Shown: positions 1 to 60,528 of the stretch, piece after piece | Layout of the letters: every line of letters begins with the position of its first letter | Position numbering within the stretch: position 1 is the stretch's first letter | NCBI GenBank assembly: GCA_030538085.1 | Contig: JAUNUR010000012.1 | Span: 1 to 60,528 of the forward strand | Source: Pseudomonadota bacterium | Lineage (GTDB): Bacteria; Pseudomonadota; Gammaproteobacteria; Burkholderiales; Burkholderiaceae_C | DNA length: 60,528 nt | Direction of reading: 5' to 3' | Translations under genes and position numbers: made by a program | Notes under the pieces: model-generated | What the model was told of the DNA's origin: nothing | What the model saw: the letters and a program-made list of their open reading frames with translations, nothing else | Databases searched by the model: none

Positions 1-50
1 TGGCACGCCCATCACGGCACGCTCGGGCGCATCCAACTGCCGTTTCTAGG
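1..50 (-). repeat. Truncated end of CCTAGAAACGG-type repeat (family 3)
   Basis: The last bases end in CAACTGCCGTTTCTAGG. The block is nearly identical to 23553-23601 and to the reverse complement of 54117-54165. It is one terminal module of the larger element at 54117-54350. It ends 33 bases before the first gene, as other copies do near gene starts. Confidence 0.8.
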
Positions 51-83
51 GTCACGCACCCACCCGCGTCCGTAGGAGACCCC

Positions 84-470
84 ATGCGCCGCTTCACCGC
101 TCTCGTCACCGCCCTGGCCCTGACCGCCGGCCTCAGCCTGCCCGCCCAGGCCGAGCCGGGCGAGGCGTTGAACCGCGCATTGGAGGTCGGCGCGCTGGAG
201 GGCGACGCGCTGGAATCGCTGCTGCCACGGGTGCTCGCGGGCATCGACGTTGATGCCCTGATCCATGTTTTCGAGCAATCGGCCCAGGCCGCCGCCGAAG
301 GCCGTACGCCCGACCCGGCGCAGATGGACGAAGCCCGCCAGCAAGTCGAGCGGCAAATGGAGCAGACCGCCCCCATGCTGGCACGCGAGGCCGCCAGCGC
401 GCTCGGCCCGGTGCTGCGCGAATTGCGCGCCGAACTGGCGCGCGAGCTGGCCTCCACCGGCCGCGACTGA
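84..470 (+). CDS. Small secreted helical protein, unknown function
   Basis: A 128-residue protein with an N-terminal signal peptide: basic MRR, a hydrophobic stretch, and a likely cleavage after AQA near residue 23. The mature part is charged and almost wholly alpha-helical by eye, with no cysteine and no motif I recognise. The start is supported by an AGGAG ribosome-binding site seven or eight bases upstream. It lies 65 bases before hemE on the same strand and could share a transcript with it. I do not recognise the family and infer only a periplasmic location. Confidence 0.7.
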   Translation: MRRFTALVTALALTAGLSLPAQAEPGEALNRALEVGALEGDALESLLPRVLAGIDVDALIHVFEQSAQAAAEGRTPDPAQMDEARQQVERQMEQTAPMLAREAASALGPVLRELRAELARELASTGRD

Positions 471-535
471 AGCCGGCGCTCCACGCCGCGGCGCGTCGTC
501 GGAAAAGCGCCTAGCAAGACTGAGACAATGGGGGC

Positions 536-1717
536 ATGACTTTCGCTCCCTTGAAAAACGACACCTTCCTCCGCGCCTGCCTGGGTCAGGCCACCGAACA
601 CACGCCCGTCTGGCTGATGCGCCAGGCTGGCCGCTATCTGCCCGAATACTGCGCCACGCGCGCCCGGGCGGGCAGCTTCATGGGGCTGGCCACCAACGTC
701 GATTACGCGACCGAGGTGACGCTGCAGCCCCTGGAGCGCTATCCGCTCGACGCCTCCATCCTGTTTTCCGACATCCTCACCGTGCCCGACGCCATGGGCC
801 TGGGCCTGTCGTTCCAGCAGGGCGAGGGGCCGAAGTTCGAGAAAGTGGTGCGCGACGAGGCCGCCGTGGCCCAACTCGCCGTGCCCGACATGGACAAGCT
901 GCGCTACGTGTTCGATGCCGTCACCAGCATCCGCAAGGCGCTGAATGGCCGCGTGCCGCTGATCGGCTTTTCTGGCAGCCCGTGGACGCTGGCCTGCTAC
1001 ATGGTGGAAGGCGGCGGCTCGCAGGACTACCGCCACGTCAAGACGCTGATGTACGCGCGCCCCGACCTGATGCACCGCGTGCTGGCCATCAACGCCGATG
1101 CCGTGGCGCAGTACCTGAACCTGCAGATCGACGCCGGCGCGCAAGCCGTGATGGTGTTCGACAGCTGGGGCGGCGTGCTGGCCGACGGCGCGTTCCAGGA
1201 CTTCAGCCTGGCCTACACCCGGCGCGTGCTGGGCCAGCTCAAGCGCACCGGTGTCGACGGCGCGGTGGTGCCGCGCATCGTGTTCACCAAGGGCGGCGGC
1301 CTGTGGCTGCCCGAGATGACCGGTCTGGACTGCGACGTGCTGGGCCTGGACTGGACCATGAACCTGGGCGCGGCACGGCGCATCGTCATCGACGCCGCGC
1401 AAAAAGCCAGCGAACCGAACGCCGGCAGCGCGGCATCCACGCCCACCGAAGGCCAGGACCTGCCCCAGTCCCGGCCACCAAAGGCCTTGCAGGGCAACAT
1501 CGACCCCAATGTGCTGTTCGCGCCGCCCGAGGCGATCCGCACCGAGGTTCGCCGCGTGCTCGACAGCTTTGGCCGCCCGCACACCTACACCGCCGTGCCG
1601 GGCAGCACCCATATCTTCAACCTGGGACACGGTATCAGCCAGTTCACTCCGCCCGAGCACGTGACGCATCTGGTGGACGAAGTGCATACTCACTCCAGAC
1701 GCTTGCGTGCGGCTTGA
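536..1717 (+). CDS. hemE: Uroporphyrinogen decarboxylase
   Basis: Decarboxylates the four acetate side chains of uroporphyrinogen III to give coproporphyrinogen III in cytoplasmic haem synthesis. The N-terminal [10 protein letters not shown] signature lies at residues 29-38, the catalytic aspartate in FSDIL at about residue 79, and IGFSGSPW at 143-150. GNIDP and the C-terminal HIFNLGHGI complete the family pattern. At 393 residues it is longer than the usual 350-365. The excess is a Ser/Ala/Pro/Gln-rich insert at about residues 288-315, just before LQGNIDP. A G-rich ribosome-binding site precedes the ATG. A structured repeat begins 27 bases after the stop. Confidence 0.97.
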
Positions 1718-1743
1718 CGGCGTTGCGCCGTAAGGCGGTTCTT

Positions 1744-1909
1744 GGAGGCTGTCCTCCAATTCATCGCGATAAGCGATGGCCCCCCGGATCGGGTGTCCTG
1801 CAAGGCGCATTTTGCAGCCAATAGCTTGTGCTATTGGCAAGGGATGCAACGCCGCAGGGCGCCCGAGACCGGGAACAAGCGCGGCGCGAGGAGTTTGGAG
1901 ACAGCCTCC
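1744..1909 (+). repeat. 166-nt structured repeat, copy 1 (family 1)
   Basis: Bounded by inverted ends: GGAGGCTGTC at the left and GACAGCCTCC at the right, extended by CTCCAA/TTGGAG with a single bulge. Inside, successive arms pair toward a central CCAATAG-CTTGTG-CTATTGG hairpin, so nearly the whole element can fold as one long stem. About three-quarters or more of the bases are shared with 6233-6395. No target-site duplication is visible at the flanks. Confidence 0.85.
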
Positions 1910-1927
1910 TACTCCCATGGCGTCTGT

Positions 1928-1955
1928 GCGTCAAGCTCATGACGCCGTTTTTTTT
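1928..1955 (+). terminator. Rho-independent terminator after hemE
   Basis: GCGTCA and TGACGC form a six-base stem with a six-base loop, followed by CG and eight T. It lies just beyond the structured repeat and would end the hemE transcript. Confidence 0.75.
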
Positions 1956-1983
1956 GCCCCCTCAACCCTTCTCAGGTCTTGAC

Positions 1984-1992
1984 TTATGCACA
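1984..1992 (+). promoter_or_regulatory. DnaA-box match upstream of priA
   Basis: TTATGCACA is an exact match to the DnaA-box consensus TTATNCACA. A second exact match lies 186 bases downstream in the same orientation. Confidence 0.45.
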
Positions 1993-2169
1993 AAACCTGG
2001 GATGCGGAAAATTCACGCCGCACCATCCGCAGCACCTTGCTACAAAACGCGCAGCGCGTCTAAGTGATTGATTTCATTAGGTTTGAACCGTTGCCGTTTT
2101 GGCGTGCAACGCAAGAAAACCCTTGATTTTCAAGGGCTGGCAGCCAGCACCACAGGTTTTTCAACAAAG

Positions 2170-2178
2170 TTATCCACA
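2170..2178 (+). promoter_or_regulatory. Second DnaA-box match upstream of priA
   Basis: TTATCCACA is the strongest form of the DnaA box. It lies 97 bases upstream of the priA start codon in a locally AT-rich stretch, so it could place priA under DnaA control. Confidence 0.5.
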
Positions 2179-2274
2179 AAAATTGGGCATGACTCAAGTT
2201 CGACTTGCAAAACAACGACTTAAGGGCGAAAGTGCAAGTGAGCCGGGGCAAATCCCGTACCTTGACCGTGTCGC

Positions 2275-4389
2275 ATGACCCACTGGCTGACCATCGCGGT
2301 TCCCACGCCCGCGCACAGCGGGCTGGGCAAACCACTCACCTACCTCAGCGAGGCGCCGCTACCACCCGGCTGCATCGTGCGCGTGCCGCTGGGCACGCGC
2401 GAGGTGCTGGGCGTGGTGTGGGACAGCGCGCCCGAGCCGCCGCCCGATCTTTCCGCCCAGGTACGAGCCGTGTCCAGCGTGTTCGACGGGCTGGCGCCGC
2501 TGGCGGCTGAATGGCGGCAGTTGCTGGCCTTCACGGCGCGCTACTACCAGCGCGCGCTGGGCGAGGTGGCGCTGGCCGCGCTGCCGCCACAACTGCGTAC
2601 CCTGAGCGACGTGCAAATGGCGCGGCGCCTGAAACGCAAGCCGCATCAGGCCGGGTCCGCCGTTGAAATCACTCCGCAAAACGAAGCCCTCACCCCCGAC
2701 CAGGCAGCCGCGCTGGCCCGCATCGAGCAGGCACCAGGCCCCTTCCTGCTGTTCGGCGCCACCGGCAGCGGCAAGACCGAGGTCTACATGCGCGCCGCCG
2801 CCCGCGCGCTGACTGCCCGGCCCGACGCCCAGGTGCTGGTGCTGGTGCCCGAGATCAACCTGACGCCGCAGTTGCTGGCCCGCTTTGCCGAGCGTTTTGG
2901 CGCTGCCGCCGTGGTGGCCCTGCACAGTGGCCTGACGCCGGCGCAACGCCTGGCCGCCTGGCTGGCGGCGCACGGCGGGCGGGCGCGCATCGTGCTGGGC
3001 ACGCGAGTGGCGGTGCTGGCCTCGCTGCCGGGGCTGGCGCTGATCGTGGTCGACGAGGAGCACGACGCCAGCTACAAGCAGCAGGAAGGCGCGCGCTACT
3101 CGGCGCGCGACCTGGCCATTTACCGGGGCAAGCTGTGCGGGGCCAGGGTGATTCTGGGCTCGGCCACGCCATCACTGGAAAGCTGGCACGCCAGCGAGCC
3201 CGCGCCGCAGGGGCCGGGCCGCTACCTGCGCCTGACCATGCCGCACCGCGTGGGCGTGGCCCCCGATGCCGACCCGCTGGCCGGCCTGCCGCGCGTGCGG
3301 CGGGTGGACATGGCACGCCAGCCCAAGGGCACGCTGATCGCGCCGCCGCTGCTGGCGGCCATCGGCGAGCGGGTGTCGCGCGGCGAGCAGGCGCTGCTGC
3401 TGCTCAACCGCCGCGGCTGGGCACCCGTGCTGCATTGCGCCGACTGCGGCTGGAAAAGTGAGTGCCCGCACTGCAGCGCCTACCGCGTGTTCCACAAGAT
3501 CGACCGCAGCCTGCGCTGCCACCACTGCGGCTTCACCCAGCGCGTGCCGCGTGCCTGCCCCGAGTGCGGCAACCTCGACATCGGCACCCTGGGCCGCGGC
3601 ACCGAGCAGTTGGAAGAGCGCCTGGCCGAGCTGCTGGCCGACGTGACCCGGCCCGATGGCACGCCAGCACGCATCGCCCGCATCGACGCCGACTCGACGC
3701 GCGGCAAGGGCCAGTTGGAGGCCAGTCTGGCCCAGGTGCACGCTGGCGAAGTGGACGTGCTGGTGGGCACGCAGATGATCGCCAAGGGGCACGACTTTCG
3801 CCGCGTCACGCTGGTGGCGGCCATCAACCCCGATGCGGCGCTGTTCTCCAGCGACTTCCGCGCGCCCGAACGCTTGTTCGCCCTGCTCATGCAGGCGGCG
3901 GGCCGTGCCGGACGCGACACCGCCCAGGGCGCCGCCAGCGAGATGTGGGTGCAAACTCACCACCCCCAGCACCCGCTGTTCAACGCGCTGAAAGTGCACG
4001 ACTACCCCGGCTTCGCCGCCCAGCAACTGGCCGAGCGCACCCAGGCCGGGCTGCCCCCCTTTGCCCATCTGGCACTGCTGCGGGCCGAGGCGCGCAGCCA
4101 GGAAGCCGCGCAAGCCTTTCTGAACGCGCTGGCCCGCCTGGCGCAAGACGCGCTGGCCGCCCAGCCGCCGCTGGCCGAGGCGCTGTCGCAACTCACCTGG
4201 TACCCGGCGGTGCCGCTGGCCGTGCAGCGCGTAGCCAACATCGAGCGCGCCCAGATGCTGCTGGAAAGCCCCTCGCGCGCTGCCCTGCAGCGCGTGCTGG
4301 CGGCCTGCCAGCCCCTGCTGCACGGCCTGCGGGCCGAACACCGCGCCATCGTGCGCTGGGCGGTGGACGTAGACCCGCTGGCGGTGTGA
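2275..4389 (+). CDS. priA: Primosomal protein N' (replication restart helicase PriA)
   Basis: A superfamily-2 3'-5' DNA helicase that recognises stalled forks and loads the primosome. The 704-residue protein has the Walker A motif GATGSGKT at about residues 161-168 and the Walker B DEEH at about 260-263. A cysteine-rich zinc-binding insert starts at about residue 388 (CADCGW, CPHC, CHHCG, CPECG). The helicase C-terminal motifs MIAKGHDF and QAAGRAGR follow. Length matches the family. Two DnaA-box matches sit upstream. The gene is monocistronic by appearance. Confidence 0.96.
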   Translation: MTHWLTIAVPTPAHSGLGKPLTYLSEAPLPPGCIVRVPLGTREVLGVVWDSAPEPPPDLSAQVRAVSSVFDGLAPLAAEWRQLLAFTARYYQRALGEVALAALPPQLRTLSDVQMARRLKRKPHQAGSAVEITPQNEALTPDQAAALARIEQAPGPFLLFGATGSGKTEVYMRAAARALTARPDAQVLVLVPEINLTPQLLARFAERFGAAAVVALHSGLTPAQRLAAWLAAHGGRARIVLGTRVAVLASLPGLALIVVDEEHDASYKQQEGARYSARDLAIYRGKLCGARVILGSATPSLESWHASEPAPQGPGRYLRLTMPHRVGVAPDADPLAGLPRVRRVDMARQPKGTLIAPPLLAAIGERVSRGEQALLLLNRRGWAPVLHCADCGWKSECPHCSAYRVFHKIDRSLRCHHCGFTQRVPRACPECGNLDIGTLGRGTEQLEERLAELLADVTRPDGTPARIARIDADSTRGKGQLEASLAQVHAGEVDVLVGTQMIAKGHDFRRVTLVAAINPDAALFSSDFRAPERLFALLMQAAGRAGRDTAQGAASEMWVQTHHPQHPLFNALKVHDYPGFAAQQLAERTQAGLPPFAHLALLRAEARSQEAAQAFLNALARLAQDALAAQPPLAEALSQLTWYPAVPLAVQRVANIERAQMLLESPSRAALQRVLAACQPLLHGLRAEHRAIVRWAVDVDPLAV

Positions 4390-4536
4390 TTTCCGGCGTC
4401 AAGCGCATGCGGCCTTGTCCGACAAGCCCGCGCCGGCCCCGTGAATAGAGTGACCCATGCACCGGCGGCGCCCTGCCGCGAAGCCGGTCCATCCACGATG
4501 GCCATTTCAGCCGGCCAAGACCAGAAAGGATTCACC

Positions 4537-4905
4537 ATGAAAAAACTGCTCACCCTGCTCGCGCTGTCCGGCGCCGTCGCCCTGCCCGCCATGGCGCAGA
4601 TGACGCCCGCCGAGACCAATCTCGACAAAAGCGCGGCCCGCATGGAAGCGCGCAATGCGCGCGGCAGCCAGTTGACCGCGGTCAGCCCCGAGCAGGCCCA
4701 GGCCAACGCCCTGCGGCGCTGCGCCAACCTGCCCGCCATGTACAAGACCGACTGTGAAGCCCGTGCCCAGGGACAGGGTCAGGTATCGGGCAGCGTGATC
4801 GGTGGCGGACTGATCAAGGAAACGGTGACCACCATGCCCCAGTCCGAACTGGACGCCATGATGAAGAGCCACCAGCCAATGGCCGTGCCGGCGCCGCGCA
4901 ACTGA
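4537..4905 (+). CDS. Small secreted protein, unknown function
   Basis: A 122-residue protein with a clear signal peptide: MKK, a hydrophobic core, and cleavage after AMA near residue 20. The chosen ATG has an AGAAAGGA ribosome-binding site at 4523-4530; an upstream in-frame extension lacks one. The mature part has two cysteines (ALRRCANLP and KTDCEAR) that could form a disulfide, and a glycine-rich SGSVIGGGLI segment. It looks like a conserved periplasmic protein of Comamonadaceae, but I cannot assign a function. A strong terminator follows. Confidence 0.75.
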   Translation: MKKLLTLLALSGAVALPAMAQMTPAETNLDKSAARMEARNARGSQLTAVSPEQAQANALRRCANLPAMYKTDCEARAQGQGQVSGSVIGGGLIKETVTTMPQSELDAMMKSHQPMAVPAPRN

Positions 4906-4933
4906 GCTGGCGCGGCATCACCCCGGCACAGCG

Positions 4934-4962
4934 GCGGCTGCCTGTTTGGCAGCCGCTTTTTT
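4934..4962 (+). terminator. Rho-independent terminator
   Basis: GCGGCTGCC and GGCAGCCGC form a perfect nine-base stem with a five-base loop, followed by six T. Confidence 0.9.
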
Positions 4963-4998
4963 GTGCTTTCAGTTTCCGCTTGAAGACATCAATGCCCA

Positions 4999-5068
4999 TC
5001 ATTCCGGCGAAAGCCGTGATCCAGTTTCCCTGCGCACGCCGTCTGGATTCCGGCCTTCGCCGGAATGA
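4999..5068. repeat. REP-like inverted repeat (family 5)
   Basis: The arms TCATTCCGGCGAA and TTCGCCGGAATGA enclose about 45 bases. The same layout with ATTGCGGC arms recurs at 10114-10213 and 58941-59038. It resembles the REP-type 'ATTCC...GGAAT' repeats scattered through many proteobacterial genomes. Confidence 0.75.
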
Positions 5069-5165
5069 CGAAATGACCTCGCTGCGCTTCAATGACAAAA
5101 AGACATTCGTCATTTGTCATGCGGCGCCAGCCGCGGTCATTCGTCATCGTTTCGAACGCAAGGAC
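5069..5165 (+). repeat. TGACRAA palindromic repeat, copy A (family 2)
   Basis: Contains the module ATGACCTCGCTGCGCTTC, then ATTCGTCATTTGTCAT, the hairpin GCGGCGCCAGCCGC, and a tail ending in GGCATCAGG. It directly abuts the stop codon of the AEC permease gene. The same module order recurs at 23435-23552 and 30478-30575. Confidence 0.8.
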
Positions 5166-5169
5166 GGCA

Positions 5170-6129
5170 TCAGGCCACCAGCGCCACCACCGCGGAAAAA
5201 CTGAAGAAAGCCACCACCGTCGTCCACAAAATGACCCGCGCCACGCGCCCGTTGTCGGCGCCAAAGCGCTCGGCCAGCAGCGACACGTTGCTGGCCGACG
5301 GCAAGGCGGCCGTCAGCACCAGAGGCACCAGCATGCCCGGCACCAGCCAGCCCGCGCGCACGGCCAGCATGCCCAACCCCCACACCAGCGCCGGATGCAC
5401 CACCAGCTTGGTGACGGCAATGGCGCCAACATCGCGCGCCGGGGCAACTCGCTGGCTGACCACCGCCTGGAACCGCGAACGCGCCAGCACCGCGCCAATG
5501 GTGAACAGCGCCACCGGAGAAGCCGCGTCCGCCAGCAATTGCACCGTCTTGCCCAGGGGTGGCCAAAGCTGAAAGCCCAGCGCCCCCGCGGCCGCGCCCA
5601 GCAGGATCGACCATGGCATGGGGTTGCGCAGCATGCCCTTGAGCGCGCGGCTCACCGCCTGGGCCGCGCCATGCTCGCCCGCCGCGCCCCATTGCGACAG
5701 TCCGATGCACAGGGACGTCACCATCACCAGGTCAATCAGCAGCGTGGCCATGACCGGGCCGACGGCGCCCTCGCCCAGCAGCGCCAGGATCAGCGGCACC
5801 CCCATGAAGCCCGAGTTGGGAAACGCCGCCACCAGCGCCCCCATGGCCGCATCCGGCCAGCCGGCGCCCAGGCCGCGCGCGCGCCATGCCGTGAACGCCA
5901 CGATCAGCACCCCGCACAGCAGCCACAGCAGCGCCACCAAGGGGTGGAACAGCTGCATCAGCGGCGTGCCGCTGCCAAACCGGTACAGCATGCACGGCAG
6001 GGCGAAATACAGCACGAAGGTGTTGAGCCCCGGCACCGCATCGAAAGGCAGCAAACGCGAGCGCGCGGCCAGGTAGCCGCACAGCACCAGGGCGAAAAAC
6101 GGAAACGTGACAGTGAGAATGTGGCCCAA
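5170..6129 (-). CDS. AEC-family (auxin efflux carrier-like) transporter
   Basis: An inner-membrane permease with about ten hydrophobic segments in two five-helix halves. Typical stretches are FPFFALVLCGYLAAR at the N terminus, AAFPNSGFMGVPL in the middle and LPSASNVSLLAERFG near the C terminus; this pattern is characteristic of AEC/BASS-type transporters for carboxylates or similar solutes. I chose a TTG start because GGAG lies nine bases upstream and it gives 319 residues, the usual length. The open frame extends further upstream, but that part is translated repeat and not conserved-looking. The substrate cannot be predicted. Confidence 0.85.
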   Translation of the reverse strand: MGHILTVTFPFFALVLCGYLAARSRLLPFDAVPGLNTFVLYFALPCMLYRFGSGTPLMQLFHPLVALLWLLCGVLIVAFTAWRARGLGAGWPDAAMGALVAAFPNSGFMGVPLILALLGEGAVGPVMATLLIDLVMVTSLCIGLSQWGAAGEHGAAQAVSRALKGMLRNPMPWSILLGAAAGALGFQLWPPLGKTVQLLADAASPVALFTIGAVLARSRFQAVVSQRVAPARDVGAIAVTKLVVHPALVWGLGMLAVRAGWLVPGMLVPLVLTAALPSASNVSLLAERFGADNGRVARVILWTTVVAFFSFSAVVALVA

Positions 6130-6232
6130 GGCGCGTGGCTCCAGAAATGGCTGCGCACGATACCAAAGACGGGCGGCCCCGCGCGTGGCACGCCATGCGG
6201 CGGACGTTGTGTCATCCGCGCTTTGCCGCTGA

Positions 6233-6395
6233 GAGGCTGTCCTCAAATTCATCGCTGTAAGCGATTGCCCCGGATCGGGTGTCCTGCAAGGCGCATTTCG
6301 CAGCCAATAGCTTGTGCTATTGGCAAGGAATGCAACGCCGCAGGGCGCCCAAGACCGGGGACAAGCGCGGCGCGAGGAGTTTGAGGACAGCCTCC
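6233..6395 (+). repeat. Structured repeat, copy 2 (family 1)
   Basis: A 15-base perfect inverted repeat (GAGGCTGTCCTCAAA/TTTGAGGACAGCCTC) bounds the element. The internal arms and the central CCAATAG-CTTGTG-CTATTGG hairpin are preserved relative to 1744-1909. Several differences from copy 1 fall on both sides of a stem and keep it paired. Here the neighbouring genes are on the minus strand, so the strand best able to fold as RNA is antisense to them. Confidence 0.85.
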
Positions 6396-6457
6396 GAGGC
6401 CGGGGCATGGACGGCCGGCTGTCTCGACCCGGCCGCCTGGTGGCGAGCTGGGTTCGC

Positions 6458-7078
6458 CTATTTGCCCAGCAGCTTCGCTTTCAACGCATCGGATGCCGGG
6501 TGCTGGCCCAGCCAGACGCCGAGAATGAGTTCGGCGAACTCCGCGCCTTCCACGGCCTTGCCGCGTGGCGTTTCAGCGATGTAGAACGTCGTTCCCTTGC
6601 CTGGCATGTAGTCGATATGGAAGGTCTGCCCTTTCGCCAGGCTGGCTTGCGTGCTGAACACCTCGACGATGCCGTTGGTGTGCTTGAGCACGGTGGCTTG
6701 CAACTCGGGCTTGGCGTTCTTGGTCATGCCATCGATCAGGATGCGGCCCAGTCCGGCGCCTTCGATGTTGCGCAACGCCTGAAAGCGCAGGCGAAACGGC
6801 TTGTCGCCCTTGGCCAGTTCGTCCATCGAGCCGACACTGCCGCTCGGCGTGTACAACACCATCTCGTACACTTTGACGAACAAGCGCTCGCGGACTCCCC
6901 GGCCGTTGATCTTCAGGGGTTCCTCTCCCAAGAATATGGTGGGCGGAAATGCCTGAACCGCCACTTGCTCCGAGGCGGATGCGGCGGGAGGCGCGGCTTG
7001 TTGCGCCATCGCGCCTTGCAACGGCCACAGTGCCGCCCACCCCAGACAACATGCTCCCAACCAGTGATGTCCACGCAT
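6458..7078 (-). CDS. Chalcone isomerase-like secreted protein
   Basis: A 206-residue protein with a signal peptide cleaved near AMA-QQ (about residue 25). The mature part has the pattern of bacterial chalcone-isomerase-like proteins: NGRGVRERLFVKVYEMVLY, FRLRFQALRNIEG, then GTTFYIAETPRGKAVEGAEFA and LGVWLGQHP. Such proteins are periplasmic; the plant enzyme activity is not established for them. The start is set by AAGGGGGAT just upstream of the ATG. It is divergent from rep across a 167-base gap that must hold both promoters. Confidence 0.82.
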   Translation of the reverse strand: MRGHHWLGACCLGWAALWPLQGAMAQQAAPPAASASEQVAVQAFPPTIFLGEEPLKINGRGVRERLFVKVYEMVLYTPSGSVGSMDELAKGDKPFRLRFQALRNIEGAGLGRILIDGMTKNAKPELQATVLKHTNGIVEVFSTQASLAKGQTFHIDYMPGKGTTFYIAETPRGKAVEGAEFAELILGVWLGQHPASDALKAKLLGK

Positions 7079-7245
7079 CGCATCCCCCTTTTGAAGTGTT
7101 TCGCGCACCTGCAAGGCCGACGGCCCTGCCCGCACCCTGTAGAGGATAGAGCCGCTTCGCTTACACCACCCTTGACCAGCGCCAGCATCGTCACCTTGGC
7201 GACACCCATGACTTTTCCCTCCATTCCGTCATTCAGCCGCACCAC

Positions 7246-9300
7246 ATGCTCAATCTAGCCCAGCAAGACGCCGTCAACCACCTGCGCGGCCCGTGCCTGG
7301 TGCTGGCGGGCGCGGGCTCGGGCAAGACGCGGGTCATCACGCACAAAATCGCGCGGCTGATCCAGACCGGCGTCGAAGGCAAGCGCATCGCCGCCATCAC
7401 CTTCACCAACAAGGCCGCCGCCGAGATGCGCGAGCGCGCACGCGGCCTGGTGGGCAAGGCGGCGGGCGAGGTGCTGATCTGCACCTTTCACGCCCTGGGC
7501 GTGCGTCTGCTGCGCGAGGATGGCGCGGCGCTGGGCCTGAAGCCGCAGTTCAGCATTCTCGACAGCGACGACGTGCTGAGCCTGATCAAGGACTGCGGCG
7601 CCACCACCGATGCCGCCACGGCGCGCCAGTGGCAGTGGTGCATCAGCGGCTGGAAGAACGCCGGGCTGAACGCCGCCGCCGCCCTGGCCCAGGCCACCGG
7701 CGAGGGCGAACGGCAGACGGCGCAGCTCATGGCGCGTTACGAGGAACGCCTGGCCGCCTACCAGAGCGTGGATTTCGACGACCTGATCGGCCTGCCGCTG
7801 CGCATGCTTCAAAAAAACGAGCAGATCGCGCGGAAATGGCAGGCGCGCCTGGCCCATGTGCTGGTGGACGAATACCAGGACACCAACGCCACCCAGTACG
7901 AGCTAATGAAGCTGCTGGTGGGCGCCGAGGGCAGCTTCACCGCCGTGGGCGACGACGACCAGAGCATCTACGGCTGGCGCGGCGCCACGCTGGACAACCT
8001 GAAGCGCCTGCCGCAGGACTTTCCCAAGCTGAAAGTCATCAAGCTGGAGCAGAACTACCGCTCCACCGGTGCCATCCTGCGCGCGGCCAACAACGTGATC
8101 GGGCCGAACCCCAAGCTGTTTCCCAAGCAGCTTTACTCCGAACTGGGCGAGGGCGAACCCGTGCGCGTGGTCGACAGCGACCACGAGGCGCACGAGGCCG
8201 AGCGCGCCGTGGCGCGCATCCAGAGCCTGCGCCAGACCTCGCCGCACAAGGACTGGCGCGACTTCGCCATCCTGTACCGCGCCAACCACCAGGCCAAGGT
8301 GTTCGAGCAGGCACTGCGCCGGGCGCAGATTCCGTACAAGGTCTCGGGCGGGCAGAGCTTCTTCGATCGCGCCGAAATCAAGGACTTGTGCGCCTGGCTG
8401 CGCCTGTGGATCAACGAGGACGACGACCCGGCCTTCCTGCGCGCCGTCACGGTTCCGAAGCGCGGCATCGGCCATCAGACGCTGGCGGCCCTGGGCGAAT
8501 TCGCCGCCAAATCCCGCCTGTCGCTGTTCGGCGCGCTGTTCTCGCACTCGCTGGGCACCGCGCTGCCCGCGCGCGCCGTGGGCAGCCTGCACGAGTTCGG
8601 CCGCGAGATCAACGAGCTGCGCTACCGCGCCCAGCACACCGTGGGCCACGAAGCGGCACTGGCCTTCCTGACCGACTGGCTGAGCGCCATCGGCTACGAA
8701 AAGCACCTGTATGACAGCAGCGACACCGAGCCCCAGGCCGCCGCGCGCTGGGCCAACGTGCTGGAGTTCCGCGACTGGATGGCCGGGCGCTGCGGCGGGC
8801 AGATCGACGACACGGCAGGCGTCAGCGTGGTGCAGGAGCGCAAAAGCCTGCTGGAAGTGGCGCAGACCATCTCGCTCATCTCCACCCTGAACGAGCGCGA
8901 GCAGGACCCGAACGTGGTCACGCTGTCCACCCTGCACGCCGCCAAGGGGCTGGAGTGGCCGCACGTGGTGCTGGCCGGCGTGATCGAGGGGCTGCTGCCC
9001 TTCCGCCCGGACGAAGACGCCAGCGCCGCCGCCCAAGCCGCGCGCATCGAGGAAGAGCGCCGCCTGATGTACGTCGGCATCACGCGCGCGCGGCAGACGC
9101 TGGCCGTGAGCTGGACGCGCCGCCGCAAGAAAGGCCGCGAGATCGTCGCAGCGCAGCCCAGCCGCTTCATCGCCGAAATGGCGCTCGACCAGACCACCGT
9201 GCGCGAGGATCCGCGCGAAAAGCTCAAGGCGCTGCGCGCCGAATTCGCCCGGCGCGCCGCCGACCAGGCCGCGAAACCCCATCAGGAAAGCACGACATGA
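7246..9300 (+). CDS. rep: ATP-dependent DNA helicase Rep
   Basis: A superfamily-1 3'-5' helicase that clears protein roadblocks ahead of replication forks. The 684-residue protein has Walker A GAGSGKT at 22-28, motif Ia TFTNKAAAEM, the Walker B region VDEYQD at about 207-212, motif III VGDDDQSIYGWRGA at about 234-247, motif IV LEQNYRS and motif VI YVGITRAR. Overall it follows E. coli Rep more closely than UvrD. A lipoprotein gene overlaps its stop codon by an ATGA. Confidence 0.94.
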   Translation: MLNLAQQDAVNHLRGPCLVLAGAGSGKTRVITHKIARLIQTGVEGKRIAAITFTNKAAAEMRERARGLVGKAAGEVLICTFHALGVRLLREDGAALGLKPQFSILDSDDVLSLIKDCGATTDAATARQWQWCISGWKNAGLNAAAALAQATGEGERQTAQLMARYEERLAAYQSVDFDDLIGLPLRMLQKNEQIARKWQARLAHVLVDEYQDTNATQYELMKLLVGAEGSFTAVGDDDQSIYGWRGATLDNLKRLPQDFPKLKVIKLEQNYRSTGAILRAANNVIGPNPKLFPKQLYSELGEGEPVRVVDSDHEAHEAERAVARIQSLRQTSPHKDWRDFAILYRANHQAKVFEQALRRAQIPYKVSGGQSFFDRAEIKDLCAWLRLWINEDDDPAFLRAVTVPKRGIGHQTLAALGEFAAKSRLSLFGALFSHSLGTALPARAVGSLHEFGREINELRYRAQHTVGHEAALAFLTDWLSAIGYEKHLYDSSDTEPQAAARWANVLEFRDWMAGRCGGQIDDTAGVSVVQERKSLLEVAQTISLISTLNEREQDPNVVTLSTLHAAKGLEWPHVVLAGVIEGLLPFRPDEDASAAAQAARIEEERRLMYVGITRARQTLAVSWTRRRKKGREIVAAQPSRFIAEMALDQTTVREDPREKLKALRAEFARRAADQAAKPHQESTT

Positions 9301-9782
9301 CATTGCCCGCAGCCCGTTCGCTCCTGCTCGTCACCGCATCTGCCGTTTTCAGCGGCTGTGCGGGAAGCGTCAACGCCCCGCCATCATCGCCCGCCGGTGC
9401 GTCAGCCGAATGCCCGGATGTCCGAACCCTGCATGCCGCTCACTTGTACGGCAGCTGGACCGTGGAACTGCCGCAAGCCGGCCAGCGCGGCCAGTTGACC
9501 TTGCGCCAGCACCCCGAATACAGCGCCAGCCTGCGGGGCGAGTTCAGCTACGGCGGCCAGCGCTCCATCGCATCCGGCGACGTGGAAGACGGTGAATTCA
9601 ATCTGGACGAATCGCGCGATGGCAAGACGCTGCACGCCTTCTGGAGCGGCCAACTGGTGCCGGCCGCCTGCGGCGCCGAAATTCGCGGCAAATGGCAGCC
9701 CTTGCCCCGCGAAGGACAGCCCAAGCCCGCCGAAAGCGATTTCGTGCTGCGCCGCCCCGGCACCGCCAGCGGAAGCTGGTGA
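9297..9782 (+). CDS. Putative lipoprotein translationally coupled to rep
   Basis: The start codon overlaps the rep stop as ATGA, which argues for translational coupling. The N terminus is a lipoprotein signal with lipobox FSGC at residues 18-21. The mature 140 residues read as a beta-rich domain (YGSWTVELPQ, LTLRQHPEYSASLRGEFSYG, GKWQPLP), reminiscent of small lipocalin- or avidin-like barrels, but I cannot name the family. A membrane-anchored periplasmic location is inferred. Why it is coupled to a helicase gene is not apparent. Confidence 0.75.
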   Translation: MTLPAARSLLLVTASAVFSGCAGSVNAPPSSPAGASAECPDVRTLHAAHLYGSWTVELPQAGQRGQLTLRQHPEYSASLRGEFSYGGQRSIASGDVEDGEFNLDESRDGKTLHAFWSGQLVPAACGAEIRGKWQPLPREGQPKPAESDFVLRRPGTASGSW

Positions 9783-9818
9783 GCACCCGCTGGAAAGCGG
9801 TGAATCAGCCCAAAAACG

Positions 9819-9838
9819 AGCGCTAACGATTTAGCGCT
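9819..9838. repeat. Short perfect inverted repeat
   Basis: AGCGCTAA and TTAGCGCT are separated by four bases. No T-run follows, so it is not a typical terminator. It flanks the family 7 copy beginning at 9843. Confidence 0.5.
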
Positions 9839-9842
9839 GAAT

Positions 9843-9889
9843 GTCGATATGAATAGAGGAGCGGCTTGCGCCTGAGATACCAGCGCAAA
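9843..9889 (-). repeat. Family 7 element, intergenic copy
   Basis: The reverse complement reads TTTGCGCTGGT, then GGCGCAAGC and GCTCCT. It aligns along about 46 bases with 21777-21823. The GCGC-spacer-GCGC-AGCT layout is also seen in the copies inside glpK and rarA. Confidence 0.6.
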
Positions 9890-10049
9890 GACCACCTTTG
9901 ATGATCAAAAAAATAGAGAAAGTCCCCCTGCGCCAACCAGGCTCATCGACGTCCAATCGAGACTATGGCGCGGCGGCTCGGAAAACTTCCAGGCGGCTCC
10001 CCATGTGCCAACGTAGCGCCCGCTCTTCGCCGGGATGGCTGTCATGGAT

Positions 10050-10100
10050 GTCGATGACGAATGACCGCGGCTGGCGCCGCATGACAAATGACAAATGTCT
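10050..10100 (-). repeat. TGACRAA palindromic repeat, copy B (family 2)
   Basis: GATGACGAATGACCGCGGC, then the GGCGCC hairpin core, then ATGACAAATGACAAATG. This is the inverse orientation of copy A and is followed at once by a REP-like element. Confidence 0.75.
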
Positions 10101-10113
10101 TCCCTGTCCCCCT

Positions 10114-10213
10114 CGTCATTGCGGCGAAGGCCGCAATCCATGCGGCGCCCACCACCTGGACACGGCGTTGACGTTCGGGCACCGTGTGGATTGCGGCCTT
10201 CGCCGCAATGACG
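10114..10213. repeat. REP-like inverted repeat (family 5)
   Basis: CGTCATTGCGGCGAAGGCCG at the left and its near-exact reverse complement at the right enclose about 50 bases containing CACGGCGTTGACG. Each arm itself contains the small palindrome GCGGCGAAGGCCGC. Confidence 0.8.
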
Positions 10214-10363
10214 GGGGGATGAGTGCGTTGCGCGCTGCTTCGAGGTACGCCAACCTGCCGGGCCGTTGCTTTGGCGTCCTCCGCGTGCGGCTGCGGGTCG
10301 ATCAAGCGCCGTGCAAGCTCCCACGCTCACCAATTCCTTGAAAGACCGTTGTGCATTCGTAGC

Positions 10364-10437
10364 GATGACCAATGACGAATGACGAATGCGCCATTTGTCA
10401 TTGAAGCGCAGCGAAGTCATTCGTCATTTGTCATCTT
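10364..10437 (-). repeat. TGACRAA palindromic repeat, copy C (family 2)
   Basis: Starts ATGACCAATGACGAATGACG, then CATTTGTCATTGAAGCGCAG and GTCATTCGTCATTTGTCAT. It ends 19 bases before a family 3 element. Confidence 0.75.
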
Positions 10438-10456
10438 AAAAACCAATGCGCATAAA

Positions 10457-10602
10457 CCTAGAAACGGTAGTTGACCGCTCACCATCCTTGGGCAACCCGC
10501 ATGAGGGCTAACTTTCACGGCTTCGATCACGTTCACCGGTTGGGTGAGCGCGCTATGCACCCGATCGCACCGCGCTGGGCGCATCCAACTGCCGTTTCTA
10601 GG
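10457..10602. repeat. Complete short family 3 element (146 bp)
   Basis: Bounded by the inverted repeats CCTAGAAACGGTAGTTG and CAACTGCCGTTTCTAGG. Its reverse complement matches 54117-54350 along its length, except that it lacks the roughly 85-bp internal module of that copy. No coding capacity. Confidence 0.8.
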
Positions 10603-10653
10603 TTGAAAGGCCATCCCCAACGCCGTCGCGCATTGAGAACAGCCCACAAAAAA

Positions 10654-10676
10654 GCCCGCTGGTCAGCGGGCTTTTT
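10654..10676 (-). terminator. Bidirectional terminator after initiator tRNA
   Basis: GCCCGCTG and CAGCGGGC form a perfect eight-base stem with a two-base GT gap. A run of A precedes it and five T follow, so it works in either direction. On the minus strand it would end the tRNA and ribosomal operon transcripts. Confidence 0.85.
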
Positions 10677-10687
10677 CATCAGGTGTT

Positions 10688-10764
<77 letters not shown>

Positions 10765-10775
10765 GTAAGCCTGTG

Positions 10776-10805
10776 AGTATAACAGATTATTCTGCTGCTT
10801 GTCCA
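10776..10805 (-). promoter_or_regulatory. Sigma-70 promoter for initiator tRNA
   Basis: On the minus strand, TGGACA (complement of 10805-10800) and TATACT (complement of 10781-10776) are spaced by 18 bases. Transcription would begin a few bases before the tRNA. The -35 box lies in the last codons of rplQ. Confidence 0.65.
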
Positions 10806-11176
10806 TCGTCGCTGGCTTCGGGGCGGTCCACCAGTTCAACGAAGGCCATCGGTGCGTTGTCGCCCACGCGGAAACCCATTTTCAGGATGCGCGTGTAGCC
10901 GCCCGGACGCGCGTTGTAGCGCGGACCCAGTTCGGTGAACAGCTTGACCACGCTGGCGTCATCGCGCAGGCGGGCAAAAGCCAGACGGCGGTTGGCCACG
11001 CTGTCTTTCTTGGCCAGCGTGATCATAGGCTCGACCACGCGGCGCAGTTCCTTGGCCTTGGGCACGGTGGTCTTGATCGCCTCGTGCGCGATCAGCGAAT
11101 TCATCATGTTGCGCAGCATCGCCTGGCGGTGCGCGCTGGTGCGGTTGAGTTTGCGAAGGCCGTTGCCGTGACGCAT
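10787..11176 (-). CDS. rplQ: 50S ribosomal protein L17
   Basis: A 129-residue large-subunit protein near the peptide exit tunnel. The opening [20 protein letters not shown] and the [16 protein letters not shown] segment are typical of L17. It is the last protein gene of the alpha operon, as in most bacteria. A family 4 repeat of about 100 bases separates it from rpoA. Its 3' end carries the promoter of the initiator tRNA. Confidence 0.98.
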
Positions 11177-11278
11177 GGTGCTTTTCCTTTCAGGTTTCTT
11201 TATTAACAGGACCGCCGTATCAGGTACGGCCCTTGCACTGGTGCCCTCTTGGGAGAGCGGATTAACTCAAAAATCAGT

Positions 11279-11383
11279 TGGCCGCGGAGCAGGCCATCCG
11301 GGGGCGCCGTGGAACGGGCTTGGCCGGCCACTGGCGCCGTCCCCCTCAGGGGGAAGGCGCGTCAGCGCCTCAGGGGGGAGTGA
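11279..11383 (-). repeat. Stop-proximal GC-rich element, copy a (family 4)
   Basis: Read on the minus strand it starts immediately after the rpoA stop: TCACTCCCCCCTGAGGCGC, then CCCCCTGAGGGGG, GCCAGTGGCCGG, and a final GGCCTGCTCCGCGGCC. The same order, also directly after a stop codon, occurs at 24789, 26767 and 49313. It is internal to the alpha operon, so it must be transcribed. Confidence 0.75.
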
Positions 11384-12376
11384 TCACCTTTTGTCGAGCC
11401 CCGTGGGCGGCCAGTTCTCCAGCTTCATGCCCAGCGTCAGGCCACGCGAGGCCAGCACTTCCTTGATCTCGTTGAGCGACTTGCGGCCCAGGTTGGGGGT
11501 CTTGAGCAGCTCGTTCTCGGTGCGCTGGATCAGATCACCGATGTAGTAGATGTTCTCGGCCTTCAGGCAGTTGGCCGAACGCACCGTCAGCTCCAGCTCG
11601 TCCACCGGACGCAGCAGGATCGGGTCGAAGCTGGCCGCGCCGCTGCGCTGCGCCGGCTGATCGAACGCCGCCAGTTCGCTGCCCTCCAGCTGGGCGAACA
11701 CCGCCAGCTGCTCGACCAGTATCTTGGCGGAAGCGCGCACAGCGTCCTCGGCGTTGATGGCGCCGTTGGTCTCGATCTCCATGACCAGCTTGTCCAGGTC
11801 GGTACGCTGCTCGACACGGGCGTTCTCGACCGCGTAGCTCACGCGACGCACGGGCGAGAACGAAGCGTCCAGCACGATGCGGCCGATGGATTTGGTCGGC
11901 TCGTCGGCGTAGCGGCGCAGCGTGCCCGGCACGTAGCCGCGACCCTTCTCGACCTTGATCTGCATGTCGAGCTTGCCGTCTTGCGACAGGTTGGCGATGA
12001 CGTGCTCGGGGTTGAGAATCTCGACGTCGTGCGGCGTCTGGATATCGGACGCCGTCACCACGCCCTCGCCGTCCTTGCGCAGGCTCAGCGTGACTTCGTC
12101 GCGGTTGTGCAGCTTGAACACCACGCCCTTCAGGTTCAGCAGGATGTTGACCACGTCTTCCTGCACGCCATCGATGGACGAATACTCGTGCAGCACGCCG
12201 GCAATCGTCACCTCGGTGGGCGCGTAGCCGACCATGGACGACAGCAGCACGCGGCGCAGCGCGTTGCCCAGGGTGTGGCCATAGCCGCGCTCGAAGGGTT
12301 CAAGCACGACCTTCGCCTTGTTGTGGCCCAGGGGCTCGACGTTGATCGCTTTGGGTTTCAGCAGTTGGGTTTGCAT
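11384..12376 (-). CDS. rpoA: DNA-directed RNA polymerase subunit alpha
   Basis: A 330-residue protein that assembles core RNA polymerase and contacts UP elements and activators. The N-terminal dimerisation domain includes [21 protein letters not shown] at about residues 30-50. The C-terminal domain includes [16 protein letters not shown] and [18 protein letters not shown]. The length is normal. It lies in the canonical place between rpsD and rplQ. Confidence 0.99.
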
Positions 12377-12487
12377 TTTCCTAGACTTCCTCTCAATACC
12401 CCCGGCTCGTTACACCGGTAAGGCTGGTGAAGCGCCAAACCCGCCGGGATGGCGGGTCGGATGAGTTGGCGCGCTGAAACTCAAGGA

Positions 12488-13111
12488 TCAGCGCGAATAG
12501 AGTTCGACGATCAGCGACTCGTTGATGTCGGCGCCGAATTCATCGCGATCAGGCACCTTCTTGAACGTGCCCTCGACCTTGTCGGTGCTGACTTCGACCC
12601 ACGACGGGAAGCCCACCTGGCCGGCCAGTTCCAGGGCTTCCTGCACACGAGTCTGCTTCTTGGACTTCTCGCGCACGGCGATCACGTCGCCGGTCTTGAC
12701 CAGATACGACGGAATGTTCACCGGCTGGCCATTCACCGTGACGGCCTTGTGCGACACCAGCTGGCGCGCTTCGGCGCGGGTGGAGCCAAAGCCCATGCGG
12801 TACACCACGTTGTCCAAACGCGATTCGAGCAGCGACAGCAGGTTGGCGCCGGTGTTGCCCCGGCGGCGCTCGGCCTCGGCGAAGTAGCGGCGGAACTGCT
12901 TTTCCAGCACGCCGTACATGCGTTTGACCTTCTGCTTCTCGCGCAGCTGCAGACCGTAGTCGGACGTGCGCTGACCCGAGGTGCGGCCATGCTGGCCGGG
13001 CTTGGTGTCGAACTTGGCCTTGTCGCTGATCGAGCGGCGGGCGCTCTTCAGGAACAGGTCGGTGCCTTCACGGCGGGAAAGTTTGGCCTTGGGGCCGAGG
13101 TAACGTGCCAC
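12488..13111 (-). CDS. rpsD: 30S ribosomal protein S4
   Basis: A 207-residue primary 16S rRNA-binding protein; in E. coli it also represses the alpha operon. It starts with GTG and reads [19 protein letters not shown]. The S4 RNA-binding domain ([20 protein letters not shown]) is intact. The 139-base gap before it holds two hairpins, so its expression relative to rpsK may be adjusted there. Confidence 0.98.
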
Positions 13112-13197
13112 GTGGATTTCCTTGAGTAGTTGTCTGCCCCGGCCGTTTACCGGGGGAGCCGCGTCGAAGATGCGAAGACGGCGGTGGACTTAGTGTG

Positions 13198-13233
13198 AAA
13201 AAACAGAAGGACACGGCATGCGCAGCAATGCCG
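13198..13233 (-). terminator. Possible attenuator between rpsK and rpsD
   Basis: On the minus strand CGGCAT and ATGCCG form a hairpin with an eight-base loop, followed about ten bases later by six T. The T-run is more distant than in a classic terminator, so this is a weak call. Downstream, CCCCGG/CCGGGG could form a second hairpin before rpsD. Confidence 0.3.
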
Positions 13234-13250
13234 TATTGATCCGTCGTTAT

Positions 13251-13655
13251 TTAGATGCGCCGACGCTTCTGCGGGCGGCAGCCGTTGTGGGGCACCGGCG
13301 TCACGTCGGAGATGGACGTGATGCGGATGCCTAGCGCGGCCAGTGCACGCACCGAAGACTCGCGACCGGGGCCGGGGCCCTTGATCTGGACATCCAGGTT
13401 CTTGATGCCTTGCTCCATCGCCGCGCGACCAGCCGACTCGGACGCCACCTGCGCCGCGAACGGGGTCGACTTGCGCGAGCCCTTGAAGCCCTGGCCGCCG
13501 GACGATGCCCACGACAGCGCATTGCCCTGACGGTCGCTGATGGTGATGATGGTGTTGTTGAACGACGCGTGCACGTGCGCGATGCCGTCCGAAATGTTCT
13601 TGCGGACTTTCTTGCGTACGCGCTGGGCAGCGTTGCTGGCGGGTGCTCTGGCCAT
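13251..13655 (-). CDS. rpsK: 30S ribosomal protein S11
   Basis: A 134-residue protein of the 30S platform. The segments [40 protein letters not shown]-like and [15 protein letters not shown]-type C terminus are diagnostic. It begins 17 bases after rpsM ends. Confidence 0.98.
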
Positions 13656-13672
13656 GTCTTAGGGTTCCTTGC

Positions 13673-14038
13673 TTATTTCTTCAGCGCCTGCGCGGCCTTG
13701 CGCGGGCCCTTGCGGGTGCGGGCGTTGGTGCGCGTGCGTTGGCCACGCATGGGCAGGCCGCGGCGATGACGGAAGCCGCGGTAGCAGCCAATGTCCATCA
13801 GGCGCTTGATGTTCATCGTGGTTTCGCGGCGCAGGTCACCCTCGATGATGAACTGGGCGATCGCGTCGCGGATCTTCTCCTGATCGGCGTCCGTCAGGTC
13901 CTTGACCTTCTTGGAATACGGAATGCCGCAAGCTTCGCAGATCTTGCGGGCGCGCGAGCGGCCAATGCCGTAGATCGCCGTCAGGCCGATCTCGGCATGC
14001 TTGTGCGGCGGAATATTGATACCAGCAATACGTGCCAT
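13673..14038 (-). CDS. rpsM: 30S ribosomal protein S13
   Basis: A 121-residue protein of the 30S head that contacts the 50S subunit and P-site tRNA. It reads [20 protein letters not shown], with the C-terminal [19 protein letters not shown] tail typical of S13. First large gene of the alpha part of the operon, after rpmJ. Confidence 0.98.
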
Positions 14039-14077
14039 GTATGTCCTCTTGTCAACTCTCTAGCGGGCGCGTGTCGG

Positions 14078-14191
14078 TCAACCCTGGCGCTGCTTGTGGC
14101 GCGGGTCGGTGCAGATCACGCGCACCACGCCCTTGCGGCGGATGATCTTGCAGTTGCGGCAAATTTTCTTGACCGAAGCTGAAACTCTCAT
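14078..14191 (-). CDS. rpmJ: 50S ribosomal protein L36
   Basis: A 37-residue protein, beginning [15 protein letters not shown]. The zinc ligands C11, C14, C27 and H32 are all present, so this is the zinc-binding form rather than the cysteine-free paralogue. It lies between secY and rpsM with an AGGAG ribosome-binding site. The gene infA, found between secY and rpmJ in many Burkholderiales, is absent here. Confidence 0.97.
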
Positions 14192-14267
14192 TTCACTCTC
14201 CTAAAACTCTCTTTGTGCATCCAGCCCGCCTTTGTGGGCACGGCTGGAGCGGCAATGGTGTCAGCCC

Positions 14268-15581
14268 TTACAGCGTTGTCTTGAAGTTGGCCTTCTTGAG
14301 CAACGACTCGTACTGCTGGCTCATCAGGTAGTTCTGCACCTGCGCCATGAAGTCCATGGTCACGACCACCAGAATCAGCAACGATGTGCCACCGAAATAG
14401 AACGGCACGTTGTAGCGCAGGATCAGGAACTCGGGCAACAGGCACACCGCCGTGATGTAGATCGCGCCGGCCAGTGTCAGGCGCATCAGGATCTTGTCGA
14501 TGTAGCGTGCCGTCTGGTCACCCGGGCGGATGCCCGGAATGAACGCCCCGCTCTTCTTCAGGTTGTCCGCCGTTTCACGGCTATTGAACACCAGCCCCGT
14601 GTAGAAGAAGCAGAAGAAGATGATGGCCGCCGCGTACAGCATCACATAAATGGGCTGCCCCGGTGTCAGCGTGCTGGCGATGTCCTTCAGCCAGCGCATG
14701 GAATCACCGGCACTGAACCAACCCACCACCGTGGCCGGCAGCAGGATGATCGACGAGGCGAAGATGGGCGGAATGACACCGGCCATGTTCAGCTTCAGCG
14801 GCAGGTGCGACGACTGGCCGCCATACACCTTGTTGCCGACCTGACGGCGCGCGTAATTCACCAGAATCTTGCGCTGGCCCCGTTCCACGAACACCACGAA
14901 GTAGGTCACCAGGCACACCAGCGCCACGATGAACAGCGCGATGATGATGCTCATGGCGCCGGTACGCACCAGCTCCATCAGCCCGCCAATGGCGCTGGGC
15001 AGACCCGCCGCGATACCGGCGAAGATCAGGATGGAAATGCCGTTGCCCAGGCCGCGCTCGGTGATCTGCTCGCCCAGCCACATCAGGAACATGGTGCCGG
15101 CCGTCAGGCTGACCACCGCCGTCAGGCGGAAGCCCCAGCCCGGCGCGATGACCAGACCCTGCGATGCCTCCAGCGCCACGGCGATGCCGAAGGACTGGAA
15201 CAAGGCCAGGCCCAGCGTGCCAAAGCGGGTGTACTGGGTGATCCTGCGGCGCCCGGCCTCGCCTTCCTTCTTCATCTGCTCGAAGGTCGGCACCACGTAG
15301 GTCATCAACTGCATGATGATCGACGCGGAAATGTACGGCATGATGCCCAGCGCGAACACCGTGAAGCGCGACAGCGCGCCACCCGAGAACATGTTGAACA
15401 GGTTCAGGATACCGCCCTGCTGGCCCTCGAACAGCTGACGCAGCTGATCCGGGTTGATGCCGGGCACGGGAATGTGCGCGCCGATGCGGTACACGACCAG
15501 CGCGAGCAGCAAGAACGTCAACCGGCGACGCAGGTCGCCGTATTTGCCGGTCTTCGCGATTTGCGGTCCGCTGGTAGCCAC
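14268..15581 (-). CDS. secY: Protein translocase subunit SecY
   Basis: The 437-residue channel of the Sec translocon, with ten hydrophobic segments. Diagnostic stretches include [29 protein letters not shown] and [13 protein letters not shown]. It starts with GTG, supported by an AGGTGA ribosome-binding site about ten bases upstream. It keeps the canonical spc position after rplO. Confidence 0.98.
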
Positions 15582-15608
15582 TATTCAATCACCTCTGACT
15601 TGAAACAT

Positions 15609-16040
15609 TCAGGCCAGCGAGCCGCCGGCGGCCTCGATGGCGGCCTTGGCACCCGCGGTCGCGCCCACGCCCGTCAGCTTGACGGCCTTGGTGAGCTCGC
15701 CCGTCTTGATGACCTTCACGACCTTGGCGATCGCGCGCACCAAGCCAGCCTGCTTGAGCACCAGCACGTCCACTTCGGCGGCGCCCAGGCGCTCCAGATC
15801 AGCCAGCGTGATCTCGGCGTTGTACTTCAGCGATACCGACTTGAAGCCACGCTTGGGCAGGCGACGCTGCAGCGGCATCTGGCCGCCCTCGAAGCCCACC
15901 TTGTGGTAGCCGCCGGCACGCGATTTCTGGCCCTTGTGGCCACGGCCGGCCGTCTTGCCGAAGCCAGAGCCGATGCCACGACCCACGCGGCGGCGCGCAC
16001 GCTTGGCGCCGTCGGCGGGCTTGATGCTGTTGAGTTCCAT
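15609..16040 (-). CDS. rplO: 50S ribosomal protein L15
   Basis: A 143-residue protein starting [20 protein letters not shown]. The glycine- and basic-rich [20 protein letters not shown] tail embeds in 23S rRNA. The start was set by homology to L15; the frame continues upstream without L15-like sequence. It lies 11 bases after rpmD. Confidence 0.98.
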
Positions 16041-16051
16041 GATCCGATTCC

Positions 16052-16237
16052 TCAGACGATCTTGACCAGGTAGTCGATCTTGTTGATCATGCCGCGCACC
16101 GCAGGCGTGTCCTGCAGTTCGCGCACGCTGTTCAGCTTGCGCAGGCCCAGGCCACGCACGGTGGCGCGGTGCGATTCCTTGCAACCGATGGGGCTGCGAA
16201 CCAACTGGACCTTGACGGTTTTCTGCTCAGTTGCCAT
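16052..16237 (-). CDS. rpmD: 50S ribosomal protein L30
   Basis: A 61-residue protein with the L30 pattern [20 protein letters not shown] and LGLRKLNS. It lies between rpsE and rplO as usual. Confidence 0.97.
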
Positions 16238-16252
16238 GTCTTGCCTCTAGAT

Positions 16253-16774
16253 TCAGGCGGTGAAGATGTCTTCGACCGACTTGCCGCGCTTGGCCGCCAC
16301 TTCGGCGGGCGTGGTGCAGTTGCGCAGCGCATCCAGCGTGGCGCGCACCATGTTGTAGGGGTTCGACGTGCCGTGGCTCTTGGCCACGATATCGGTGATG
16401 CCCAGCACCTCGAACACGGCGCGCATGGGGCCGCCGGCGATGATGCCGGTACCGCGCGGGGCCGGGGCCATCATCACGACCGCGGCGCCATGGTGGCCGG
16501 TCACGTCGTGGTGAATGGTGCCATCTTTCAGCGACACCTTCAGCATGTTGCGGCGGGCCTCTTCCATGGCCTTCTGCACGGCGGAGGGCACTTCCTTGGA
16601 TTTGCCCTTGCCCATGCCGACGCGGCCATCGCCATCGCCCACCACGGTCAACGCGGCGAAACCCAGGATACGGCCACCCTTGACCACCTTGGTCACGCGG
16701 TTGACCGCGATCATCTTCTCGCGCAGGCCGTCCTCCGGACCGTCACCTTGCGTTCTTGCCTGAAACTTTGCCAT
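16253..16774 (-). CDS. rpsE: 30S ribosomal protein S5
   Basis: A 173-residue protein important for decoding fidelity. The N-terminal double-stranded RNA-binding domain ([17 protein letters not shown]) and the ribosomal S5 C-terminal fold ([20 protein letters not shown]) are both present. Confidence 0.98.
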
Positions 16775-16792
16775 TTGTGTAGTCCTGCCGTC

Positions 16793-17158
16793 TTAGAACT
16801 GCAAGCCAGCCTCACGGGCAGCGTCGGCCAGAGCCTTGACGCGGCCGTGAAAGGCGAAGCCCGCACGGTCGAAAGCCACTTTTTCCACGCCCGCGGCCTT
16901 GGCACGCTCGGCGATGCGCTTGCCGATCTGCTGCGCGGCGGCGACGTTGCCACCCTTGCCGGCGGCGCCGAGCTCCTTGCGCATGTCGGCCTCGGCCGTC
17001 GATGCGCTGGCCAGCACCTTGGTGCCATCTCCGGACAACACGGTCGCGTAGATGTGCAGGTTGGTGCGGTTCACGGACAAGCGTGCCACGCCCTTGTCGG
17101 CGATGCGGATGCGCGTCTGACGTGCACGACGAAGACGCTGCTCTTTCTTGGTCAACAT
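16793..17158 (-). CDS. rplR: 50S ribosomal protein L18
   Basis: A 121-residue 5S rRNA-binding protein: [20 protein letters not shown] near the N terminus and a C-terminal [20 protein letters not shown] signature. Confidence 0.98.
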
Positions 17159-17169
17159 GATGCAGGTCC

Positions 17170-17703
17170 TTATTTCTTCTTGGTTTCCTTGATGACGACG
17201 CGCTCGTCGGCATACCGGATACCCTTGCCCTTGTAGGGCTCTGGCGGACGGGCGCCACGGATGTTGGCGGCCAACTGGCCCACCACCTGGCGGTCGGCGC
17301 CCTTGACGATGATTTCGGTCGGGGTCGGCGTGGCCACGGTCACGCCGTCGGGCATTTCGAAGTTGACCGGGTGCGAATAGCCGATCTGCAGGTTCAGCTT
17401 GTTGCCGCTGGCCTGGGCACGGAAACCCACGCCGGAGAGCGTGAGCTTCTTCTCGAAGCCCTTGCTGACGCCCACCACCATGTTGTTCACCAACTGGCGC
17501 ATGGTGCCACTCATGGCGTTGGCTTCGCGCGACTCGTTCGCCGGCTCGAACGACAGCGCGCCGTCCTTGGCCGTGACTTTCACCAGGTCGTTGGGGGCGA
17601 GCTTGAGCTCACCACCGCTGCCCTTGACGGTGATCTGGTCTTCCTTGATCTGCACGTCGACGCCCTGAGGAACGGCGACGCCCATTTTTCCAATGCGGGA
17701 CAT
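17170..17703 (-). CDS. rplF: 50S ribosomal protein L6
   Basis: A 177-residue protein near the factor-binding site. It starts [20 protein letters not shown] and ends with the L6 signature of [16 protein letters not shown] type. Confidence 0.98.
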
Positions 17704-17715
17704 GGTCGTTTCTCC

Positions 17716-18111
17716 TTAGGCGACGTAGCACAGCACTTCGCCGCCCACGCCGGTGGCGCGCGCCTTGCGATCGGTCATCACGCCCTTGGGCGTGGTGACG
17801 ATGGCCACGCCCAGGCCGTTCATGACCTGGGGAATGGCGTCGCGGCCCTTGTAGACGCGCAGGCCAGGACGGCTGACGCGCTCGATGCGCTCGATCACCG
17901 GACGACCGGCGTAGTACTTGAGGGCGATTTCCAGCTCGGACTTGCCGCCTTCGTTCTTGACTTCGAAGCCGTCGATGTAGCCCTCGTCCTTCAACACCTG
18001 GGCGATGGCCACCTTCACCTTGGAAGACGGCACCGACACGGTCTGCTTGGCCACCATCTGCGCGTTGCGGATGCGGGTCAACAGATCGGCGATGGGATCA
18101 CTCATGCTCAT
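17716..18111 (-). CDS. rpsH: 30S ribosomal protein S8
   Basis: A 131-residue 16S rRNA-binding protein that in E. coli represses the spc operon. It begins [18 protein letters not shown], as in E. coli, with GGAG eight bases before the first ATG. The C-terminal [13 protein letters not shown]-like segment is intact. Confidence 0.98.
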
Positions 18112-18129
18112 GTTGTTCTCTCCTGCCGA

Positions 18130-18435
18130 TTACCAGCTGGCCTTGGTGACGCCGGGAATCTGGCCCTCGAAGGCCAGTTCGCGGATCTTGGCGCGGCCCA
18201 GGCCGAACTGACGGAAGGTGCCGCGCGGGCGGCCCGTCATTTCGCAGCGGGCGCGCTGGCGCGTGGGGTTGGCGTTGCGCGGGAGCTTTTGCAGCGCCAG
18301 GCGGGCCTGCGCGCGCTCGTCGTCGCTGCGCTTGGCGTCATTGGCGATGGCCTTCAGCTCGGCGTGCTTCTTGGCGTACTTGGCGACCAGCTTCTCGCGC
18401 TTGAGTTCGCGTTCGATCAAAGATTTCTTTGCCAC
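18130..18435 (-). CDS. rpsN: 30S ribosomal protein S14 (long, zinc-free form)
   Basis: A 101-residue protein with a GTG start. The single cysteine in [12 protein letters not shown] shows it is the zinc-independent long form rather than the short CxxC form. It lies between rplE and rpsH. Confidence 0.97.
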
Positions 18436-18445
18436 GTCTGTCCCT

Positions 18446-18985
18446 TTAGTTCCTGAACGGGAAACGGAATGCCGCGAGCAGCGCCTTGGCTTCCTCGTCG
18501 TTCTTGGCCGTCGTCGTGATGCTGATGTTCAGGCCGCGCAGGGCGTCGACCTTGTCGTACTCGATCTCGGGGAAGATGATCTGCTCTTTGACGCCGATGT
18601 TGTAGTTGCCACGGCCATCGAACGCACGGCCCGAGATGCCGCGGAAGTCACGCACGCGCGGCAGCGCGACGGTGACGAAGCGGTCTAGGAATTCGTACAT
18701 GCGCACGCCACGCAGCGTGACCATGGTGCCGATGGCCTGACCCTCGCGGATCTTGAAGCCGGCGATGGCCTTCTTGGCCTTGGTGACCACGGGCTTCTGG
18801 CCGGCGATCTTGGTCAGGTCGGCAACGGCGTTGTCGAGGACCTTCTTGTCGGCCACGGCTTCGCCCACGCCCATGTTGAGCGTGATCTTGGTGATGCGCG
18901 GCACCTCCATCGGCGACTTGTAGCCGAACTTCTTGATCAGCTCGGGCGCCACTTTTTCGCGGTAATGTTCTTGCAGTCGTGCCAT
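18446..18985 (-). CDS. rplE: 50S ribosomal protein L5
   Basis: A 179-residue 5S rRNA-binding protein starting [34 protein letters not shown] and the C-terminal [20 protein letters not shown] are diagnostic. The start was chosen by homology; the frame extends upstream over rplX. Confidence 0.98.
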
Positions 18986-18993
18986 GACGGTCC

Positions 18994-19311
18994 TCAGGCC
19001 TTGATCTCTTCGCCGCTGGACTTGAACACGCGCACGCGCGTGCCGTCCTGCAGGGTCTTGATGCCGACGCGGTCGGCCTTGCCGGTGGCCTTGTTGTAGA
19101 TGGCCACGTTCGACTGGTGAATGGGCATGGCCTTTTCGATGATGCCGCCAGTCACGCCCTTCATGGGGTTGGGCTTGGCGTGCTTCTTGACCAGGTTGAT
19201 GCCTTCGACCACCACACGCTCGGGGCACACCCGCAGCGACACGGTGCCGCGCTTGCCTTTGTCGCGGCCAGCCAGCACGATGACTTCGTCGCCTTTGCGA
19301 ATCTTGTTCAT
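18994..19311 (-). CDS. rplX: 50S ribosomal protein L24
   Basis: A 105-residue assembly initiator of the 50S subunit. The KOW motif [17 protein letters not shown] lies at residues 5-21. It starts 12 bases after rplN ends. Confidence 0.98.
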
Positions 19312-19322
19312 GGCGCTTGTCC

Positions 19323-19691
19323 TTACAGAACTTCAGGGGCCAGCGACACGATCTTCATGAAGCGCTCGGAACGCAGTTCGCGCGTGACCGGGCCGAAGAT
19401 GCGGGTGCCGATGGGCTCCAGCTTGTTGTTGAGCAGCACGGCGGCGTTGCCGTCGAACTTGATGAGCGAGCCATCGCCACGGCGGATGCCCTTGGCGGTG
19501 CGCACGACCACGGCGCTGTAGATCTCGCCCTTCTTGACGCGACCACGCGGAGCGGCTTCCTTGATGCTCACCTTGATGATGTCGCCGACGCTGGCGTAAC
19601 GGCGCTTGGAGCCGCCCAGCACCTTGATGCACAGGACGGACTTGGCGCCGGTGTTGTCGGCCACCTCTAGTCGAGATTCAGTCTGGATCAT
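19323..19691 (-). CDS. rplN: 50S ribosomal protein L14
   Basis: A 122-residue protein starting [17 protein letters not shown]; the final [11 protein letters not shown] is typical. It is the first gene of this spc operon. Upstream there is no rpsQ: glpD follows instead, and a strong promoter lies in the gap. The 5' untranslated leader would be about 120 bases. Confidence 0.98.
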
Positions 19692-19816
19692 TTCAAATGT
19701 TTCCCAACTTGTACCCGGCGGCCTGGGCCTGGCCGGATCAGTCTTGGGCCCGCCGCCCCGCATTCAATGCCGGGCGATTGGGCAGTGTCTTGCACCCGAA
19801 ATGGGCGAAGCCGCTG

Positions 19817-19846
19817 ATTTTACGCTGGCTTTGGCGAACGTGTCAA
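19817..19846 (-). promoter_or_regulatory. Sigma-70 promoter of the spc-alpha operon
   Basis: On the minus strand a perfect TTGACA (complement of 19846-19841) and TAAAAT (complement of 19822-19817) are spaced by 18 bases. The -35 box starts 14 bases after the glpD stop codon. It is the only strong promoter-like signal I see upstream of the ribosomal genes. Confidence 0.75.
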
Positions 19847-19859
19847 GCAGTGTCTGCCG

Positions 19860-21446
19860 TTAACCGGCCGATTGTCCCGCGTAGCCACGCGCCAGCGCCT
19901 CGAATGCATCCAGGCCAGCATCGCCCGCGCGCTCTTCCCGCAGCACCTGGGCCACGGCGGGCGCGGCGCGCAGGGCCTCGCGGGCGTCCAGGAACAGCAG
20001 GCGCGAGCGGCGCGCCAGCACGTCTTCCACGCTGCGGGCGTATTCGTGGCGCGCGGCGAAGCGCACCATGGCCTCGCTCAGGCCGGGGGCCAGCCAGCGG
20101 TCGGCGCCGGGCAGCGCGCTGACGGCATCGGCCTCGGCGCCGTACAGATGCAGCCCCGGCGGCTGGTTCAGCCCCACCGGCCGGGTGCCCGGCGCGGGCG
20201 CGCCGACCAGGTGCAGCCCCGCCGTGCGCGACGGCCCGCGCGGCAGCAGCACGCCAGCCTGGGTGCAGCGGGCCAGCACGTCCTCGGCCATGGCGCGGTA
20301 GGTGGTCCACTTGCCGCCGGTCACGGTGATCAGGCCCGAGGGCGCGGCCAGCACCGTGTGCTCGCGGCTGATGGCCTGCGTGCTGCCAGCGTCGCTCATG
20401 GGTTTGACCAGCGGGCGCAGACCGGCCCAGGTGCTGAGGATGTCGGTGCGAGTGGGCGCTCGCTTGAGGTAGTTGGCCGCTTCGCTCAGGATGAAGTCCA
20501 CCTCGGTGTCCAAGGCCCGCGGCTCCAGCGGCAGGTCAGGGCGCGGCGCGTCGGTGGTGCCCAGGATCAGCTTGCCCAGCCAGGGCACGGCGAACAGCAC
20601 GCGGCCATCCGCCGTGCTGGGCACCAACAGGGCATGCTCGCCGGGCAAGAAGGATTGATCGACGACCACGTGCGCACCCTGGCTGGGTGTGACCATGGGG
20701 GTCACGGCCTGGCCGCCCGCGCGGCCGTCGTATTGGCGCAACGCATCGACCCAGACGCCGGTGGCGTTGATGATGCAACTGGCCTGGATGCGGAGTTCGC
20801 GCCCCGTTTCCACGTCGCGCGCTACCAGTCCCACGGCGCGGCCAGCGTCGTGCAGCACGTCGATGGCTTCGCAGTAGTTGACCAGCAGCGCGCCGTGCGC
20901 CGCCGCCGTGCGGGCAATGGCCAGCGCCAGGCGCGCGTCGTCGAACTGGCCGTCCCAGTACTTCACGCCGCCTTTCAGTCCGCGCGGCTGGGCGCCGGGC
21001 AGCAGGCGCAGTGTTTCGGCGCTGCCCAGCCATTCGGTGCGGCCCAGGCCGGCCTTGCCGGCCAGCGCGTCGTACATCTTCAGGCCGGTGCCGTAGAAAG
21101 GTGTTTCCCACAGCTTGTACGAGGGCATCACGAAGGGCAGCGGCTGCGCCAGGTGCGGTGCGCTGCCCAGGATGTGCACGCGCTCGTGCAGCGCCTCGCG
21201 TACCAGGTGAATGTTGCCCTGCGCCAGGTAGCGCACGCCGCCGTGCACCAGTTTGGTGGCGCGCGAGCTGGTGCCCTTGGCGAAGTCGTGCGCCTCGATC
21301 AGCACCACGCTGTGGCCGCGCTGGGCCGCGTCCAGCGCCACGCCCAGGCCGGTGGCGCCGCCGCCGACGATGGCGATGTCAACCTTGCGCGGTTCGGCCA
21401 GGCGCGACAGCAGTGCGGCGCGGTCGGTGGATTGAGGGGTGGTCAT
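19860..21446 (-). CDS. glpD: Glycerol-3-phosphate dehydrogenase, aerobic
   Basis: A 528-residue membrane-associated flavoprotein oxidising glycerol-3-phosphate to dihydroxyacetone phosphate and feeding electrons to quinone. The FAD-binding GGGATGLG lies at residues 28-35, followed by GTSSRATKLVHGGVRYL at 58-74. The C-terminal helical DAO-type domain is complete. It is co-directional with glpK, which lies 405 bases upstream, and runs toward the ribosomal operon. Confidence 0.96.
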   Translation of the reverse strand: MTTPQSTDRAALLSRLAEPRKVDIAIVGGGATGLGVALDAAQRGHSVVLIEAHDFAKGTSSRATKLVHGGVRYLAQGNIHLVREALHERVHILGSAPHLAQPLPFVMPSYKLWETPFYGTGLKMYDALAGKAGLGRTEWLGSAETLRLLPGAQPRGLKGGVKYWDGQFDDARLALAIARTAAAHGALLVNYCEAIDVLHDAGRAVGLVARDVETGRELRIQASCIINATGVWVDALRQYDGRAGGQAVTPMVTPSQGAHVVVDQSFLPGEHALLVPSTADGRVLFAVPWLGKLILGTTDAPRPDLPLEPRALDTEVDFILSEAANYLKRAPTRTDILSTWAGLRPLVKPMSDAGSTQAISREHTVLAAPSGLITVTGGKWTTYRAMAEDVLARCTQAGVLLPRGPSRTAGLHLVGAPAPGTRPVGLNQPPGLHLYGAEADAVSALPGADRWLAPGLSEAMVRFAARHEYARSVEDVLARRSRLLFLDAREALRAAPAVAQVLREERAGDAGLDAFEALARGYAGQSAG

Positions 21447-21494
21447 GGCGGGCTACGGGATTGAATGGGGTTCCAAGCATAGGGTGGCGCTGGA

Positions 21495-21580
21495 AACGAT
21501 GACGAATGACAAATAGTCCGTTGGTCATTGAACCTATTGAGATTTTCAAAAATCACGACAACGCGGGCTATCAGAAAGAA
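21495..21580 (+). repeat. Partial family 2 repeat joined to K-type end
   Basis: GATGACGAATGACAAAT is followed by TCATTGAACCTATTGAGA and TTTCAAAAATCACGACAACG. The second part recurs, split and inverted, around 58877-59103. Confidence 0.6.
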
Positions 21581-21582
21581 AT

Positions 21583-21618
21583 CCCCCCTCTCCCTCTGGG
21601 AGAGGGTTGGGGTGAGGG
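21583..21618. repeat. CTCTCCC-type repeat (family 6)
   Basis: CCCTCTCCCTCTGGGAGAGGG followed by TTGGGGTGAGGG. The same block occurs three times in tandem at 40548-40695. It belongs to a repeat class seen between genes in many proteobacteria. Confidence 0.7.
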
Positions 21619-21776
21619 CAAGCAGCGTGTCATGAATTACGAAATATTCAATAGATTGAAGCGCTTCGAAGCTATTGGTCATTGGTCATGGCTTCAAAGA
21701 AGCGAATCCGTATCGACGCGAGCGCCCATAAAGAGGAGGGGGACTTCAGTAATTTTTATTATGATGAAATACAGGT

Positions 21777-21823
21777 TTTGCGCTTGTCTATCCGGCGCAA
21801 GCAGCTCCTGAATTGATATTGAC
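21777..21823 (+). repeat. Family 7 element, glpK-glpD copy
   Basis: TTTTGCGCTTGTC, GGCGCAAGCAGCTCCTGAA. It aligns with the reverse complement of 9843-9889 at roughly three-quarters of positions and shares GCGCARGCAGCT with the copies inside glpK and rarA. Confidence 0.6.
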
Positions 21824-21835
21824 AATCGTTGTCAA
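21819..21835. promoter_or_regulatory. Perfect 7-3-7 palindrome, candidate operator
   Basis: TTGACAA-TCG-TTGTCAA lies 17 bases beyond the glpK stop and about 370 bases upstream of the glpD start. It has the symmetry of a repressor site, but no regulator gene is nearby and no specific family can be assigned. Confidence 0.35.
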
Positions 21836-21851
21836 ATCGCTATCGCCTGAT

Positions 21852-23393
21852 TCAGACTCCAACCACCCCTTCCCGAGCCCAGCCGCGCGAGCGCTTGACC
21901 GCCTCGCGCCAGCGGGCGATGCGCGCCAGGCGCTGGGGCTCGGGCAGGCGCGGCTCGAAACGGCGGTCCACCGCCCACTGCGCGGCAATTTCGTCGCCGC
22001 CGCGCCACACGCCCGTCGCCAACCCGGCCAGGTAGGCGGCGCCCAGCGCCGTGGTCTCGGTGACCCGTGGGCGCACCACGGGCACGCCAGCCAGATCGGC
22101 CTGCAGCTGCATCAGCAAGTCGTTGCGGCTGGCGCCGCCGTCCACGCGCAACTCGGTGAGTTGGATGCCGCTGTCGCGCACCATGGCGCCGAAGATATCG
22201 GCCGACTGCAGGGCAATCGCCTCCAGCGCGGCGCGGGCGATGTGGGCGCGCGTGGTACCGCGCGTCAGCCCCACCAGCGTGCCGCGCGCGCGGCCATCCC
22301 AGTCGGGCGCGCCCAGGCCGGCGAAGGCGGGCACCAGGAACACGTCGCCAGTATCCGGCACGCTGGCCGCCAGCGCTTCGATTTCTGAAGCGCTCTGGAT
22401 CATCTGCAGGCCGTCGCGCAGCCATTGCACCGTGGCACCGGCCATGAAAACCGATCCTTCGAGACAGTAGGCGGTGCGGCGCGCGCCCGCCGCATCCTGC
22501 CCCTGCCAGCCGACGGTGGCCAGCAACTGGTTACGGCTGCGCACGGCGCGCGTGCCGGTGTTCATCAGCATGAAGCAGCCCGTGCCGTAGGTGTTCTTCG
22601 CCATGCCGGGCGCGAAGCAGGCCTGGCCGAAGGTGGCGGCCTGCTGGTCGCCCGCCACCCCCGCGATGGGGATCGGCACGCCGAACAAATCCGACGCCGT
22701 CTCGCCCAGTACGCCGCTCGACGGCACGATGCGCGGCAGCACGGCGCGCGGGATGTTGAACAGGCGCAGCAACTCGTCGTCCCACGCCAGCCGGTGGATG
22801 TCCATCAGCATGGTGCGGGCGGCGTTGCTGGCATCAGTGGCATGCACGGTGCCGCCGGTCAGGTTCCAGATCAGCCAGCTGTCGATGGTGCCGAAGGCCA
22901 GTTCGCCCGCTTTGGCGCGCGCGCGGGCGCCGGGCACCTGGTCGAGCAGCCACTCCAGCTTGGTGGCGGAGAAATACGCATCCAGCACCAGCCCGGTCTT
23001 GCGCTGGATCAGCGCCGCCTTGCCTGCACGGCGCAACTGCTCGCAGCGCGCGGTGGTGCGCCGGTCCTGCCAGACGATGGCGGGCGCCACCGGCTGGCCC
23101 GTGGCGCGGTCCCACAGCACCGTCGTCTCACGCTGGTTGGTGATGCCGATGGCTGCAATTTCAATAGCTGCCTGCGCTCGCCTTGCCTGCGCTACAGCCA
23201 GTTTTTGCGTGCATTCGCGCGCCACCGCCAGTTGCGTGGCCCAGATTTCATCTGCGTCGTGCTCCACCCAGCCGGGCTGCGGAAAGTGCTGCGCGAACTC
23301 GCGCTGCGCCACCGCGGCCACGCGGCCCTGGGCGTCGAAGGCAATGGCGCGGCTGCTGGTGGTGCCCTGGTCGAGCGCAAGAATGTATGGCAT
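21852..23393 (-). CDS. glpK: Glycerol kinase
   Basis: A 513-residue FGGY-family kinase making glycerol-3-phosphate from glycerol and ATP. The N-terminal [13 protein letters not shown] lies at 8-20, [14 protein letters not shown] at 41-54, and [10 protein letters not shown] follows. The C-terminal [20 protein letters not shown] and [13 protein letters not shown] are typical. Residues 64-80 ([17 protein letters not shown]) are encoded by a family 7 repeat and make this loop about seven residues longer than in E. coli GlpK as I recall it. No glpF or glpR is nearby. Confidence 0.96.
23152..23206 (-). repeat. Family 7 element inside glpK
   Basis: On the coding strand, CTGGCTGTAGCGCAGGC then AGCGCAGGCAGCTATTGAAA. 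The copy at 59859-59911 in rarA has the same order with about 36 of 50 bases identical. Both are read in the same frame, giving AQAxxAQAAIE. Confidence 0.7.
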
Positions 23394-23434
23394 GCCGGCA
23401 AGCGTAGCCGAAGGGCTGATACCAATGCGCCTTC

Positions 23435-23552
23435 AAGAATGACGAATGACAAATGACTTCGCTGCGCTTCAATGACAAAGAAGCCATTCGTCATTTGTCA
23501 TGCGGCGCCAGCCGCGGTCATTTGTCATTGCATTGAACGCAAAACGGCATGA
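23435..23552 (+). repeat. TGACRAA palindromic repeat, copy E (family 2)
   Basis: Full-length copy: AATGACGAATGACAAATGAC, TTCGCTGCGCTTCAATGAC, ATTCGTCATTTGTCAT, the GCGGCGCCAGCCGC hairpin, GTCATTTGTCATTGC and AACGCAAAACGGCATGAGG. It joins a family 3 fragment with no gap. Confidence 0.85.
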
Positions 23553-23601
23553 GGCACGCCCATCACGGCACGCTCGGGCGCATCCAACTGCCGTTTCTAG
23601 G
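23553..23601 (-). repeat. Family 3 end fragment
   Basis: GGCACGCCCATCACGGCACG through to CAACTGCCGTTTCTAGG. It is nearly identical to 1-50, so the same truncated module exists twice. It ends 25 bases before the next start codon. Confidence 0.8.
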
Positions 23602-23626
23602 TTCAACCGCACTACACTGCGCCGCC

Positions 23627-24796
23627 ATGCTTCGCCTTGCGACACCGCTTGCCCGTCGCCGCCTGCTGATCGGCACGGCAGCCGCCACCGCCGCGCTGGC
23701 CGTGCCGGTGTTGCGCGCGCGTGAGCGAGGCGCCGCGCCGTCATCGCCGCTGAAGCTGCTGGCGCACGGCAGCCTGCCCAGCGGCACCGCGTTCAAGGGC
23801 ACGCGGGTCGGCGGCCTGTCGGGCCTGGCCTATGACGAGCCCAACAAGCTCTGGTACGCCCTGTCGGACGACCGCGGACGCCATGCGCCCGCGCGCTGCT
23901 ACGTGCTGCGCCTGCCGCCTTTTGACGCCGGCCAGCCGCTGCTGCCCGAGTGGGAGGACGTGATCACCCTGCGCGACCCCGACGGCCACCCCTTCGCCCG
24001 CCAGCAGATCGACCCCGAGGCGCTGGCGCTGCGCCCCGGCACCGACGGCAGCCCGCCCACCCTGCTGTGGGCGAGCGAGGGCAACATCCGCACCCGCGTT
24101 GCGCCCGCGCTGTATGAATCCGCGCTGGACGGCCGCCTGTTGCGCGCGCTGCCGCTGCCCGCCCACCTGCGAGAAATGGGCCGCGTGCGGCGCGGCCCGC
24201 GCAACAACGAGGCCCTGGAAGGCCTGGCGCTGACACCCGACGGCCGCCACGCCTGGGCCGCCATGGAAAGCGCGCTGGCGCAAGACCGTGGCACCACCTC
24301 GCCCGCCGCGCCGCCCGGGCCGTGCCGCATCACCCGGTTCGACCTGACCACCGGCCAGGCTGACCGGCAGGTGGCGTACCTGCCCGAGCCGGAGCCCTTC
24401 GGCCCCGCCATGCCGCACGGCGTGGCCGACAGCGGCGTGTCGGAAATCCTGCTGCGAAACGAGCGCCATGCGTGGGTGCTGGAACGCGCCTGGTCGCTGG
24501 CCACCGGCGTGTCGGTGCGGCTGTACGAGGCCGATCTGGACGCCGCCAGCGACACCCTGGACCTGGACACGCTGCGCCCCGGCGGCTTTCGCCCCGCGCC
24601 CAAGCGCCTGCTGCTCGACTTCCGCGCCAGCGGCCTGCCGCACATCGACAACTTCGAAGCCATGGCCTGGGGCCCGCCCCTGCCCAATGGCCATCGCACG
24701 CTGGTGCTGTGCACGGACGACAACTTCAACCCGCTGCAGGTGACGCAGTTCGTGGTGTTTGAGGTCACATCCCCAGGATTCGGAACATCCCCCTGA
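23627..24796 (+). CDS. Esterase-like activity of phytase family protein
   Basis: A 389-residue exported protein. The N terminus has a twin-arginine-like stretch ([12 protein letters not shown]) and a hydrophobic region. The mature part matches the phytase-type esterase-like fold: [24 protein letters not shown], then [28 protein letters not shown] and NFEAMAWGP. Such proteins are predicted beta-propellers with metal-dependent hydrolase features, but the substrate is unknown. The start was set after the repeat; the frame upstream is translated repeat. The stop codon lies in the first bases of a family 4 element. Confidence 0.82.
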
Positions 24797-24906
24797 GCGC
24801 CTGACGGCGCTTCCCCCTTCTCTCTTCGGGAAGGGGGACAACGCCAGTGGCCGGGCCAAGCCCGCTCCACGGCGTTCGCTGGCATGGCCTGCTCCGCGGC
24901 CATCGG
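24789..24906 (+). repeat. Stop-proximal GC-rich element, copy b (family 4)
   Basis: CCCCCTGAGCGCC supplies the stop codon of the preceding gene. It continues with CTTCCCCC...GGGGGACAACG, GCCAGTGGCCGGGCCAAGCC and CTGCTCCGCGGCCATCGG. Confidence 0.75.
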
Positions 24907-25087
24907 ATGAACACAGTGCGGGCCTGGCTTTGTTCTTGTCTTTGTGGGAGCGGGCATGCCCACGACCGCCCGATGGCCACCGCAAAGGTCGGATAATCCG
25001 TTTTTTACCGACGCGGCTCGCGCGCGGTGCCGTTCTTTGCAGGTGCGCCCCTTGGCGCACGCCGGCGCCGACATGGCCGCCCTACCC

Positions 25088-26218
25088 ATGAACGCACCCC
25101 ACACGCCCCCGCCCGCCACGGCCATCTCGCCGGTCGAAGACATCGTGGCCGATCTCAAGGCAGGCCGCATGGTCATCCTGGTCGACGAGGAAGATCGCGA
25201 GAACGAAGGCGACCTCATCCTGGCCGCCGACCACGTGACGCCCGAGGCCATCAACTTCATGGCCCGCTTCGGCCGCGGCCTGATCTGCCTGACGCTCACG
25301 CGCGAGCGCTGCGAGCGCCTGCAGCTGCCGCCCATGGTGGCGCGCAACGGCACCAAGATGGGCACCGCCTTCACCGTCAGCATCGAGGCCGCCGAGGGCG
25401 TGACCACCGGCATCAGCGCCGCCGACCGCGCCCGCACCGTGCAGGCCGCCGTAGCGCCGGGCGCCCAGGCCGCCGACCTGGTGCAGCCCGGCCACATCTT
25501 TCCGCTGCAGGCCGTCGACGGCGGCGTGCTGATGCGCGCCGGCCATACCGAGGCCGGGTGCGATCTGGCCGCCATGGCCGGCTGCAGCCCCGCCGCTGTG
25601 ATCTGCGAGATCATGAAGGACGACGGCACCATGGCGCGCCTGCCCGATCTGCAGGTGTTCGCCGCGCAGCACGGGCTGAAGATCGGCACCATCGCCGACC
25701 TGATCGAGCACCGCAGCAAGACCGAATCGCTGATCGAGAAAATCGCCACCCGCCCGCTGCGCACAGCGCACGGCGAATTCGTGGCCCACGCCTACCGCGA
25801 CCAGCCCAGTGGTGAGCTGCACCTGGCGCTGGTGGTGGGCCAGTGGCAGCCGCAGGACGCCGTGCCCGTGCGCGTGCACGAGCCGCTGTCGCTGCTGGAC
25901 GTGCTGGAGGTGGCGCGCGGCACGCATTCGTGGAGCGCCGACACCGCCCTGCGCCGCCTGCAGCAGGAAGGGCGCGGCGTGGCCGTGTTCCTGAACTGCG
26001 GCGAAAGCGCCGAGCAGTTGCTGGCGCAGTTCACCGGCGCGGCCCGCGCATCGCACGCGCCCGAGCGTGGCCGCATGGACCTGCGCAGCTACGGCGTGGG
26101 CGCGCAAATCCTGCGCGACTGCGGCGTGCAGCGCATGCAGCTTCTGGGCACGCCGCGCCGCCTGCCCAGCATGACCGGCGGCTACGGGCTTGAAGTGGCC
26201 GGCTACATCACTGAATAA
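25088..26218 (+). CDS. ribB: 3,4-dihydroxy-2-butanone-4-phosphate synthase with degenerate GTP cyclohydrolase II domain (RibBX type)
   Basis: The first step of the ribulose-5-phosphate branch of riboflavin synthesis. Residues about 15-215 are a full RibB domain with [11 protein letters not shown] (33-43), [11 protein letters not shown] and [10 protein letters not shown]. The remaining 160 residues resemble the RibA fold but lack the zinc cysteines and the GECLTGD-type loop of active GTP cyclohydrolase II. This is the RibBX arrangement described for proteobacteria. An in-frame ATG at 25073 is an alternative start; neither has a strong ribosome-binding site. ribH follows 78 bases downstream. 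Confidence 0.9.
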
Positions 26219-26296
26219 CACGCACCGTGGCCGCCGCGCGGCTTGCGCGATGCGGCCCGGCGCGGCCCCCCACCCCAATGAATGAAGGACACCCGC

Positions 26297-26761
26297 ATGT
26301 TCGGCGCTGACAAAGGAAAAACCCCATCACTCGACGGCAGCCGCCTGCGCGTCGGCATCGTGCAGGCACGCTTCAACGAAGGCGTGACCAACGCCCTGCA
26401 CGCCGCCTGCCTGGCCGAGCTGACGGCGCTGGGCGTGCGCGCCGAGAACATCACCCACGTCACCGTGCCCGGTGCGCTGGAAGTGCCCAGCGCCCTGCAG
26501 ATGCTGGCCCGGCGCGGCGACGTGGACGCGCTGGTGGCGCTGGGCTGCATCATCCGCGGCGAGACCTACCACTTCGAGCTGGTGGCCAATGAATCGGGCG
26601 CGGGCGTCACCCGCGTGGCGCTGGACAGCGGCCTGCCCGTGGCCAACGCCATCCTCACCACCGAGAACATGGCCCAGGCCATCGTGCGCCAGATCGAGAA
26701 GGGCAAGGACGCCGCGCGCGTGGCGGTGGAGATGGCGCTGCTGAAAGAAAAACTCGCATGA
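26297..26761 (+). CDS. ribH: 6,7-dimethyl-8-ribityllumazine synthase
   Basis: Condenses the RibB product with the pyrimidine intermediate to form lumazine, the penultimate riboflavin step. The 154-residue protein has [22 protein letters not shown] and [16 protein letters not shown], including the catalytic histidine. I chose the second ATG because AAGGA lies seven bases upstream; an in-frame ATG 15 bases earlier is less likely. A family 4 element starts within ten bases of the stop. Confidence 0.95.
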
Positions 26762-26766
26762 AAAAG

Positions 26767-26876
26767 CTCCCCCCTGTGGCGCTGCGCGCCTTCCCCCCTG
26801 AGGGGGGACGACGCCAGTGGCCGGGCCAAGCCCGCTCCACGGCGCCCGCTCGCATGGCCGGCTCCGCGGCCACCGG
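26767..26876 (+). repeat. Stop-proximal GC-rich element, copy c (family 4)
   Basis: CTCCCCCCTGTGGCGCTGCG, CCCCCCTGAGGGGGG, ACGCCAGTGGCCGGGCCAAG, GGCTCCGCGGCCACCGG. It lies between ribH and nusB, which are co-directional. Confidence 0.75.
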
Positions 26877-26918
26877 TCTTTGTGCCGCAGATGGCAAGCG
26901 CTCAGCCGCATCATCCCT

Positions 26919-27446
26919 ATGACAACAAGCAAAAAAACGCCTTCGTCGAAAACGGCCAACGCCGGCACGCGCAAGTCGTCCACCAAGTCAGCACGCTCTC
27001 GCGCGCGCGAATTCGCGCTGCAAGGCCTGTACCAGCACTTCGTCGGCGGCAGCGACGTGGCGGTGATCGACACTTTCACGCGCGAGTTGCAGGGTTTCAA
27101 CAAAGCCGATTCGGTGCACTACGACGCGCTGCTGCACGGCTGCATCGAGCTGGCTGGCGACCTGGATGCGCTGATCGTGCCGCTGCTTGACCGCGAGCTG
27201 GGCCAGATCTCGCCCATCGAGCGTGGCTGCATGTGGATCGGCGCGTATGAGTTCCTGAAATGCCCCGACGTGCCCTGGCGCGTGGTGCTGAACGAGTGCA
27301 TCGAACTGGCCAAGGACTTCGGCGGTACCGACGGCCACAAGTACGTCAACGCCGTGCTCAACGGCATCGCGCCCCGGCTGCGGCCACTGGAGGTCGAGAG
27401 CGACCGCTCGGCGCTGCGGCAGAAGCAGGACGCCATGACGAAATGA
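26919..27446 (+). CDS. nusB: Transcription antitermination protein NusB
   Basis: A 175-residue RNA-binding protein of rRNA antitermination complexes. The core has [31 protein letters not shown] and [20 protein letters not shown]. The first 25 residues are a Ser/Thr/Lys-rich extension. The last codons (ATG ACG AAA TGA) coincide with the start of a family 2-like repeat, so the repeat seems to supply the stop codon. The ribH-nusB order is common in proteobacteria. Confidence 0.95.
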
Positions 27447-27545
27447 CCTCGCTTCGCGTCGATGACGGCGCTTCGCGCCATGACTGGGGCCGTGTCATTT
27501 CGTCATCGAAGCCGCGCTAGCGGCGAGGTCATTCCGTCATCCAGC
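27432..27545 (+). repeat. Divergent family 2 repeat, copy F
   Basis: ATGACGAAATGACCTCGCTT, CGTCGATGACG, GTCATTTCGTCATCGAAGC, GAGGTCATTCCGTCAT. The layout resembles copies A and E, but the hairpin core is different. Confidence 0.6.
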
Positions 27546-27563
27546 GCCCGAAGGAAACACGCC

Positions 27564-28793
27564 ATGAGAATCTCCGCCCGCGCCCAGCGCATCGAACCCT
27601 TCTACGTGATGGAGATGGCCAAGTCCGCCGCCGCCATCGCGCGCGATGCCGCCGGCACCGACCGGCCGATGATCTACCTGAACATCGGCGAGCCCGACTT
27701 CACCGCGCCGCCGCTGGTAGTGGAGGCGGCCGAGAAAACCATCCGCGACGGCAAGACCCAGTACACCCAGGCCACCGGCCTGCCCGAGCTGCGCGAGCGC
27801 ATCAGCGGCTGGTACCGCCAGCGCTTCGGCCTCGACGTGCCGGCGCGGCGCATCGTCGTCACCGCCGGGGCGTCGGCGGCGCTGCAACTGGCCTGCCTGG
27901 CGCTGGTCGAGGCGGGCGACGAGATCCTGATGCCCGACCCCAGCTACCCCTGCAACCGCCAGTTCGTCAGCATGGCCGAGGGGCGTTCGGTGCTGATCCC
28001 GTCCACGCCAGCCGAGCGTTTCCAACTCAGCGCCGACAAGGTGCGCGAAGCCTGGGGTGCGCACACGCGCGGCGTGATGCTGGCGTCGCCCTCCAACCCC
28101 ACCGGCACCTCGATCCACCCCGATGAGCTGCGCCACATCCACGACGTGGTGACCGAGCGCGGCGGCATCACGCTGCTGGACGAGATCTACCTGGGCCTGA
28201 GCTTCGACGACACCTACAGCCACAGCGCGCTGGGTCTCTCCGACCAGATCATCAGCATCAACAGCTTCAGCAAGTACTTCAACATGACCGGCTGGCGCCT
28301 GGGCTGGCTGGTGGTACCCGACAGCATCGTCGACACCGTCGAGCAGATCGCGCAGCACCTGTTCATCTGCGCCAGCACCGTGTCGCAGCACGCGGCGCTG
28401 GCCTGCTTCGAGCCCGAGAGCCTGGCCGAGTACGAACGCCGCCGTGCCGAGTTCAAGGCCCGGCGCGACTGGTTCGTTCCGCAGCTCAATGCGCTGGGCC
28501 TGGATGTGCCCGTCACGCCCGACGGCGCCTTCTACACCTGGGCCGATTGCAGCGCGGCATGTGACAAATTGTTTGGCCCGCACAGCGCCACGCGCTCCGA
28601 ATACAATAGCGGCATGCAGACTGCCGGCAGTTGGGAATTCGCCTTCGAGCTGATGAAGCGTGCGCACCTGGCGGTGACGCCCGGGCGCGACTTCGGCCAC
28701 GCCGACACGGCCCGCTTCATCCGCTTCTCGACCGCCAATTCCATGGCGCAACTGCAAACCGCCGTGTCTCGCTTGCGCGAGGTCTTGAACTGA
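27564..28793 (+). CDS. Pyridoxal-phosphate-dependent aminotransferase (class I/II)
   Basis: A 409-residue fold-type I enzyme. It has YLNIGEPDFTAPP near the N terminus, the substrate and cofactor motif ASPSNPTGTS, and the Schiff-base lysine in SINSFSKYFNMTGWRLGW (about K237). The substrate cannot be settled from sequence; aspartate or alanine are plausible donors. A loop at about residues 333-353 (ACDKLFGPHSATRSEYNSGM) looks inserted and is locally less GC-rich. An AAGGA ribosome-binding site supports the start. ybgC follows after 13 bases. Confidence 0.9.
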   Translation: MRISARAQRIEPFYVMEMAKSAAAIARDAAGTDRPMIYLNIGEPDFTAPPLVVEAAEKTIRDGKTQYTQATGLPELRERISGWYRQRFGLDVPARRIVVTAGASAALQLACLALVEAGDEILMPDPSYPCNRQFVSMAEGRSVLIPSTPAERFQLSADKVREAWGAHTRGVMLASPSNPTGTSIHPDELRHIHDVVTERGGITLLDEIYLGLSFDDTYSHSALGLSDQIISINSFSKYFNMTGWRLGWLVVPDSIVDTVEQIAQHLFICASTVSQHAALACFEPESLAEYERRRAEFKARRDWFVPQLNALGLDVPVTPDGAFYTWADCSAACDKLFGPHSATRSEYNSGMQTAGSWEFAFELMKRAHLAVTPGRDFGHADTARFIRFSTANSMAQLQTAVSRLREVLN

Positions 28794-28806
28794 CGGGCAG
28801 ACACCC

Positions 28807-29220
28807 ATGGCCTTTGAATTTCCGATCCACATCTACTGGGAAGACACCGATGCCGGCGGCATCGTGTACTACGCCAATTACCTGCGGTTCTTCGAGCGCG
28901 CGCGCACCGAATGGCTGCGCGCCGCCGGCATCCACCAACGCACCATGCGCGAACAGACGGGCGGCATGTTCGTGGTGGCTGAAGCCAGCCTCAAATACCT
29001 GCGACCAGCGCGGCTGGAGGATGAACTCATCGTCACAGTTCAGCTCCAGGAAGCGGGCCGCGCGGGTTTGCTGATGGCGCAGCAGGTGTTGCTCACCGAG
29101 CCCGGCACGGCGGCACGCACGCTGCTGTGCGAAGGCAGCGTACGCGCCGCCTGGGTCGACGCGCAGACGCTCAAACCCAAGCGCCTCCCTTCCGACATCC
29201 TGCAGAAGCTGAACCCATGA
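28807..29220 (+). CDS. ybgC: Tol-Pal-associated acyl-CoA thioesterase YbgC
   Basis: A 137-residue hot-dog-fold thioesterase of the cytoplasm. The catalytic motif YWEDTDAGGIVYYANYLRFFERART lies at about residues 10-34, with the family aspartate. It is the standard first gene of tol-pal operons and its stop overlaps tolQ by ATGA. Confidence 0.93.
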   Translation: MAFEFPIHIYWEDTDAGGIVYYANYLRFFERARTEWLRAAGIHQRTMREQTGGMFVVAEASLKYLRPARLEDELIVTVQLQEAGRAGLLMAQQVLLTEPGTAARTLLCEGSVRAAWVDAQTLKPKRLPSDILQKLNP

Positions 29221-29948
29221 ACCAGGACCTCTCCATCCTTCACCTGGTGGTCAACGCCAGCTTCATCGTGCAGCTCGTCATGCTGCTGCTGCTGGTGGGT
29301 TCCATCACCAGCTGGGCCGCCATCTTCCGCAAGCTGCGCGCGCTGAAAATGATCAAGGTGCAGAACGATGAGTTCGAGCGCGAGTTCTGGTCCGGCACCA
29401 GCCTGAACGACCTGTACGCCAGCGCGGCGCAGAACGCCAAGCAAGGCGGCCCGATGGAGCGCATCTTCGCCAGCGGCATGCGCGAATACCAGAAGCTGCG
29501 CGAGCGCCGCATCCAGGACCCCGGCACACTGCTCGACGGCGCCCGCCGCGCCATGCGCGCCAGCTACCAGCGCGAGCTGGACGCGGCCGAGGTCAACCTG
29601 TCCTTCCTCGCCTCGGTCGGCTCGGTCAGCCCGTATGTCGGCCTGTTCGGCACCGTGTGGGGCATCATGCACGCCTTCACCGGCCTGGGCGCGCTGCAGC
29701 AGGTCACGCTGGCCACGGTGGCGCCCGGCATCGCCGAGGCGCTGGTGGCCACGGCGCTGGGCCTGTTCGCCGCCATCCCCGCCGTGGTGGCCTACAACCG
29801 CTTCGCGCGCGACATCGACCGCATCGCCATCAAGCAGGAGACCTTCATCGAGGAGTTCTCCAACATCCTGCAGCGCAACCTGGGCGTGCAGGTGTCGCCG
29901 CCGTCTTCGGGGCCGTCGTCGCAGTTCGGCAGCCCGACAGGGTATTGA
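29217..29948 (+). CDS. tolQ: Tol-Pal system protein TolQ
   Basis: A 243-residue inner-membrane proton-channel subunit of the Tol system, with three hydrophobic segments (about 15-37, 130-155 and 165-190). SVSPYVGLFGTVWGIMHAF and ATVAPGIAEALVATALGLF are family signatures. The start overlaps ybgC. TolQ and TolR use the proton gradient to energise TolA during envelope constriction. Confidence 0.95.
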   Translation: MNQDLSILHLVVNASFIVQLVMLLLLVGSITSWAAIFRKLRALKMIKVQNDEFEREFWSGTSLNDLYASAAQNAKQGGPMERIFASGMREYQKLRERRIQDPGTLLDGARRAMRASYQRELDAAEVNLSFLASVGSVSPYVGLFGTVWGIMHAFTGLGALQQVTLATVAPGIAEALVATALGLFAAIPAVVAYNRFARDIDRIAIKQETFIEEFSNILQRNLGVQVSPPSSGPSSQFGSPTGY

Positions 29949-30037
29949 CATGACATCCCCCCACGCTCATCACTTCGTGTATCGCTGCCCCCCCAGGGGG
30001 CGCTCAGTGCCCTTCGGGCGGCCGGGCGGGCACTGAT
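29949..30037 (+). repeat. GC-rich tolQ-tolR spacer element
   Basis: CTGCCCCCCCAGGGGGCGCT, then AGTGCCCTTCGGGCGGCC and GGGCGGGCACTG. It resembles the family 4 elements in having a C-run/G-run hairpin soon after a stop codon, but lacks the GCCAGTGGCC module. It separates genes that are usually overlapping or nearly so. Confidence 0.5.
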
Positions 30038-30457
<420 letters not shown>

Positions 30458-30477
30458 TGCACCTTCATTTTCAAAAC

Positions 30478-30575
30478 GGACAAATGACTTCGCCGCGCTT
30501 CAACATTCGTCATTTGTCATGCGGCGCCAGCCGCGGTCATTCGTCATCGTCTTGAACGCACAACGGCATGAGAAC
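30478..30575 (+). repeat. TGACRAA palindromic repeat, copy G (family 2)
   Basis: Inserted between tolR and tolA. ACAAATGACTTCGCCGCGC, ATTCGTCATTTGTCAT, the GCGGCGCCAGCCGC hairpin, GTCATTCGTCATCG and CGCACAACGGCATGAG. Confidence 0.85.
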
Positions 30576-30596
30576 ACCCGGAGGCCGCACCAGCCC

Positions 30597-31532
30597 ATGA
30601 ACGCCACCACGGCAGAGCGCAACGAATTCGCCCCGCCACCCACGGGTGGCCTGGGCCGTGCGCTGGTGCTGGCGCTGCTGGCGCATGGGCTGTTGATTCT
30701 GGCGCTGACCTGGGGCCTGCGCTGGCAGCGCGACGCGCAGGAAGACGCGGTGGAGGCCGAGCTGTGGTCGCCCACCGTGCAGCGCGCCGCTCCCCGTGCC
30801 GCGCCACCGCCGCCCGAGCCGGCCGTGGAGCGCACGCCCCCGCCCACCCCAAAACCGGAACCCGTTGCCAAGGCACCGCCGCCGCCCGAGCCGCAAGTGG
30901 ACGAGGCTCGCGACGCCGAAATCGCCCTGGCACAGAAGAAAAAGCAGGAAGAGGCCCGCAAGGCCGAGGAAGAAGCGCGCAAGAAAGCGCAACTGGCTGA
31001 AGCCGAAAAGAAGAAAGCCGCCGAAGAAGCCCGCAAGCAGGAGCAGTTGGCCGCCGAAGCCAAAAAGCGCGAGCAGGAAAAACTGGCCGAGGAGAAAAAA
31101 ACCCAGGCGGCGGCTCGCGAAGCCAGGGAATCCGACGCCCGCCGCAAGGCGGAACTGGCGCGCCTGGCCAGGCTGGCCGGCGCGGCCACGGCCGAAGGCG
31201 GCAGCGCCGCTGGCCGGGGCAGGGGCGGTGGCAACGCGGGCGGCAGCGACGAGCGCGACGCCGGCCCCTCGGGCAACTACGCTGGCCGCATCCGCGCCGC
31301 CGTGCGGCCCAACATCGTGTTCACCGACGACGCGCCCGGCAATCCGGTGGCCGAGGTGGAAGTGCGCACTGGCCCCACGGGCGACATCATCAGCCGCCGC
31401 ATCACCAAATCAAGCGGCGTGAAGTCGTGGGACGATGCCGTGTTGCGCGCGCTCGACCGCACCGAGAAGCTGCCTTCGGACAACGGCCGCTACTGGAACC
31501 CGATGCTGATCACATTCAAGCTGCGCGACTGA
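30597..31532 (+). CDS. tolA: Cell envelope integrity protein TolA
   Basis: A 311-residue inner-membrane protein spanning the periplasm. It has one N-terminal membrane helix (about 18-40), a proline-rich segment, a long Ala/Lys/Glu-rich helical domain (about 100-195), a short Gly/Ser linker, and a C-terminal TonB-like domain from NYAGRIRAAVRPNIVF onward. The start was placed after the repeat. tolB and pal, which normally follow, are absent; dnaE on the other strand lies downstream. Confidence 0.93.
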   Translation: MNATTAERNEFAPPPTGGLGRALVLALLAHGLLILALTWGLRWQRDAQEDAVEAELWSPTVQRAAPRAAPPPPEPAVERTPPPTPKPEPVAKAPPPPEPQVDEARDAEIALAQKKKQEEARKAEEEARKKAQLAEAEKKKAAEEARKQEQLAAEAKKREQEKLAEEKKTQAAAREARESDARRKAELARLARLAGAATAEGGSAAGRGRGGGNAGGSDERDAGPSGNYAGRIRAAVRPNIVFTDDAPGNPVAEVEVRTGPTGDIISRRITKSSGVKSWDDAVLRALDRTEKLPSDNGRYWNPMLITFKLRD

Positions 31533-31539
31533 TACCAGG

Positions 31540-31690
31540 CGATGACGAATGACCGCGGCTGACGCCGCATGACAAATGACGAATGTCTTCTTCCCCCTCG
31601 TCGTTGCGGCGAAAGCCGCAATCCATGGGAGCGTCACTTGGACACGGCGTTGATCAAAAGACACTGCGTGGATAGCGGAAAGGGCGTACG
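31540..31690. repeat. Family 2 copy H plus degraded REP-like element
   Basis: GATGACGAATGACCGCGGC and ATGACAAATGACGAATG, then CGTTGCGGCGAAAGCCGC with GACACGGCGTTGA as in 10114-10213. The right arm is degenerate (CTGCGTGGATAGCGG). It lies between convergent tolA and dnaE. Confidence 0.7.
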
Positions 31691-31693
31691 GCA

Positions 31694-34600
31694 TCACTCA
31701 TACACCACCATCGCCCGCCCCTCGTCCGCCTGCGACATCCAGCTGGCCAGGGCCGCGTCGCTGGGGAAGAACTGCGCCTGATCGCCCAGCTGGATCTGCG
31801 CCATCACGCCGCCCTTCTCGCCACGTCGCTCCACCAGCAGGCGCACCGGCAGGCCGCGCAGCAAATCGCCCTGCTCGGTCTGCTCGACCTGCGGCGGGTA
31901 TTCGGACAGCAGGCGCCGCACGTCGGGTGCCTTGCCACGCACGGCCACGCGCAGGAACTTGCCGAAGCGGCAGCGCGCCGTGGGCAAGTCCCAGATTTGC
32001 GTGATGCTCAGTTGCAGCCCGCCCGAAAAGCGGTCGGGCATGGCCTTGGCCATGACGACGATGAACTCGTCGTCCTTCAGCAGGTTGCGGTGCTGGTGAA
32101 TCAGCGCCTCCTCGGCACGCGCATCAACGCTGGCCGATTTGTCATCCAGCTTGAACAGCGCCAGCCGCCCGCGCTGGCCGTTGATAACGCGGAAGTCGCC
32201 CACGATGCCGGCCAGCAACTGAGGCTCGCGGCTGTCCACCAGGTCGTCGATGCGGCGGCGTACGAACTGGCGCACCTCGCGTTCCACCTCGTCGAACAGG
32301 TGGCCCGACAGATAGAAACCGATGGCCGTCTTCTCCAGCGACAGGCGCTCCTTCACGCCCCAGGGGGTGACCTGCGGCAGCTCGGGCTCTTGCGCGCTGG
32401 AGCCGTGGCCGTCGTCCAGCAGATCGAACAGGCCGCTCTGGTTGGCGTTGGCCTCGTTGGCGGCGGCGTAGTCGAAGGCCAGGTCGATCGACGCCGCCAG
32501 CGCGGCGCGGTTCATGTGCAGTGAATCGAAGGCGCCAGCGCGGATCAGGGCCTCGACGGTGCGCTTGTTCACGCGCGTGCGATCGATGCGGCGGCAAAAG
32601 TCGAACAGGCTGGTGAACGGGCCGCTCTCGCCGCCGGCGTTGCCCTCGCCCCGCCCTTCGCGCGCGGCGACGATGGCCTCGATGGCCTGCTGGCCCGTGC
32701 CCTTGATGGCGCCCAGGCCGTAGCGGATCTGCGTGTCGCTGACGGGCTCGAAGCGGTAGCCGCCGCGGTTCACGTCGGGCGGCTCGAACGTCATGCCTTC
32801 CTTCAGCGCGTCCTCATACAACACCTTCAGCTTGTCGGTGTTGTCCATCTCCACCGTCATGTTGGCGCAGAAGAACTCGGCCGTGTAGTGCACCTTCAGC
32901 CAGGCCGTGTGGTAGGCCAGCAGCGAATAGGCGGCGGCGTGCGACTTGTTGAAGCCGTAACCGGCGAACTTCTCCATCAGGTCGAAGATCTCGTCGGCCT
33001 TGGCTTCGCTGATGCCGTTCTTGGCCGCGCCGTCGCGGAAGATCAGGCGGTGCTGCGCCATCTCCTCGGGCTTCTTCTTGCCCATGGCGCGGCGCAGCAG
33101 GTCGGCGCCACCCAGGCTGTAGCCGCCCAGGATCTGCGCCGTCTGCATCACCTGCTCCTGGTAGACCATGATGCCGTAGGTCTCGCTCAGCATGCCCTCC
33201 ACCAGGGGGTGCGGGTATTCCACCGGCTCGCGCCCGTGCTTGCGCGCGACGAAGCTGGGAATCAGGTCCATCGGGCCGGGGCGGTACAGCGCGTTCAGCG
33301 CGATCAGGTCTTCCAGCCGCGTCGGACGCGCGTCGCGCAGCATGCCCTGCATGCCGCGGCTTTCAAACTGGAACACGGCTTCGGTGCGGCCCTCCTGGAA
33401 CAGCTTGTAGGTCTTGGCGTCGTCGAGCGCGATGTTCTCGAACGCGAAATCCTGCTGCCCGGCATGGCGCTTGACGATCAGCTCCTTGGCGATTTCCAGA
33501 ATGGTGAGCGTGGCCAAGCCCAAAAAGTCGAACTTGACCAGGCCCACGGCCTCCACATCGTCCTTGTCGTACTGGCTCACGGCCGATTCGCTGCCGGGCT
33601 GCTGGTAGAGCGGGCAGAAGTCGGTCAGCTTGCCGGGCGCGATCAGCACGCCGCCGGCGTGCATGCCGACGTTGCGCGTCAGCCCTTCGAGCTTTTGCGC
33701 CATCTCGACCAGCGTGCGCACCTCTTCTTCCTTCTGGATGCGCTCGCGCAGCAGCGGCTCGGCGGCGATGGCGTACTTCTCCTTGTCGCCTTCCGACAGG
33801 TTGGCCGGTGGATATTGCAGCGTGACCGGCTTGCCCGGCTTGTTGGGAATGAGCTTGCTGATGCCGTCGCAAAAGGTGTAGCTCATGTCCATTACGCGGC
33901 CCACGTCGCGGATGGCGGCGCGCGCGGCCATGGTGCCGAAGGTGGCGATCTGGCTCACCGCGTCCTTGCCGTACTTGGCCTTCACGTAGTCGATCACGCG
34001 GTCGCGGTTGGCCTGGCAGAAGTCGATGTCGAAGTCGGGCATCGACACGCGCTCGGGGTTCAGGAAGCGCTCGAACAGCAGCTTGTATTCCAGCGGATCA
34101 AGGTCGGTGATCTTCAGCGCATAGGCCACCAACGAGCCCGCGCCCGAGCCGCGCCCCGGCCCCACCGGGCAGCCATTGTTCTTGGCCCAGTTGATGAAGT
34201 CGCCCACGATCAGGAAGTAGCCCGGAAAACCCATCTTCAGGATGGTGTCGATCTCGAACTCCAGCCGCTCCAGGTAGCGCGGACGCTCGGCGTCGCGCTT
34301 CGCTGCGTCGGGGTACAGGCGCAGCAGGCGCTCTTCCAGCCCGTCGATCGAGGCCTGGCGGAAATAGGTGTCGATGGTGTGGCCCTCGGGCACCGGAAAG
34401 TCGGGCAGCTGCGGCTTGCCCAGCACCAGCGACAGGTTGCAGCGCCGGGCGATCTCCACCGCGTTGGCCAGCGCCGAAGGCACGTCGGCGAACAGCGCCT
34501 GCATTTCCGCGGTCGACTTGAAGTACTGCTGCTCGGTGAAGCGGCGCACGCGGCGTGGGTTGCCCAGAATCTCGCCCTCGGCGATGCACACGCGCGCCTC

Positions 34601-35230
34601 GTGCGCCTCGTAATCGTCTGCGGTAGCGAACTGCACCGGGTGCGTGGCCACCACCGGCAGCTTCAGGCGCGCGGCCAGTTGCACGGCGGCGGCCACGTGC
34701 GCCTCGTCATCGGCACGGCCGGCGCGCTGCAGCTCCAGATAGAAGCGGTGCGGAAACAGCTCGGCCAGTTGCAGCGCCACATCGCCCGCCAGCCGCTGGT
34801 TGCCCTGCAGCAGCGCCTGGCCCACCGGGCCGGCCTGCGCGCCCGACAGCAGGATCAGCCCATCGGACAGCTCGCCCAGCCAGTCCCAGCGCACCATGGC
34901 CTGCGCCTTCACCACGCCCAGCGTCCAGGCGCGGGCCAGCAACTCGGACAGGTTCAGGTAGCCCTGGTGGCTGGCGGCCAGCAGCAGCACGCGCGAAGGC
35001 GCATCGCCCTCGGCGTCGCGCCCGGCCAGCAGCACCTCGGCGCCGATGATGGGCTTGACGCCCTTGCCGCGCGCGGCGCGGTAGAACTTGATGGCGCCGA
35101 ACAGGTTGGACAGGTCGGTGATGCCCAGCGCGGGCTGCCCATCGCGTGCGGCGGCGGCCACCATGTCGTCGACGCGCGTGGTGCCATCGACCACGGAAAA
35201 CTCGGAATGCAAACGCAGGTGAACGAACAT
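31694..35230 (-). CDS. dnaE: DNA polymerase III subunit alpha
   Basis: The 1,178-residue replicative polymerase. The N-terminal PHP domain starts FVHLRLHSEFSVVDG. The catalytic aspartates lie in PDFDIDF at residues 401 and 403, the same numbering as in E. coli. GRGSGAGSLVAYALKITDLDP and the tandem HhH region follow, then the OB-fold and C-terminal tau-binding region. The length is normal. A long antisense open frame across it is not a gene. Confidence 0.98.
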   Translation of the reverse strand: MFVHLRLHSEFSVVDGTTRVDDMVAAAARDGQPALGITDLSNLFGAIKFYRAARGKGVKPIIGAEVLLAGRDAEGDAPSRVLLLAASHQGYLNLSELLARAWTLGVVKAQAMVRWDWLGELSDGLILLSGAQAGPVGQALLQGNQRLAGDVALQLAELFPHRFYLELQRAGRADDEAHVAAAVQLAARLKLPVVATHPVQFATADDYEAHEARVCIAEGEILGNPRRVRRFTEQQYFKSTAEMQALFADVPSALANAVEIARRCNLSLVLGKPQLPDFPVPEGHTIDTYFRQASIDGLEERLLRLYPDAAKRDAERPRYLERLEFEIDTILKMGFPGYFLIVGDFINWAKNNGCPVGPGRGSGAGSLVAYALKITDLDPLEYKLLFERFLNPERVSMPDFDIDFCQANRDRVIDYVKAKYGKDAVSQIATFGTMAARAAIRDVGRVMDMSYTFCDGISKLIPNKPGKPVTLQYPPANLSEGDKEKYAIAAEPLLRERIQKEEEVRTLVEMAQKLEGLTRNVGMHAGGVLIAPGKLTDFCPLYQQPGSESAVSQYDKDDVEAVGLVKFDFLGLATLTILEIAKELIVKRHAGQQDFAFENIALDDAKTYKLFQEGRTEAVFQFESRGMQGMLRDARPTRLEDLIALNALYRPGPMDLIPSFVARKHGREPVEYPHPLVEGMLSETYGIMVYQEQVMQTAQILGGYSLGGADLLRRAMGKKKPEEMAQHRLIFRDGAAKNGISEAKADEIFDLMEKFAGYGFNKSHAAAYSLLAYHTAWLKVHYTAEFFCANMTVEMDNTDKLKVLYEDALKEGMTFEPPDVNRGGYRFEPVSDTQIRYGLGAIKGTGQQAIEAIVAAREGRGEGNAGGESGPFTSLFDFCRRIDRTRVNKRTVEALIRAGAFDSLHMNRAALAASIDLAFDYAAANEANANQSGLFDLLDDGHGSSAQEPELPQVTPWGVKERLSLEKTAIGFYLSGHLFDEVEREVRQFVRRRIDDLVDSREPQLLAGIVGDFRVINGQRGRLALFKLDDKSASVDARAEEALIHQHRNLLKDDEFIVVMAKAMPDRFSGGLQLSITQIWDLPTARCRFGKFLRVAVRGKAPDVRRLLSEYPPQVEQTEQGDLLRGLPVRLLVERRGEKGGVMAQIQLGDQAQFFPSDAALASWMSQADEGRAMVVYE

Positions 35231-35510
35231 GGCGATGGGAAATCGTGCGATGAACCGCGGCGCGCCATGCCAGCCATGCGCAACGCGGGTGTGAACTAGT
35301 TGCCACGACGGGATCGCGGGCGGGCGCTTGTGCGCATTAGTGCGCAGATTGCATCATGGGGGATGCTGACGCGGCTAAAGCAAAAATATACTTCCTCCCG
35401 CTACCCGCGCTGGCGCATCGCCAGTATGCGCCCGAAAACCGGATGAGGCCCCGCATGCGGGCAGCATTGACTCATCCCATCAAGAACCCGAACCAAAGCG
35501 ATAAGAACCG
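35231..35510. other. Divergent intergenic region between dnaE and the GTPase/roadblock cluster
   Basis: A 280-base gap that must carry promoters for both directions. It includes GCAAAAATATACTTCC, which is AT-rich, and the palindrome GCCCCGCATGCGGGC near 35450. I see no gene in it. Confidence 0.5.
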
Positions 35511-36227
35511 ATGTCGACCTTGAGGCTTGGCGCCTACAAACTCCCCGCGGCCGAGGTGGTGCTGGTGCAGACGCTGTTCCGTCTGTACGCCCACGGCGAT
35601 GCTTTTCGCTGGACCTTCGTCACCTCCCCGCCCTACGACGCGCTGCTGGTGGACGGCACCACCGAGGAAGGCCTGAGCAGCGCCGTCGACGGCATGGCCA
35701 AGGCCGTGCTTCGCCTGACGCGCATGAACGCGGGCGATGCACCCAACACGCTGGGGCGGCCCATCCGCGCCGACCGGCTGCAAGCCTGGCTGAAGTTGGT
35801 CGAAGCCGACCTGCTGGACACACGCGCCACCACACCACTCGACGAAGCGACCGAGCTTGGTCCGGCCACTGGCGATCCGGCGAACATGGCTGAGACGGCC
35901 ATCAATCCCTTGCGTTTCAAGCTGCGCCGCTGGCCGCCCGCCGCCCTGCTGCGCGCCGACCCGAACCGTATCCGCATGGCCACGCTGCTCTCGCGCCGGC
36001 CCTTGAACGCCGCCGAGCTGGCCACCATCAGCCAGCAGCCGCTGCAGGAGTGCCAGGCTTTCCTGAACACGCTGCAAACCACCGGCCTGGTCGACATCCA
36101 GCGCGATGAACCGGCGGCCACACCGGCCGCTGGCCCCCCCGCCAAGGCGTCGGCCACACCCGCCGCGCCCGCACCCGCGTTCGCGCGCGGCCTCATCTCC
36201 GGCATCCGTCGCCGTCTCGGCCTCTGA
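35511..36227 (+). CDS. Protein of unknown function with C-terminal winged-helix-like segment
   Basis: A 238-residue cytoplasmic protein that opens the GTPase/roadblock cluster. I do not recognise the N-terminal domain (about 1-95); it contains the strand-like DALLVDG. Residues about 150-195 (MATLLSRRPLNAAELATIS and the following CQAFLNTLQTTGLVDI) read like a winged helix of the kind seen in GTPase-linked proteins. An Ala/Pro-rich linker leads to a basic tail (GLISGIRRRLGL), possibly membrane- or partner-binding. It may be an adaptor or regulator for the GTPase 21 bases downstream; that is inference from position only. Confidence 0.6.
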   Translation: MSTLRLGAYKLPAAEVVLVQTLFRLYAHGDAFRWTFVTSPPYDALLVDGTTEEGLSSAVDGMAKAVLRLTRMNAGDAPNTLGRPIRADRLQAWLKLVEADLLDTRATTPLDEATELGPATGDPANMAETAINPLRFKLRRWPPAALLRADPNRIRMATLLSRRPLNAAELATISQQPLQECQAFLNTLQTTGLVDIQRDEPAATPAAGPPAKASATPAAPAPAFARGLISGIRRRLGL

Positions 36228-36248
36228 TGCCGCCGCCCTGTTGCCACC

Positions 36249-36785
36249 ATGAACGAATACAAGATCCTCTTCACCGGCACCATGGGTGCGGGCAAGACCA
36301 CCGCCATCGGCGCCGTGAGCGAAACCCCGCCCATCGTCACCGACGTCGTCAACAACGACCAGTCTCACACCAAGGAGCGCACCACGGTCGGGCTGGACTT
36401 CGGCCAGTTCACGCTGGACAACGGCGACCGCATCCGCATGTTCGGCACGCCCGGCCAGTCGCGCTTCGACTTCCTGTGGAAGATCCTGTCCAAGAACGCG
36501 CTGGGCATGATCATCCTCACCGACAATTCGCGCCCCGATCCGCTGGCCGACCTGCGCGTGTATCTGGAAGGCTTCGCCGACGACCTGGACATCATGCCCT
36601 GCGCCATCGGCATCGGCCGCCTGGGCGAGCACCCCTCGCCGTCGATGGACGACTACATCGACGAGCTGGCCCGCCACAACCGCGTGCTGCCGGTGCTGGA
36701 AGTCGACGTGCGCAAGCGCGACGACGTCATCCTGTTGATCGATACCCTGCTGGCCCAACTCGAGGCCGGCATGTTTGGAGAATGA
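36249..36785 (+). CDS. Ras-like small GTPase (MglA/CvnD-like)
   Basis: A 178-residue single-domain P-loop protein. G1 is GTMGAGKTT at about residues 10-18, a candidate G2 threonine lies in KERTTVGLDFG (about 45-52), and G3 is GTPGQSRF. The G4 NKxD motif that sets guanine specificity is not evident: the equivalent strand reads CAIGIGRLGEH. Small GTPases beside roadblock proteins are known as polarity or signalling switches (MglA/MglB, actinobacterial conservons). The stop codon overlaps a possible ATG of the next gene, but the better start for that gene is six bases on. Confidence 0.85.
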   Translation: MNEYKILFTGTMGAGKTTAIGAVSETPPIVTDVVNNDQSHTKERTTVGLDFGQFTLDNGDRIRMFGTPGQSRFDFLWKILSKNALGMIILTDNSRPDPLADLRVYLEGFADDLDIMPCAIGIGRLGEHPSPSMDDYIDELARHNRVLPVLEVDVRKRDDVILLIDTLLAQLEAGMFGE

Positions 36786-36787
36786 GC

Positions 36788-37180
36788 ATGTCCGTGAAAC
36801 TGAAACTGTCGCCGACCGCCAAGGTCATCGCCGGCCGCGAGGCACAGGCTTTTCTTGATGAGGTCAATGGCGTCACCGCCGTCGTCATCGCCACCATCGA
36901 CGGCTTCGACGTGGCCTCGGCCATGCGCTCGGGCGATGCCGCCCGCATCGCCGCCATGGCCAGTTCCATTTCCGCCATCAGCTCGGTGGTGTCGCAAGAG
37001 GCCGGCCTGGGCCGCAACAAGAGCGTGACCATCGACACCGAATCCGGCTTCGCCATGGTGTACAGCGTGCACCGCGACGATGCGGAACTGGTCATCAACA
37101 TCATCGCCGATGGCAGTGCTATCCTCGGTCAGGTGGCCTACCGGCTTGCCCAGTTCGCCCGCATCCTGACCGAAGCATGA
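36788..37180 (+). CDS. Roadblock/LC7-like protein 1
   Basis: A 130-residue protein with the roadblock/LC7 pattern: GREAQAFLDEVNGVTAVVIA, then TIDGFDVASAM, a helical AARIAAMASSISAIS segment, and strands around KSVTIDTESGFAMVYSV. Such proteins dimerise and act as GTPase-activating or scaffold partners of small GTPases. GGAG at 36777-36780 is seven bases from this ATG, which decides the start against the overlapping ATG at 36782. Its stop overlaps the next start as ATGA. Confidence 0.82.
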   Translation: MSVKLKLSPTAKVIAGREAQAFLDEVNGVTAVVIATIDGFDVASAMRSGDAARIAAMASSISAISSVVSQEAGLGRNKSVTIDTESGFAMVYSVHRDDAELVINIIADGSAILGQVAYRLAQFARILTEA

Positions 37181-37542
37181 AACAGAAAGCACTGCGCGAC
37201 GCGATTGACACCATGGCGGCCATGCCTGGCCTGGAAGGCTGTGCGTTGGTCGAAATCGAGGCCGGCATGGTATGGCACCACGCCGGCCAGATTGAGGGCG
37301 TGCAGACCTTCGCCGAGGCGGCCAGCGACTACTGGCGCCTGTACAACCGGCTGTCGCACCAGTTCCAGGATCTGGGCGACCTGAAGGCATCGGTGATGAT
37401 GCACGCGCAGGGCCGCATCACGCTGCTGCCCTGCGGCACCGGCATGCTGCTGGTGACGCTGACACGGCAGAAGTCGGACATCGACTGGACGCTGTGGCAG
37501 GAAAAAACCAAGGAACTGGCCCAGTTGGTGAACCAGCTGTAG
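37177..37542 (+). CDS. Roadblock-like protein 2
   Basis: A 121-residue protein coupled by ATGA overlap to the preceding gene. The order of strands and helices (MAAMPGLEGCALVEIEAGMV, ASVMMHAQGRITLLPCGTGM, LLVTLTRQKSDIDW) matches a diverged roadblock fold. Function is inferred from the fold and neighbours: a partner subunit for the small GTPase. A terminator follows. Confidence 0.65.
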   Translation: MKQKALRDAIDTMAAMPGLEGCALVEIEAGMVWHHAGQIEGVQTFAEAASDYWRLYNRLSHQFQDLGDLKASVMMHAQGRITLLPCGTGMLLVTLTRQKSDIDWTLWQEKTKELAQLVNQL

Positions 37543-37563
37543 GCTTTCCTGGCTCCATTCATG

Positions 37564-37599
37564 AAAAGGCCGCGTTGTTGTGCGTGTCGCGGTCTTTTT
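37564..37599 (+). terminator. Rho-independent terminator inside the cluster
   Basis: GGCCGCG pairs with CGCGGTC around a 13-base loop, with AAAA before and TTTTT after. It would separate the first four genes from the last roadblock gene, unless read-through occurs. Confidence 0.65.
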
Positions 37600-37646
37600 C
37601 ATCCCCACCGACACGCTGATCGCATGAATTTCCCGGAGAACAAGAG

Positions 37647-38006
37647 ATGGCGACCATCAAGCAAACCCTTGACGAACTGATGACCCTGGACGGCGCCATG
37701 TGCGCGGCCGTGGTCGACTCCTCCAGCGGCATGATGCTGGGCTCGGTCGGCTCCGGTGTCGACCTGGAAGTGGCCGCCGCCGGCAACACCGAGGTGATCC
37801 GCTCCAAGATGAAGACCATGCGCTCGCTGGGCCTGAACGACGTGATCGAGGACATCCTGATCACCCTGGGCAAGCAGTACCACATCCTGCGCCCCTCGGC
37901 CCGCAAGGACGGCGTGTTCATCTACTACGTGCTGGACCACGCCCGCGCCAACCTGGCCATGGCCCGCCGCAAGGTGCAGGACGTGGACAAGGAACTGAAC
38001 TTCTGA
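37647..38006 (+). CDS. Roadblock/LC7-like protein 3
   Basis: A 119-residue roadblock-type protein: KQTLDELMTLDGAMCAAVVD, SSSGMMLGSVGSGVDLEVAA, a helix with NTEVIRSKMKTM, and strands around QYHILRPSARKDGVFIYYVL. A CGGAGAA ribosome-binding site lies 10-15 bases upstream. It has its own terminator, so it may be expressed at a different level from the other module members. Confidence 0.8.
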   Translation: MATIKQTLDELMTLDGAMCAAVVDSSSGMMLGSVGSGVDLEVAAAGNTEVIRSKMKTMRSLGLNDVIEDILITLGKQYHILRPSARKDGVFIYYVLDHARANLAMARRKVQDVDKELNF

Positions 38007-38032
38007 TCGGGCCCACCTCGCCCCATCGGCAC

Positions 38033-38059
38033 AAAAGCCCCGGCATGCCGGGGCTTTTT
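38033..38059 (+). terminator. Rho-independent terminator
   Basis: GCCCCGG and CCGGGGC enclose CATG, flanked by AAAA and TTTTT. Strong and bidirectional. Confidence 0.9.
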
Positions 38060-38096
38060 GTTGGCGCGGCGCCAAGCTTTCATACCGTTGTTGCGC

Positions 38097-38213
38097 TCAA
38101 GACGATGACGAATGACCGCGGCTGGCGCCGCATGACAAATGACGAATGTCCCTTTTGTCATTGAAGCGCAGCGAAGTCATTTGTCATTTGTCATTTTTGA
38201 AGGCAAATTCGCA
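38097..38213 (-). repeat. TGACRAA palindromic repeat, copy I (family 2)
   Basis: ACGATGACGAATGACCGCGG, the GGCTGGCGCC core, ATGACAAATGACGAATG, TTGAAGCGCAGCGAAGTCAT, and GCAAATTCGCATCAGG. It abuts the stop of the XpaC-like gene, as copy A abuts the AEC gene. Confidence 0.85.
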
Positions 38214-38843
38214 TCAGGCGGGCGGCAGGAAGTCTGGCTGTTCGAACTTGTCCTTCAGAAAGCGCCCATTGGCCAGCAGCGCCTGGGTGTCGGCGGCGGC
38301 CACGTTGGTCACCACTTGGCGTATCTGCTGCTCCAGTAAAGTGAGCTGATCGGCCAGTATCTGCTTGGGTGTCTGGCCGTTCTGAACCACGTGCGTGGCG
38401 CGGTACACCGGCGGCAGCGCAGCGTAGGCCGACAGTGTTTCGGGCAGATAGCGCAGCACCGTTTCGCGCACGGTGAACAGGCCTTCGTCGAAGCTGGGGC
38501 CGGCGTTGGCGAGCGCGGGCAACACCTCGTGCACCGAGGTCTGCACGCGCTGCAGCGTTTGCATCATCTCGGCCGCGAGCAGGGGCTTGGCTTTTTCCAC
38601 CAGCTCGGCCAGACGGTCGCGGATTTCCTCGGCGGTGTAACGGTTTTGCAGCGCCAGCTCGAACTGCGTGGCGCGTGGCGTCAACGCCCAGCCCAGCAGA
38701 TAACCCACGGCGTAAAGGCCGCCCGTGATCCATCCCCAGCCAGGCCCGATGACGCCCAGCACCAACAGCAACGGTCCCAGCAGCGCCAGCGCCATACCGG
38801 CGAGGTTGGGGTTGCCGTAGAAGAACAGTTGCAGGACTTGCAT
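38214..38843 (-). CDS. XpaC-like (5-bromo-4-chloroindolyl phosphate hydrolysis family) membrane protein
   Basis: A 209-residue protein with two hydrophobic segments (about 12-30 and 35-52) followed by a long helical cytoplasmic region (RYTAEEIRDRLAELVEKAKP). This layout and its place in the same operon as telA fit the XpaC family, which accompanies TelA in Bacillus and elsewhere. The start is chosen because the N-terminal segment becomes sensible there; no strong ribosome-binding site is visible. Biochemical function is not established for the family. Confidence 0.6.
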   Translation of the reverse strand: MQVLQLFFYGNPNLAGMALALLGPLLLVLGVIGPGWGWITGGLYAVGYLLGWALTPRATQFELALQNRYTAEEIRDRLAELVEKAKPLLAAEMMQTLQRVQTSVHEVLPALANAGPSFDEGLFTVRETVLRYLPETLSAYAALPPVYRATHVVQNGQTPKQILADQLTLLEQQIRQVVTNVAAADTQALLANGRFLKDKFEQPDFLPPA

Positions 38844-38943
38844 TGGGGCAGGTTGAGCGATTGGCGTTGAGCGTTGAGCGTGAATACCGGTCCGGGTTCG
38901 TGATTTTTCATCACGCCAAACGCTCAACGCCGAATGCCCAACC

Positions 38944-40722
38944 TCATTGATATCCGCGGATTTCCTTGAACACCTGCGCCAGCCCGGTCTTGCGGGCGTC
39001 GAAGGCGCGGCCGCCGGTCAGCTCGGCCAGTTGCTGCATCTCGTGTGACGCGGCCTCGCCGAAGATGATGGGAAACACGCGCACCATCGCCTTCTCGGCC
39101 TGCTGCTCGCGCGCGAACTGGGCGAAACCGCGGCCATGGTTGCTCTCGCCGTCGGTCAACAGCACGATGCTGACGAAGCGGTCAGCATCGCGCGACATGT
39201 CCTGGCGCGCCAGGCGGGTGGCCAGGGTGAGCGCGTCGTAGATGGCGGTGCCGCCCTCGGCCTTGAGCTGCTCGGCGTAGGCGGCGATCTGCTGGCGGTT
39301 TTGCGCCAGCGTGTCGGGCGCAAAGCTCACGTGCACCGGCTGTCCGACGGCGTTCCAGAACGGAATCAGCGTGACCCGCTCGCGCGACTGGAATGCCGCG
39401 TAGCGCTGGCTGGCGGCGCCACCCGACTCGGCGCCCGACAAGATTTTCAGCGCGTGCTGCATGTCGGCCAGGCGCTGGCCGCGCATGGAGCCGCTGGTGT
39501 CGAGCACGAAGATCGACGTGGCGGGGCGGCGCAGTTCGCTCTGGTACGACATGAGCACGGCGTCGATCACCTCCAGCCGGTTGGGAAAGGCCAGCTCGGC
39601 CACCGCCGCCGTGGGCAGGGCGGGGTGGGGCGCGGCGTCGGGGCTGGACGGGCGCAGATACGCTTTTTGTAGCGGCTCGCGCTGGAAGGGTGCGGCTTTG
39701 ATGGCGTTCACGAGCTTGTCGAAATCGGCGCGTCGGCTGCCGTCAAGCAGCATCAGCGGATAGTCGGCGGTGATGACACCATCTTTCGGGTAGATCAGCG
39801 CCAGCCGTTCGGCGGCGGGCAACTGCTCGTTCAGGCGCAGGATCACGGCCTCGTAGTTGACGATGGCGTCCACGCCGCTGCTGTCCTTGGCAAACGCCTC
39901 GGCCAGCCAGCCGGAGCTGCCAGCGGTGAGCTGGTGGCCTTTCAGAAAGTCTTTCAGCACCTTGGCATCGACTTCTTTTTCGTCCAGGTCTTCCGTCTTG
40001 CCCGCCACCGCCGAGGCGACGGCGAACAGCGCGCTCATGCCGGTGTTGGAGCTGCTGGGGTTGGTCATGGCGTAGCGCAGCTTGCCTTGGCCCGCGGCGC
40101 GCGCGATGTCGGCCCAGGTGGGCGGCGCCTGCACGCTCCAGCCCAGCTTTTGCAGCGTGCCGGGCTTCACGCCCAGGGCGACGCGTGAATAGAACAGCTT
40201 TTCGCGCGCCACGGGCTTGGTGGTCAACGCCAGCGCGGGGTAGGCGCCGTTGGGCGGCAGGATGGCGCTGAAGCGCCCGCCGGCGTTGACGCGCTCGACG
40301 ATATCGAGCGTGCCGGCGTAGCGGACTTGCAGCACCACGCCCGCGGTCTGCGCGGCGGCTTTCAGCGCGGGTTCGACGTCTTTCAGTTCGGAGCCGGCGA
40401 GGATGGTGAAGGGTTGACCGGCATCCGGTGCGGATGCGGCTTGCTGGCTGCCCTGGTGCGGCGCGGGCGCGGTGCCGCGGTCGCAGCCGGTGAGCAGGAG
40501 GGCAAGCGCGGTGAACAAGAGCAGCGCCCAGAAGGCGAGCGGCTTTGCTCCCTCGCCCCTCTGGGGAGAGGGTTGGGGTGAGGGGCGGGCGGTTCGGGTG
40601 CGAGCGTGGTCAGCCCCGACCCCAGCCCTCCCCCAGCGGGGGAGGGAGAAAACCCTCACCCCCGCCCTCTCCCCGAGGGGGAGAGGGAGCAATGCCGGGG
40701 GCGCGGAGGCGACGATGGTCAC
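38944..40722 (-). CDS. Lipoprotein with solute-binding-like and vWA domains
   Basis: The 592-codon frame begins with a GTG that overlaps the telA stop (GTGA). After about 60 residues comes a lipoprotein signal with lipobox LLTGC (about 75-79). The middle (about 105-360) resembles a periplasmic solute-binding fold (AGSELKDVEPALKAA, YAMTNPSSSNTGMSALF). The C-terminal vWA domain has a MIDAS motif DTSGSMRG at about 406, GGTAIYDAL and LLTDGESNHGRG. The first 60 residues are encoded by CTCTCCC-type repeats, so either the protein has a strange leader or the real start is further in. Confidence 0.78.
   Translation of the reverse strand: MTIVASAPPALLPLPLGERAGVRVFSLPRWGRAGVGADHARTRTARPSPQPSPQRGEGAKPLAFWALLLFTALALLLTGCDRGTAPAPHQGSQQAASAPDAGQPFTILAGSELKDVEPALKAAAQTAGVVLQVRYAGTLDIVERVNAGGRFSAILPPNGAYPALALTTKPVAREKLFYSRVALGVKPGTLQKLGWSVQAPPTWADIARAAGQGKLRYAMTNPSSSNTGMSALFAVASAVAGKTEDLDEKEVDAKVLKDFLKGHQLTAGSSGWLAEAFAKDSSGVDAIVNYEAVILRLNEQLPAAERLALIYPKDGVITADYPLMLLDGSRRADFDKLVNAIKAAPFQREPLQKAYLRPSSPDAAPHPALPTAAVAELAFPNRLEVIDAVLMSYQSELRRPATSIFVLDTSGSMRGQRLADMQHALKILSGAESGGAASQRYAAFQSRERVTLIPFWNAVGQPVHVSFAPDTLAQNRQQIAAYAEQLKAEGGTAIYDALTLATRLARQDMSRDADRFVSIVLLTDGESNHGRGFAQFAREQQAEKAMVRVFPIIFGEAASHEMQQLAELTGGRAFDARKTGLAQVFKEIRGYQ
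40548..40695. repeat. Three CTCTCCC-type repeats in the start of the vWA gene (family 6)
   Basis: CCCCTCTGGGGAGAGGG with TTGGGGTGAGGGG, then CCCTCCCCCAGCGGGGGAGG, then CCCTCTCCCCGAGGGGGAG. They lie between the GTG that overlaps telA and the lipoprotein signal. On the coding strand they read as GERAGVR- and PSPQPSPQRGEG-type peptide. Confidence 0.75.
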
Positions 40723-41963
40723 AACCGCACCTCGCCCGGCGCCGCATCCGCCAGTTGCAAGCCCTCGCGCGCCTGCGACTGGCGGGCTTTTTCGAGGTAG
40801 GTCTTGGACTTTTCCACTTCGGTGCTCAGCGTGTCCACCGTCTTTTGCATATTGGCCAGCGCCTTGACCTTGAAGTCGGCCATGGCGTCCATGGTCTGGT
40901 AGATGTTCTCGAAGGCTTTTTGCAGCTTGGCGATCTCGATGGTGCTGCTGGCGGCCTGCTCATGAATCTGGCCGCTTTGCGTGCGCAGCAGTTCGCTGGT
41001 GCCCTGGATCAGGTTGCCGGTGGTGGTGTTGAGCGCGCTGATCTGGTCGAGCACCAGCTTCTGGTTCGCCAGCGCCTGCGCCACGATCACCGCCGTGCGT
41101 AGCGCCGACACGGTGGTGGTGGTGGCGCGGTCCACGCCCTTGATGAGCTCCAGGTTGTTCTTGCGCACCAGGTCCAGCGCCAGGTAGCCCTGCACATTGA
41201 CGGCCATCTGCGTCAGCAGGTCGGTGACTTTCTGGCGGGCGTAGAACAGCATGTCCTCGCGCACGATGCGGGCCTTTTCAGGGTCGGTCGCGTCGAGCTG
41301 CGCGGCCTTGGCCTCCAGCGCGCCATCGAGCTTCTTGCCGATGTGGATGTACTTTTCCATGCGCTCCATCAGCGTCCACAGGTTGGTTTTTTCCTGCTCG
41401 ATGGCGGCGTTGTCGCGTTGCAGTTCGTCCTTGCCGTGGTGCAGGCTTTCGATGATGGCGTTCAGGTGGCTTTGGCTGGACTGGTATTTGTCGAAGTAGT
41501 CGACCAGCTTGCTGCCGAAGGGGATGAAACCCAGGAGCTTACGCGGCTGGAACAGGTCGCCCTGCCTGGACGGGTCAAGCTCTTCCACCGTGTGGCGCAG
41601 GTCGATCAGGCTCTTGCCGATGGCGCTGCCCTCGTCGAACAGGCCGTTGTTCAGGCTGCGCACGGGTTTGTCGAGCATGCGGTTGGACACGGCGGCGGCG
41701 GCCTGCACTTCCTGGTTGCCCATGTTGTGGATGCGCTGCACGGCGTCCTTGAATTCGGGCGACTGGTTGCCGTGGGCGGTGATGGTGTCGATGAACTCGG
41801 CCACCTGCGCGTCAAGCGCGCTCACGTCCTCGGGTTTGAGTTGCACCTTGCCGCTGGCCGATTCCACGGGCACCGGCAGAGCGGGAGCGGGCGGCTCAAG
41901 AGTGAAGGTCTGGGGTGGGGTGAGGGGCTCGGTGATGGTCGTGGTCTGCACGGTGTCCGACAT
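40719..41963 (-). CDS. telA: Toxic anion resistance protein TelA family
   Basis: A 414-residue cytoplasmic coiled-coil-rich protein of the TelA/YaaN family, linked in other bacteria to tellurite and envelope stress resistance. Typical segments are LRHTVEELDPSRQGDL, GFIPFGSKLVDYFDKYQSSQ and ALRTAVIVAQALANQKLVLDQI. An AAGGAG ribosome-binding site supports the start. The mechanism is not known. The downstream vWA gene is coupled to it. Confidence 0.88.
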   Translation of the reverse strand: MSDTVQTTTITEPLTPPQTFTLEPPAPALPVPVESASGKVQLKPEDVSALDAQVAEFIDTITAHGNQSPEFKDAVQRIHNMGNQEVQAAAAVSNRMLDKPVRSLNNGLFDEGSAIGKSLIDLRHTVEELDPSRQGDLFQPRKLLGFIPFGSKLVDYFDKYQSSQSHLNAIIESLHHGKDELQRDNAAIEQEKTNLWTLMERMEKYIHIGKKLDGALEAKAAQLDATDPEKARIVREDMLFYARQKVTDLLTQMAVNVQGYLALDLVRKNNLELIKGVDRATTTTVSALRTAVIVAQALANQKLVLDQISALNTTTGNLIQGTSELLRTQSGQIHEQAASSTIEIAKLQKAFENIYQTMDAMADFKVKALANMQKTVDTLSTEVEKSKTYLEKARQSQAREGLQLADAAPGEVRL

Positions 41964-42025
41964 GGTGGATGCTCCTTGTTTAATAGCTTGATGCGCTTGT
42001 CAGGCAAGCATCAAAGACTGAAAAC

Positions 42026-43138
42026 TCATTTGAATCGCCCCTCGATCTCCTCGATCATCCGTTCCAGCCATTCCTGGCTGGGCGGGTCGATCACGTCGAC
42101 CAGTTGCGGCGGCACCTGCACGCCCTTGGCGGCCCAGGTTTCGGGGCCATGCCGGTCGCCGCCGGTGCGAAAGCCATAGGCGTGGACCAGCTCGCGCAGC
42201 TCGGGGTCGGATTCGAGCAGCCGGCCCACGCGCTCGCCAGCCGGCGTGTAGGGCACCACGACGTGCTTGGAATAGATGGTGGGGCGCGGGTACAGCATCA
42301 CCATGTCGCCCTTGAGCTTGTCGGGGTGCGCCAGCCAGTACTCGACCAGTTGCGACTCGTAGGCCACCAGCAACGGCGCCTTGCCCATGCCCAGCGCCAG
42401 GTAGTCCTCGAACGGGCCGGCGGACGAGCTTTCCTGAAAGCCCTGGCGCAAGAACAGCGGCGCCACCAGCGGCATCACCTTGTCAACGTCGGCCTGGCTT
42501 TGCACCACCTGCTGGTCGTTGGCGATGTAGCTGGCCAGCGCCAGGTACATGGCGGCGCTGTTGGAGCTGCGCACGTCGGTGCTGGCCGGCAGCACGGCCT
42601 TGCCGGTGGCGAACGCCTCGCTGCCTTTCAGGTCGCGCCAGCGCTTGCCGTCCTCGGCCAGCTTCATCAGCGCGGGCAGGTCGACCACGTAATAGAAGTC
42701 GCCCTCTTTCCTGGCGATGCCGTTGGCGACCAGGATGTCGGCGATGGGCCGCCAGCTTGCCAGCACGATGGGTGTGTAGAACGGGTTGAACACGCTGCCC
42801 GCCTTGGCCGCGGCCCGCAGTTGCGCGGCGGCGGGCGCGCCGGACGGAAAGCCGAAGTCGTAGGCCTTGGGGTCGTAGCTGTGGGCGATCTTGCGCGAGC
42901 CGGCCTTCTCCACCGCCACCGTCACCCCGTGCCTGGCGAATGCCGCCCGCACGCGCGAATCCTGGAAGAAAGCGTCTTTTTCCGAGCCGATCAGGCCGCG
43001 CGCGCTGACCTGTTGCGCGGCCTCGATGCGCTGCTGGCGCTCTTGCGTGAGCGAGCCGCGCGAGTACCAGATGCCGCCACCGATGGCCGCCAGCAGCAAC
43101 AGCGCCAGCAGCAGGGCCAGTAGTTTTCGACCGGTCAC
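42026..43138 (-). CDS. Membrane-anchored solute-binding-like protein
   Basis: A 370-residue protein with an uncleaved-looking N-terminal hydrophobic segment (about 5-25) and a periplasmic two-lobe fold typical of bacterial extracellular solute-binding proteins (DFGFPSGAPAAAQLRAA, DVRSSNSAAMYLALASYIA, LLVAYESQLVEYWL). It starts with GTG; GGAG is eight bases upstream. It is the first gene of the operon that continues with telA, the vWA lipoprotein and the XpaC-like gene. No permease or ATPase partner is present, so a sensing role is possible. Confidence 0.75.
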   Translation of the reverse strand: MTGRKLLALLLALLLLAAIGGGIWYSRGSLTQERQQRIEAAQQVSARGLIGSEKDAFFQDSRVRAAFARHGVTVAVEKAGSRKIAHSYDPKAYDFGFPSGAPAAAQLRAAAKAGSVFNPFYTPIVLASWRPIADILVANGIARKEGDFYYVVDLPALMKLAEDGKRWRDLKGSEAFATGKAVLPASTDVRSSNSAAMYLALASYIANDQQVVQSQADVDKVMPLVAPLFLRQGFQESSSAGPFEDYLALGMGKAPLLVAYESQLVEYWLAHPDKLKGDMVMLYPRPTIYSKHVVVPYTPAGERVGRLLESDPELRELVHAYGFRTGGDRHGPETWAAKGVQVPPQLVDVIDPPSQEWLERMIEEIEGRFK

Positions 43139-43370
43139 CGCCGGGACTCCGACGAGACAGGGCGGTGGTGAAGCGCGCGCGGCGCCAACGATGCGGAAAC
43201 GGTCATGACAATGGGCAACATACGTCCAGTTTGTGACCGAAAAGTGTCAAATTCGTGGCAGGCAAGGATGGACGCTAAACCTTGCCGGCGCCGGTTTGCT
43301 GCACCGCAACGTAAAATTCAACCCCTTTTGCTGCGGCCATCCACCACGGGCCGCGACGGGACTGCCTGCC

Positions 43371-46300
43371 ATGAATGCACCCTTGGCGCACGCCGCGCTT
43401 CCACTTCAGCCTTCCACGGCACCGCGCCTGCGCGAGATTCCGTACAACTACACCAGCTTTTCCGACCGCGAGATCGTGCTGCGCCTGCTGGGCGCCCGCG
43501 CCTGGGAAATCCTTGACCAGTTGCGTGGTGAACGCCACACCGGCCGCTCGGCCCGCATGCTGTACGAGGTGCTGGGCGACATCTGGGTGGTGCGGCGTAA
43601 CCCGTATCTGCAGGACGACCTGCTGGACAACCCGCGCCGCCAGCGCATGCTGGTGGAGGCGCTGAACCACCGTCTGCAGGAAGTCGAGAAGCGCCGCACG
43701 CCCACCGACGACGCCGGGCGCGACGCCCTGGTGGCCGAGCTGCTGGTGGCCGCGCACCGCGTGGTCGAGGCGTTCGACCGCTCGTTCGGCAAGGTGGCCG
43801 AGCTGCGCCGCCACACCGCCAAGGTGCTGGGCAAGCACACGCACAAGGACAACATCAAGTTCGATGGCCTTTCGCGCGTCAGCCACGTGACCGACGCCAC
43901 CGACTGGCGCGTCGAATTCCCCCTGGTGGTGCTGACGCCCGACACCGAGGAAGAGATGGCCGGCCTGGTCAAGGGCTGCATCGAACTGGGCCTCACGGTC
44001 ATTCCGCGCGGCGGCGGCACCGGCTACACCGGCGGCGCGATTCCGCTGGACTGGAAGAGCGCTGTCATCAACACCGAGAAGCTGATCACCATGGGGCCGG
44101 TGGAGCGCATCGCGCTGCCGGGCGTGGAGGGCGAGGTGCCCACCATCCACACCGAGGCCGGCGTGGTGACCCAGCGCGTGGCCAACGCCGCCGAGGCCGC
44201 CGGCCTGGTGTTCGCCGTCGACCCGACCAGCGCCGAGGCCAGTTGCATCGGCGGCAACGTCGCCATGAACGCCGGTGGCAAGAAGGCCGTGCTGTGGGGC
44301 ACGGCGCTGGACAACCTGGTGAGCTGGCGCATGGTGACGCCCACCGCCGAGTGGCTGGAAGTCACGCGCCTGAACCACAACCTGGGCAAAATCCACGACG
44401 CCGAGGTGGCCAGCTTCGAGCTGAAGTATTTCGATGCATCGGGCAAGACGCTCAAGCGCACCGAGCGCCTTGACATTCCCGGCGCCACCTTCCGCAAGGA
44501 AGGGCTGGGCAAGGACGTGACCGACAAGTTCCTCGCCGGCCTGCCCGGCGTGCAGAAGGAAGGTTGCGACGGCCTGATCACCAGCGCGCGCTGGGTGCTG
44601 CACCGCATGCCCGAGCACACGCGCACCGTGTGCCTGGAGTTCTTCGGCCACGCCAAGGACGCGGTGCCCAGCATCGTGGAGATCAAGGACTTCATGTTTG
44701 CCGAGCAGAAGCGCACGGGCACGCTGCTGGCCGGGCTGGAGCACCTGGACGACCGCTACCTGCGCGCCGTCGGCTATTCCACCAAGTCCAAGCGCGGCGG
44801 CCTGCCGAAGATGGTGCTGATCGGCGACATCGCCGGTGACGACCCCGACGCCGTGGCGCGTGCATGCAGCGAGGTGGTGCGCATCGCCAACAGCCGCAGT
44901 GGCGAGGGCTTCACCGCCGTCGAGCCGCAAGCGCGCAAGAAGTTCTGGGCCGACCGCAAGCGCACGGCGGCCATCAGCCGCCACACCAACGCCTTCAAGA
45001 TCAACGAGGACGTGGTGATTCCGCTGCCGCGCATGGCCGAATACACCGACGGCATTGAGCGCATCAACATCGAGCTGAGCCTGCGCAACAAGATCGAGAC
45101 TGCCGACGAGCTGGAGGCCTTCCTGGCGCGCGGCGATCTGCCGCTGGGCCAGGCACCGCAGGGCACGCCGCCGCCGGGGCTGCTGGCCGAGAAAGTGGAA
45201 CTGGCCCTGGGCGTGATCCGCGAGGTGCGCGCGCTGTGGCAGGGCTGGCTGCGCGATATCGACACGCTGTTCCCACAGTTGCAGGACCACAGCCTGCGCG
45301 CCAGTTGGAAGACGCAGATCCGCGATCCGCTGGCCGACATCTTCACCGGCAAGGACTTCGCGCCGCTGATGGCGGCGCTGGGCGAAGTGCAGCAGCGCGT
45401 GCTGAAAGGTCGCGTGTGGATCGCCCTGCACATGCACGCCGGCGACGGCAACGTGCACACCAACATCCCCGTGCACAGCGACAACTACCAGATGCTGCAG
45501 ACCGCGCACGAAGCGGTGGACCGCGTGATGGCGCTGGCCCGCAGCCTGGATGGCGTGATCAGCGGCGAGCACGGCATCGGCATCACCAAGCTCGAATACC
45601 TGACCGACGCCGAGATCGCGCCGTTCGCCGACTACAAGCAGCGCGTCGACCCCGAAGGGCGCTTCAACCGCGGCAAGCTGCTGCGCAATAAAGAACTGCC
45701 CGCTCACCCTGGGCGCCGCCTGCGCTCGGACCTGAGCAATGCCTACACGCCCAGCTTCGGGCTGATGGGGCACGAATCGCTCATCCTGCGGCAAAGCGAC
45801 ATCGGCGCCATCGCCGACTCGATCAAGGACTGCCTGCGCTGCGGCAAGTGCAAGCCCGACTGCAGCACCCACGTGCCGCGCGCCAACCTGCTGTACAGCC
45901 CGCGCAACAAGATTCTGGCCACCTCGCTGCTGGTCGAGGCCTTTTTGTACGAGGAGCAGACGCGCCGCGGCGTCAGCCTGCGGCACTGGGAAGAGTTCGA
46001 GGACGTGGCCGACCACTGCACCGTGTGCCACAAATGCCTGGCGCCCTGCCCGGTCAACATCGATTTCGGCGACGTGACGATGAACATGCGCAACCTGCTG
46101 CGCAAGATGGGCAAGCAGAGCTTCCGCCCCGGCAAGGCGGCCAGCATGTTCTTCCTCAACGCCACCGAGCCCACCGTCATCAACGCCACCAAGCTCGGCC
46201 TATCGGCCGCGTTCGCGGCGCAGCGCGCGGCGGTGGACGTTTTCAAGGTGGCTGGCCGCCAGCAGACCAGGCACCCGCCCGCCACCGTGGGCAAGCCGCC

Positions 46301-47246
46301 GCTGCGCGAGGAGATCATCCACTTCGTCAACAAGAAGCTGCCCGGCGGCCTGCCCACCAAGACGGCGCGCGCGCTGCTGGATATCGAGGACCGCGCCTAC
46401 GTGCCCGTCATCCGCGACCCGAAGGCCACCACGGTGGACAGCGAGGCGGTGTTCTACTTCCCCGGCTGCGGCTCCGAGCGCCTGTTCAGCCAGGTCGGCC
46501 TGGCCACGCAGGCCATGCTGTGGCACGCCGGTGTGCAGACCGTGCTGCCGCCGGGCTATGTGTGCTGCGGCTACCCGCAGCGCGGCAGCGGCCAGTTCGA
46601 CAAGGCCGAGAAGATGATCACCGACAACCGCGTGCTGATGCACCGCGTGGCGACCACGCTCAACTACCTCGACATCAAGACGGTGGTGGTGAGCTGCGGC
46701 ACCTGCTACGACCAGCTGGCGGACTACGATTTCGGCAGCATCTTCCCGGGCAGCCGCATCATCGACATCCACGAATACCTGCTCGAAAAAGGCATCACCC
46801 TGCCCGAGGCCGACCGCGGCGCCTACCTGTACCACGAGCCCTGCCACAACCCCATGAAGCAGCAGGATTCCACCAAGACGGTGAAGGCGCTGCTGGGCGA
46901 CAAGGTGCTGAAGAGCGAGCGCTGCTGCGGCGAAAGCGGCACGCTGGGGGTGACGCGGCCCGACGTGTCGACCCAGGTGCGCTTCCGCAAGGAAGAGGAA
47001 ATCCGCAAGGGCGAGGCCGAGCTGCGCGCCTCAGGTGCCGTGGGCGAGAAGCAGAACGTGAAGATCCTCACCAGCTGCCCCAGCTGCCTGCAGGGCCTGC
47101 ACCGCTACCAGGACGACCTGAAAAACGGCCTGCTGGAGGCCGACTACATCGTCATCGAGATGGCGCGCGCCATCCTGGGCGAGAACTGGATGCGCGAGTA
47201 CGTGGACAGCGCCAACGCGGGCGGCATCGAGCGCGTGCTGGTGTAG
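43371..47246 (+). CDS. FAD-linked oxidase / 4Fe-4S / CCG-domain fusion oxidoreductase
   Basis: A 1,291-residue fusion. The N-terminal part, including an extra domain of about 120 residues before it, has the PCMH-type FAD motif [14 protein letters not shown] (about 214-227) and an FAD-linked oxidase C-terminal domain with [15 protein letters not shown] and [10 protein letters not shown]. Two 4Fe-4S motifs follow: [11 protein letters not shown] from about residue 821 and [12 protein letters not shown] from about 883. Two CCG modules close it: [11 protein letters not shown] and [11 protein letters not shown]. Likely a membrane-associated D-2-hydroxyacid (lactate- or hydroxyglutarate-type) dehydrogenase passing electrons to quinones; the substrate is not certain. 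Confidence 0.88.
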
Positions 47247-47255
47247 GTGTAGGGT

Positions 47256-47270
47256 GGGCACTTCGTGCCC
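47256..47270. terminator. Hairpin between convergent genes
   Basis: GGGCAC-TTC-GTGCCC, within GTAGGGTGGGCAC, a repeat-like block. There is no T-run, so termination is uncertain. A fragment resembling the K-type repeat end (GAGAGAGTTTCGTCATTCAG) follows. Confidence 0.35.
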
Positions 47271-47295
47271 GCGTTGGCCTATCGAGAGAGTTTCG

Positions 47296-48183
47296 TCATT
47301 CAGGACGCGCCGCCGGTGCCTTGCCCGTCAAGCCCGCCGCCACGGTGGGATACCGCAGCCGCAGCCCCAGTTCGTGTTTCAAACGCCGGTTGTGCATGCG
47401 GCGCGATTCGCGCATGAAGGACAGTTGCAGCGGCGAAAGCCGCTCAGCCGCCTGCGCGCGGCTGAAGCGCGGCGGGCGCGGCAGGCCGTACAGGCCGGCG
47501 GCCAGGTCGAAGTAGTCGCCCATCTTCAGCTCGCTGTCATCGCAGGCGTGCACCACGCGCTGCGGCTTGCCGCGCCACAGCGCCAGCACCATGGCGCGCG
47601 CCAGGTCGTCGGCATGGATGTGGTTGGTGAACACGTCGTCCGCCGCCGCCAGCACGGGCGTGCCGCGCAGCAGGCGCTCGCGCGGCGTGCCGCCGGGGCG
47701 GTCTTCCGCATAAATGCCCGGAATGCGCAGAACGCCCACGCGCGGGCCCGCCGCGCGGCCAAAGGCGCGCACGTGGCCCTCGGCCGCCACGCGGCGGTGG
47801 GCACGGGCGGTCTGCGGGTTCGGGGCGCGCGTTTCGTCGATCCATGCGCCACCGCAATCGCCGTACACGCCGCTGGTCGAGCCGTACATCAGCGCCACCG
47901 GCACGCTGCGCCGCGCCAGCGCGCGCAGCAGCGCCTGGGTGCGCGCATCGCCCTCGCCCTGGGCGGGCGGCGGCGCCAGGTGAATCACGTGCGTGGCGAT
48001 GCCGGCCAGCCGCTGCAGGCTGGCCGCGTCGTCCAGGTCGCCCGCCAGCGGCACGATGCCCCGCGCGCGCAGCGCCGGCACCGCCGCCGCATCGCGCACC
48101 AGCGCCAGCACGCCCACGCGCGGCGACAGCAGCCGCGCCGCCCGCTGCCCCACGTCGCCACAGCCGACGATGAGCACGCGCAC
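47296..48183 (-). CDS. NAD-dependent epimerase/dehydratase (SDR) family protein
   Basis: About 295 residues of an extended short-chain dehydrogenase-like protein. The N-terminal Rossmann motif is VRVLIVGCGDVGQRAA, followed by GSTSGVYGDCGGAWIDE, which includes the active-site-like YGD, and NHIHADDLARAMVLAL. It resembles YeeZ-type proteins. The start is uncertain: I used GTG at 48183 because the Rossmann strand begins there, and TTG at 48234 is the alternative. Substrate unknown. Confidence 0.8.
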   Translation of the reverse strand: MRVLIVGCGDVGQRAARLLSPRVGVLALVRDAAAVPALRARGIVPLAGDLDDAASLQRLAGIATHVIHLAPPPAQGEGDARTQALLRALARRSVPVALMYGSTSGVYGDCGGAWIDETRAPNPQTARAHRRVAAEGHVRAFGRAAGPRVGVLRIPGIYAEDRPGGTPRERLLRGTPVLAAADDVFTNHIHADDLARAMVLALWRGKPQRVVHACDDSELKMGDYFDLAAGLYGLPRPPRFSRAQAAERLSPLQLSFMRESRRMHNRRLKHELGLRLRYPTVAAGLTGKAPAARPE

Positions 48184-48282
48184 GCGCCTGAAGCGCGCCG
48201 GCAGCGCGCCAAGGGGAGTCTGGTTTGAGGGCAAAATCGACCGGTTCAGCGGGGTGGAAGACCCCGCGAGGATACTCAAGCC

Positions 48283-49347
48283 ATGACCTACACCATCACC
48301 GTGCAACCCAGTGGCCGCAGCTTCGAGGCCGAACCCAGTGAAACCATGCTCGCCGCCGGCATTCGGCAGGGGATAGGCCTGCCCTACGGCTGCAAGGACG
48401 GCGCCTGTGGCTCGTGCAAGTGCAAGAAGATCAGCGGCACCGTCACCCACGGCCCGCACCAGGACAAGGCGCTGAGCGCGCAGGAAGAAACCGACGGCTA
48501 CGTGCTGACCTGCTGCGGCACCGCCACCAGCGACGTGGTGCTGGAGTCGCGCCAGGTCACGCACGCGGGCGCCTTCCCGATCAAGAAAATGCCAGCGCGC
48601 GTGGGACCGCTCGAAAAGCTCTCGCCCGACGTGATGCGCCTGAAGCTGCAACTGCCGGCCAACGACATCATCCAGTACCACGCGGGGCAGTACGTCGAGT
48701 TCATCCTGCGCGATGGCGCGCGGCGCAGCTACTCCATGGCCAACGCGCCGCACACGCTGGTCGAGAACGGCACGCCCATGATTGAGCTGCACATCCGCCA
48801 CATGCCGGGCGGCAAGTTCACCGACCACGTGTTCGGCGCCATGAAGGAGAAGGAAATCCTGCGCATCGAAGGGCCTTACGGCAGCTTCTACCTGCAGGAG
48901 TCGCCCAAGCCCATCGTGCTGCTGGCCTCGGGCACGGGCTTTGCGCCCATCAAGGCCATCATCGAGCACATGCAGTTCATGGGCATCACACGCGAGACCG
49001 TGCTGTACTGGGGCGGCCGCCGCCCGCACGACCTGTACATGGACGAATGGGTGCAGGCACGCTGCGCCGAGATGCCGCACCTGAAGTACGTCCCCGTGGT
49101 GTCTGACGCGCTGCCCGAGGACGGCTGGAGCGGCCGCACCGGCTTCGTGCACCTGGCCGTGCTGCAGGACCTGGCCGATCTGTCGGGTCATCAGGTGTAC
49201 GCCTGCGGTTCGCCCATCGTGGTCGATTCGGCGCGCACTGATTACGTCGAGAAAGCCGGCCTGCCCAGTGAGGAGTTCTTCGCCGACGCCTTTACCAGCG
49301 AGGCGGATAAGGCCCCCCCTGAGTCGCCTGCCGCGCCTTCCCCCTGA
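48283..49347 (+). CDS. CDP-6-deoxy-delta-3,4-glucoseen reductase-like 2Fe-2S/FAD/NAD oxidoreductase
   Basis: A 354-residue ferredoxin-reductase-type protein. The N-terminal plant-type 2Fe-2S domain has CKDGACGSCKCK (about 37-48) and the last ligand in LTCCGTA. The FAD-binding domain has RRSYSMANAP, and the NAD domain has GTGFAPIKAIIEHM. This domain order matches enzymes annotated as CDP-6-deoxyglucoseen reductase and the reductases of oxygenases. No sugar-synthesis genes are nearby, so its electron acceptor is open. The C-terminal codons and stop lie inside a family 4 repeat. Confidence 0.85.
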   Translation: MTYTITVQPSGRSFEAEPSETMLAAGIRQGIGLPYGCKDGACGSCKCKKISGTVTHGPHQDKALSAQEETDGYVLTCCGTATSDVVLESRQVTHAGAFPIKKMPARVGPLEKLSPDVMRLKLQLPANDIIQYHAGQYVEFILRDGARRSYSMANAPHTLVENGTPMIELHIRHMPGGKFTDHVFGAMKEKEILRIEGPYGSFYLQESPKPIVLLASGTGFAPIKAIIEHMQFMGITRETVLYWGGRRPHDLYMDEWVQARCAEMPHLKYVPVVSDALPEDGWSGRTGFVHLAVLQDLADLSGHQVYACGSPIVVDSARTDYVEKAGLPSEEFFADAFTSEADKAPPESPAAPSP

Positions 49348-49417
49348 GGGGGACAACGCTGGCGCCCGGGAAGACCCGGGCACGGCGTTCGCGCGCGGCC
49401 TGCTCCGCGGCCATCGG
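49313..49417 (+). repeat. Stop-proximal GC-rich element, copy d (family 4)
   Basis: CCCCCCCTGAGTCGCCTGC, CCCCCTGAGGGGGACAACG, GGGAAGACCCGGGCACGGCG, CTGCTCCGCGGCCATCGG. The stop codon of the preceding gene is the TGA of the inner CCCCCTGAGGGGG. Confidence 0.75.
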
Positions 49418-49487
49418 CGCACGCATGCGACAGCTTGAACGGATTCGCCGCTCACGCCCACCACTTTTCAACTCTCGGAAGAATTCG

Positions 49488-50453
49488 ATGCAACGACGCC
49501 ACCTGCTCATCACCACCCTTGCCCTGGCCGCCAGCGGCGGCGCCTTCGCGCAGACCGCCAAGCCCATCCGCCTGATCGTGCCCTACGCTCCCGGCGGCCC
49601 GCTGGACGTGACGGCGCGCGCGCTGGCCGAGCAGGTGAAGGATTCGCTGGGCACCGTGGTGGTCGAGAACAAACCCGGAGCCGGCGGCAACATCGGCAGC
49701 GGCATGGTGGCCAAGGCCGCGCCCGACGGCACCACCATCGGCATCGCCGCCGTGGCCACCCACGCCATCAACCCCTGGCTGTTCGGCAAGATGCCCTACG
49801 ACGCCGCCAGGGACTTCGCCCCCATCACGCAGATGGTGCGCGTGCCCAACGTGCTGGTCATCAACGCCGAGACCGCCGCCCGGCTGAAGATCAGCACGCT
49901 GGCCGACCTGATCGCCTATGCGAAAAGCAACCCCGGCAAGCTCAACTACGGCTCGGGCGGCAACGGCTCGGCGGGGCATCTGGCGGGCGAGATGTTCAAG
50001 CAGGGCGCGGGTATCTTCGCCGTGCACATCCCGTACAACGGCGCCAACCCGGCACAGCTGGCGCTGCTGTCGGGGCAGGTGGACTTCAACATCGACAACC
50101 TGGCCTCGGCCGCCGCCAACATCAAAGCCGGCAAGCTGAAGGCGCTGGCCGTCACCACCGCCCAGCGCTCGGCCATGCTGCCGGGCGTGCCCGCCATGGC
50201 CGAAACGCTGAAGGGTTTCGAGGTCGACACCTGGTGGGGTTTGGTGGCCCCCGCCGGCACGCCGCCAGAGGTGGTCGCCAAGCTCAACGCCGCCTTCACC
50301 GCCGCGCTGAAAAGCCCCGAGACGCAGCAGCGCTTTGCCATGCTGATGGCCGAGCCCATGCCCACCACGCCCGAGCAGTTCGGCCAGCTCATGTCGCGCG
50401 AGCGGGCTCGCTACGAGCCGGTGGTCAAACGCTCGGGCGCCAAGGTGGACTGA
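49488..50453 (+). CDS. Tripartite tricarboxylate transporter substrate-binding protein (Bug family)
   Basis: A 321-residue periplasmic protein with a signal peptide (MQRRHLLITT, cleavage after AFA). Family motifs include IRLIVPYAPGGPLDVTARAL, VVVENKPGAGGNIGS, LNYGSGGNGSAGHLAGEMF and VHIPYNGANPAQLALLSGQV. Bug proteins bind organic acids and many other small molecules; Burkholderiales carry large orphan sets, and none of the TctA/TctB membrane partners is here. The ligand cannot be predicted. Confidence 0.93.
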   Translation: MQRRHLLITTLALAASGGAFAQTAKPIRLIVPYAPGGPLDVTARALAEQVKDSLGTVVVENKPGAGGNIGSGMVAKAAPDGTTIGIAAVATHAINPWLFGKMPYDAARDFAPITQMVRVPNVLVINAETAARLKISTLADLIAYAKSNPGKLNYGSGGNGSAGHLAGEMFKQGAGIFAVHIPYNGANPAQLALLSGQVDFNIDNLASAAANIKAGKLKALAVTTAQRSAMLPGVPAMAETLKGFEVDTWWGLVAPAGTPPEVVAKLNAAFTAALKSPETQQRFAMLMAEPMPTTPEQFGQLMSRERARYEPVVKRSGAKVD

Positions 50454-50788
50454 TGCTGGAAGCGGCTTTGATGCGCATTGACGTTCAACATGACAAATGA
50501 CGAATGACTTCGCTGCGCTTCAATGACAAATGGCTCATTTGTCATTTGTCATTCGTCATGCGCGGTGCCAGCCGCGGTCAGCTTAAAGGCTTGAGATCAG
50601 CCCGCAGCCGGAGGCAGGGGGCGTAGAAGCAGCAACCCGGCAAGTACGAAGTGCGCCACGTCACGCGCACTCATCGCCCTCGTCATTGCGGCGAAAGCGA
50701 GAGCGCATGCGGTGGATCGTCCCAGCCATGCAGCACGCCAGACGGCAAACTGCTGTCCGGCTGGCAAGACCTTGAAGTGTGCGGCCCT
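50454..50788. other. Intergenic region between Bug gene and ttrA
   Basis: A 335-base gap between convergent genes. It holds a family 2 repeat at 50488-50582, a small hairpin of GTGCGC and GCGCAC, and the left arm of a REP-like element (GTCATTGCGGCGAAAGC) near 50688. I see no gene in it. Confidence 0.65.
50488..50582 (+). repeat. TGACRAA palindromic repeat, copy J (family 2)
   Basis: ACATGACAAATGACGAATG, TTCGCTGCGCTTCAATGAC, CATTTGTCATTTGTCATTCG, then a degraded hairpin GCGGTGCCAGCCGC. Confidence 0.8.
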
Positions 50789-53700
50789 TCAGGCCGCCTC
50801 CACCCGCACCGGCAAGCCCTGGCGCACGGCGGCGCCCGAGATGGCCTCAACCCAGCCGTTGGGCTGCTGCTCGCCGCGCGTCACGTCCACCAGGCCCATC
50901 TCGTTCATGTTGACGCCAGCGCCCAGCGCGGCGTTGGCCGTCAGCGCCTTGCCGTCGATGGTGTGGGTGCGGGCACCCAGCTCCTTGTGGCCGTAGCCGT
51001 ACTCGACGGCGATGGCGCCGCGCATGATGCCTTCGCGCACGATCGCCACGCCAGTGATGCTGCCGCCCGGCCCGGTCACGCGGATCTTCTGGCCGTTGGC
51101 AATGCCCAGGCGGGCCGCATCGTCGCGGTGGATCGAGATCGGGTTGTGCGGGTGCACCTGGCGCAGGCGGCTGACGCCGATCGACATCGAGCCCATCAGG
51201 TTCGACTTGTACGAGCTCATCAGCAGCGGCCACTCGCTCTCGGGGTACTTCTCGCGCATCGGCGTGCCATCGGCCAAGAGCGGCACTTGCCAGGTCGGGC
51301 AGCCGCTGTAGCGCTCGCCGGTCATGCTGTGGCGCATCTTGGCCAGGTCTTCGTCCCACAGCGGCAGCGCCGGCTTGTGCGCCACCTTCAGGTGGTCGCC
51401 TTCCCAGGCCTGCTCGACCTTGTCGAAGCGGCCGCCGCGCGTCAGCACCATGGCCACCTGGCGCCATTCGCCGGGTTTCAGCTTGGACTCGAGCAGCTCG
51501 CGGTAGCGCTGGTAGCCGGTCACTTCCAGGTCGTCGTCGCTGGCTTCGCCCACGGGCTTGCCGCCCGAGTAGGCGATGTTGGCGGCGCCGCGCAGGTAGA
51601 AGTCGGTGGCGTTGTCCAGGTCGAACGTGTTGCCTTCCTTGTCCTTCAGCGCGCCCGGGCCGAAGCCCGGCATCTTCAGCGTGCGCGCCACGGCGAACAG
51701 GAAGGACTCCAGGTTGATCGGCTCGCCAGCGGCGTTCTTGGCCACGCGCGGTTCGACCACGGGCGAGCGCACGGTGGAAGTCTTGGCCACCACGTCGGCC
51801 CAGGGCACCGAGATGCCCCAGCTTTCGTAGGTCACCGTGTCGGGCACGATGTAGTCGGCGTAGGCGTTGGTCTCGTTGATGAACGGGTTGATGGAGACGA
51901 TCAGCGGAATGCGCTGGGGGTCCTTCAGCCGCTCGATCAGCGCGTTGCGGAAACCCGAGATGGCATACACCATGTTGGCCATGTGGTTGAACCACACCTT
52001 GGCCTTGTAGGGGTAGCCGTTCAGGGCCGAAGCCACCATCTCGCTGGTGATGTTGCCCGCCGCCGGGTACCACGGCGCCGTGGCCGGGTAGGGGTTGGCG
52101 CCGCTTTCCTTCTTGCGCTTGAACTCGCTGGAGCGCTCGTACGGCATGCGCCCGCGGCCCAGGCCCAGGCCGCTGGGCTTGGCGCGGCCGGCGAATTCGG
52201 CGAAGTTGTAGCGCGGGCCGGGGCCGAAGGGGCCGAACGGGCCGGCGTCCAGCACCAGACCGCCCTTGACGTTCAGGTTGCCGACCAGCGTGTTCAGCAT
52301 GCCGATGGCGTAGGCGGTGTGGAAGCCCGCGCCGCTCATGGTGCCGCCGTGCGCATCGGCCACCGCGCGCTTGCCGTGGCTGGTGAATTCGCGCGCCAGG
52401 TTCTCGATCTCTTCACGCGGCACGCCGCACAGGGCTGAGTACTCGTCCAGCGTGTGCTGGTGCACCGAGCGGCGCAGCATCATGAACGAGCTGGCCACGG
52501 CCACGCCCTGGCCTTCGTCGCCCCAGGCGGGCACGTCCAGCGTCATCTCGACCTTCAGGTTGGCCGGTTGCGGCTGGGTGTGCGCCACCAGCGTGCCATC
52601 AGCGGCCTGCACGACGTAGACGTCAGGCACATCCTCGACCTTGGGGGCCGGGGCGGGGGCGGCTGGTGCTGCCGCTGCAGCCGCCGCGGCGCCAGAGCCG
52701 ACAGCCGCTGCTGACGGGGGCTTGGGCGCTGCCGGAGCTGCGGGCGCTGCTGCCGCTGCGGGTGCGGGCTGCTCCACCGGCTTGGGTTCGGGCTTCGGCC
52801 AGCCCAGGTCGGCGCCGCGCAGGAAGGTGCCAAAGCGCGGGTGCTTCGGGTCGGCCACCAGCAGGTGCGTGGCGTTGGTCCAGGTCGCCTCGCCCGCGGC
52901 CGCCATCGCGGCGGGGCTGGGCTGGCTCAGGTTCTGGGCGTCGTAGCGGTCGTTGTCGATGATCCAGCGGATCAGGCCCAGCGCGAGCGCCAGGTCGGTG
53001 GCCGGCTTGATGGCCACCCAGCGGTTGCCGCTGCCGGCCGCCAGGCTGGAGGACGTGGGCAGGATCGGGGACACCACCACGTAGCGGAAGGTGTTGTCCT
53101 TGCGCGAGCGTGCCTCAGCCAGTTCACGCCCCTGGCGCTGGAACGGGTTGCCGGCCTGTGCCGGCGCCGTGCCGATGAACAGGCCGAACTTGGCGCTCGG
53201 CCAGTCAGGCTTGCCGTGCGGCATGCCGCGCAGGTTGCCCAGCGCGGCACCGGCGCCGACGCGGAAACTCTGCCCGCAGTAGGAGCCGTGGTTGCCAAAG
53301 TTGGTGCTGCCGAACGACTGCTCGGTGAAGCGGCGGATCAGCGCCGTGCGCCCCTCGTTGGTGGCGTCGGTGAACATGAACTGGTTCGACTTGGGGCCGT
53401 ACTCGGGGTTCTCCGGGTCGATCAGCGTCTGTGTGTCGAAGGTCGCGCGCAGGCCGTCGACATGGCCTTCGCCGAACAGGTCGCCGCCTTCGCAGACTTC
53501 CTTGACCAGGTCCTCGAACGAGATGCTCTTCCACTCACCGCTGCCACGCGGGCCCACGCGCTTGAGCGGCTGCAGCACGCGGTGCGGGTTCATCTGCTGC
53601 TCGGCCATGGCCGAGCCGCGCGCGCAGGTGGTGGCGCGGTCACCCAGGCCGCCATCGCCACCGAGGCGGGCGAACACGTCGCGCACCGGGGTTTCCATGG

Positions 53701-54100
53701 CCGCCGGGTTGCCGGTGGTCAGCGGGTGGTAGGGGTTGCCAGCCACGCGCAGGATGCGGTTGCTCTCGGTGTCCACGCGCACGCGCACGCCGCACTGCGT
53801 CCAGCAGCCGAGGCAGCTCGACATGCTCACCGTCTGGCCCGGCTGGGTCTGCAGCTTGCCGGTGGCCGCATCGATGCGGAACTCGGGCGTCAGCGCGTTG
53901 CCGCGCGTGGCGTGCGCCGGCACTTCGCCCGCGCTGCCCGTTACCAGGCCCTTGCCGGCCTTGAACAGGGTTTCGCCATAGCCGGCCGCGAAGGCCGCCA
54001 GGCCGCCGGCGGCCACACCGCCGCGCGTGAGCATCTGGCGCTTGCTGAGATCGGGCGGCGTCGTTCCCGCCGGGTTCTTGGTTTTCACTGCGTCATTCAT
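50789..54100 (-). CDS. ttrA: Tetrathionate reductase subunit A (molybdopterin catalytic subunit)
   Basis: A 1,103-residue molybdopterin enzyme of the DMSO-reductase family. The N terminus has an export-type signal with Lys-Arg in SKRQMLTRGG. An iron-sulfur motif (SCLGCWTQCGV, with a later TTCARGSA) precedes the catalytic region; GSYCGQSFRVGAG probably carries the cysteine ligand of the metal. Residues about 436-492 are an Ala/Pro/Lys-rich low-complexity insert. The C-terminal MopB domain is complete. The ATG at 54100 is supported by AAGGAG seven bases upstream. Together with ttrB, ttrC, ttrS and ttrR this makes a full locus. Confidence 0.9.
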   Translation of the reverse strand: MNDAVKTKNPAGTTPPDLSKRQMLTRGGVAAGGLAAFAAGYGETLFKAGKGLVTGSAGEVPAHATRGNALTPEFRIDAATGKLQTQPGQTVSMSSCLGCWTQCGVRVRVDTESNRILRVAGNPYHPLTTGNPAAMETPVRDVFARLGGDGGLGDRATTCARGSAMAEQQMNPHRVLQPLKRVGPRGSGEWKSISFEDLVKEVCEGGDLFGEGHVDGLRATFDTQTLIDPENPEYGPKSNQFMFTDATNEGRTALIRRFTEQSFGSTNFGNHGSYCGQSFRVGAGAALGNLRGMPHGKPDWPSAKFGLFIGTAPAQAGNPFQRQGRELAEARSRKDNTFRYVVVSPILPTSSSLAAGSGNRWVAIKPATDLALALGLIRWIIDNDRYDAQNLSQPSPAAMAAAGEATWTNATHLLVADPKHPRFGTFLRGADLGWPKPEPKPVEQPAPAAAAAPAAPAAPKPPSAAAVGSGAAAAAAAAPAAPAPAPKVEDVPDVYVVQAADGTLVAHTQPQPANLKVEMTLDVPAWGDEGQGVAVASSFMMLRRSVHQHTLDEYSALCGVPREEIENLAREFTSHGKRAVADAHGGTMSGAGFHTAYAIGMLNTLVGNLNVKGGLVLDAGPFGPFGPGPRYNFAEFAGRAKPSGLGLGRGRMPYERSSEFKRKKESGANPYPATAPWYPAAGNITSEMVASALNGYPYKAKVWFNHMANMVYAISGFRNALIERLKDPQRIPLIVSINPFINETNAYADYIVPDTVTYESWGISVPWADVVAKTSTVRSPVVEPRVAKNAAGEPINLESFLFAVARTLKMPGFGPGALKDKEGNTFDLDNATDFYLRGAANIAYSGGKPVGEASDDDLEVTGYQRYRELLESKLKPGEWRQVAMVLTRGGRFDKVEQAWEGDHLKVAHKPALPLWDEDLAKMRHSMTGERYSGCPTWQVPLLADGTPMREKYPESEWPLLMSSYKSNLMGSMSIGVSRLRQVHPHNPISIHRDDAARLGIANGQKIRVTGPGGSITGVAIVREGIMRGAIAVEYGYGHKELGARTHTIDGKALTANAALGAGVNMNEMGLVDVTRGEQQPNGWVEAISGAAVRQGLPVRVEAA

Positions 54101-54116
54101 TACCAATCTCCTTGAA

Positions 54117-54350
54117 CCTAGAAACGGCAGTTGGATGCGCCCGAGCGTGCCGTGATGGCCGCGCCAGGCAAGGCGCGAGGATGCAGCGCACTCGTGTGCG
54201 CAAGGACGAGCAACGCTGCATGGCGCGGCCAGCGCGGTGCGATCGGGTGCATAGCGTATTCACCCAACAGGTGAGCGTGATCGAAGCCTAGAAATTCAGT
54301 GTTCATGCGGATTACCCAAAAATGGCAAGCGGTCAACTGGCGTTTCTAGG
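54117..54350. repeat. Complete long family 3 element (234 bp) between ttrC and ttrA
   Basis: Bounded by CCTAGAAACGGCAGTTG and CAACTGGCGTTTCTAGG. The left portion matches the fragments at 1-50, 23553-23601 and 60435-60528. The right portion matches the reverse complement of 10457-10602. An internal hairpin pairs GATGCAGCG with CGCTGCAT. No open frame of interest. Confidence 0.85.
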
Positions 54351-54355
54351 TTCAG

Positions 54356-55390
54356 TCAGGCCAGCGCCGCATGGGCGCGGGGCGGGAAGCGGAACAGTCC
54401 CCAGGTCACGATGGCGATCAGCGCGGCCACCAGGCCGAACACGCCGACCATGCCGAGCACGCCGTCACCACCCAACGAGATGCCTTGCAGGTACAGCCCG
54501 GCGCCGAACTTGGGCACCGTCTGCACGGCCATGAACACGATCCAGCGGAACACCCAGGCGGCCACCAGCATGGCCAGGGCCAGCAGCAGCGCATAGCCGG
54601 CGCTCATGCCGCCGGGCACCGGCCGCCAGATCAGCGCCAGCAGCACCAGGCCACCGATGACCGAGCCCACCAGTGCCAGCTTCCAGGCGCCAAAGTCATT
54701 GAACAGGCTGATCGCCTCGCTGAACGAGGGCGACTGACCCAGCGCGCCCAGCAAGGCCCAGACCAGGGCCGTCACCACCAGCGCCAGCGACACCCATTGC
54801 GCGATGCGGCGCACCAGCAGCAGCGGCGCGGCGCCCAGGCTGGCAGGCAGCCAGCGTGCGACCAGCAACACGGCGCCCAGCGTGCCCAGCATGCCGGTCA
54901 GCGCCAGGTTGATGGGCAGGAACGGCGTGGCCCACAGCGGCCGTGCACGCACCACCATCATCTCGCCGCCGGTGTAGGTGAGGATGCTCAGCGCGCTCAG
55001 CGCCAGCAGCACCGCCACCAGGCGCAGCAGGCCGGGCTTGCGCAACCACCACAGGGCTGCGAAGGCCAGTGACAGCACCACGAACACGGGCAGAAGGAAG
55101 GCGCCCAGCGACATCCACGACCAGGGCGTGGGGTGTGCGTAGAAGTGCCAGAAGCGGCCCGGCTGGTGCAGGTCGGCCAGCAGCGAGACCGGGGCGGCGA
55201 TGGCGGTGACCAGCAGCACCGTCACCACGGCGGGCAGCAGCCGGGCGCGGTCGGATTCTGCGCTGCCGAAGGCCAGCCAGGCGGCCAGCAGCGCCGCGGT
55301 GGCGGCAATGCCGATGAGGAAGAAGTACTGCACGGCCCAGGGCAGCCAGGCCGCTTCGTAGGCGGGGGTGAGCAGTTCGATGATGTCCAT
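54356..55390 (-). CDS. ttrC: Tetrathionate reductase subunit C (NrfD-like membrane anchor)
   Basis: A 344-residue polytopic protein with about eight or nine hydrophobic helices. It fits the NrfD/PsrC family that passes quinol electrons to an iron-sulfur subunit. FWHFYAHPTPWSWMSLGAF and YTGGEMMVVRARPLW are typical. It lies between ttrB and ttrA as in Salmonella. A 234-bp repeat separates it from ttrA. Confidence 0.88.
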   Translation of the reverse strand: MDIIELLTPAYEAAWLPWAVQYFFLIGIAATAALLAAWLAFGSAESDRARLLPAVVTVLLVTAIAAPVSLLADLHQPGRFWHFYAHPTPWSWMSLGAFLLPVFVVLSLAFAALWWLRKPGLLRLVAVLLALSALSILTYTGGEMMVVRARPLWATPFLPINLALTGMLGTLGAVLLVARWLPASLGAAPLLLVRRIAQWVSLALVVTALVWALLGALGQSPSFSEAISLFNDFGAWKLALVGSVIGGLVLLALIWRPVPGGMSAGYALLLALAMLVAAWVFRWIVFMAVQTVPKFGAGLYLQGISLGGDGVLGMVGVFGLVAALIAIVTWGLFRFPPRAHAALA

Positions 55391-55408
55391 GATGTTCTCC
55401 TGCGTCGA

Positions 55409-56185
55409 TCAAGCCTCGGGCACCACGCGCACGCCGGCCTGGCCGTCGATGCCGTTGACGAACTCGTCGGGCAAGCCGATGTAGAAGACGTGCGGGCGCG
55501 TGCCCAGGTCGGGCTTGAGCACCTTGATCTCGCCCTTGTTGTCGCGCAGCAGCGTGGAAATCTCGCTCTGCGGGTCGTTCAGATCACCGATCTTGCGGGC
55601 GCCGCCCACGCAGCTTTCGACGCAGGCAGGCAGCAGGCCGGCCTCCAGCCGGTGTTCGCAGAAGGTGCACTTGTCGGCGGTCTGCGTTTCGTGGTTGATG
55701 AAGCGGGCGTCGTACGGGCAGGCCTGCACGCAATAGCCGCAGCCCACACAGCGCTCGTTGTCCACCAGCACCACGCCATCGGTGCGCTGGAAGGTGGCCT
55801 GCACCGGGCACACCGGCACACAGGGCGGGTTGTCGCAGTGGTTGCACAGGCGCGGCAGGCTCACCATGGCGGGCGGCGCGCCCTGGACCTTGGTGTCGAC
55901 TTCGTACTGCAGCACCGTGGTGCGGAACTGGCCGAGTGGCGGCAGGTTCTCCATCGAGCAACTCACGGTGCAGGCCTGGCAGCCGATGCAGCGGCGGATG
56001 TCCACCAGCATGCCGTAGCGCTTGCCGTCGGCGCCGGGGCGGCGTGCGGGTTGGCTGCCGATGGCGGCTTCAGCCGGGTCAGCGGCCACCACCATGCCGG
56101 TGGCCGTGACGCCAAAGCCCAGCAATGCGCGCAACAGGCCGCGCTTGCTGGTCGACGGAGAGGCGGGAGGGGTTGGAGTGGTCAT
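55409..56185 (-). CDS. ttrB: Tetrathionate reductase subunit B (4Fe-4S electron transfer)
   Basis: A 258-residue periplasmic ferredoxin-like subunit with four cysteine clusters: CIGCQACTVSC, CNHCDNPPCVPVC, CVGCGYCVQACPYD, and CTFCEHRLEAG with a later CVESC. The signal peptide has the Lys-Arg motif SKRGLLRALLG and cleavage near AEA. In Salmonella, TtrB is the classic example of a Tat signal with KR instead of RR. It is the first gene of the operon. Confidence 0.92.
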   Translation of the reverse strand: MTTPTPPASPSTSKRGLLRALLGFGVTATGMVVAADPAEAAIGSQPARRPGADGKRYGMLVDIRRCIGCQACTVSCSMENLPPLGQFRTTVLQYEVDTKVQGAPPAMVSLPRLCNHCDNPPCVPVCPVQATFQRTDGVVLVDNERCVGCGYCVQACPYDARFINHETQTADKCTFCEHRLEAGLLPACVESCVGGARKIGDLNDPQSEISTLLRDNKGEIKVLKPDLGTRPHVFYIGLPDEFVNGIDGQAGVRVVPEA

Positions 56186-56320
56186 TGTGTGGAGGTCCCT
56201 TCAAGACGCTTTTCAACGCGTGTCCCAATGTAAGAATCAATAACCCCACTGCCAATCAGGTGAATGAAGGAGTGGGCTAGACGCTTTTCCCTATTGCTGA
56301 CCGGGTTACTCGGAATTGAA
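56186..56320. promoter_or_regulatory. Divergent ttrB/ttrS control region with 11-bp direct repeat
   Basis: AGACGCTTTTC occurs at 56204-56214 and again at 56279-56289, exactly 75 bases apart. This is the only non-coding space between the structural genes and the two-component genes, so it is the likely target of TtrR. Confidence 0.4.
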
Positions 56321-58156
56321 ATGCAGCCGGTGATGTCTTTTCCCCGCACCCTTTCACGCGCGATGCGCCAGCTTTGGCTGGGCGCATGGCTGTGCTGCTG
56401 GGGCGCGCTGGCCTGGGCGCAGGATGGCGCCCCGGTGCGCATCGGCGTGCTGGCGTACCTGGGTGCCGATGCCGCGGTGGCCGAATGGACGCCGGTAGCC
56501 ACCCAACTGCAGCGTGCCCTGCCAGGCCGCACGGTGGAATTGATCTCGATGGACCACGCCGCGCTGAACGACGCGGCGCAATCGGGCCGCGTCGATTTCA
56601 TCATCACCAACCCGGGGCATTACGTCGAACTTGAATCGCGCGTGGGCGCCTCGCGCATCCTCACGCTGCAGACCGGCGGCACGCTGCCCACGTCGGCCTG
56701 GCAGGCGGTGGGCGCGGCGGTGGTCACGCTGGCAGGCAACCCGCGCATCCAGCGGTTGGCCGATCTGCGCGGGCAGCGCGTGGCGGTGGTGGGCAAGGAG
56801 GCGTTCTCGGGCTACCAGCTGGTGTGGCGTGAGCTGGCGGCGGAAGGCATTGACCCGTCCCGCGATCTGCGGCAACTGCTGGTGGTCGGCCTGCCGATGG
56901 ACCGCGTGCTGGATGCCGTGGCCAGCGGCGCGGCCGATGCGGGCTTCGTGCGCGCCTGCATGATTGAGAGCCGGCCTGAATGGCGCCAGCACTTTCGCGT
57001 GGTGTCGGCGCGGCCCGAAGCCGGCTTTGCCTGCGCCACCTCCACCCGCGTCTACCCCAACTGGCCCATTGCCACGCTGCGCCACACCGATGCCGCGCTG
57101 GCACGCCAGGTCACGCTGGCGCTGCTGCAGATGCAGGCCGGCGACAGCCCCATCACCTGGGCCGTGCCGGCCGATTACCAGGCGGTGCACGAGCTGCAGC
57201 GCGAGCTGAAGATTGGCCCCTACGCCAACCTGGGCGTGCCCACGCTGACGGCGCTGGCGCAGCGCTACTGGCCGTGGCTGGCGGGGCTTCTGGGCCTGAT
57301 CGCGCTGGGCGGCATCTATACCCTGCACGTCGAGCGCCAGGTGCAGGCGCGTACCGCCGACCTGCGCCAGGCGGCGCGCGAGCGCGATGAGCTGGAAGGC
57401 CGCCTGCGCGAAAGCCGCGAGCAGGCCGAGCACATGGCGCGCCTGTCGGTGCTGGGCGAGCTGTCGGGCACGCTGGCGCACGAGTTGAACCAGCCGCTGG
57501 CGGCGATCGGCAATTACGCGCACAGCCTGATCCGCCGCATCGACAACCAGCGGCTGACACCCGACGCCGCGCGCGAAGCCGCCAGCGAGATGGCCGGCCA
57601 GGCCGAGCGCGCCGCCGGCGTGTTGAGCCGCATCCGCGCCTTCGCCAAGAAGCGCGTGGCGCAGCGGCAGGCGGTCGACCCGGTGACGCTGGTGCACGAG
57701 GCCGTGGCACTGTTCCGCGGCATGCAGGTGCATGCGCCGCCGGTCGACGTGGTGGGCGAACTGCCCGTCGGCACCTTGTTGACGGTGGATGCGCTGCAGA
57801 TTCAGCAAGTGCTGCTCAACCTGCTGAAAAATGGCATGGACGCGACGCGCCAGCTAACGGTCGAGCGGCAGCCGCTCACCGTCAGCCTGCGGCACGCTGG
57901 TGGTGGCGTGCACATCGGCGTGCGCGACCGTGGCGAGCCGCTCACGCCCGAGCAACAATCCGGGCTGTTCGAGCCCTTTTTCACCACCAAGGCCGATGGC
58001 ATGGGCCTGGGTTTGTCGATCTGCCGCAGCATTGCCGAGGCCCATGGCGGCCGACTCGACGCCACGCCGGCCGCCGATGGCCCCGGCCTGTGTTTCACCC
58101 TGACCTTGCCGCACGATGACCGCATCCATCCCCGCGACCACCTCCACAGTGCTTGA
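56321..58156 (+). CDS. ttrS: Tetrathionate-sensing histidine kinase TtrS
   Basis: About 611 residues. A signal peptide or membrane anchor precedes a periplasmic binding domain of the phosphonate-binding type (VRIGVLAYLGADAAVAEWTP, FIITNPGHYVELESRVGA). A transmembrane helix (WLAGLLGLIALGGIYTL) leads to a coiled coil, HisKA with the phospho-accepting histidine in LAHELNQPLAAIGNY (codon 57479-57481), and HATPase_c with LLNLLKNGMDATR and GMGLGLSICRSIAEAHGG. The start is uncertain: ATGs at 56264, 56321, 56333 and 56363 are all in frame. It overlaps ttrR by 41 bases. Confidence 0.9.
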   Translation: MQPVMSFPRTLSRAMRQLWLGAWLCCWGALAWAQDGAPVRIGVLAYLGADAAVAEWTPVATQLQRALPGRTVELISMDHAALNDAAQSGRVDFIITNPGHYVELESRVGASRILTLQTGGTLPTSAWQAVGAAVVTLAGNPRIQRLADLRGQRVAVVGKEAFSGYQLVWRELAAEGIDPSRDLRQLLVVGLPMDRVLDAVASGAADAGFVRACMIESRPEWRQHFRVVSARPEAGFACATSTRVYPNWPIATLRHTDAALARQVTLALLQMQAGDSPITWAVPADYQAVHELQRELKIGPYANLGVPTLTALAQRYWPWLAGLLGLIALGGIYTLHVERQVQARTADLRQAARERDELEGRLRESREQAEHMARLSVLGELSGTLAHELNQPLAAIGNYAHSLIRRIDNQRLTPDAAREAASEMAGQAERAAGVLSRIRAFAKKRVAQRQAVDPVTLVHEAVALFRGMQVHAPPVDVVGELPVGTLLTVDALQIQQVLLNLLKNGMDATRQLTVERQPLTVSLRHAGGGVHIGVRDRGEPLTPEQQSGLFEPFFTTKADGMGLGLSICRSIAEAHGGRLDATPAADGPGLCFTLTLPHDDRIHPRDHLHSA

Positions 58157-58772
58157 CTGGCAGATCCACCTGGTCGACGACGACGCCGCGTTTCGCCGCT
58201 CGCTGGTGTTCCTGCTCGAATCCATGGGCTGGGCCGTGCAGGCCCATGGTTCGGCGGCGGATTACCTGACCCACGGCCTGCCGCACATCGAGCAGACCGG
58301 CTGCCTGCTGCTGGACGTGCGCATGCCCGGCATGAGCGGGCTGGAGCTGCAGCAGGCCCTGATCGCGCGCGGGTTGTACCTGCCGATCGTGTTTCTGACC
58401 GGGCATGGCGACGTCGAACTGGCGGTGCAGGCCATGAAGCGCGGCGCCTTCGACTTCCTGGAGAAGCCTTTCAAGGACCAGCGCTTGCTTGACATCGTGT
58501 CAGCTGCACTGCGCCAGCGCGAGATCGAGCGCGCCGCCACCGACCGCGCGCGCCAGGCCGCCGAGCGGCTGGCGCGACTGTCCCCGCGCGAGGCCGAGGT
58601 GGCCCGTCTGGTCGCGCGCGGCCTGCCCAACAAGCTGGTGGCGCGCGCGCTGGACATCAGCGAGAAGACGGTGCATATCCACCGTCAGCACGTGATGGAA
58701 AAGGCTGGGGTGGGCAGCGCGGCGGAACTGGCGCGCCTGATGCTGCAAGGCGACCCGCGTGCGCTGGATTGA
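58116..58772 (+). CDS. ttrR: Tetrathionate response regulator TtrR (FixJ family)
   Basis: A 218-residue two-domain regulator. The receiver has the acidic DDD at 21-23, the phospho-accepting D67 in LLLDVRMPG, and the lysine in FLEKPFK. The C-terminal LuxR-type HTH reads LSPREAEVARLVARGLPNKLVARALDI and ISEKTVHIHRQHVMEKAGV. It should activate ttrBCA when phosphorylated by TtrS. Confidence 0.92.
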   Translation: MTASIPATTSTVLDWQIHLVDDDAAFRRSLVFLLESMGWAVQAHGSAADYLTHGLPHIEQTGCLLLDVRMPGMSGLELQQALIARGLYLPIVFLTGHGDVELAVQAMKRGAFDFLEKPFKDQRLLDIVSAALRQREIERAATDRARQAAERLARLSPREAEVARLVARGLPNKLVARALDISEKTVHIHRQHVMEKAGVGSAAELARLMLQGDPRALD

Positions 58773-59093
58773 AGAGCAATACCGCAATACGTTCGAGCCC
58801 GGTGATCAGCACGGGGGGCTTTGAGGGCGGGCGCTCCTACCGTTTTGCGCTCCAAACGATGACGAATGCCTTTCTTGTCATTGAACCTATTGAGAGTTTT
58901 GCCATTCAGGACAAGCCTATGTCATGCCATCACCTCATCCCGTCATTGCGGCGAAGGCCGCAATCCACACGGTGTCCGTGGGTCAACGCCCCGCGTCAAG
59001 GTGACGCCCCATGGATTGCGGCCTTCGCCGTAATGACGAGGGAATGTGAGGGGGTTTTTCTGATGGCCCGCGCTGTCGTGATTTTTGAAAACT
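58773..59093. other. Composite repeat region between ttrR and rarA
   Basis: A 321-base gap between convergent genes. A partial family 2 repeat (58857-58876) is followed by a K-type end (GTCATTGAACCTATTGAGA), a REP-like inverted repeat (58941-59038), and a K-type end in the opposite orientation (59057 onward). No gene is seen. Confidence 0.65.
58941..59038. repeat. REP-like inverted repeat (family 5)
   Basis: CGTCATTGCGGCGAAGGCCG at the left and GGCCTTCGCCGTAATGACG at the right, enclosing about 60 bases. One arm base is changed relative to the copy at 10114-10213. Confidence 0.8.
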
Positions 59094-60434
59094 TCAACAG
59101 GTTTCAGCGTCCGGCGGCTCGCCAGCGGCGTCGCGGTTACGCTGGCGCAACTCAGCCAGCTTGTCGCCGATCCTGATCTCCAGCCCGCGCGGCACAGGCT
59201 GGTAGAACTGCTGCGCTGGCATGCCTTCGGGCAGGTAGCGCTCGCCCGCCGCGAAGCCGCCAGCCTCGTCGTGCGCGTAGCGGTAGCCCTTGCCGTAGTC
59301 GAGCTGCTTCATCAGCTTGGTGGGCGCGTTGCGCAGGTGCATGGGCACGGGGCGCGTGGTGTCACTCTTGACGAAGGCCCTGGCGGCGTTGAAGGCCTTG
59401 TAGACGGCGTTGCTCTTGGGCGCCACGGCCAGGTACACCACGCACTCGGCCAGCGCCAGTTCGCCTTCGGGGCTGCCCAGGCGCTCGTACACGTCGGCTG
59501 CGTCGAGTGCCAGGCGCAGCGCGCGCGGGTCGGCCAGGCCGATGTCCTCGCTGGCCATGCGGATCAGGCGGCGCGCCAGGTAGCGCGGATCGGCACCGCC
59601 GTCGAGCATGCGCGCGAACCAGTACAGCGACGCATCGGGATCGCTGCCGCGCACCGACTTGTGCAACGCGCTGATGGTGTCGTAGAACTGCTCGCCGCCC
59701 TTGTCGTAGCGGCGCAGGCGCTCGCCCAGCACCTTCAGCAGCCAGGCGTCGGTGATGGTGTCGACCTGCTCGGCGCGGGCGGCGACGAACAGTGTCTCCA
59801 GCGTGTTCAGCAGGCGGCGCGCATCGCCGTCGGCGTAGGCGATGAGGCGCTCTTTCGCTTCTGTTTCGATAGCTGCCTGCGCTTGCTCCGCCTGCGCCCG
59901 AGCCAGAATCTGCTTCAGATCGTCTTCATTGAGCGGCTGCAGCACATAGACGGCGGCGCGCGACAGCAGGGCGGAATTGACCTCGAACGACGGGTTTTCG
60001 GTGGTGGCGCCGATGAAGGTGAACAGGCCGCTCTCGACGTGCGGCAGAAAGGCATCCTGCTGACTCTTGTTGAAGCGGTGCACTTCGTCGACGAAGACGA
60101 TGGTGGCCTGTGGCGCCAGGCCATCGCGCGCCTTCTCGGCCAGTTCCACCGCCTCGCGGATGTCCTTCACGCCGCCCAGCACCGCGCTGATGGGGATGAA
60201 CTGCGCATCGAACGCATCGGCCATCAGCCGCGCGATGGTGGTCTTGCCGGTGCCCGGTGGCCCCCACAGGATGCAACTGTGCGGCTGGCCCGACTCGAAG
60301 GCGATGCGCAGCGGCATGCCCTCGCCCAGCAGGTGCTGCTGGCCCACCACCTCGGCCAGCGCGCGCGGGCGCAGGCGCTCGGGCAGGGGCACGTGCAGGG
60401 TGGCGCCGTGGCGGGGTTCGCGTGAAACAGTCAT
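59094..60434 (-). CDS. rarA: Replication-associated recombination protein RarA
   Basis: A 446-residue AAA+ ATPase acting at stalled replication forks. Walker A is [13 protein letters not shown], Walker [15 protein letters not shown], with sensor [14 protein letters not shown]. The C-terminal [22 protein letters not shown] and [16 protein letters not shown] are diagnostic of RarA/MgsA. Residues about 175-192 ([17 protein letters not shown]) are encoded by a family 7 repeat. The ATG directly abuts the terminal G of a family 3 repeat and has no properly spaced ribosome-binding site, so initiation is unusual or the start lies elsewhere. Confidence 0.93.
59859..59911 (-). repeat. Family 7 element inside rarA
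   Basis: On the coding strand CTGGCTCGGGCGCAGGC then AGCGCAGGCAGCTATCGAAA, matching the glpK copy in order and reading frame. Confidence 0.7.
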
Positions 60435-60528
60435 CCTAGAAACGGCAGTTGGATGCGCCCGGGCGTGCCGCGCTGGGCGTGTCAGGCAAGACGCGAGGAC
60501 GCGGCAGGCTCGTGCCTGCAAGGACGAG
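60435..60528 (+). repeat. Family 3 element, cut by the window end
   Basis: CCTAGAAACGGCAGTTGGAT, GCGCCCGGGCGTGCCG and a GCAAGACGCGAGGACGCG hairpin portion like that of 54117-54350. It starts at the base next to the rarA start codon. Confidence 0.8.

Follow-up and report, generated by a model that had tools for sequence, protein, structure and literature searches.

Among the prokaryotic Ras-like switches, the Group 3 MglA systems of the beta- and gamma-Proteobacteria form a known but hardly studied family, for which the literature searched yielded one paper with phenotype data. In the available text of Wuichet and Sogaard-Andersen (2014; PMC4316618), they combine a GTPase and one or two MglB proteins with a protein that is receiver-like at its N-terminus and of winged-helix type at its C-terminus, and their GTPases share with Group 2 a motif set of threonine in place of the arginine finger, GTPGQ, a degenerate G4, and D-x-R. 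The Snodgrassella locus, according to the accessible portions of Meng et al. (2024; PMC11112851), contributes one mglA, assigned to Group 3, and three mglB genes, and a substitution in the orphan mglB-3 accompanied altered spreading on 0.5% agar. In Myxococcus, MglC adopts the roadblock fold at less than 9% identity to MglB and binds MglB, and RomY boosts MglB (PMC7949163 and PMC9481161, in the parts available). The literature searched on Xanthomonas, Neisseria, and Acinetobacter yielded nothing useful beyond PMC4316618 and PMC11112851.

The five consecutive genes considered here (g1 to g5; Table 1), embedded in the 60,528-nucleotide stretch of DNA that was analysed (the window), have this known operon architecture: a receiver-like and winged-helix g1, a GTPase (g2) bearing GTPGQ and D-x-R, and MglB homologues, in the same beta- and gamma-proteobacterial setting. 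The "one or two" coupled MglB proteins correspond to g3 and g4, leaving g5 as an extra, the conserved Asp-Gly of MglB is found in g3, and the GTPase motifs, which Group 2 has too, are found in g2. The initial annotation was right in recognizing a GTPase/roadblock switch, but it placed the architecture outside the known kinds, which the fit to Group 3 (PMC4316618, as far as available) and the published Snodgrassella set of one mglA with three mglB (PMC11112851, likewise) lead us to reject. The locus differs from the described Group 3 systems in its third linked roadblock-fold gene, from a family missed by the Pfam model; it is the phrase "one or two MglB" that sets g5 apart from PMC4316618 in its available text, whose 749 MglB homologues may include g5-type proteins.

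The other described systems are more distant or differ in detail. Snodgrassella shares the single mglA, the several mglB genes, and the Group 3 assignment, but the genome that we take to be Snodgrassella (G337) has two Robl_LC7 genes rather than the three mglB of Meng et al., with the lone one at about 0.936 Mb and two further genes of g5 type at 0.427 and 2.527 Mb, so that we reject the identity of g5 with mglB-3. The Myxococcus system likewise combines a GTPase, a GAP roadblock protein, and accessory regulators, yet its gene set is different and its GTPase belongs to Group 1, whose polarity hallmarks (the intrinsic arginine finger and TVPGQ) are absent from g2. Actinobacterial conservons (CvnA-D) also place a roadblock protein beside a GTPase, of Group 2 and with similar G3 and G5 peculiarities; the present locus instead has g1, and no histidine kinase (CvnA) was detected among the five proteins by family search, as initially annotated, or recognized in the flanking open reading frames.

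Table 1. Features of the locus, in positions of the window
Feature	Position	Strand	Basis or remark
g1-g5, five consecutive ORFs	35511-38006	+	
g1, 238 aa	35511..36227	+	receiver-like N-domain, linker, winged helix, linker, C-terminal helix
g1 receiver-like domain, residues 4-106	35520..35828	+	alignment and AlphaFold2 elements
g1 winged helix, residues 134-198	35910..36104	+	Pfam, profile, AlphaFold2 elements
g1 C-terminal tail helix, residues 224-236	36180..36218	+	alignment; AlphaFold2 confidence low to middling
g2, Ras-like small GTPase (178 aa), probable MglA of Group 3	36249..36785	+	Pfam, NCBIfam, profile
g2 G1/P-loop GTMGAGKTT	36276..36302	+	alignment
g2 G3 motif GTPGQ	36444..36458	+	alignment
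g2 G5 motif D-x-R	36705..36713	+	D and R each in 79/80 GTPases
g3, roadblock/LC7 protein, invariant Asp-Gly	36788..37180	+	Pfam, alignment, profile
g4, divergent roadblock protein; Asp of Asp-Gly missing	37177..37542	+	Pfam, alignment, profile
Hairpin then T-run, g4-g5 gap	37568..37594	+	lax search; possible attenuator
g5, 119 aa, third roadblock-fold protein, outside Pfam Robl_LC7 coverage	37647..38006	+	alignment, predicted fold
Terminator-like hairpin 3' of g5	38037..38054	+	lax search; absent from the standard scan list

A conserved unit of five genes

A gene-order survey of 32 named loci identified the five genes as a conserved unit. The first three occur together in the same order in all 32, a grouping far beyond chance that bears out the conservation set as a test at the outset, while g4 is present in 21 (missing from 11) and g5 in 27. 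ATGA overlaps join g2 to g3 (36782-36785) and, as had been noticed, g3 to g4 (37177-37180); the g3 start favoured by orthologues is 36788. Two broken frames were left out of the alignments, the GTPase of L047 (A2) and the g3 of L043 (A3).

By recognition, we take the flanking genes to be dnaE upstream and XpaC-like, VWA, and TelA-like genes downstream. We reject them as partners of the switch: dnaE is nearby in 12 of the 32 loci and the three downstream genes in none, with flanks that are short in some loci. The terminator proposed to isolate g5 is weakly supported: a lax search does find a hairpin with T-run in the g4-g5 gap, here and in five more of 28 stretches (6/28 in all), but the standard scan finds none between these genes on the + strand, and a conserved g4/g5 terminator is rejected. 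The hairpin 3' of g5 is common to g5 and its second genomic copy.

The GTPase and its proposed receiver-like partner

The annotation of g2 as a single-domain Ras-like GTPase holds. Its sole above-cut-off Pfam match is ATP_bind_1 (PF03029, 5.6e-9), its profile matches the Ras-related SEC4 (9.5e-8), and it matches TIGR00231 below cut-off (5.7e-5); this and weak HTH matches were the only useful NCBIfam results for the five proteins. The best solved structures for the GTPase profile are Rab-type proteins, with no MglA chain among the best 60 of 72 structure matches. Across 80 aligned GTPases, two threonines replace the arginine finger in G2 (79/80 at each position), the P, G, and Q of G3 are found in 80, 80, and 79, the threonine preceding them in 62, and G4 is degenerate. 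One tree of these 80 relatives holds both g2 and the G337 GTPase, whose coordinates fit the Snodgrassella mglA, and indicates kinship with one GTPase assigned to Group 3, in a sampling made without outgroups from Groups 1, 2, 4, and 5. The g4 labels in this survey were not used, as the g4 model also matches g5.

The winged-helix-like segment first seen in g1 agrees with a Pfam TrmB match (E 1.4e-4, below cut-off), a profile match to SmtB (E 4.1e-5), and the predicted elements. Compared by hhalign with the first proteins of other GTPase operons, which are receiver-like/winged-helix proteins, g1 aligns end to end (99%, E 2.5e-18). Alignment and predicted elements suggest a receiver-like fold for its N-terminal domain, and Response_reg was matched by one relative, at just E 0.091. 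The phospho-acceptor position (D48) is not conserved by eye, which makes phosphorelay input unlikely, and Arg-Pro (R83-P84) replaces Lys-Pro. The C-terminal tail is conserved outside the winged helix, and its moment is the highest of the whole protein here (equalled by 6.8% of shuffles) and in some relatives; its amphipathicity is mostly no higher than that of shuffles, which equal the moment in 3-86% of trials, and we reject it as a proven membrane helix.

Three roadblock-fold proteins

All three proteins initially annotated as roadblock-like stand as such, g3 and g4 by Robl_LC7 and g5 by structure prediction, and the second refuting condition set at the outset, a lack of the roadblock fold, thereby fails as well. 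The strongest case is g3 (Robl_LC7 8.1e-9), the lone match when its whole genome was searched with this model; its profile matches CvnB5 (3leq, 2.2e-8), and D38-G39 is invariant in 32 of 32 rows, making it a probable MglB-type GAP subunit on sequence grounds. Both g4 and g5 lack the Asp of this motif in alignments judged by eye. The g4 protein itself matches Robl_LC7 below cut-off (0.0014), but of the 22 sequences in the g4 alignment 17 match this model (best 2.5e-6). No similarity between g3 and either g4 or g5 emerged from profile comparison, which supported only the pair g4-g5 (80%, E 1.4e-5, 51 columns).

The new element is g5, the most conserved of the five, a roadblock-type protein that is "hypothetical" in public annotation and recurs beside such switches of other bacteria. 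Its predicted model (pLDDT 92.9, pTM 0.86) runs H E E H E E E H, the alpha-beta-beta-alpha-beta-beta-beta-alpha order of a roadblock fold, and its best 50 PDB matches are all roadblock-type chains, among them MglB chains mostly at TM 0.80-0.83 by query length (two at 0.74-0.75); MglC is a poorer match (TM 0.63). Robl_LC7 matches none of 28 close relatives of g5 at E 1, 7 of 28 wider relatives (best E 0.0068), and none of eight plasmid relatives, one of which gave LAMTOR5 at 0.11. LAMTOR5, itself a roadblock-type protein, is weakly matched by 10 of 28 members of the g5 alignment (best 0.0075).

Association with type IV pili

PilM exceeds its cut-off in all 28 GTPase genomes and in 160 of 222 others (Fisher 3e-4, kinship ignored); by genus, it is found in all 18 GTPase genera, in a set where 91 of 121 have PilM (p 0.0037). 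The curated cut-off retains 188 of 250 genomes, whereas E 0.001 matches all 250, and the per-genome assignment (best E <1e-39) reproduces the 188. FliF has no association with the GTPase (18/28 vs 151/222 genomes). The absence of motility genes, asserted at first, holds for the neighbourhood, but the genome itself has a PilM match, and no FliF match. The association could reflect a shared lifestyle; it makes type IV pilus activity the favoured target of the switch.

Proposed switch and alternatives

Gene order, GTPase motifs, the tree shared with G337, the end-to-end alignment of g1, the Asp-Gly of g3, the predicted fold of g5, and PilM together suggest that the operon is probably a Group 3 MglA switch with g1 as partner, roadblock proteins as regulators, and pili as the favoured target, a reading that we hold with some reserve. 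Counting against it are the possible lifestyle effect behind the PilM association, the dissimilarity of the g3 profile to those of g4 and g5, the Rab-type best structures of the GTPase profile, and the poorer fold match of g5 to MglC; the unconserved phospho-acceptor of g1 speaks against a phosphorelay as its input. The binding partners, GAP activity, DNA binding, and target that we infer would be as follows. The GTPase g2 would be the switch, and g3 most likely the GAP-type subunit, with Asp-Gly as in the MglB proteins serving Group 2-5 GTPases. By analogy with MglC and RomY, g4 and g5 may be non-catalytic regulators, as homo- or heterodimers most likely tuning g3 or g2, and g5, being highly conserved and found also alone and within longer sensor-like proteins, is the best candidate for an input adaptor. 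The first protein, still a likely link to input or output, may be a receptor or an effector whose recruitment or release would depend on GTP-bound g2 and which would act on DNA or at the membrane, and type IV pilus activity would be what is controlled.

It is quite conceivable, if somewhat short of an even chance, that the switch controls transcription instead, with g1 as its output, DNA binding set by the GTPase, roadblock proteins setting GTP lifetime, and pili incidental. The winged helix of g1 is consistent with this, and transcription control was suggested for Group 3 in the available text of Wuichet and Sogaard-Andersen (PMC4316618), but winged helices can bind proteins too, and the conserved tail of g1 lies beyond the winged helix. 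The model first proposed for this locus, in which three interchangeable roadblock proteins form alternative mixed dimers that select GTPase states, seems doubtful: all three are indeed roadblock proteins by sequence or predicted fold, but the loss of g4 from loci that without exception keep g3, together with the restriction of Asp-Gly to g3, makes their roles look distinct.

It is unlikely, moreover, that g5 is an independent roadblock protein lying near the GTPase by accident, even though it follows a gap of 73-213 bases, has a second, unlinked copy in its own genome (98% identical), is unlinked in other genomes as well, lacks an annotated GTPase as neighbour in the inspected Streptomyces, Deinococcus, and Tsukamurella plasmid regions (one of which has a roadblock gene nearby), and occurs without a GTPase match in 6 of 36 genomes. 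Against this, the g5 and GTPase models match 36 and 37 of 299 genomes of the phylum and coincide in 30, where chance predicts 4.5; where a genome has both a GTPase and a strong g5 (E <1e-38), the two lie within 3.5 kb in 15 of 18 cases, and they are linked on an Acinetobacter conjugative plasmid too.

Implications

Relatives of g5, annotated "hypothetical protein", extend to Actinomycetota and Deinococcota, and one is part of a BLUF photoreceptor protein. We tentatively propose, without expecting it to be the likelier outcome, that g5 founds a widespread, unannotated roadblock family acting as an exchangeable input subunit, which may stand free beside a GTPase, be duplicated, or be built into sensors such as BLUF proteins, so that different signals reach one GTPase. 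Should g5 prove to be a core subunit, one component of such switches escapes surveys made with the Pfam roadblock model, and the sensor-like proteins carrying g5 would offer a direct handle on the signals sensed. A standing question, how prokaryotic Ras-like switches receive signals without a kinase or a known GEF, would thereby become testable.

Conservation of the operon

The five genes, encoding a receiver-like/winged-helix protein (g1), a small GTPase (g2) and three roadblock-type proteins (g3 to g5), lie on one strand in the window, with 4-base overlaps at g2/g3 and at g3/g4, 104 bases between the end of g4 and the start of g5, and a divergent minus-strand frame, read as dnaE, upstream. 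Conservation counts rest on 32 named loci fetched with g2, which include Ottowia, Variovorax, Ramlibacter, Lampropedia, Polaromonas, Rhodoferax, Massilia and one Lysobacterales MAG. In tblastn searches of all loci, g1, g2 and g3 each occur in 32/32, g4 in 21/32 and g5 in 27/32; among the five loci lacking g5, one stretch (L034) stops ~300 bases past g4, and g5 was not found within the fetched stretch of the other four. Mean column identity is 38% for g1 (33 rows), 76% for g2 (32), 68% for g3 (32), 65% for g4 (22) and 85% for g5 (28). Within flanks of at most 10 kb, some shorter, dnaE is near the operon in 12/32 loci and the window's three downstream genes in 0/32. The five genes are a conserved unit.

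Locations of the features discussed
Feature	Location	Strand
g1 to g5	window 35511-38006	+
Second g5	G000:C77:18069-18425 (L111:6070-6429)	
BLUF-g5 protein	L116:5503-7107	+
Long protein, g5-like C-terminus	L123:6504-7880	-
Long protein, g5-like C-terminus	L124:5106-6386	+
Winged-helix/roadblock protein	L121:6239-6874	-
Broken g3 frame	L043:10555-10940	
Broken GTPase frame	L047:10001-10533	

The GTPase and its first protein

The GTPase g2 carries a P-loop, TT, GTPGQ and D-x-R, with a degenerate G4 motif; among 80 relatives, P68 and G69 recur in 80, T45, T46, Q70, D153 and R155 in 79, and T67 in 62. This is the motif set given for MglA Groups 2 and 3 by Wuichet and Sogaard-Andersen (2014, PMC4316618), where Group 3 is almost confined to beta/gamma-Proteobacteria. 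Counting against a Group 3 placement, the sole Pfam match above cut-off is ATP_bind_1, and the closest solved structures are Rab-type. In a GTPase tree built without outgroups from other MglA groups, the closest named relative is Ottowia beijingensis; a GTPase frame of this species is broken near codon 129, which could be decay or sequencing error. Among near relatives the GTPase is patchy, with matches in 20/60 genomes, some solely from a second clade whose GTPases share 36-39% identity with g2. That clade is present in several same-genus genomes, and one same-genus contig (G027:C73) carries two related GTPase genes <3 kb apart (L018 and L026).

By profile search, g1 matches winged-helix proteins (SmtB, 4.1e-5) and aligns full length (99%, E 2.5e-18) with the first proteins (245-382 aa) encoded in 14 further GTPase operons; by eye, a receiver-like N-terminus (PDLVLVD, KP) is visible in roughly half of those proteins. 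The predicted model (mean pLDDT 79.8, pTM 0.46) has a receiver-like arrangement at 4-106, a winged helix at 134-198, a tail helix at 224-236 and disordered linkers. On sequence and model, g1 fits the 'protein of unknown function' described for Group 3 (PMC4316618).

The roadblock proteins

In profile searches, g3 matches CvnB5 (2.2e-8), and g4 has weak matches (0.035-0.05) to LAMTOR2 and to a roadblock chain of bacterial or archaeal origin; Robl_LC7, the Pfam roadblock model, matches 17/22 g4 alignment members. The Asp-Gly of g3 is kept in 32/32 rows; by eye in the alignments, its Asp is replaced in the window by Ala in g4 and by Ser in g5. The g3 frame of Ottowia sp. oral taxon 894 is broken, through what could be decay or sequencing error. 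A Neisseriaceae-like genome encodes, between the GTPase and a g3-type gene, a protein in which, by eye, a roadblock domain appears to follow a winged-helix segment.

Robl_LC7 matches 0/28 g5 alignment members and, weakly, 7/28 wider relatives (best 0.0068); one 123 aa relative (L147) matches the g5 model at 3.7e-33 and also the g4 model at 5.6e-5. The AlphaFold2 model of g5 (alignment A6, pLDDT 92.9) has the predicted elements H4-11, E17-24, E30-35, H40-60, E70-73, E77-83, E90-97 and H103-116. Its best 50 Foldseek matches comprise MglB, MglC, Streptomyces, Asgard and Ragulator (or p14) roadblock chains, at E 6.6e-7 to 6.4e-6 and TM by query length 0.74-0.84 (MglC 0.63).

Longer proteins also carry g5. 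A single 534 aa frame joins a BLUF photoreceptor domain (8.6e-19), through a stretch of unknown kind, to a g5-type roadblock domain at the C-terminus; no named domain was found in two other long g5-bearing frames (L115, L118). All three have an ATG ahead of the g5 part, in the BLUF protein with a ribosome-site-like AAGGGAG, so g5 may be produced as a free protein as well as, or in place of, the long form. Genome G281, which has no match to the GTPase model, encodes two long proteins whose g5-like C-termini are more divergent.

Distribution of g5

Among 250 genomes from the order, 28 match the GTPase model, 12 the g5 model and 10 both (p 3e-9, kinship uncorrected); across 299 of the phylum, the counts are 37, 36 (some weak g5 matches included) and 30, vs 4.5 expected (p 1e-28, kinship uncorrected). 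At E < 1e-38, g5 is found in 23 phylum genomes, 18 with the GTPase, 15 of these with both <=3.5 kb apart. Against a g5-GTPase pairing, 6 of the 36 g5-positive phylum genomes have no GTPase match. Genes of g5 type occur in 33/72 genomes of a family taken as Neisseriaceae, often several per genome. In the window's genome, where g2 is the sole GTPase match, a second g5 shares 417/425 bases (98%) with the first from start codon through terminator, beyond an unrelated upstream region; it reflects a recent duplication or conversion.

Relatives of g5 also lie in 27 plasmid records (Streptomyces, Deinococcus, Hymenobacter, Acinetobacter and others), annotated beneath the match as 'hypothetical protein' or not at all in the 20 rows listed. 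On the conjugative Acinetobacter wuhouensis plasmid p1_010062 (L169, NZ_CP033119.1), g5 clusters across the record start with a GTPase match, a roadblock gene and one hypothetical gene; such modules can thus travel.

Possible target and standing of the set

PilM, a type IV pilus marker, is above cut-off in 28/28 GTPase genomes vs 160/222 others (Fisher 3e-4, kinship uncorrected), and in 18/18 GTPase genera vs 91/121 genera overall (p 0.0037). The flagellar marker FliF is not associated with the GTPase (18/28 vs 151/222) and has no match in the window's genome. In Meng et al. (2024, PMC11112851), a substitution in the Snodgrassella orphan mglB-3 accompanied changed colony spreading and colonisation, ascribed to type IV pili. 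Together with the PilM association, this phenotype favours, and does not show, type IV pili as the target of the GTPase switch.

Alternative mixed roadblock dimers, as proposed in the initial annotation, might control the GTPase. The g1 to g5 set belongs to a known, little-studied kind; its novelty lies in g5, a newly recognised roadblock component.
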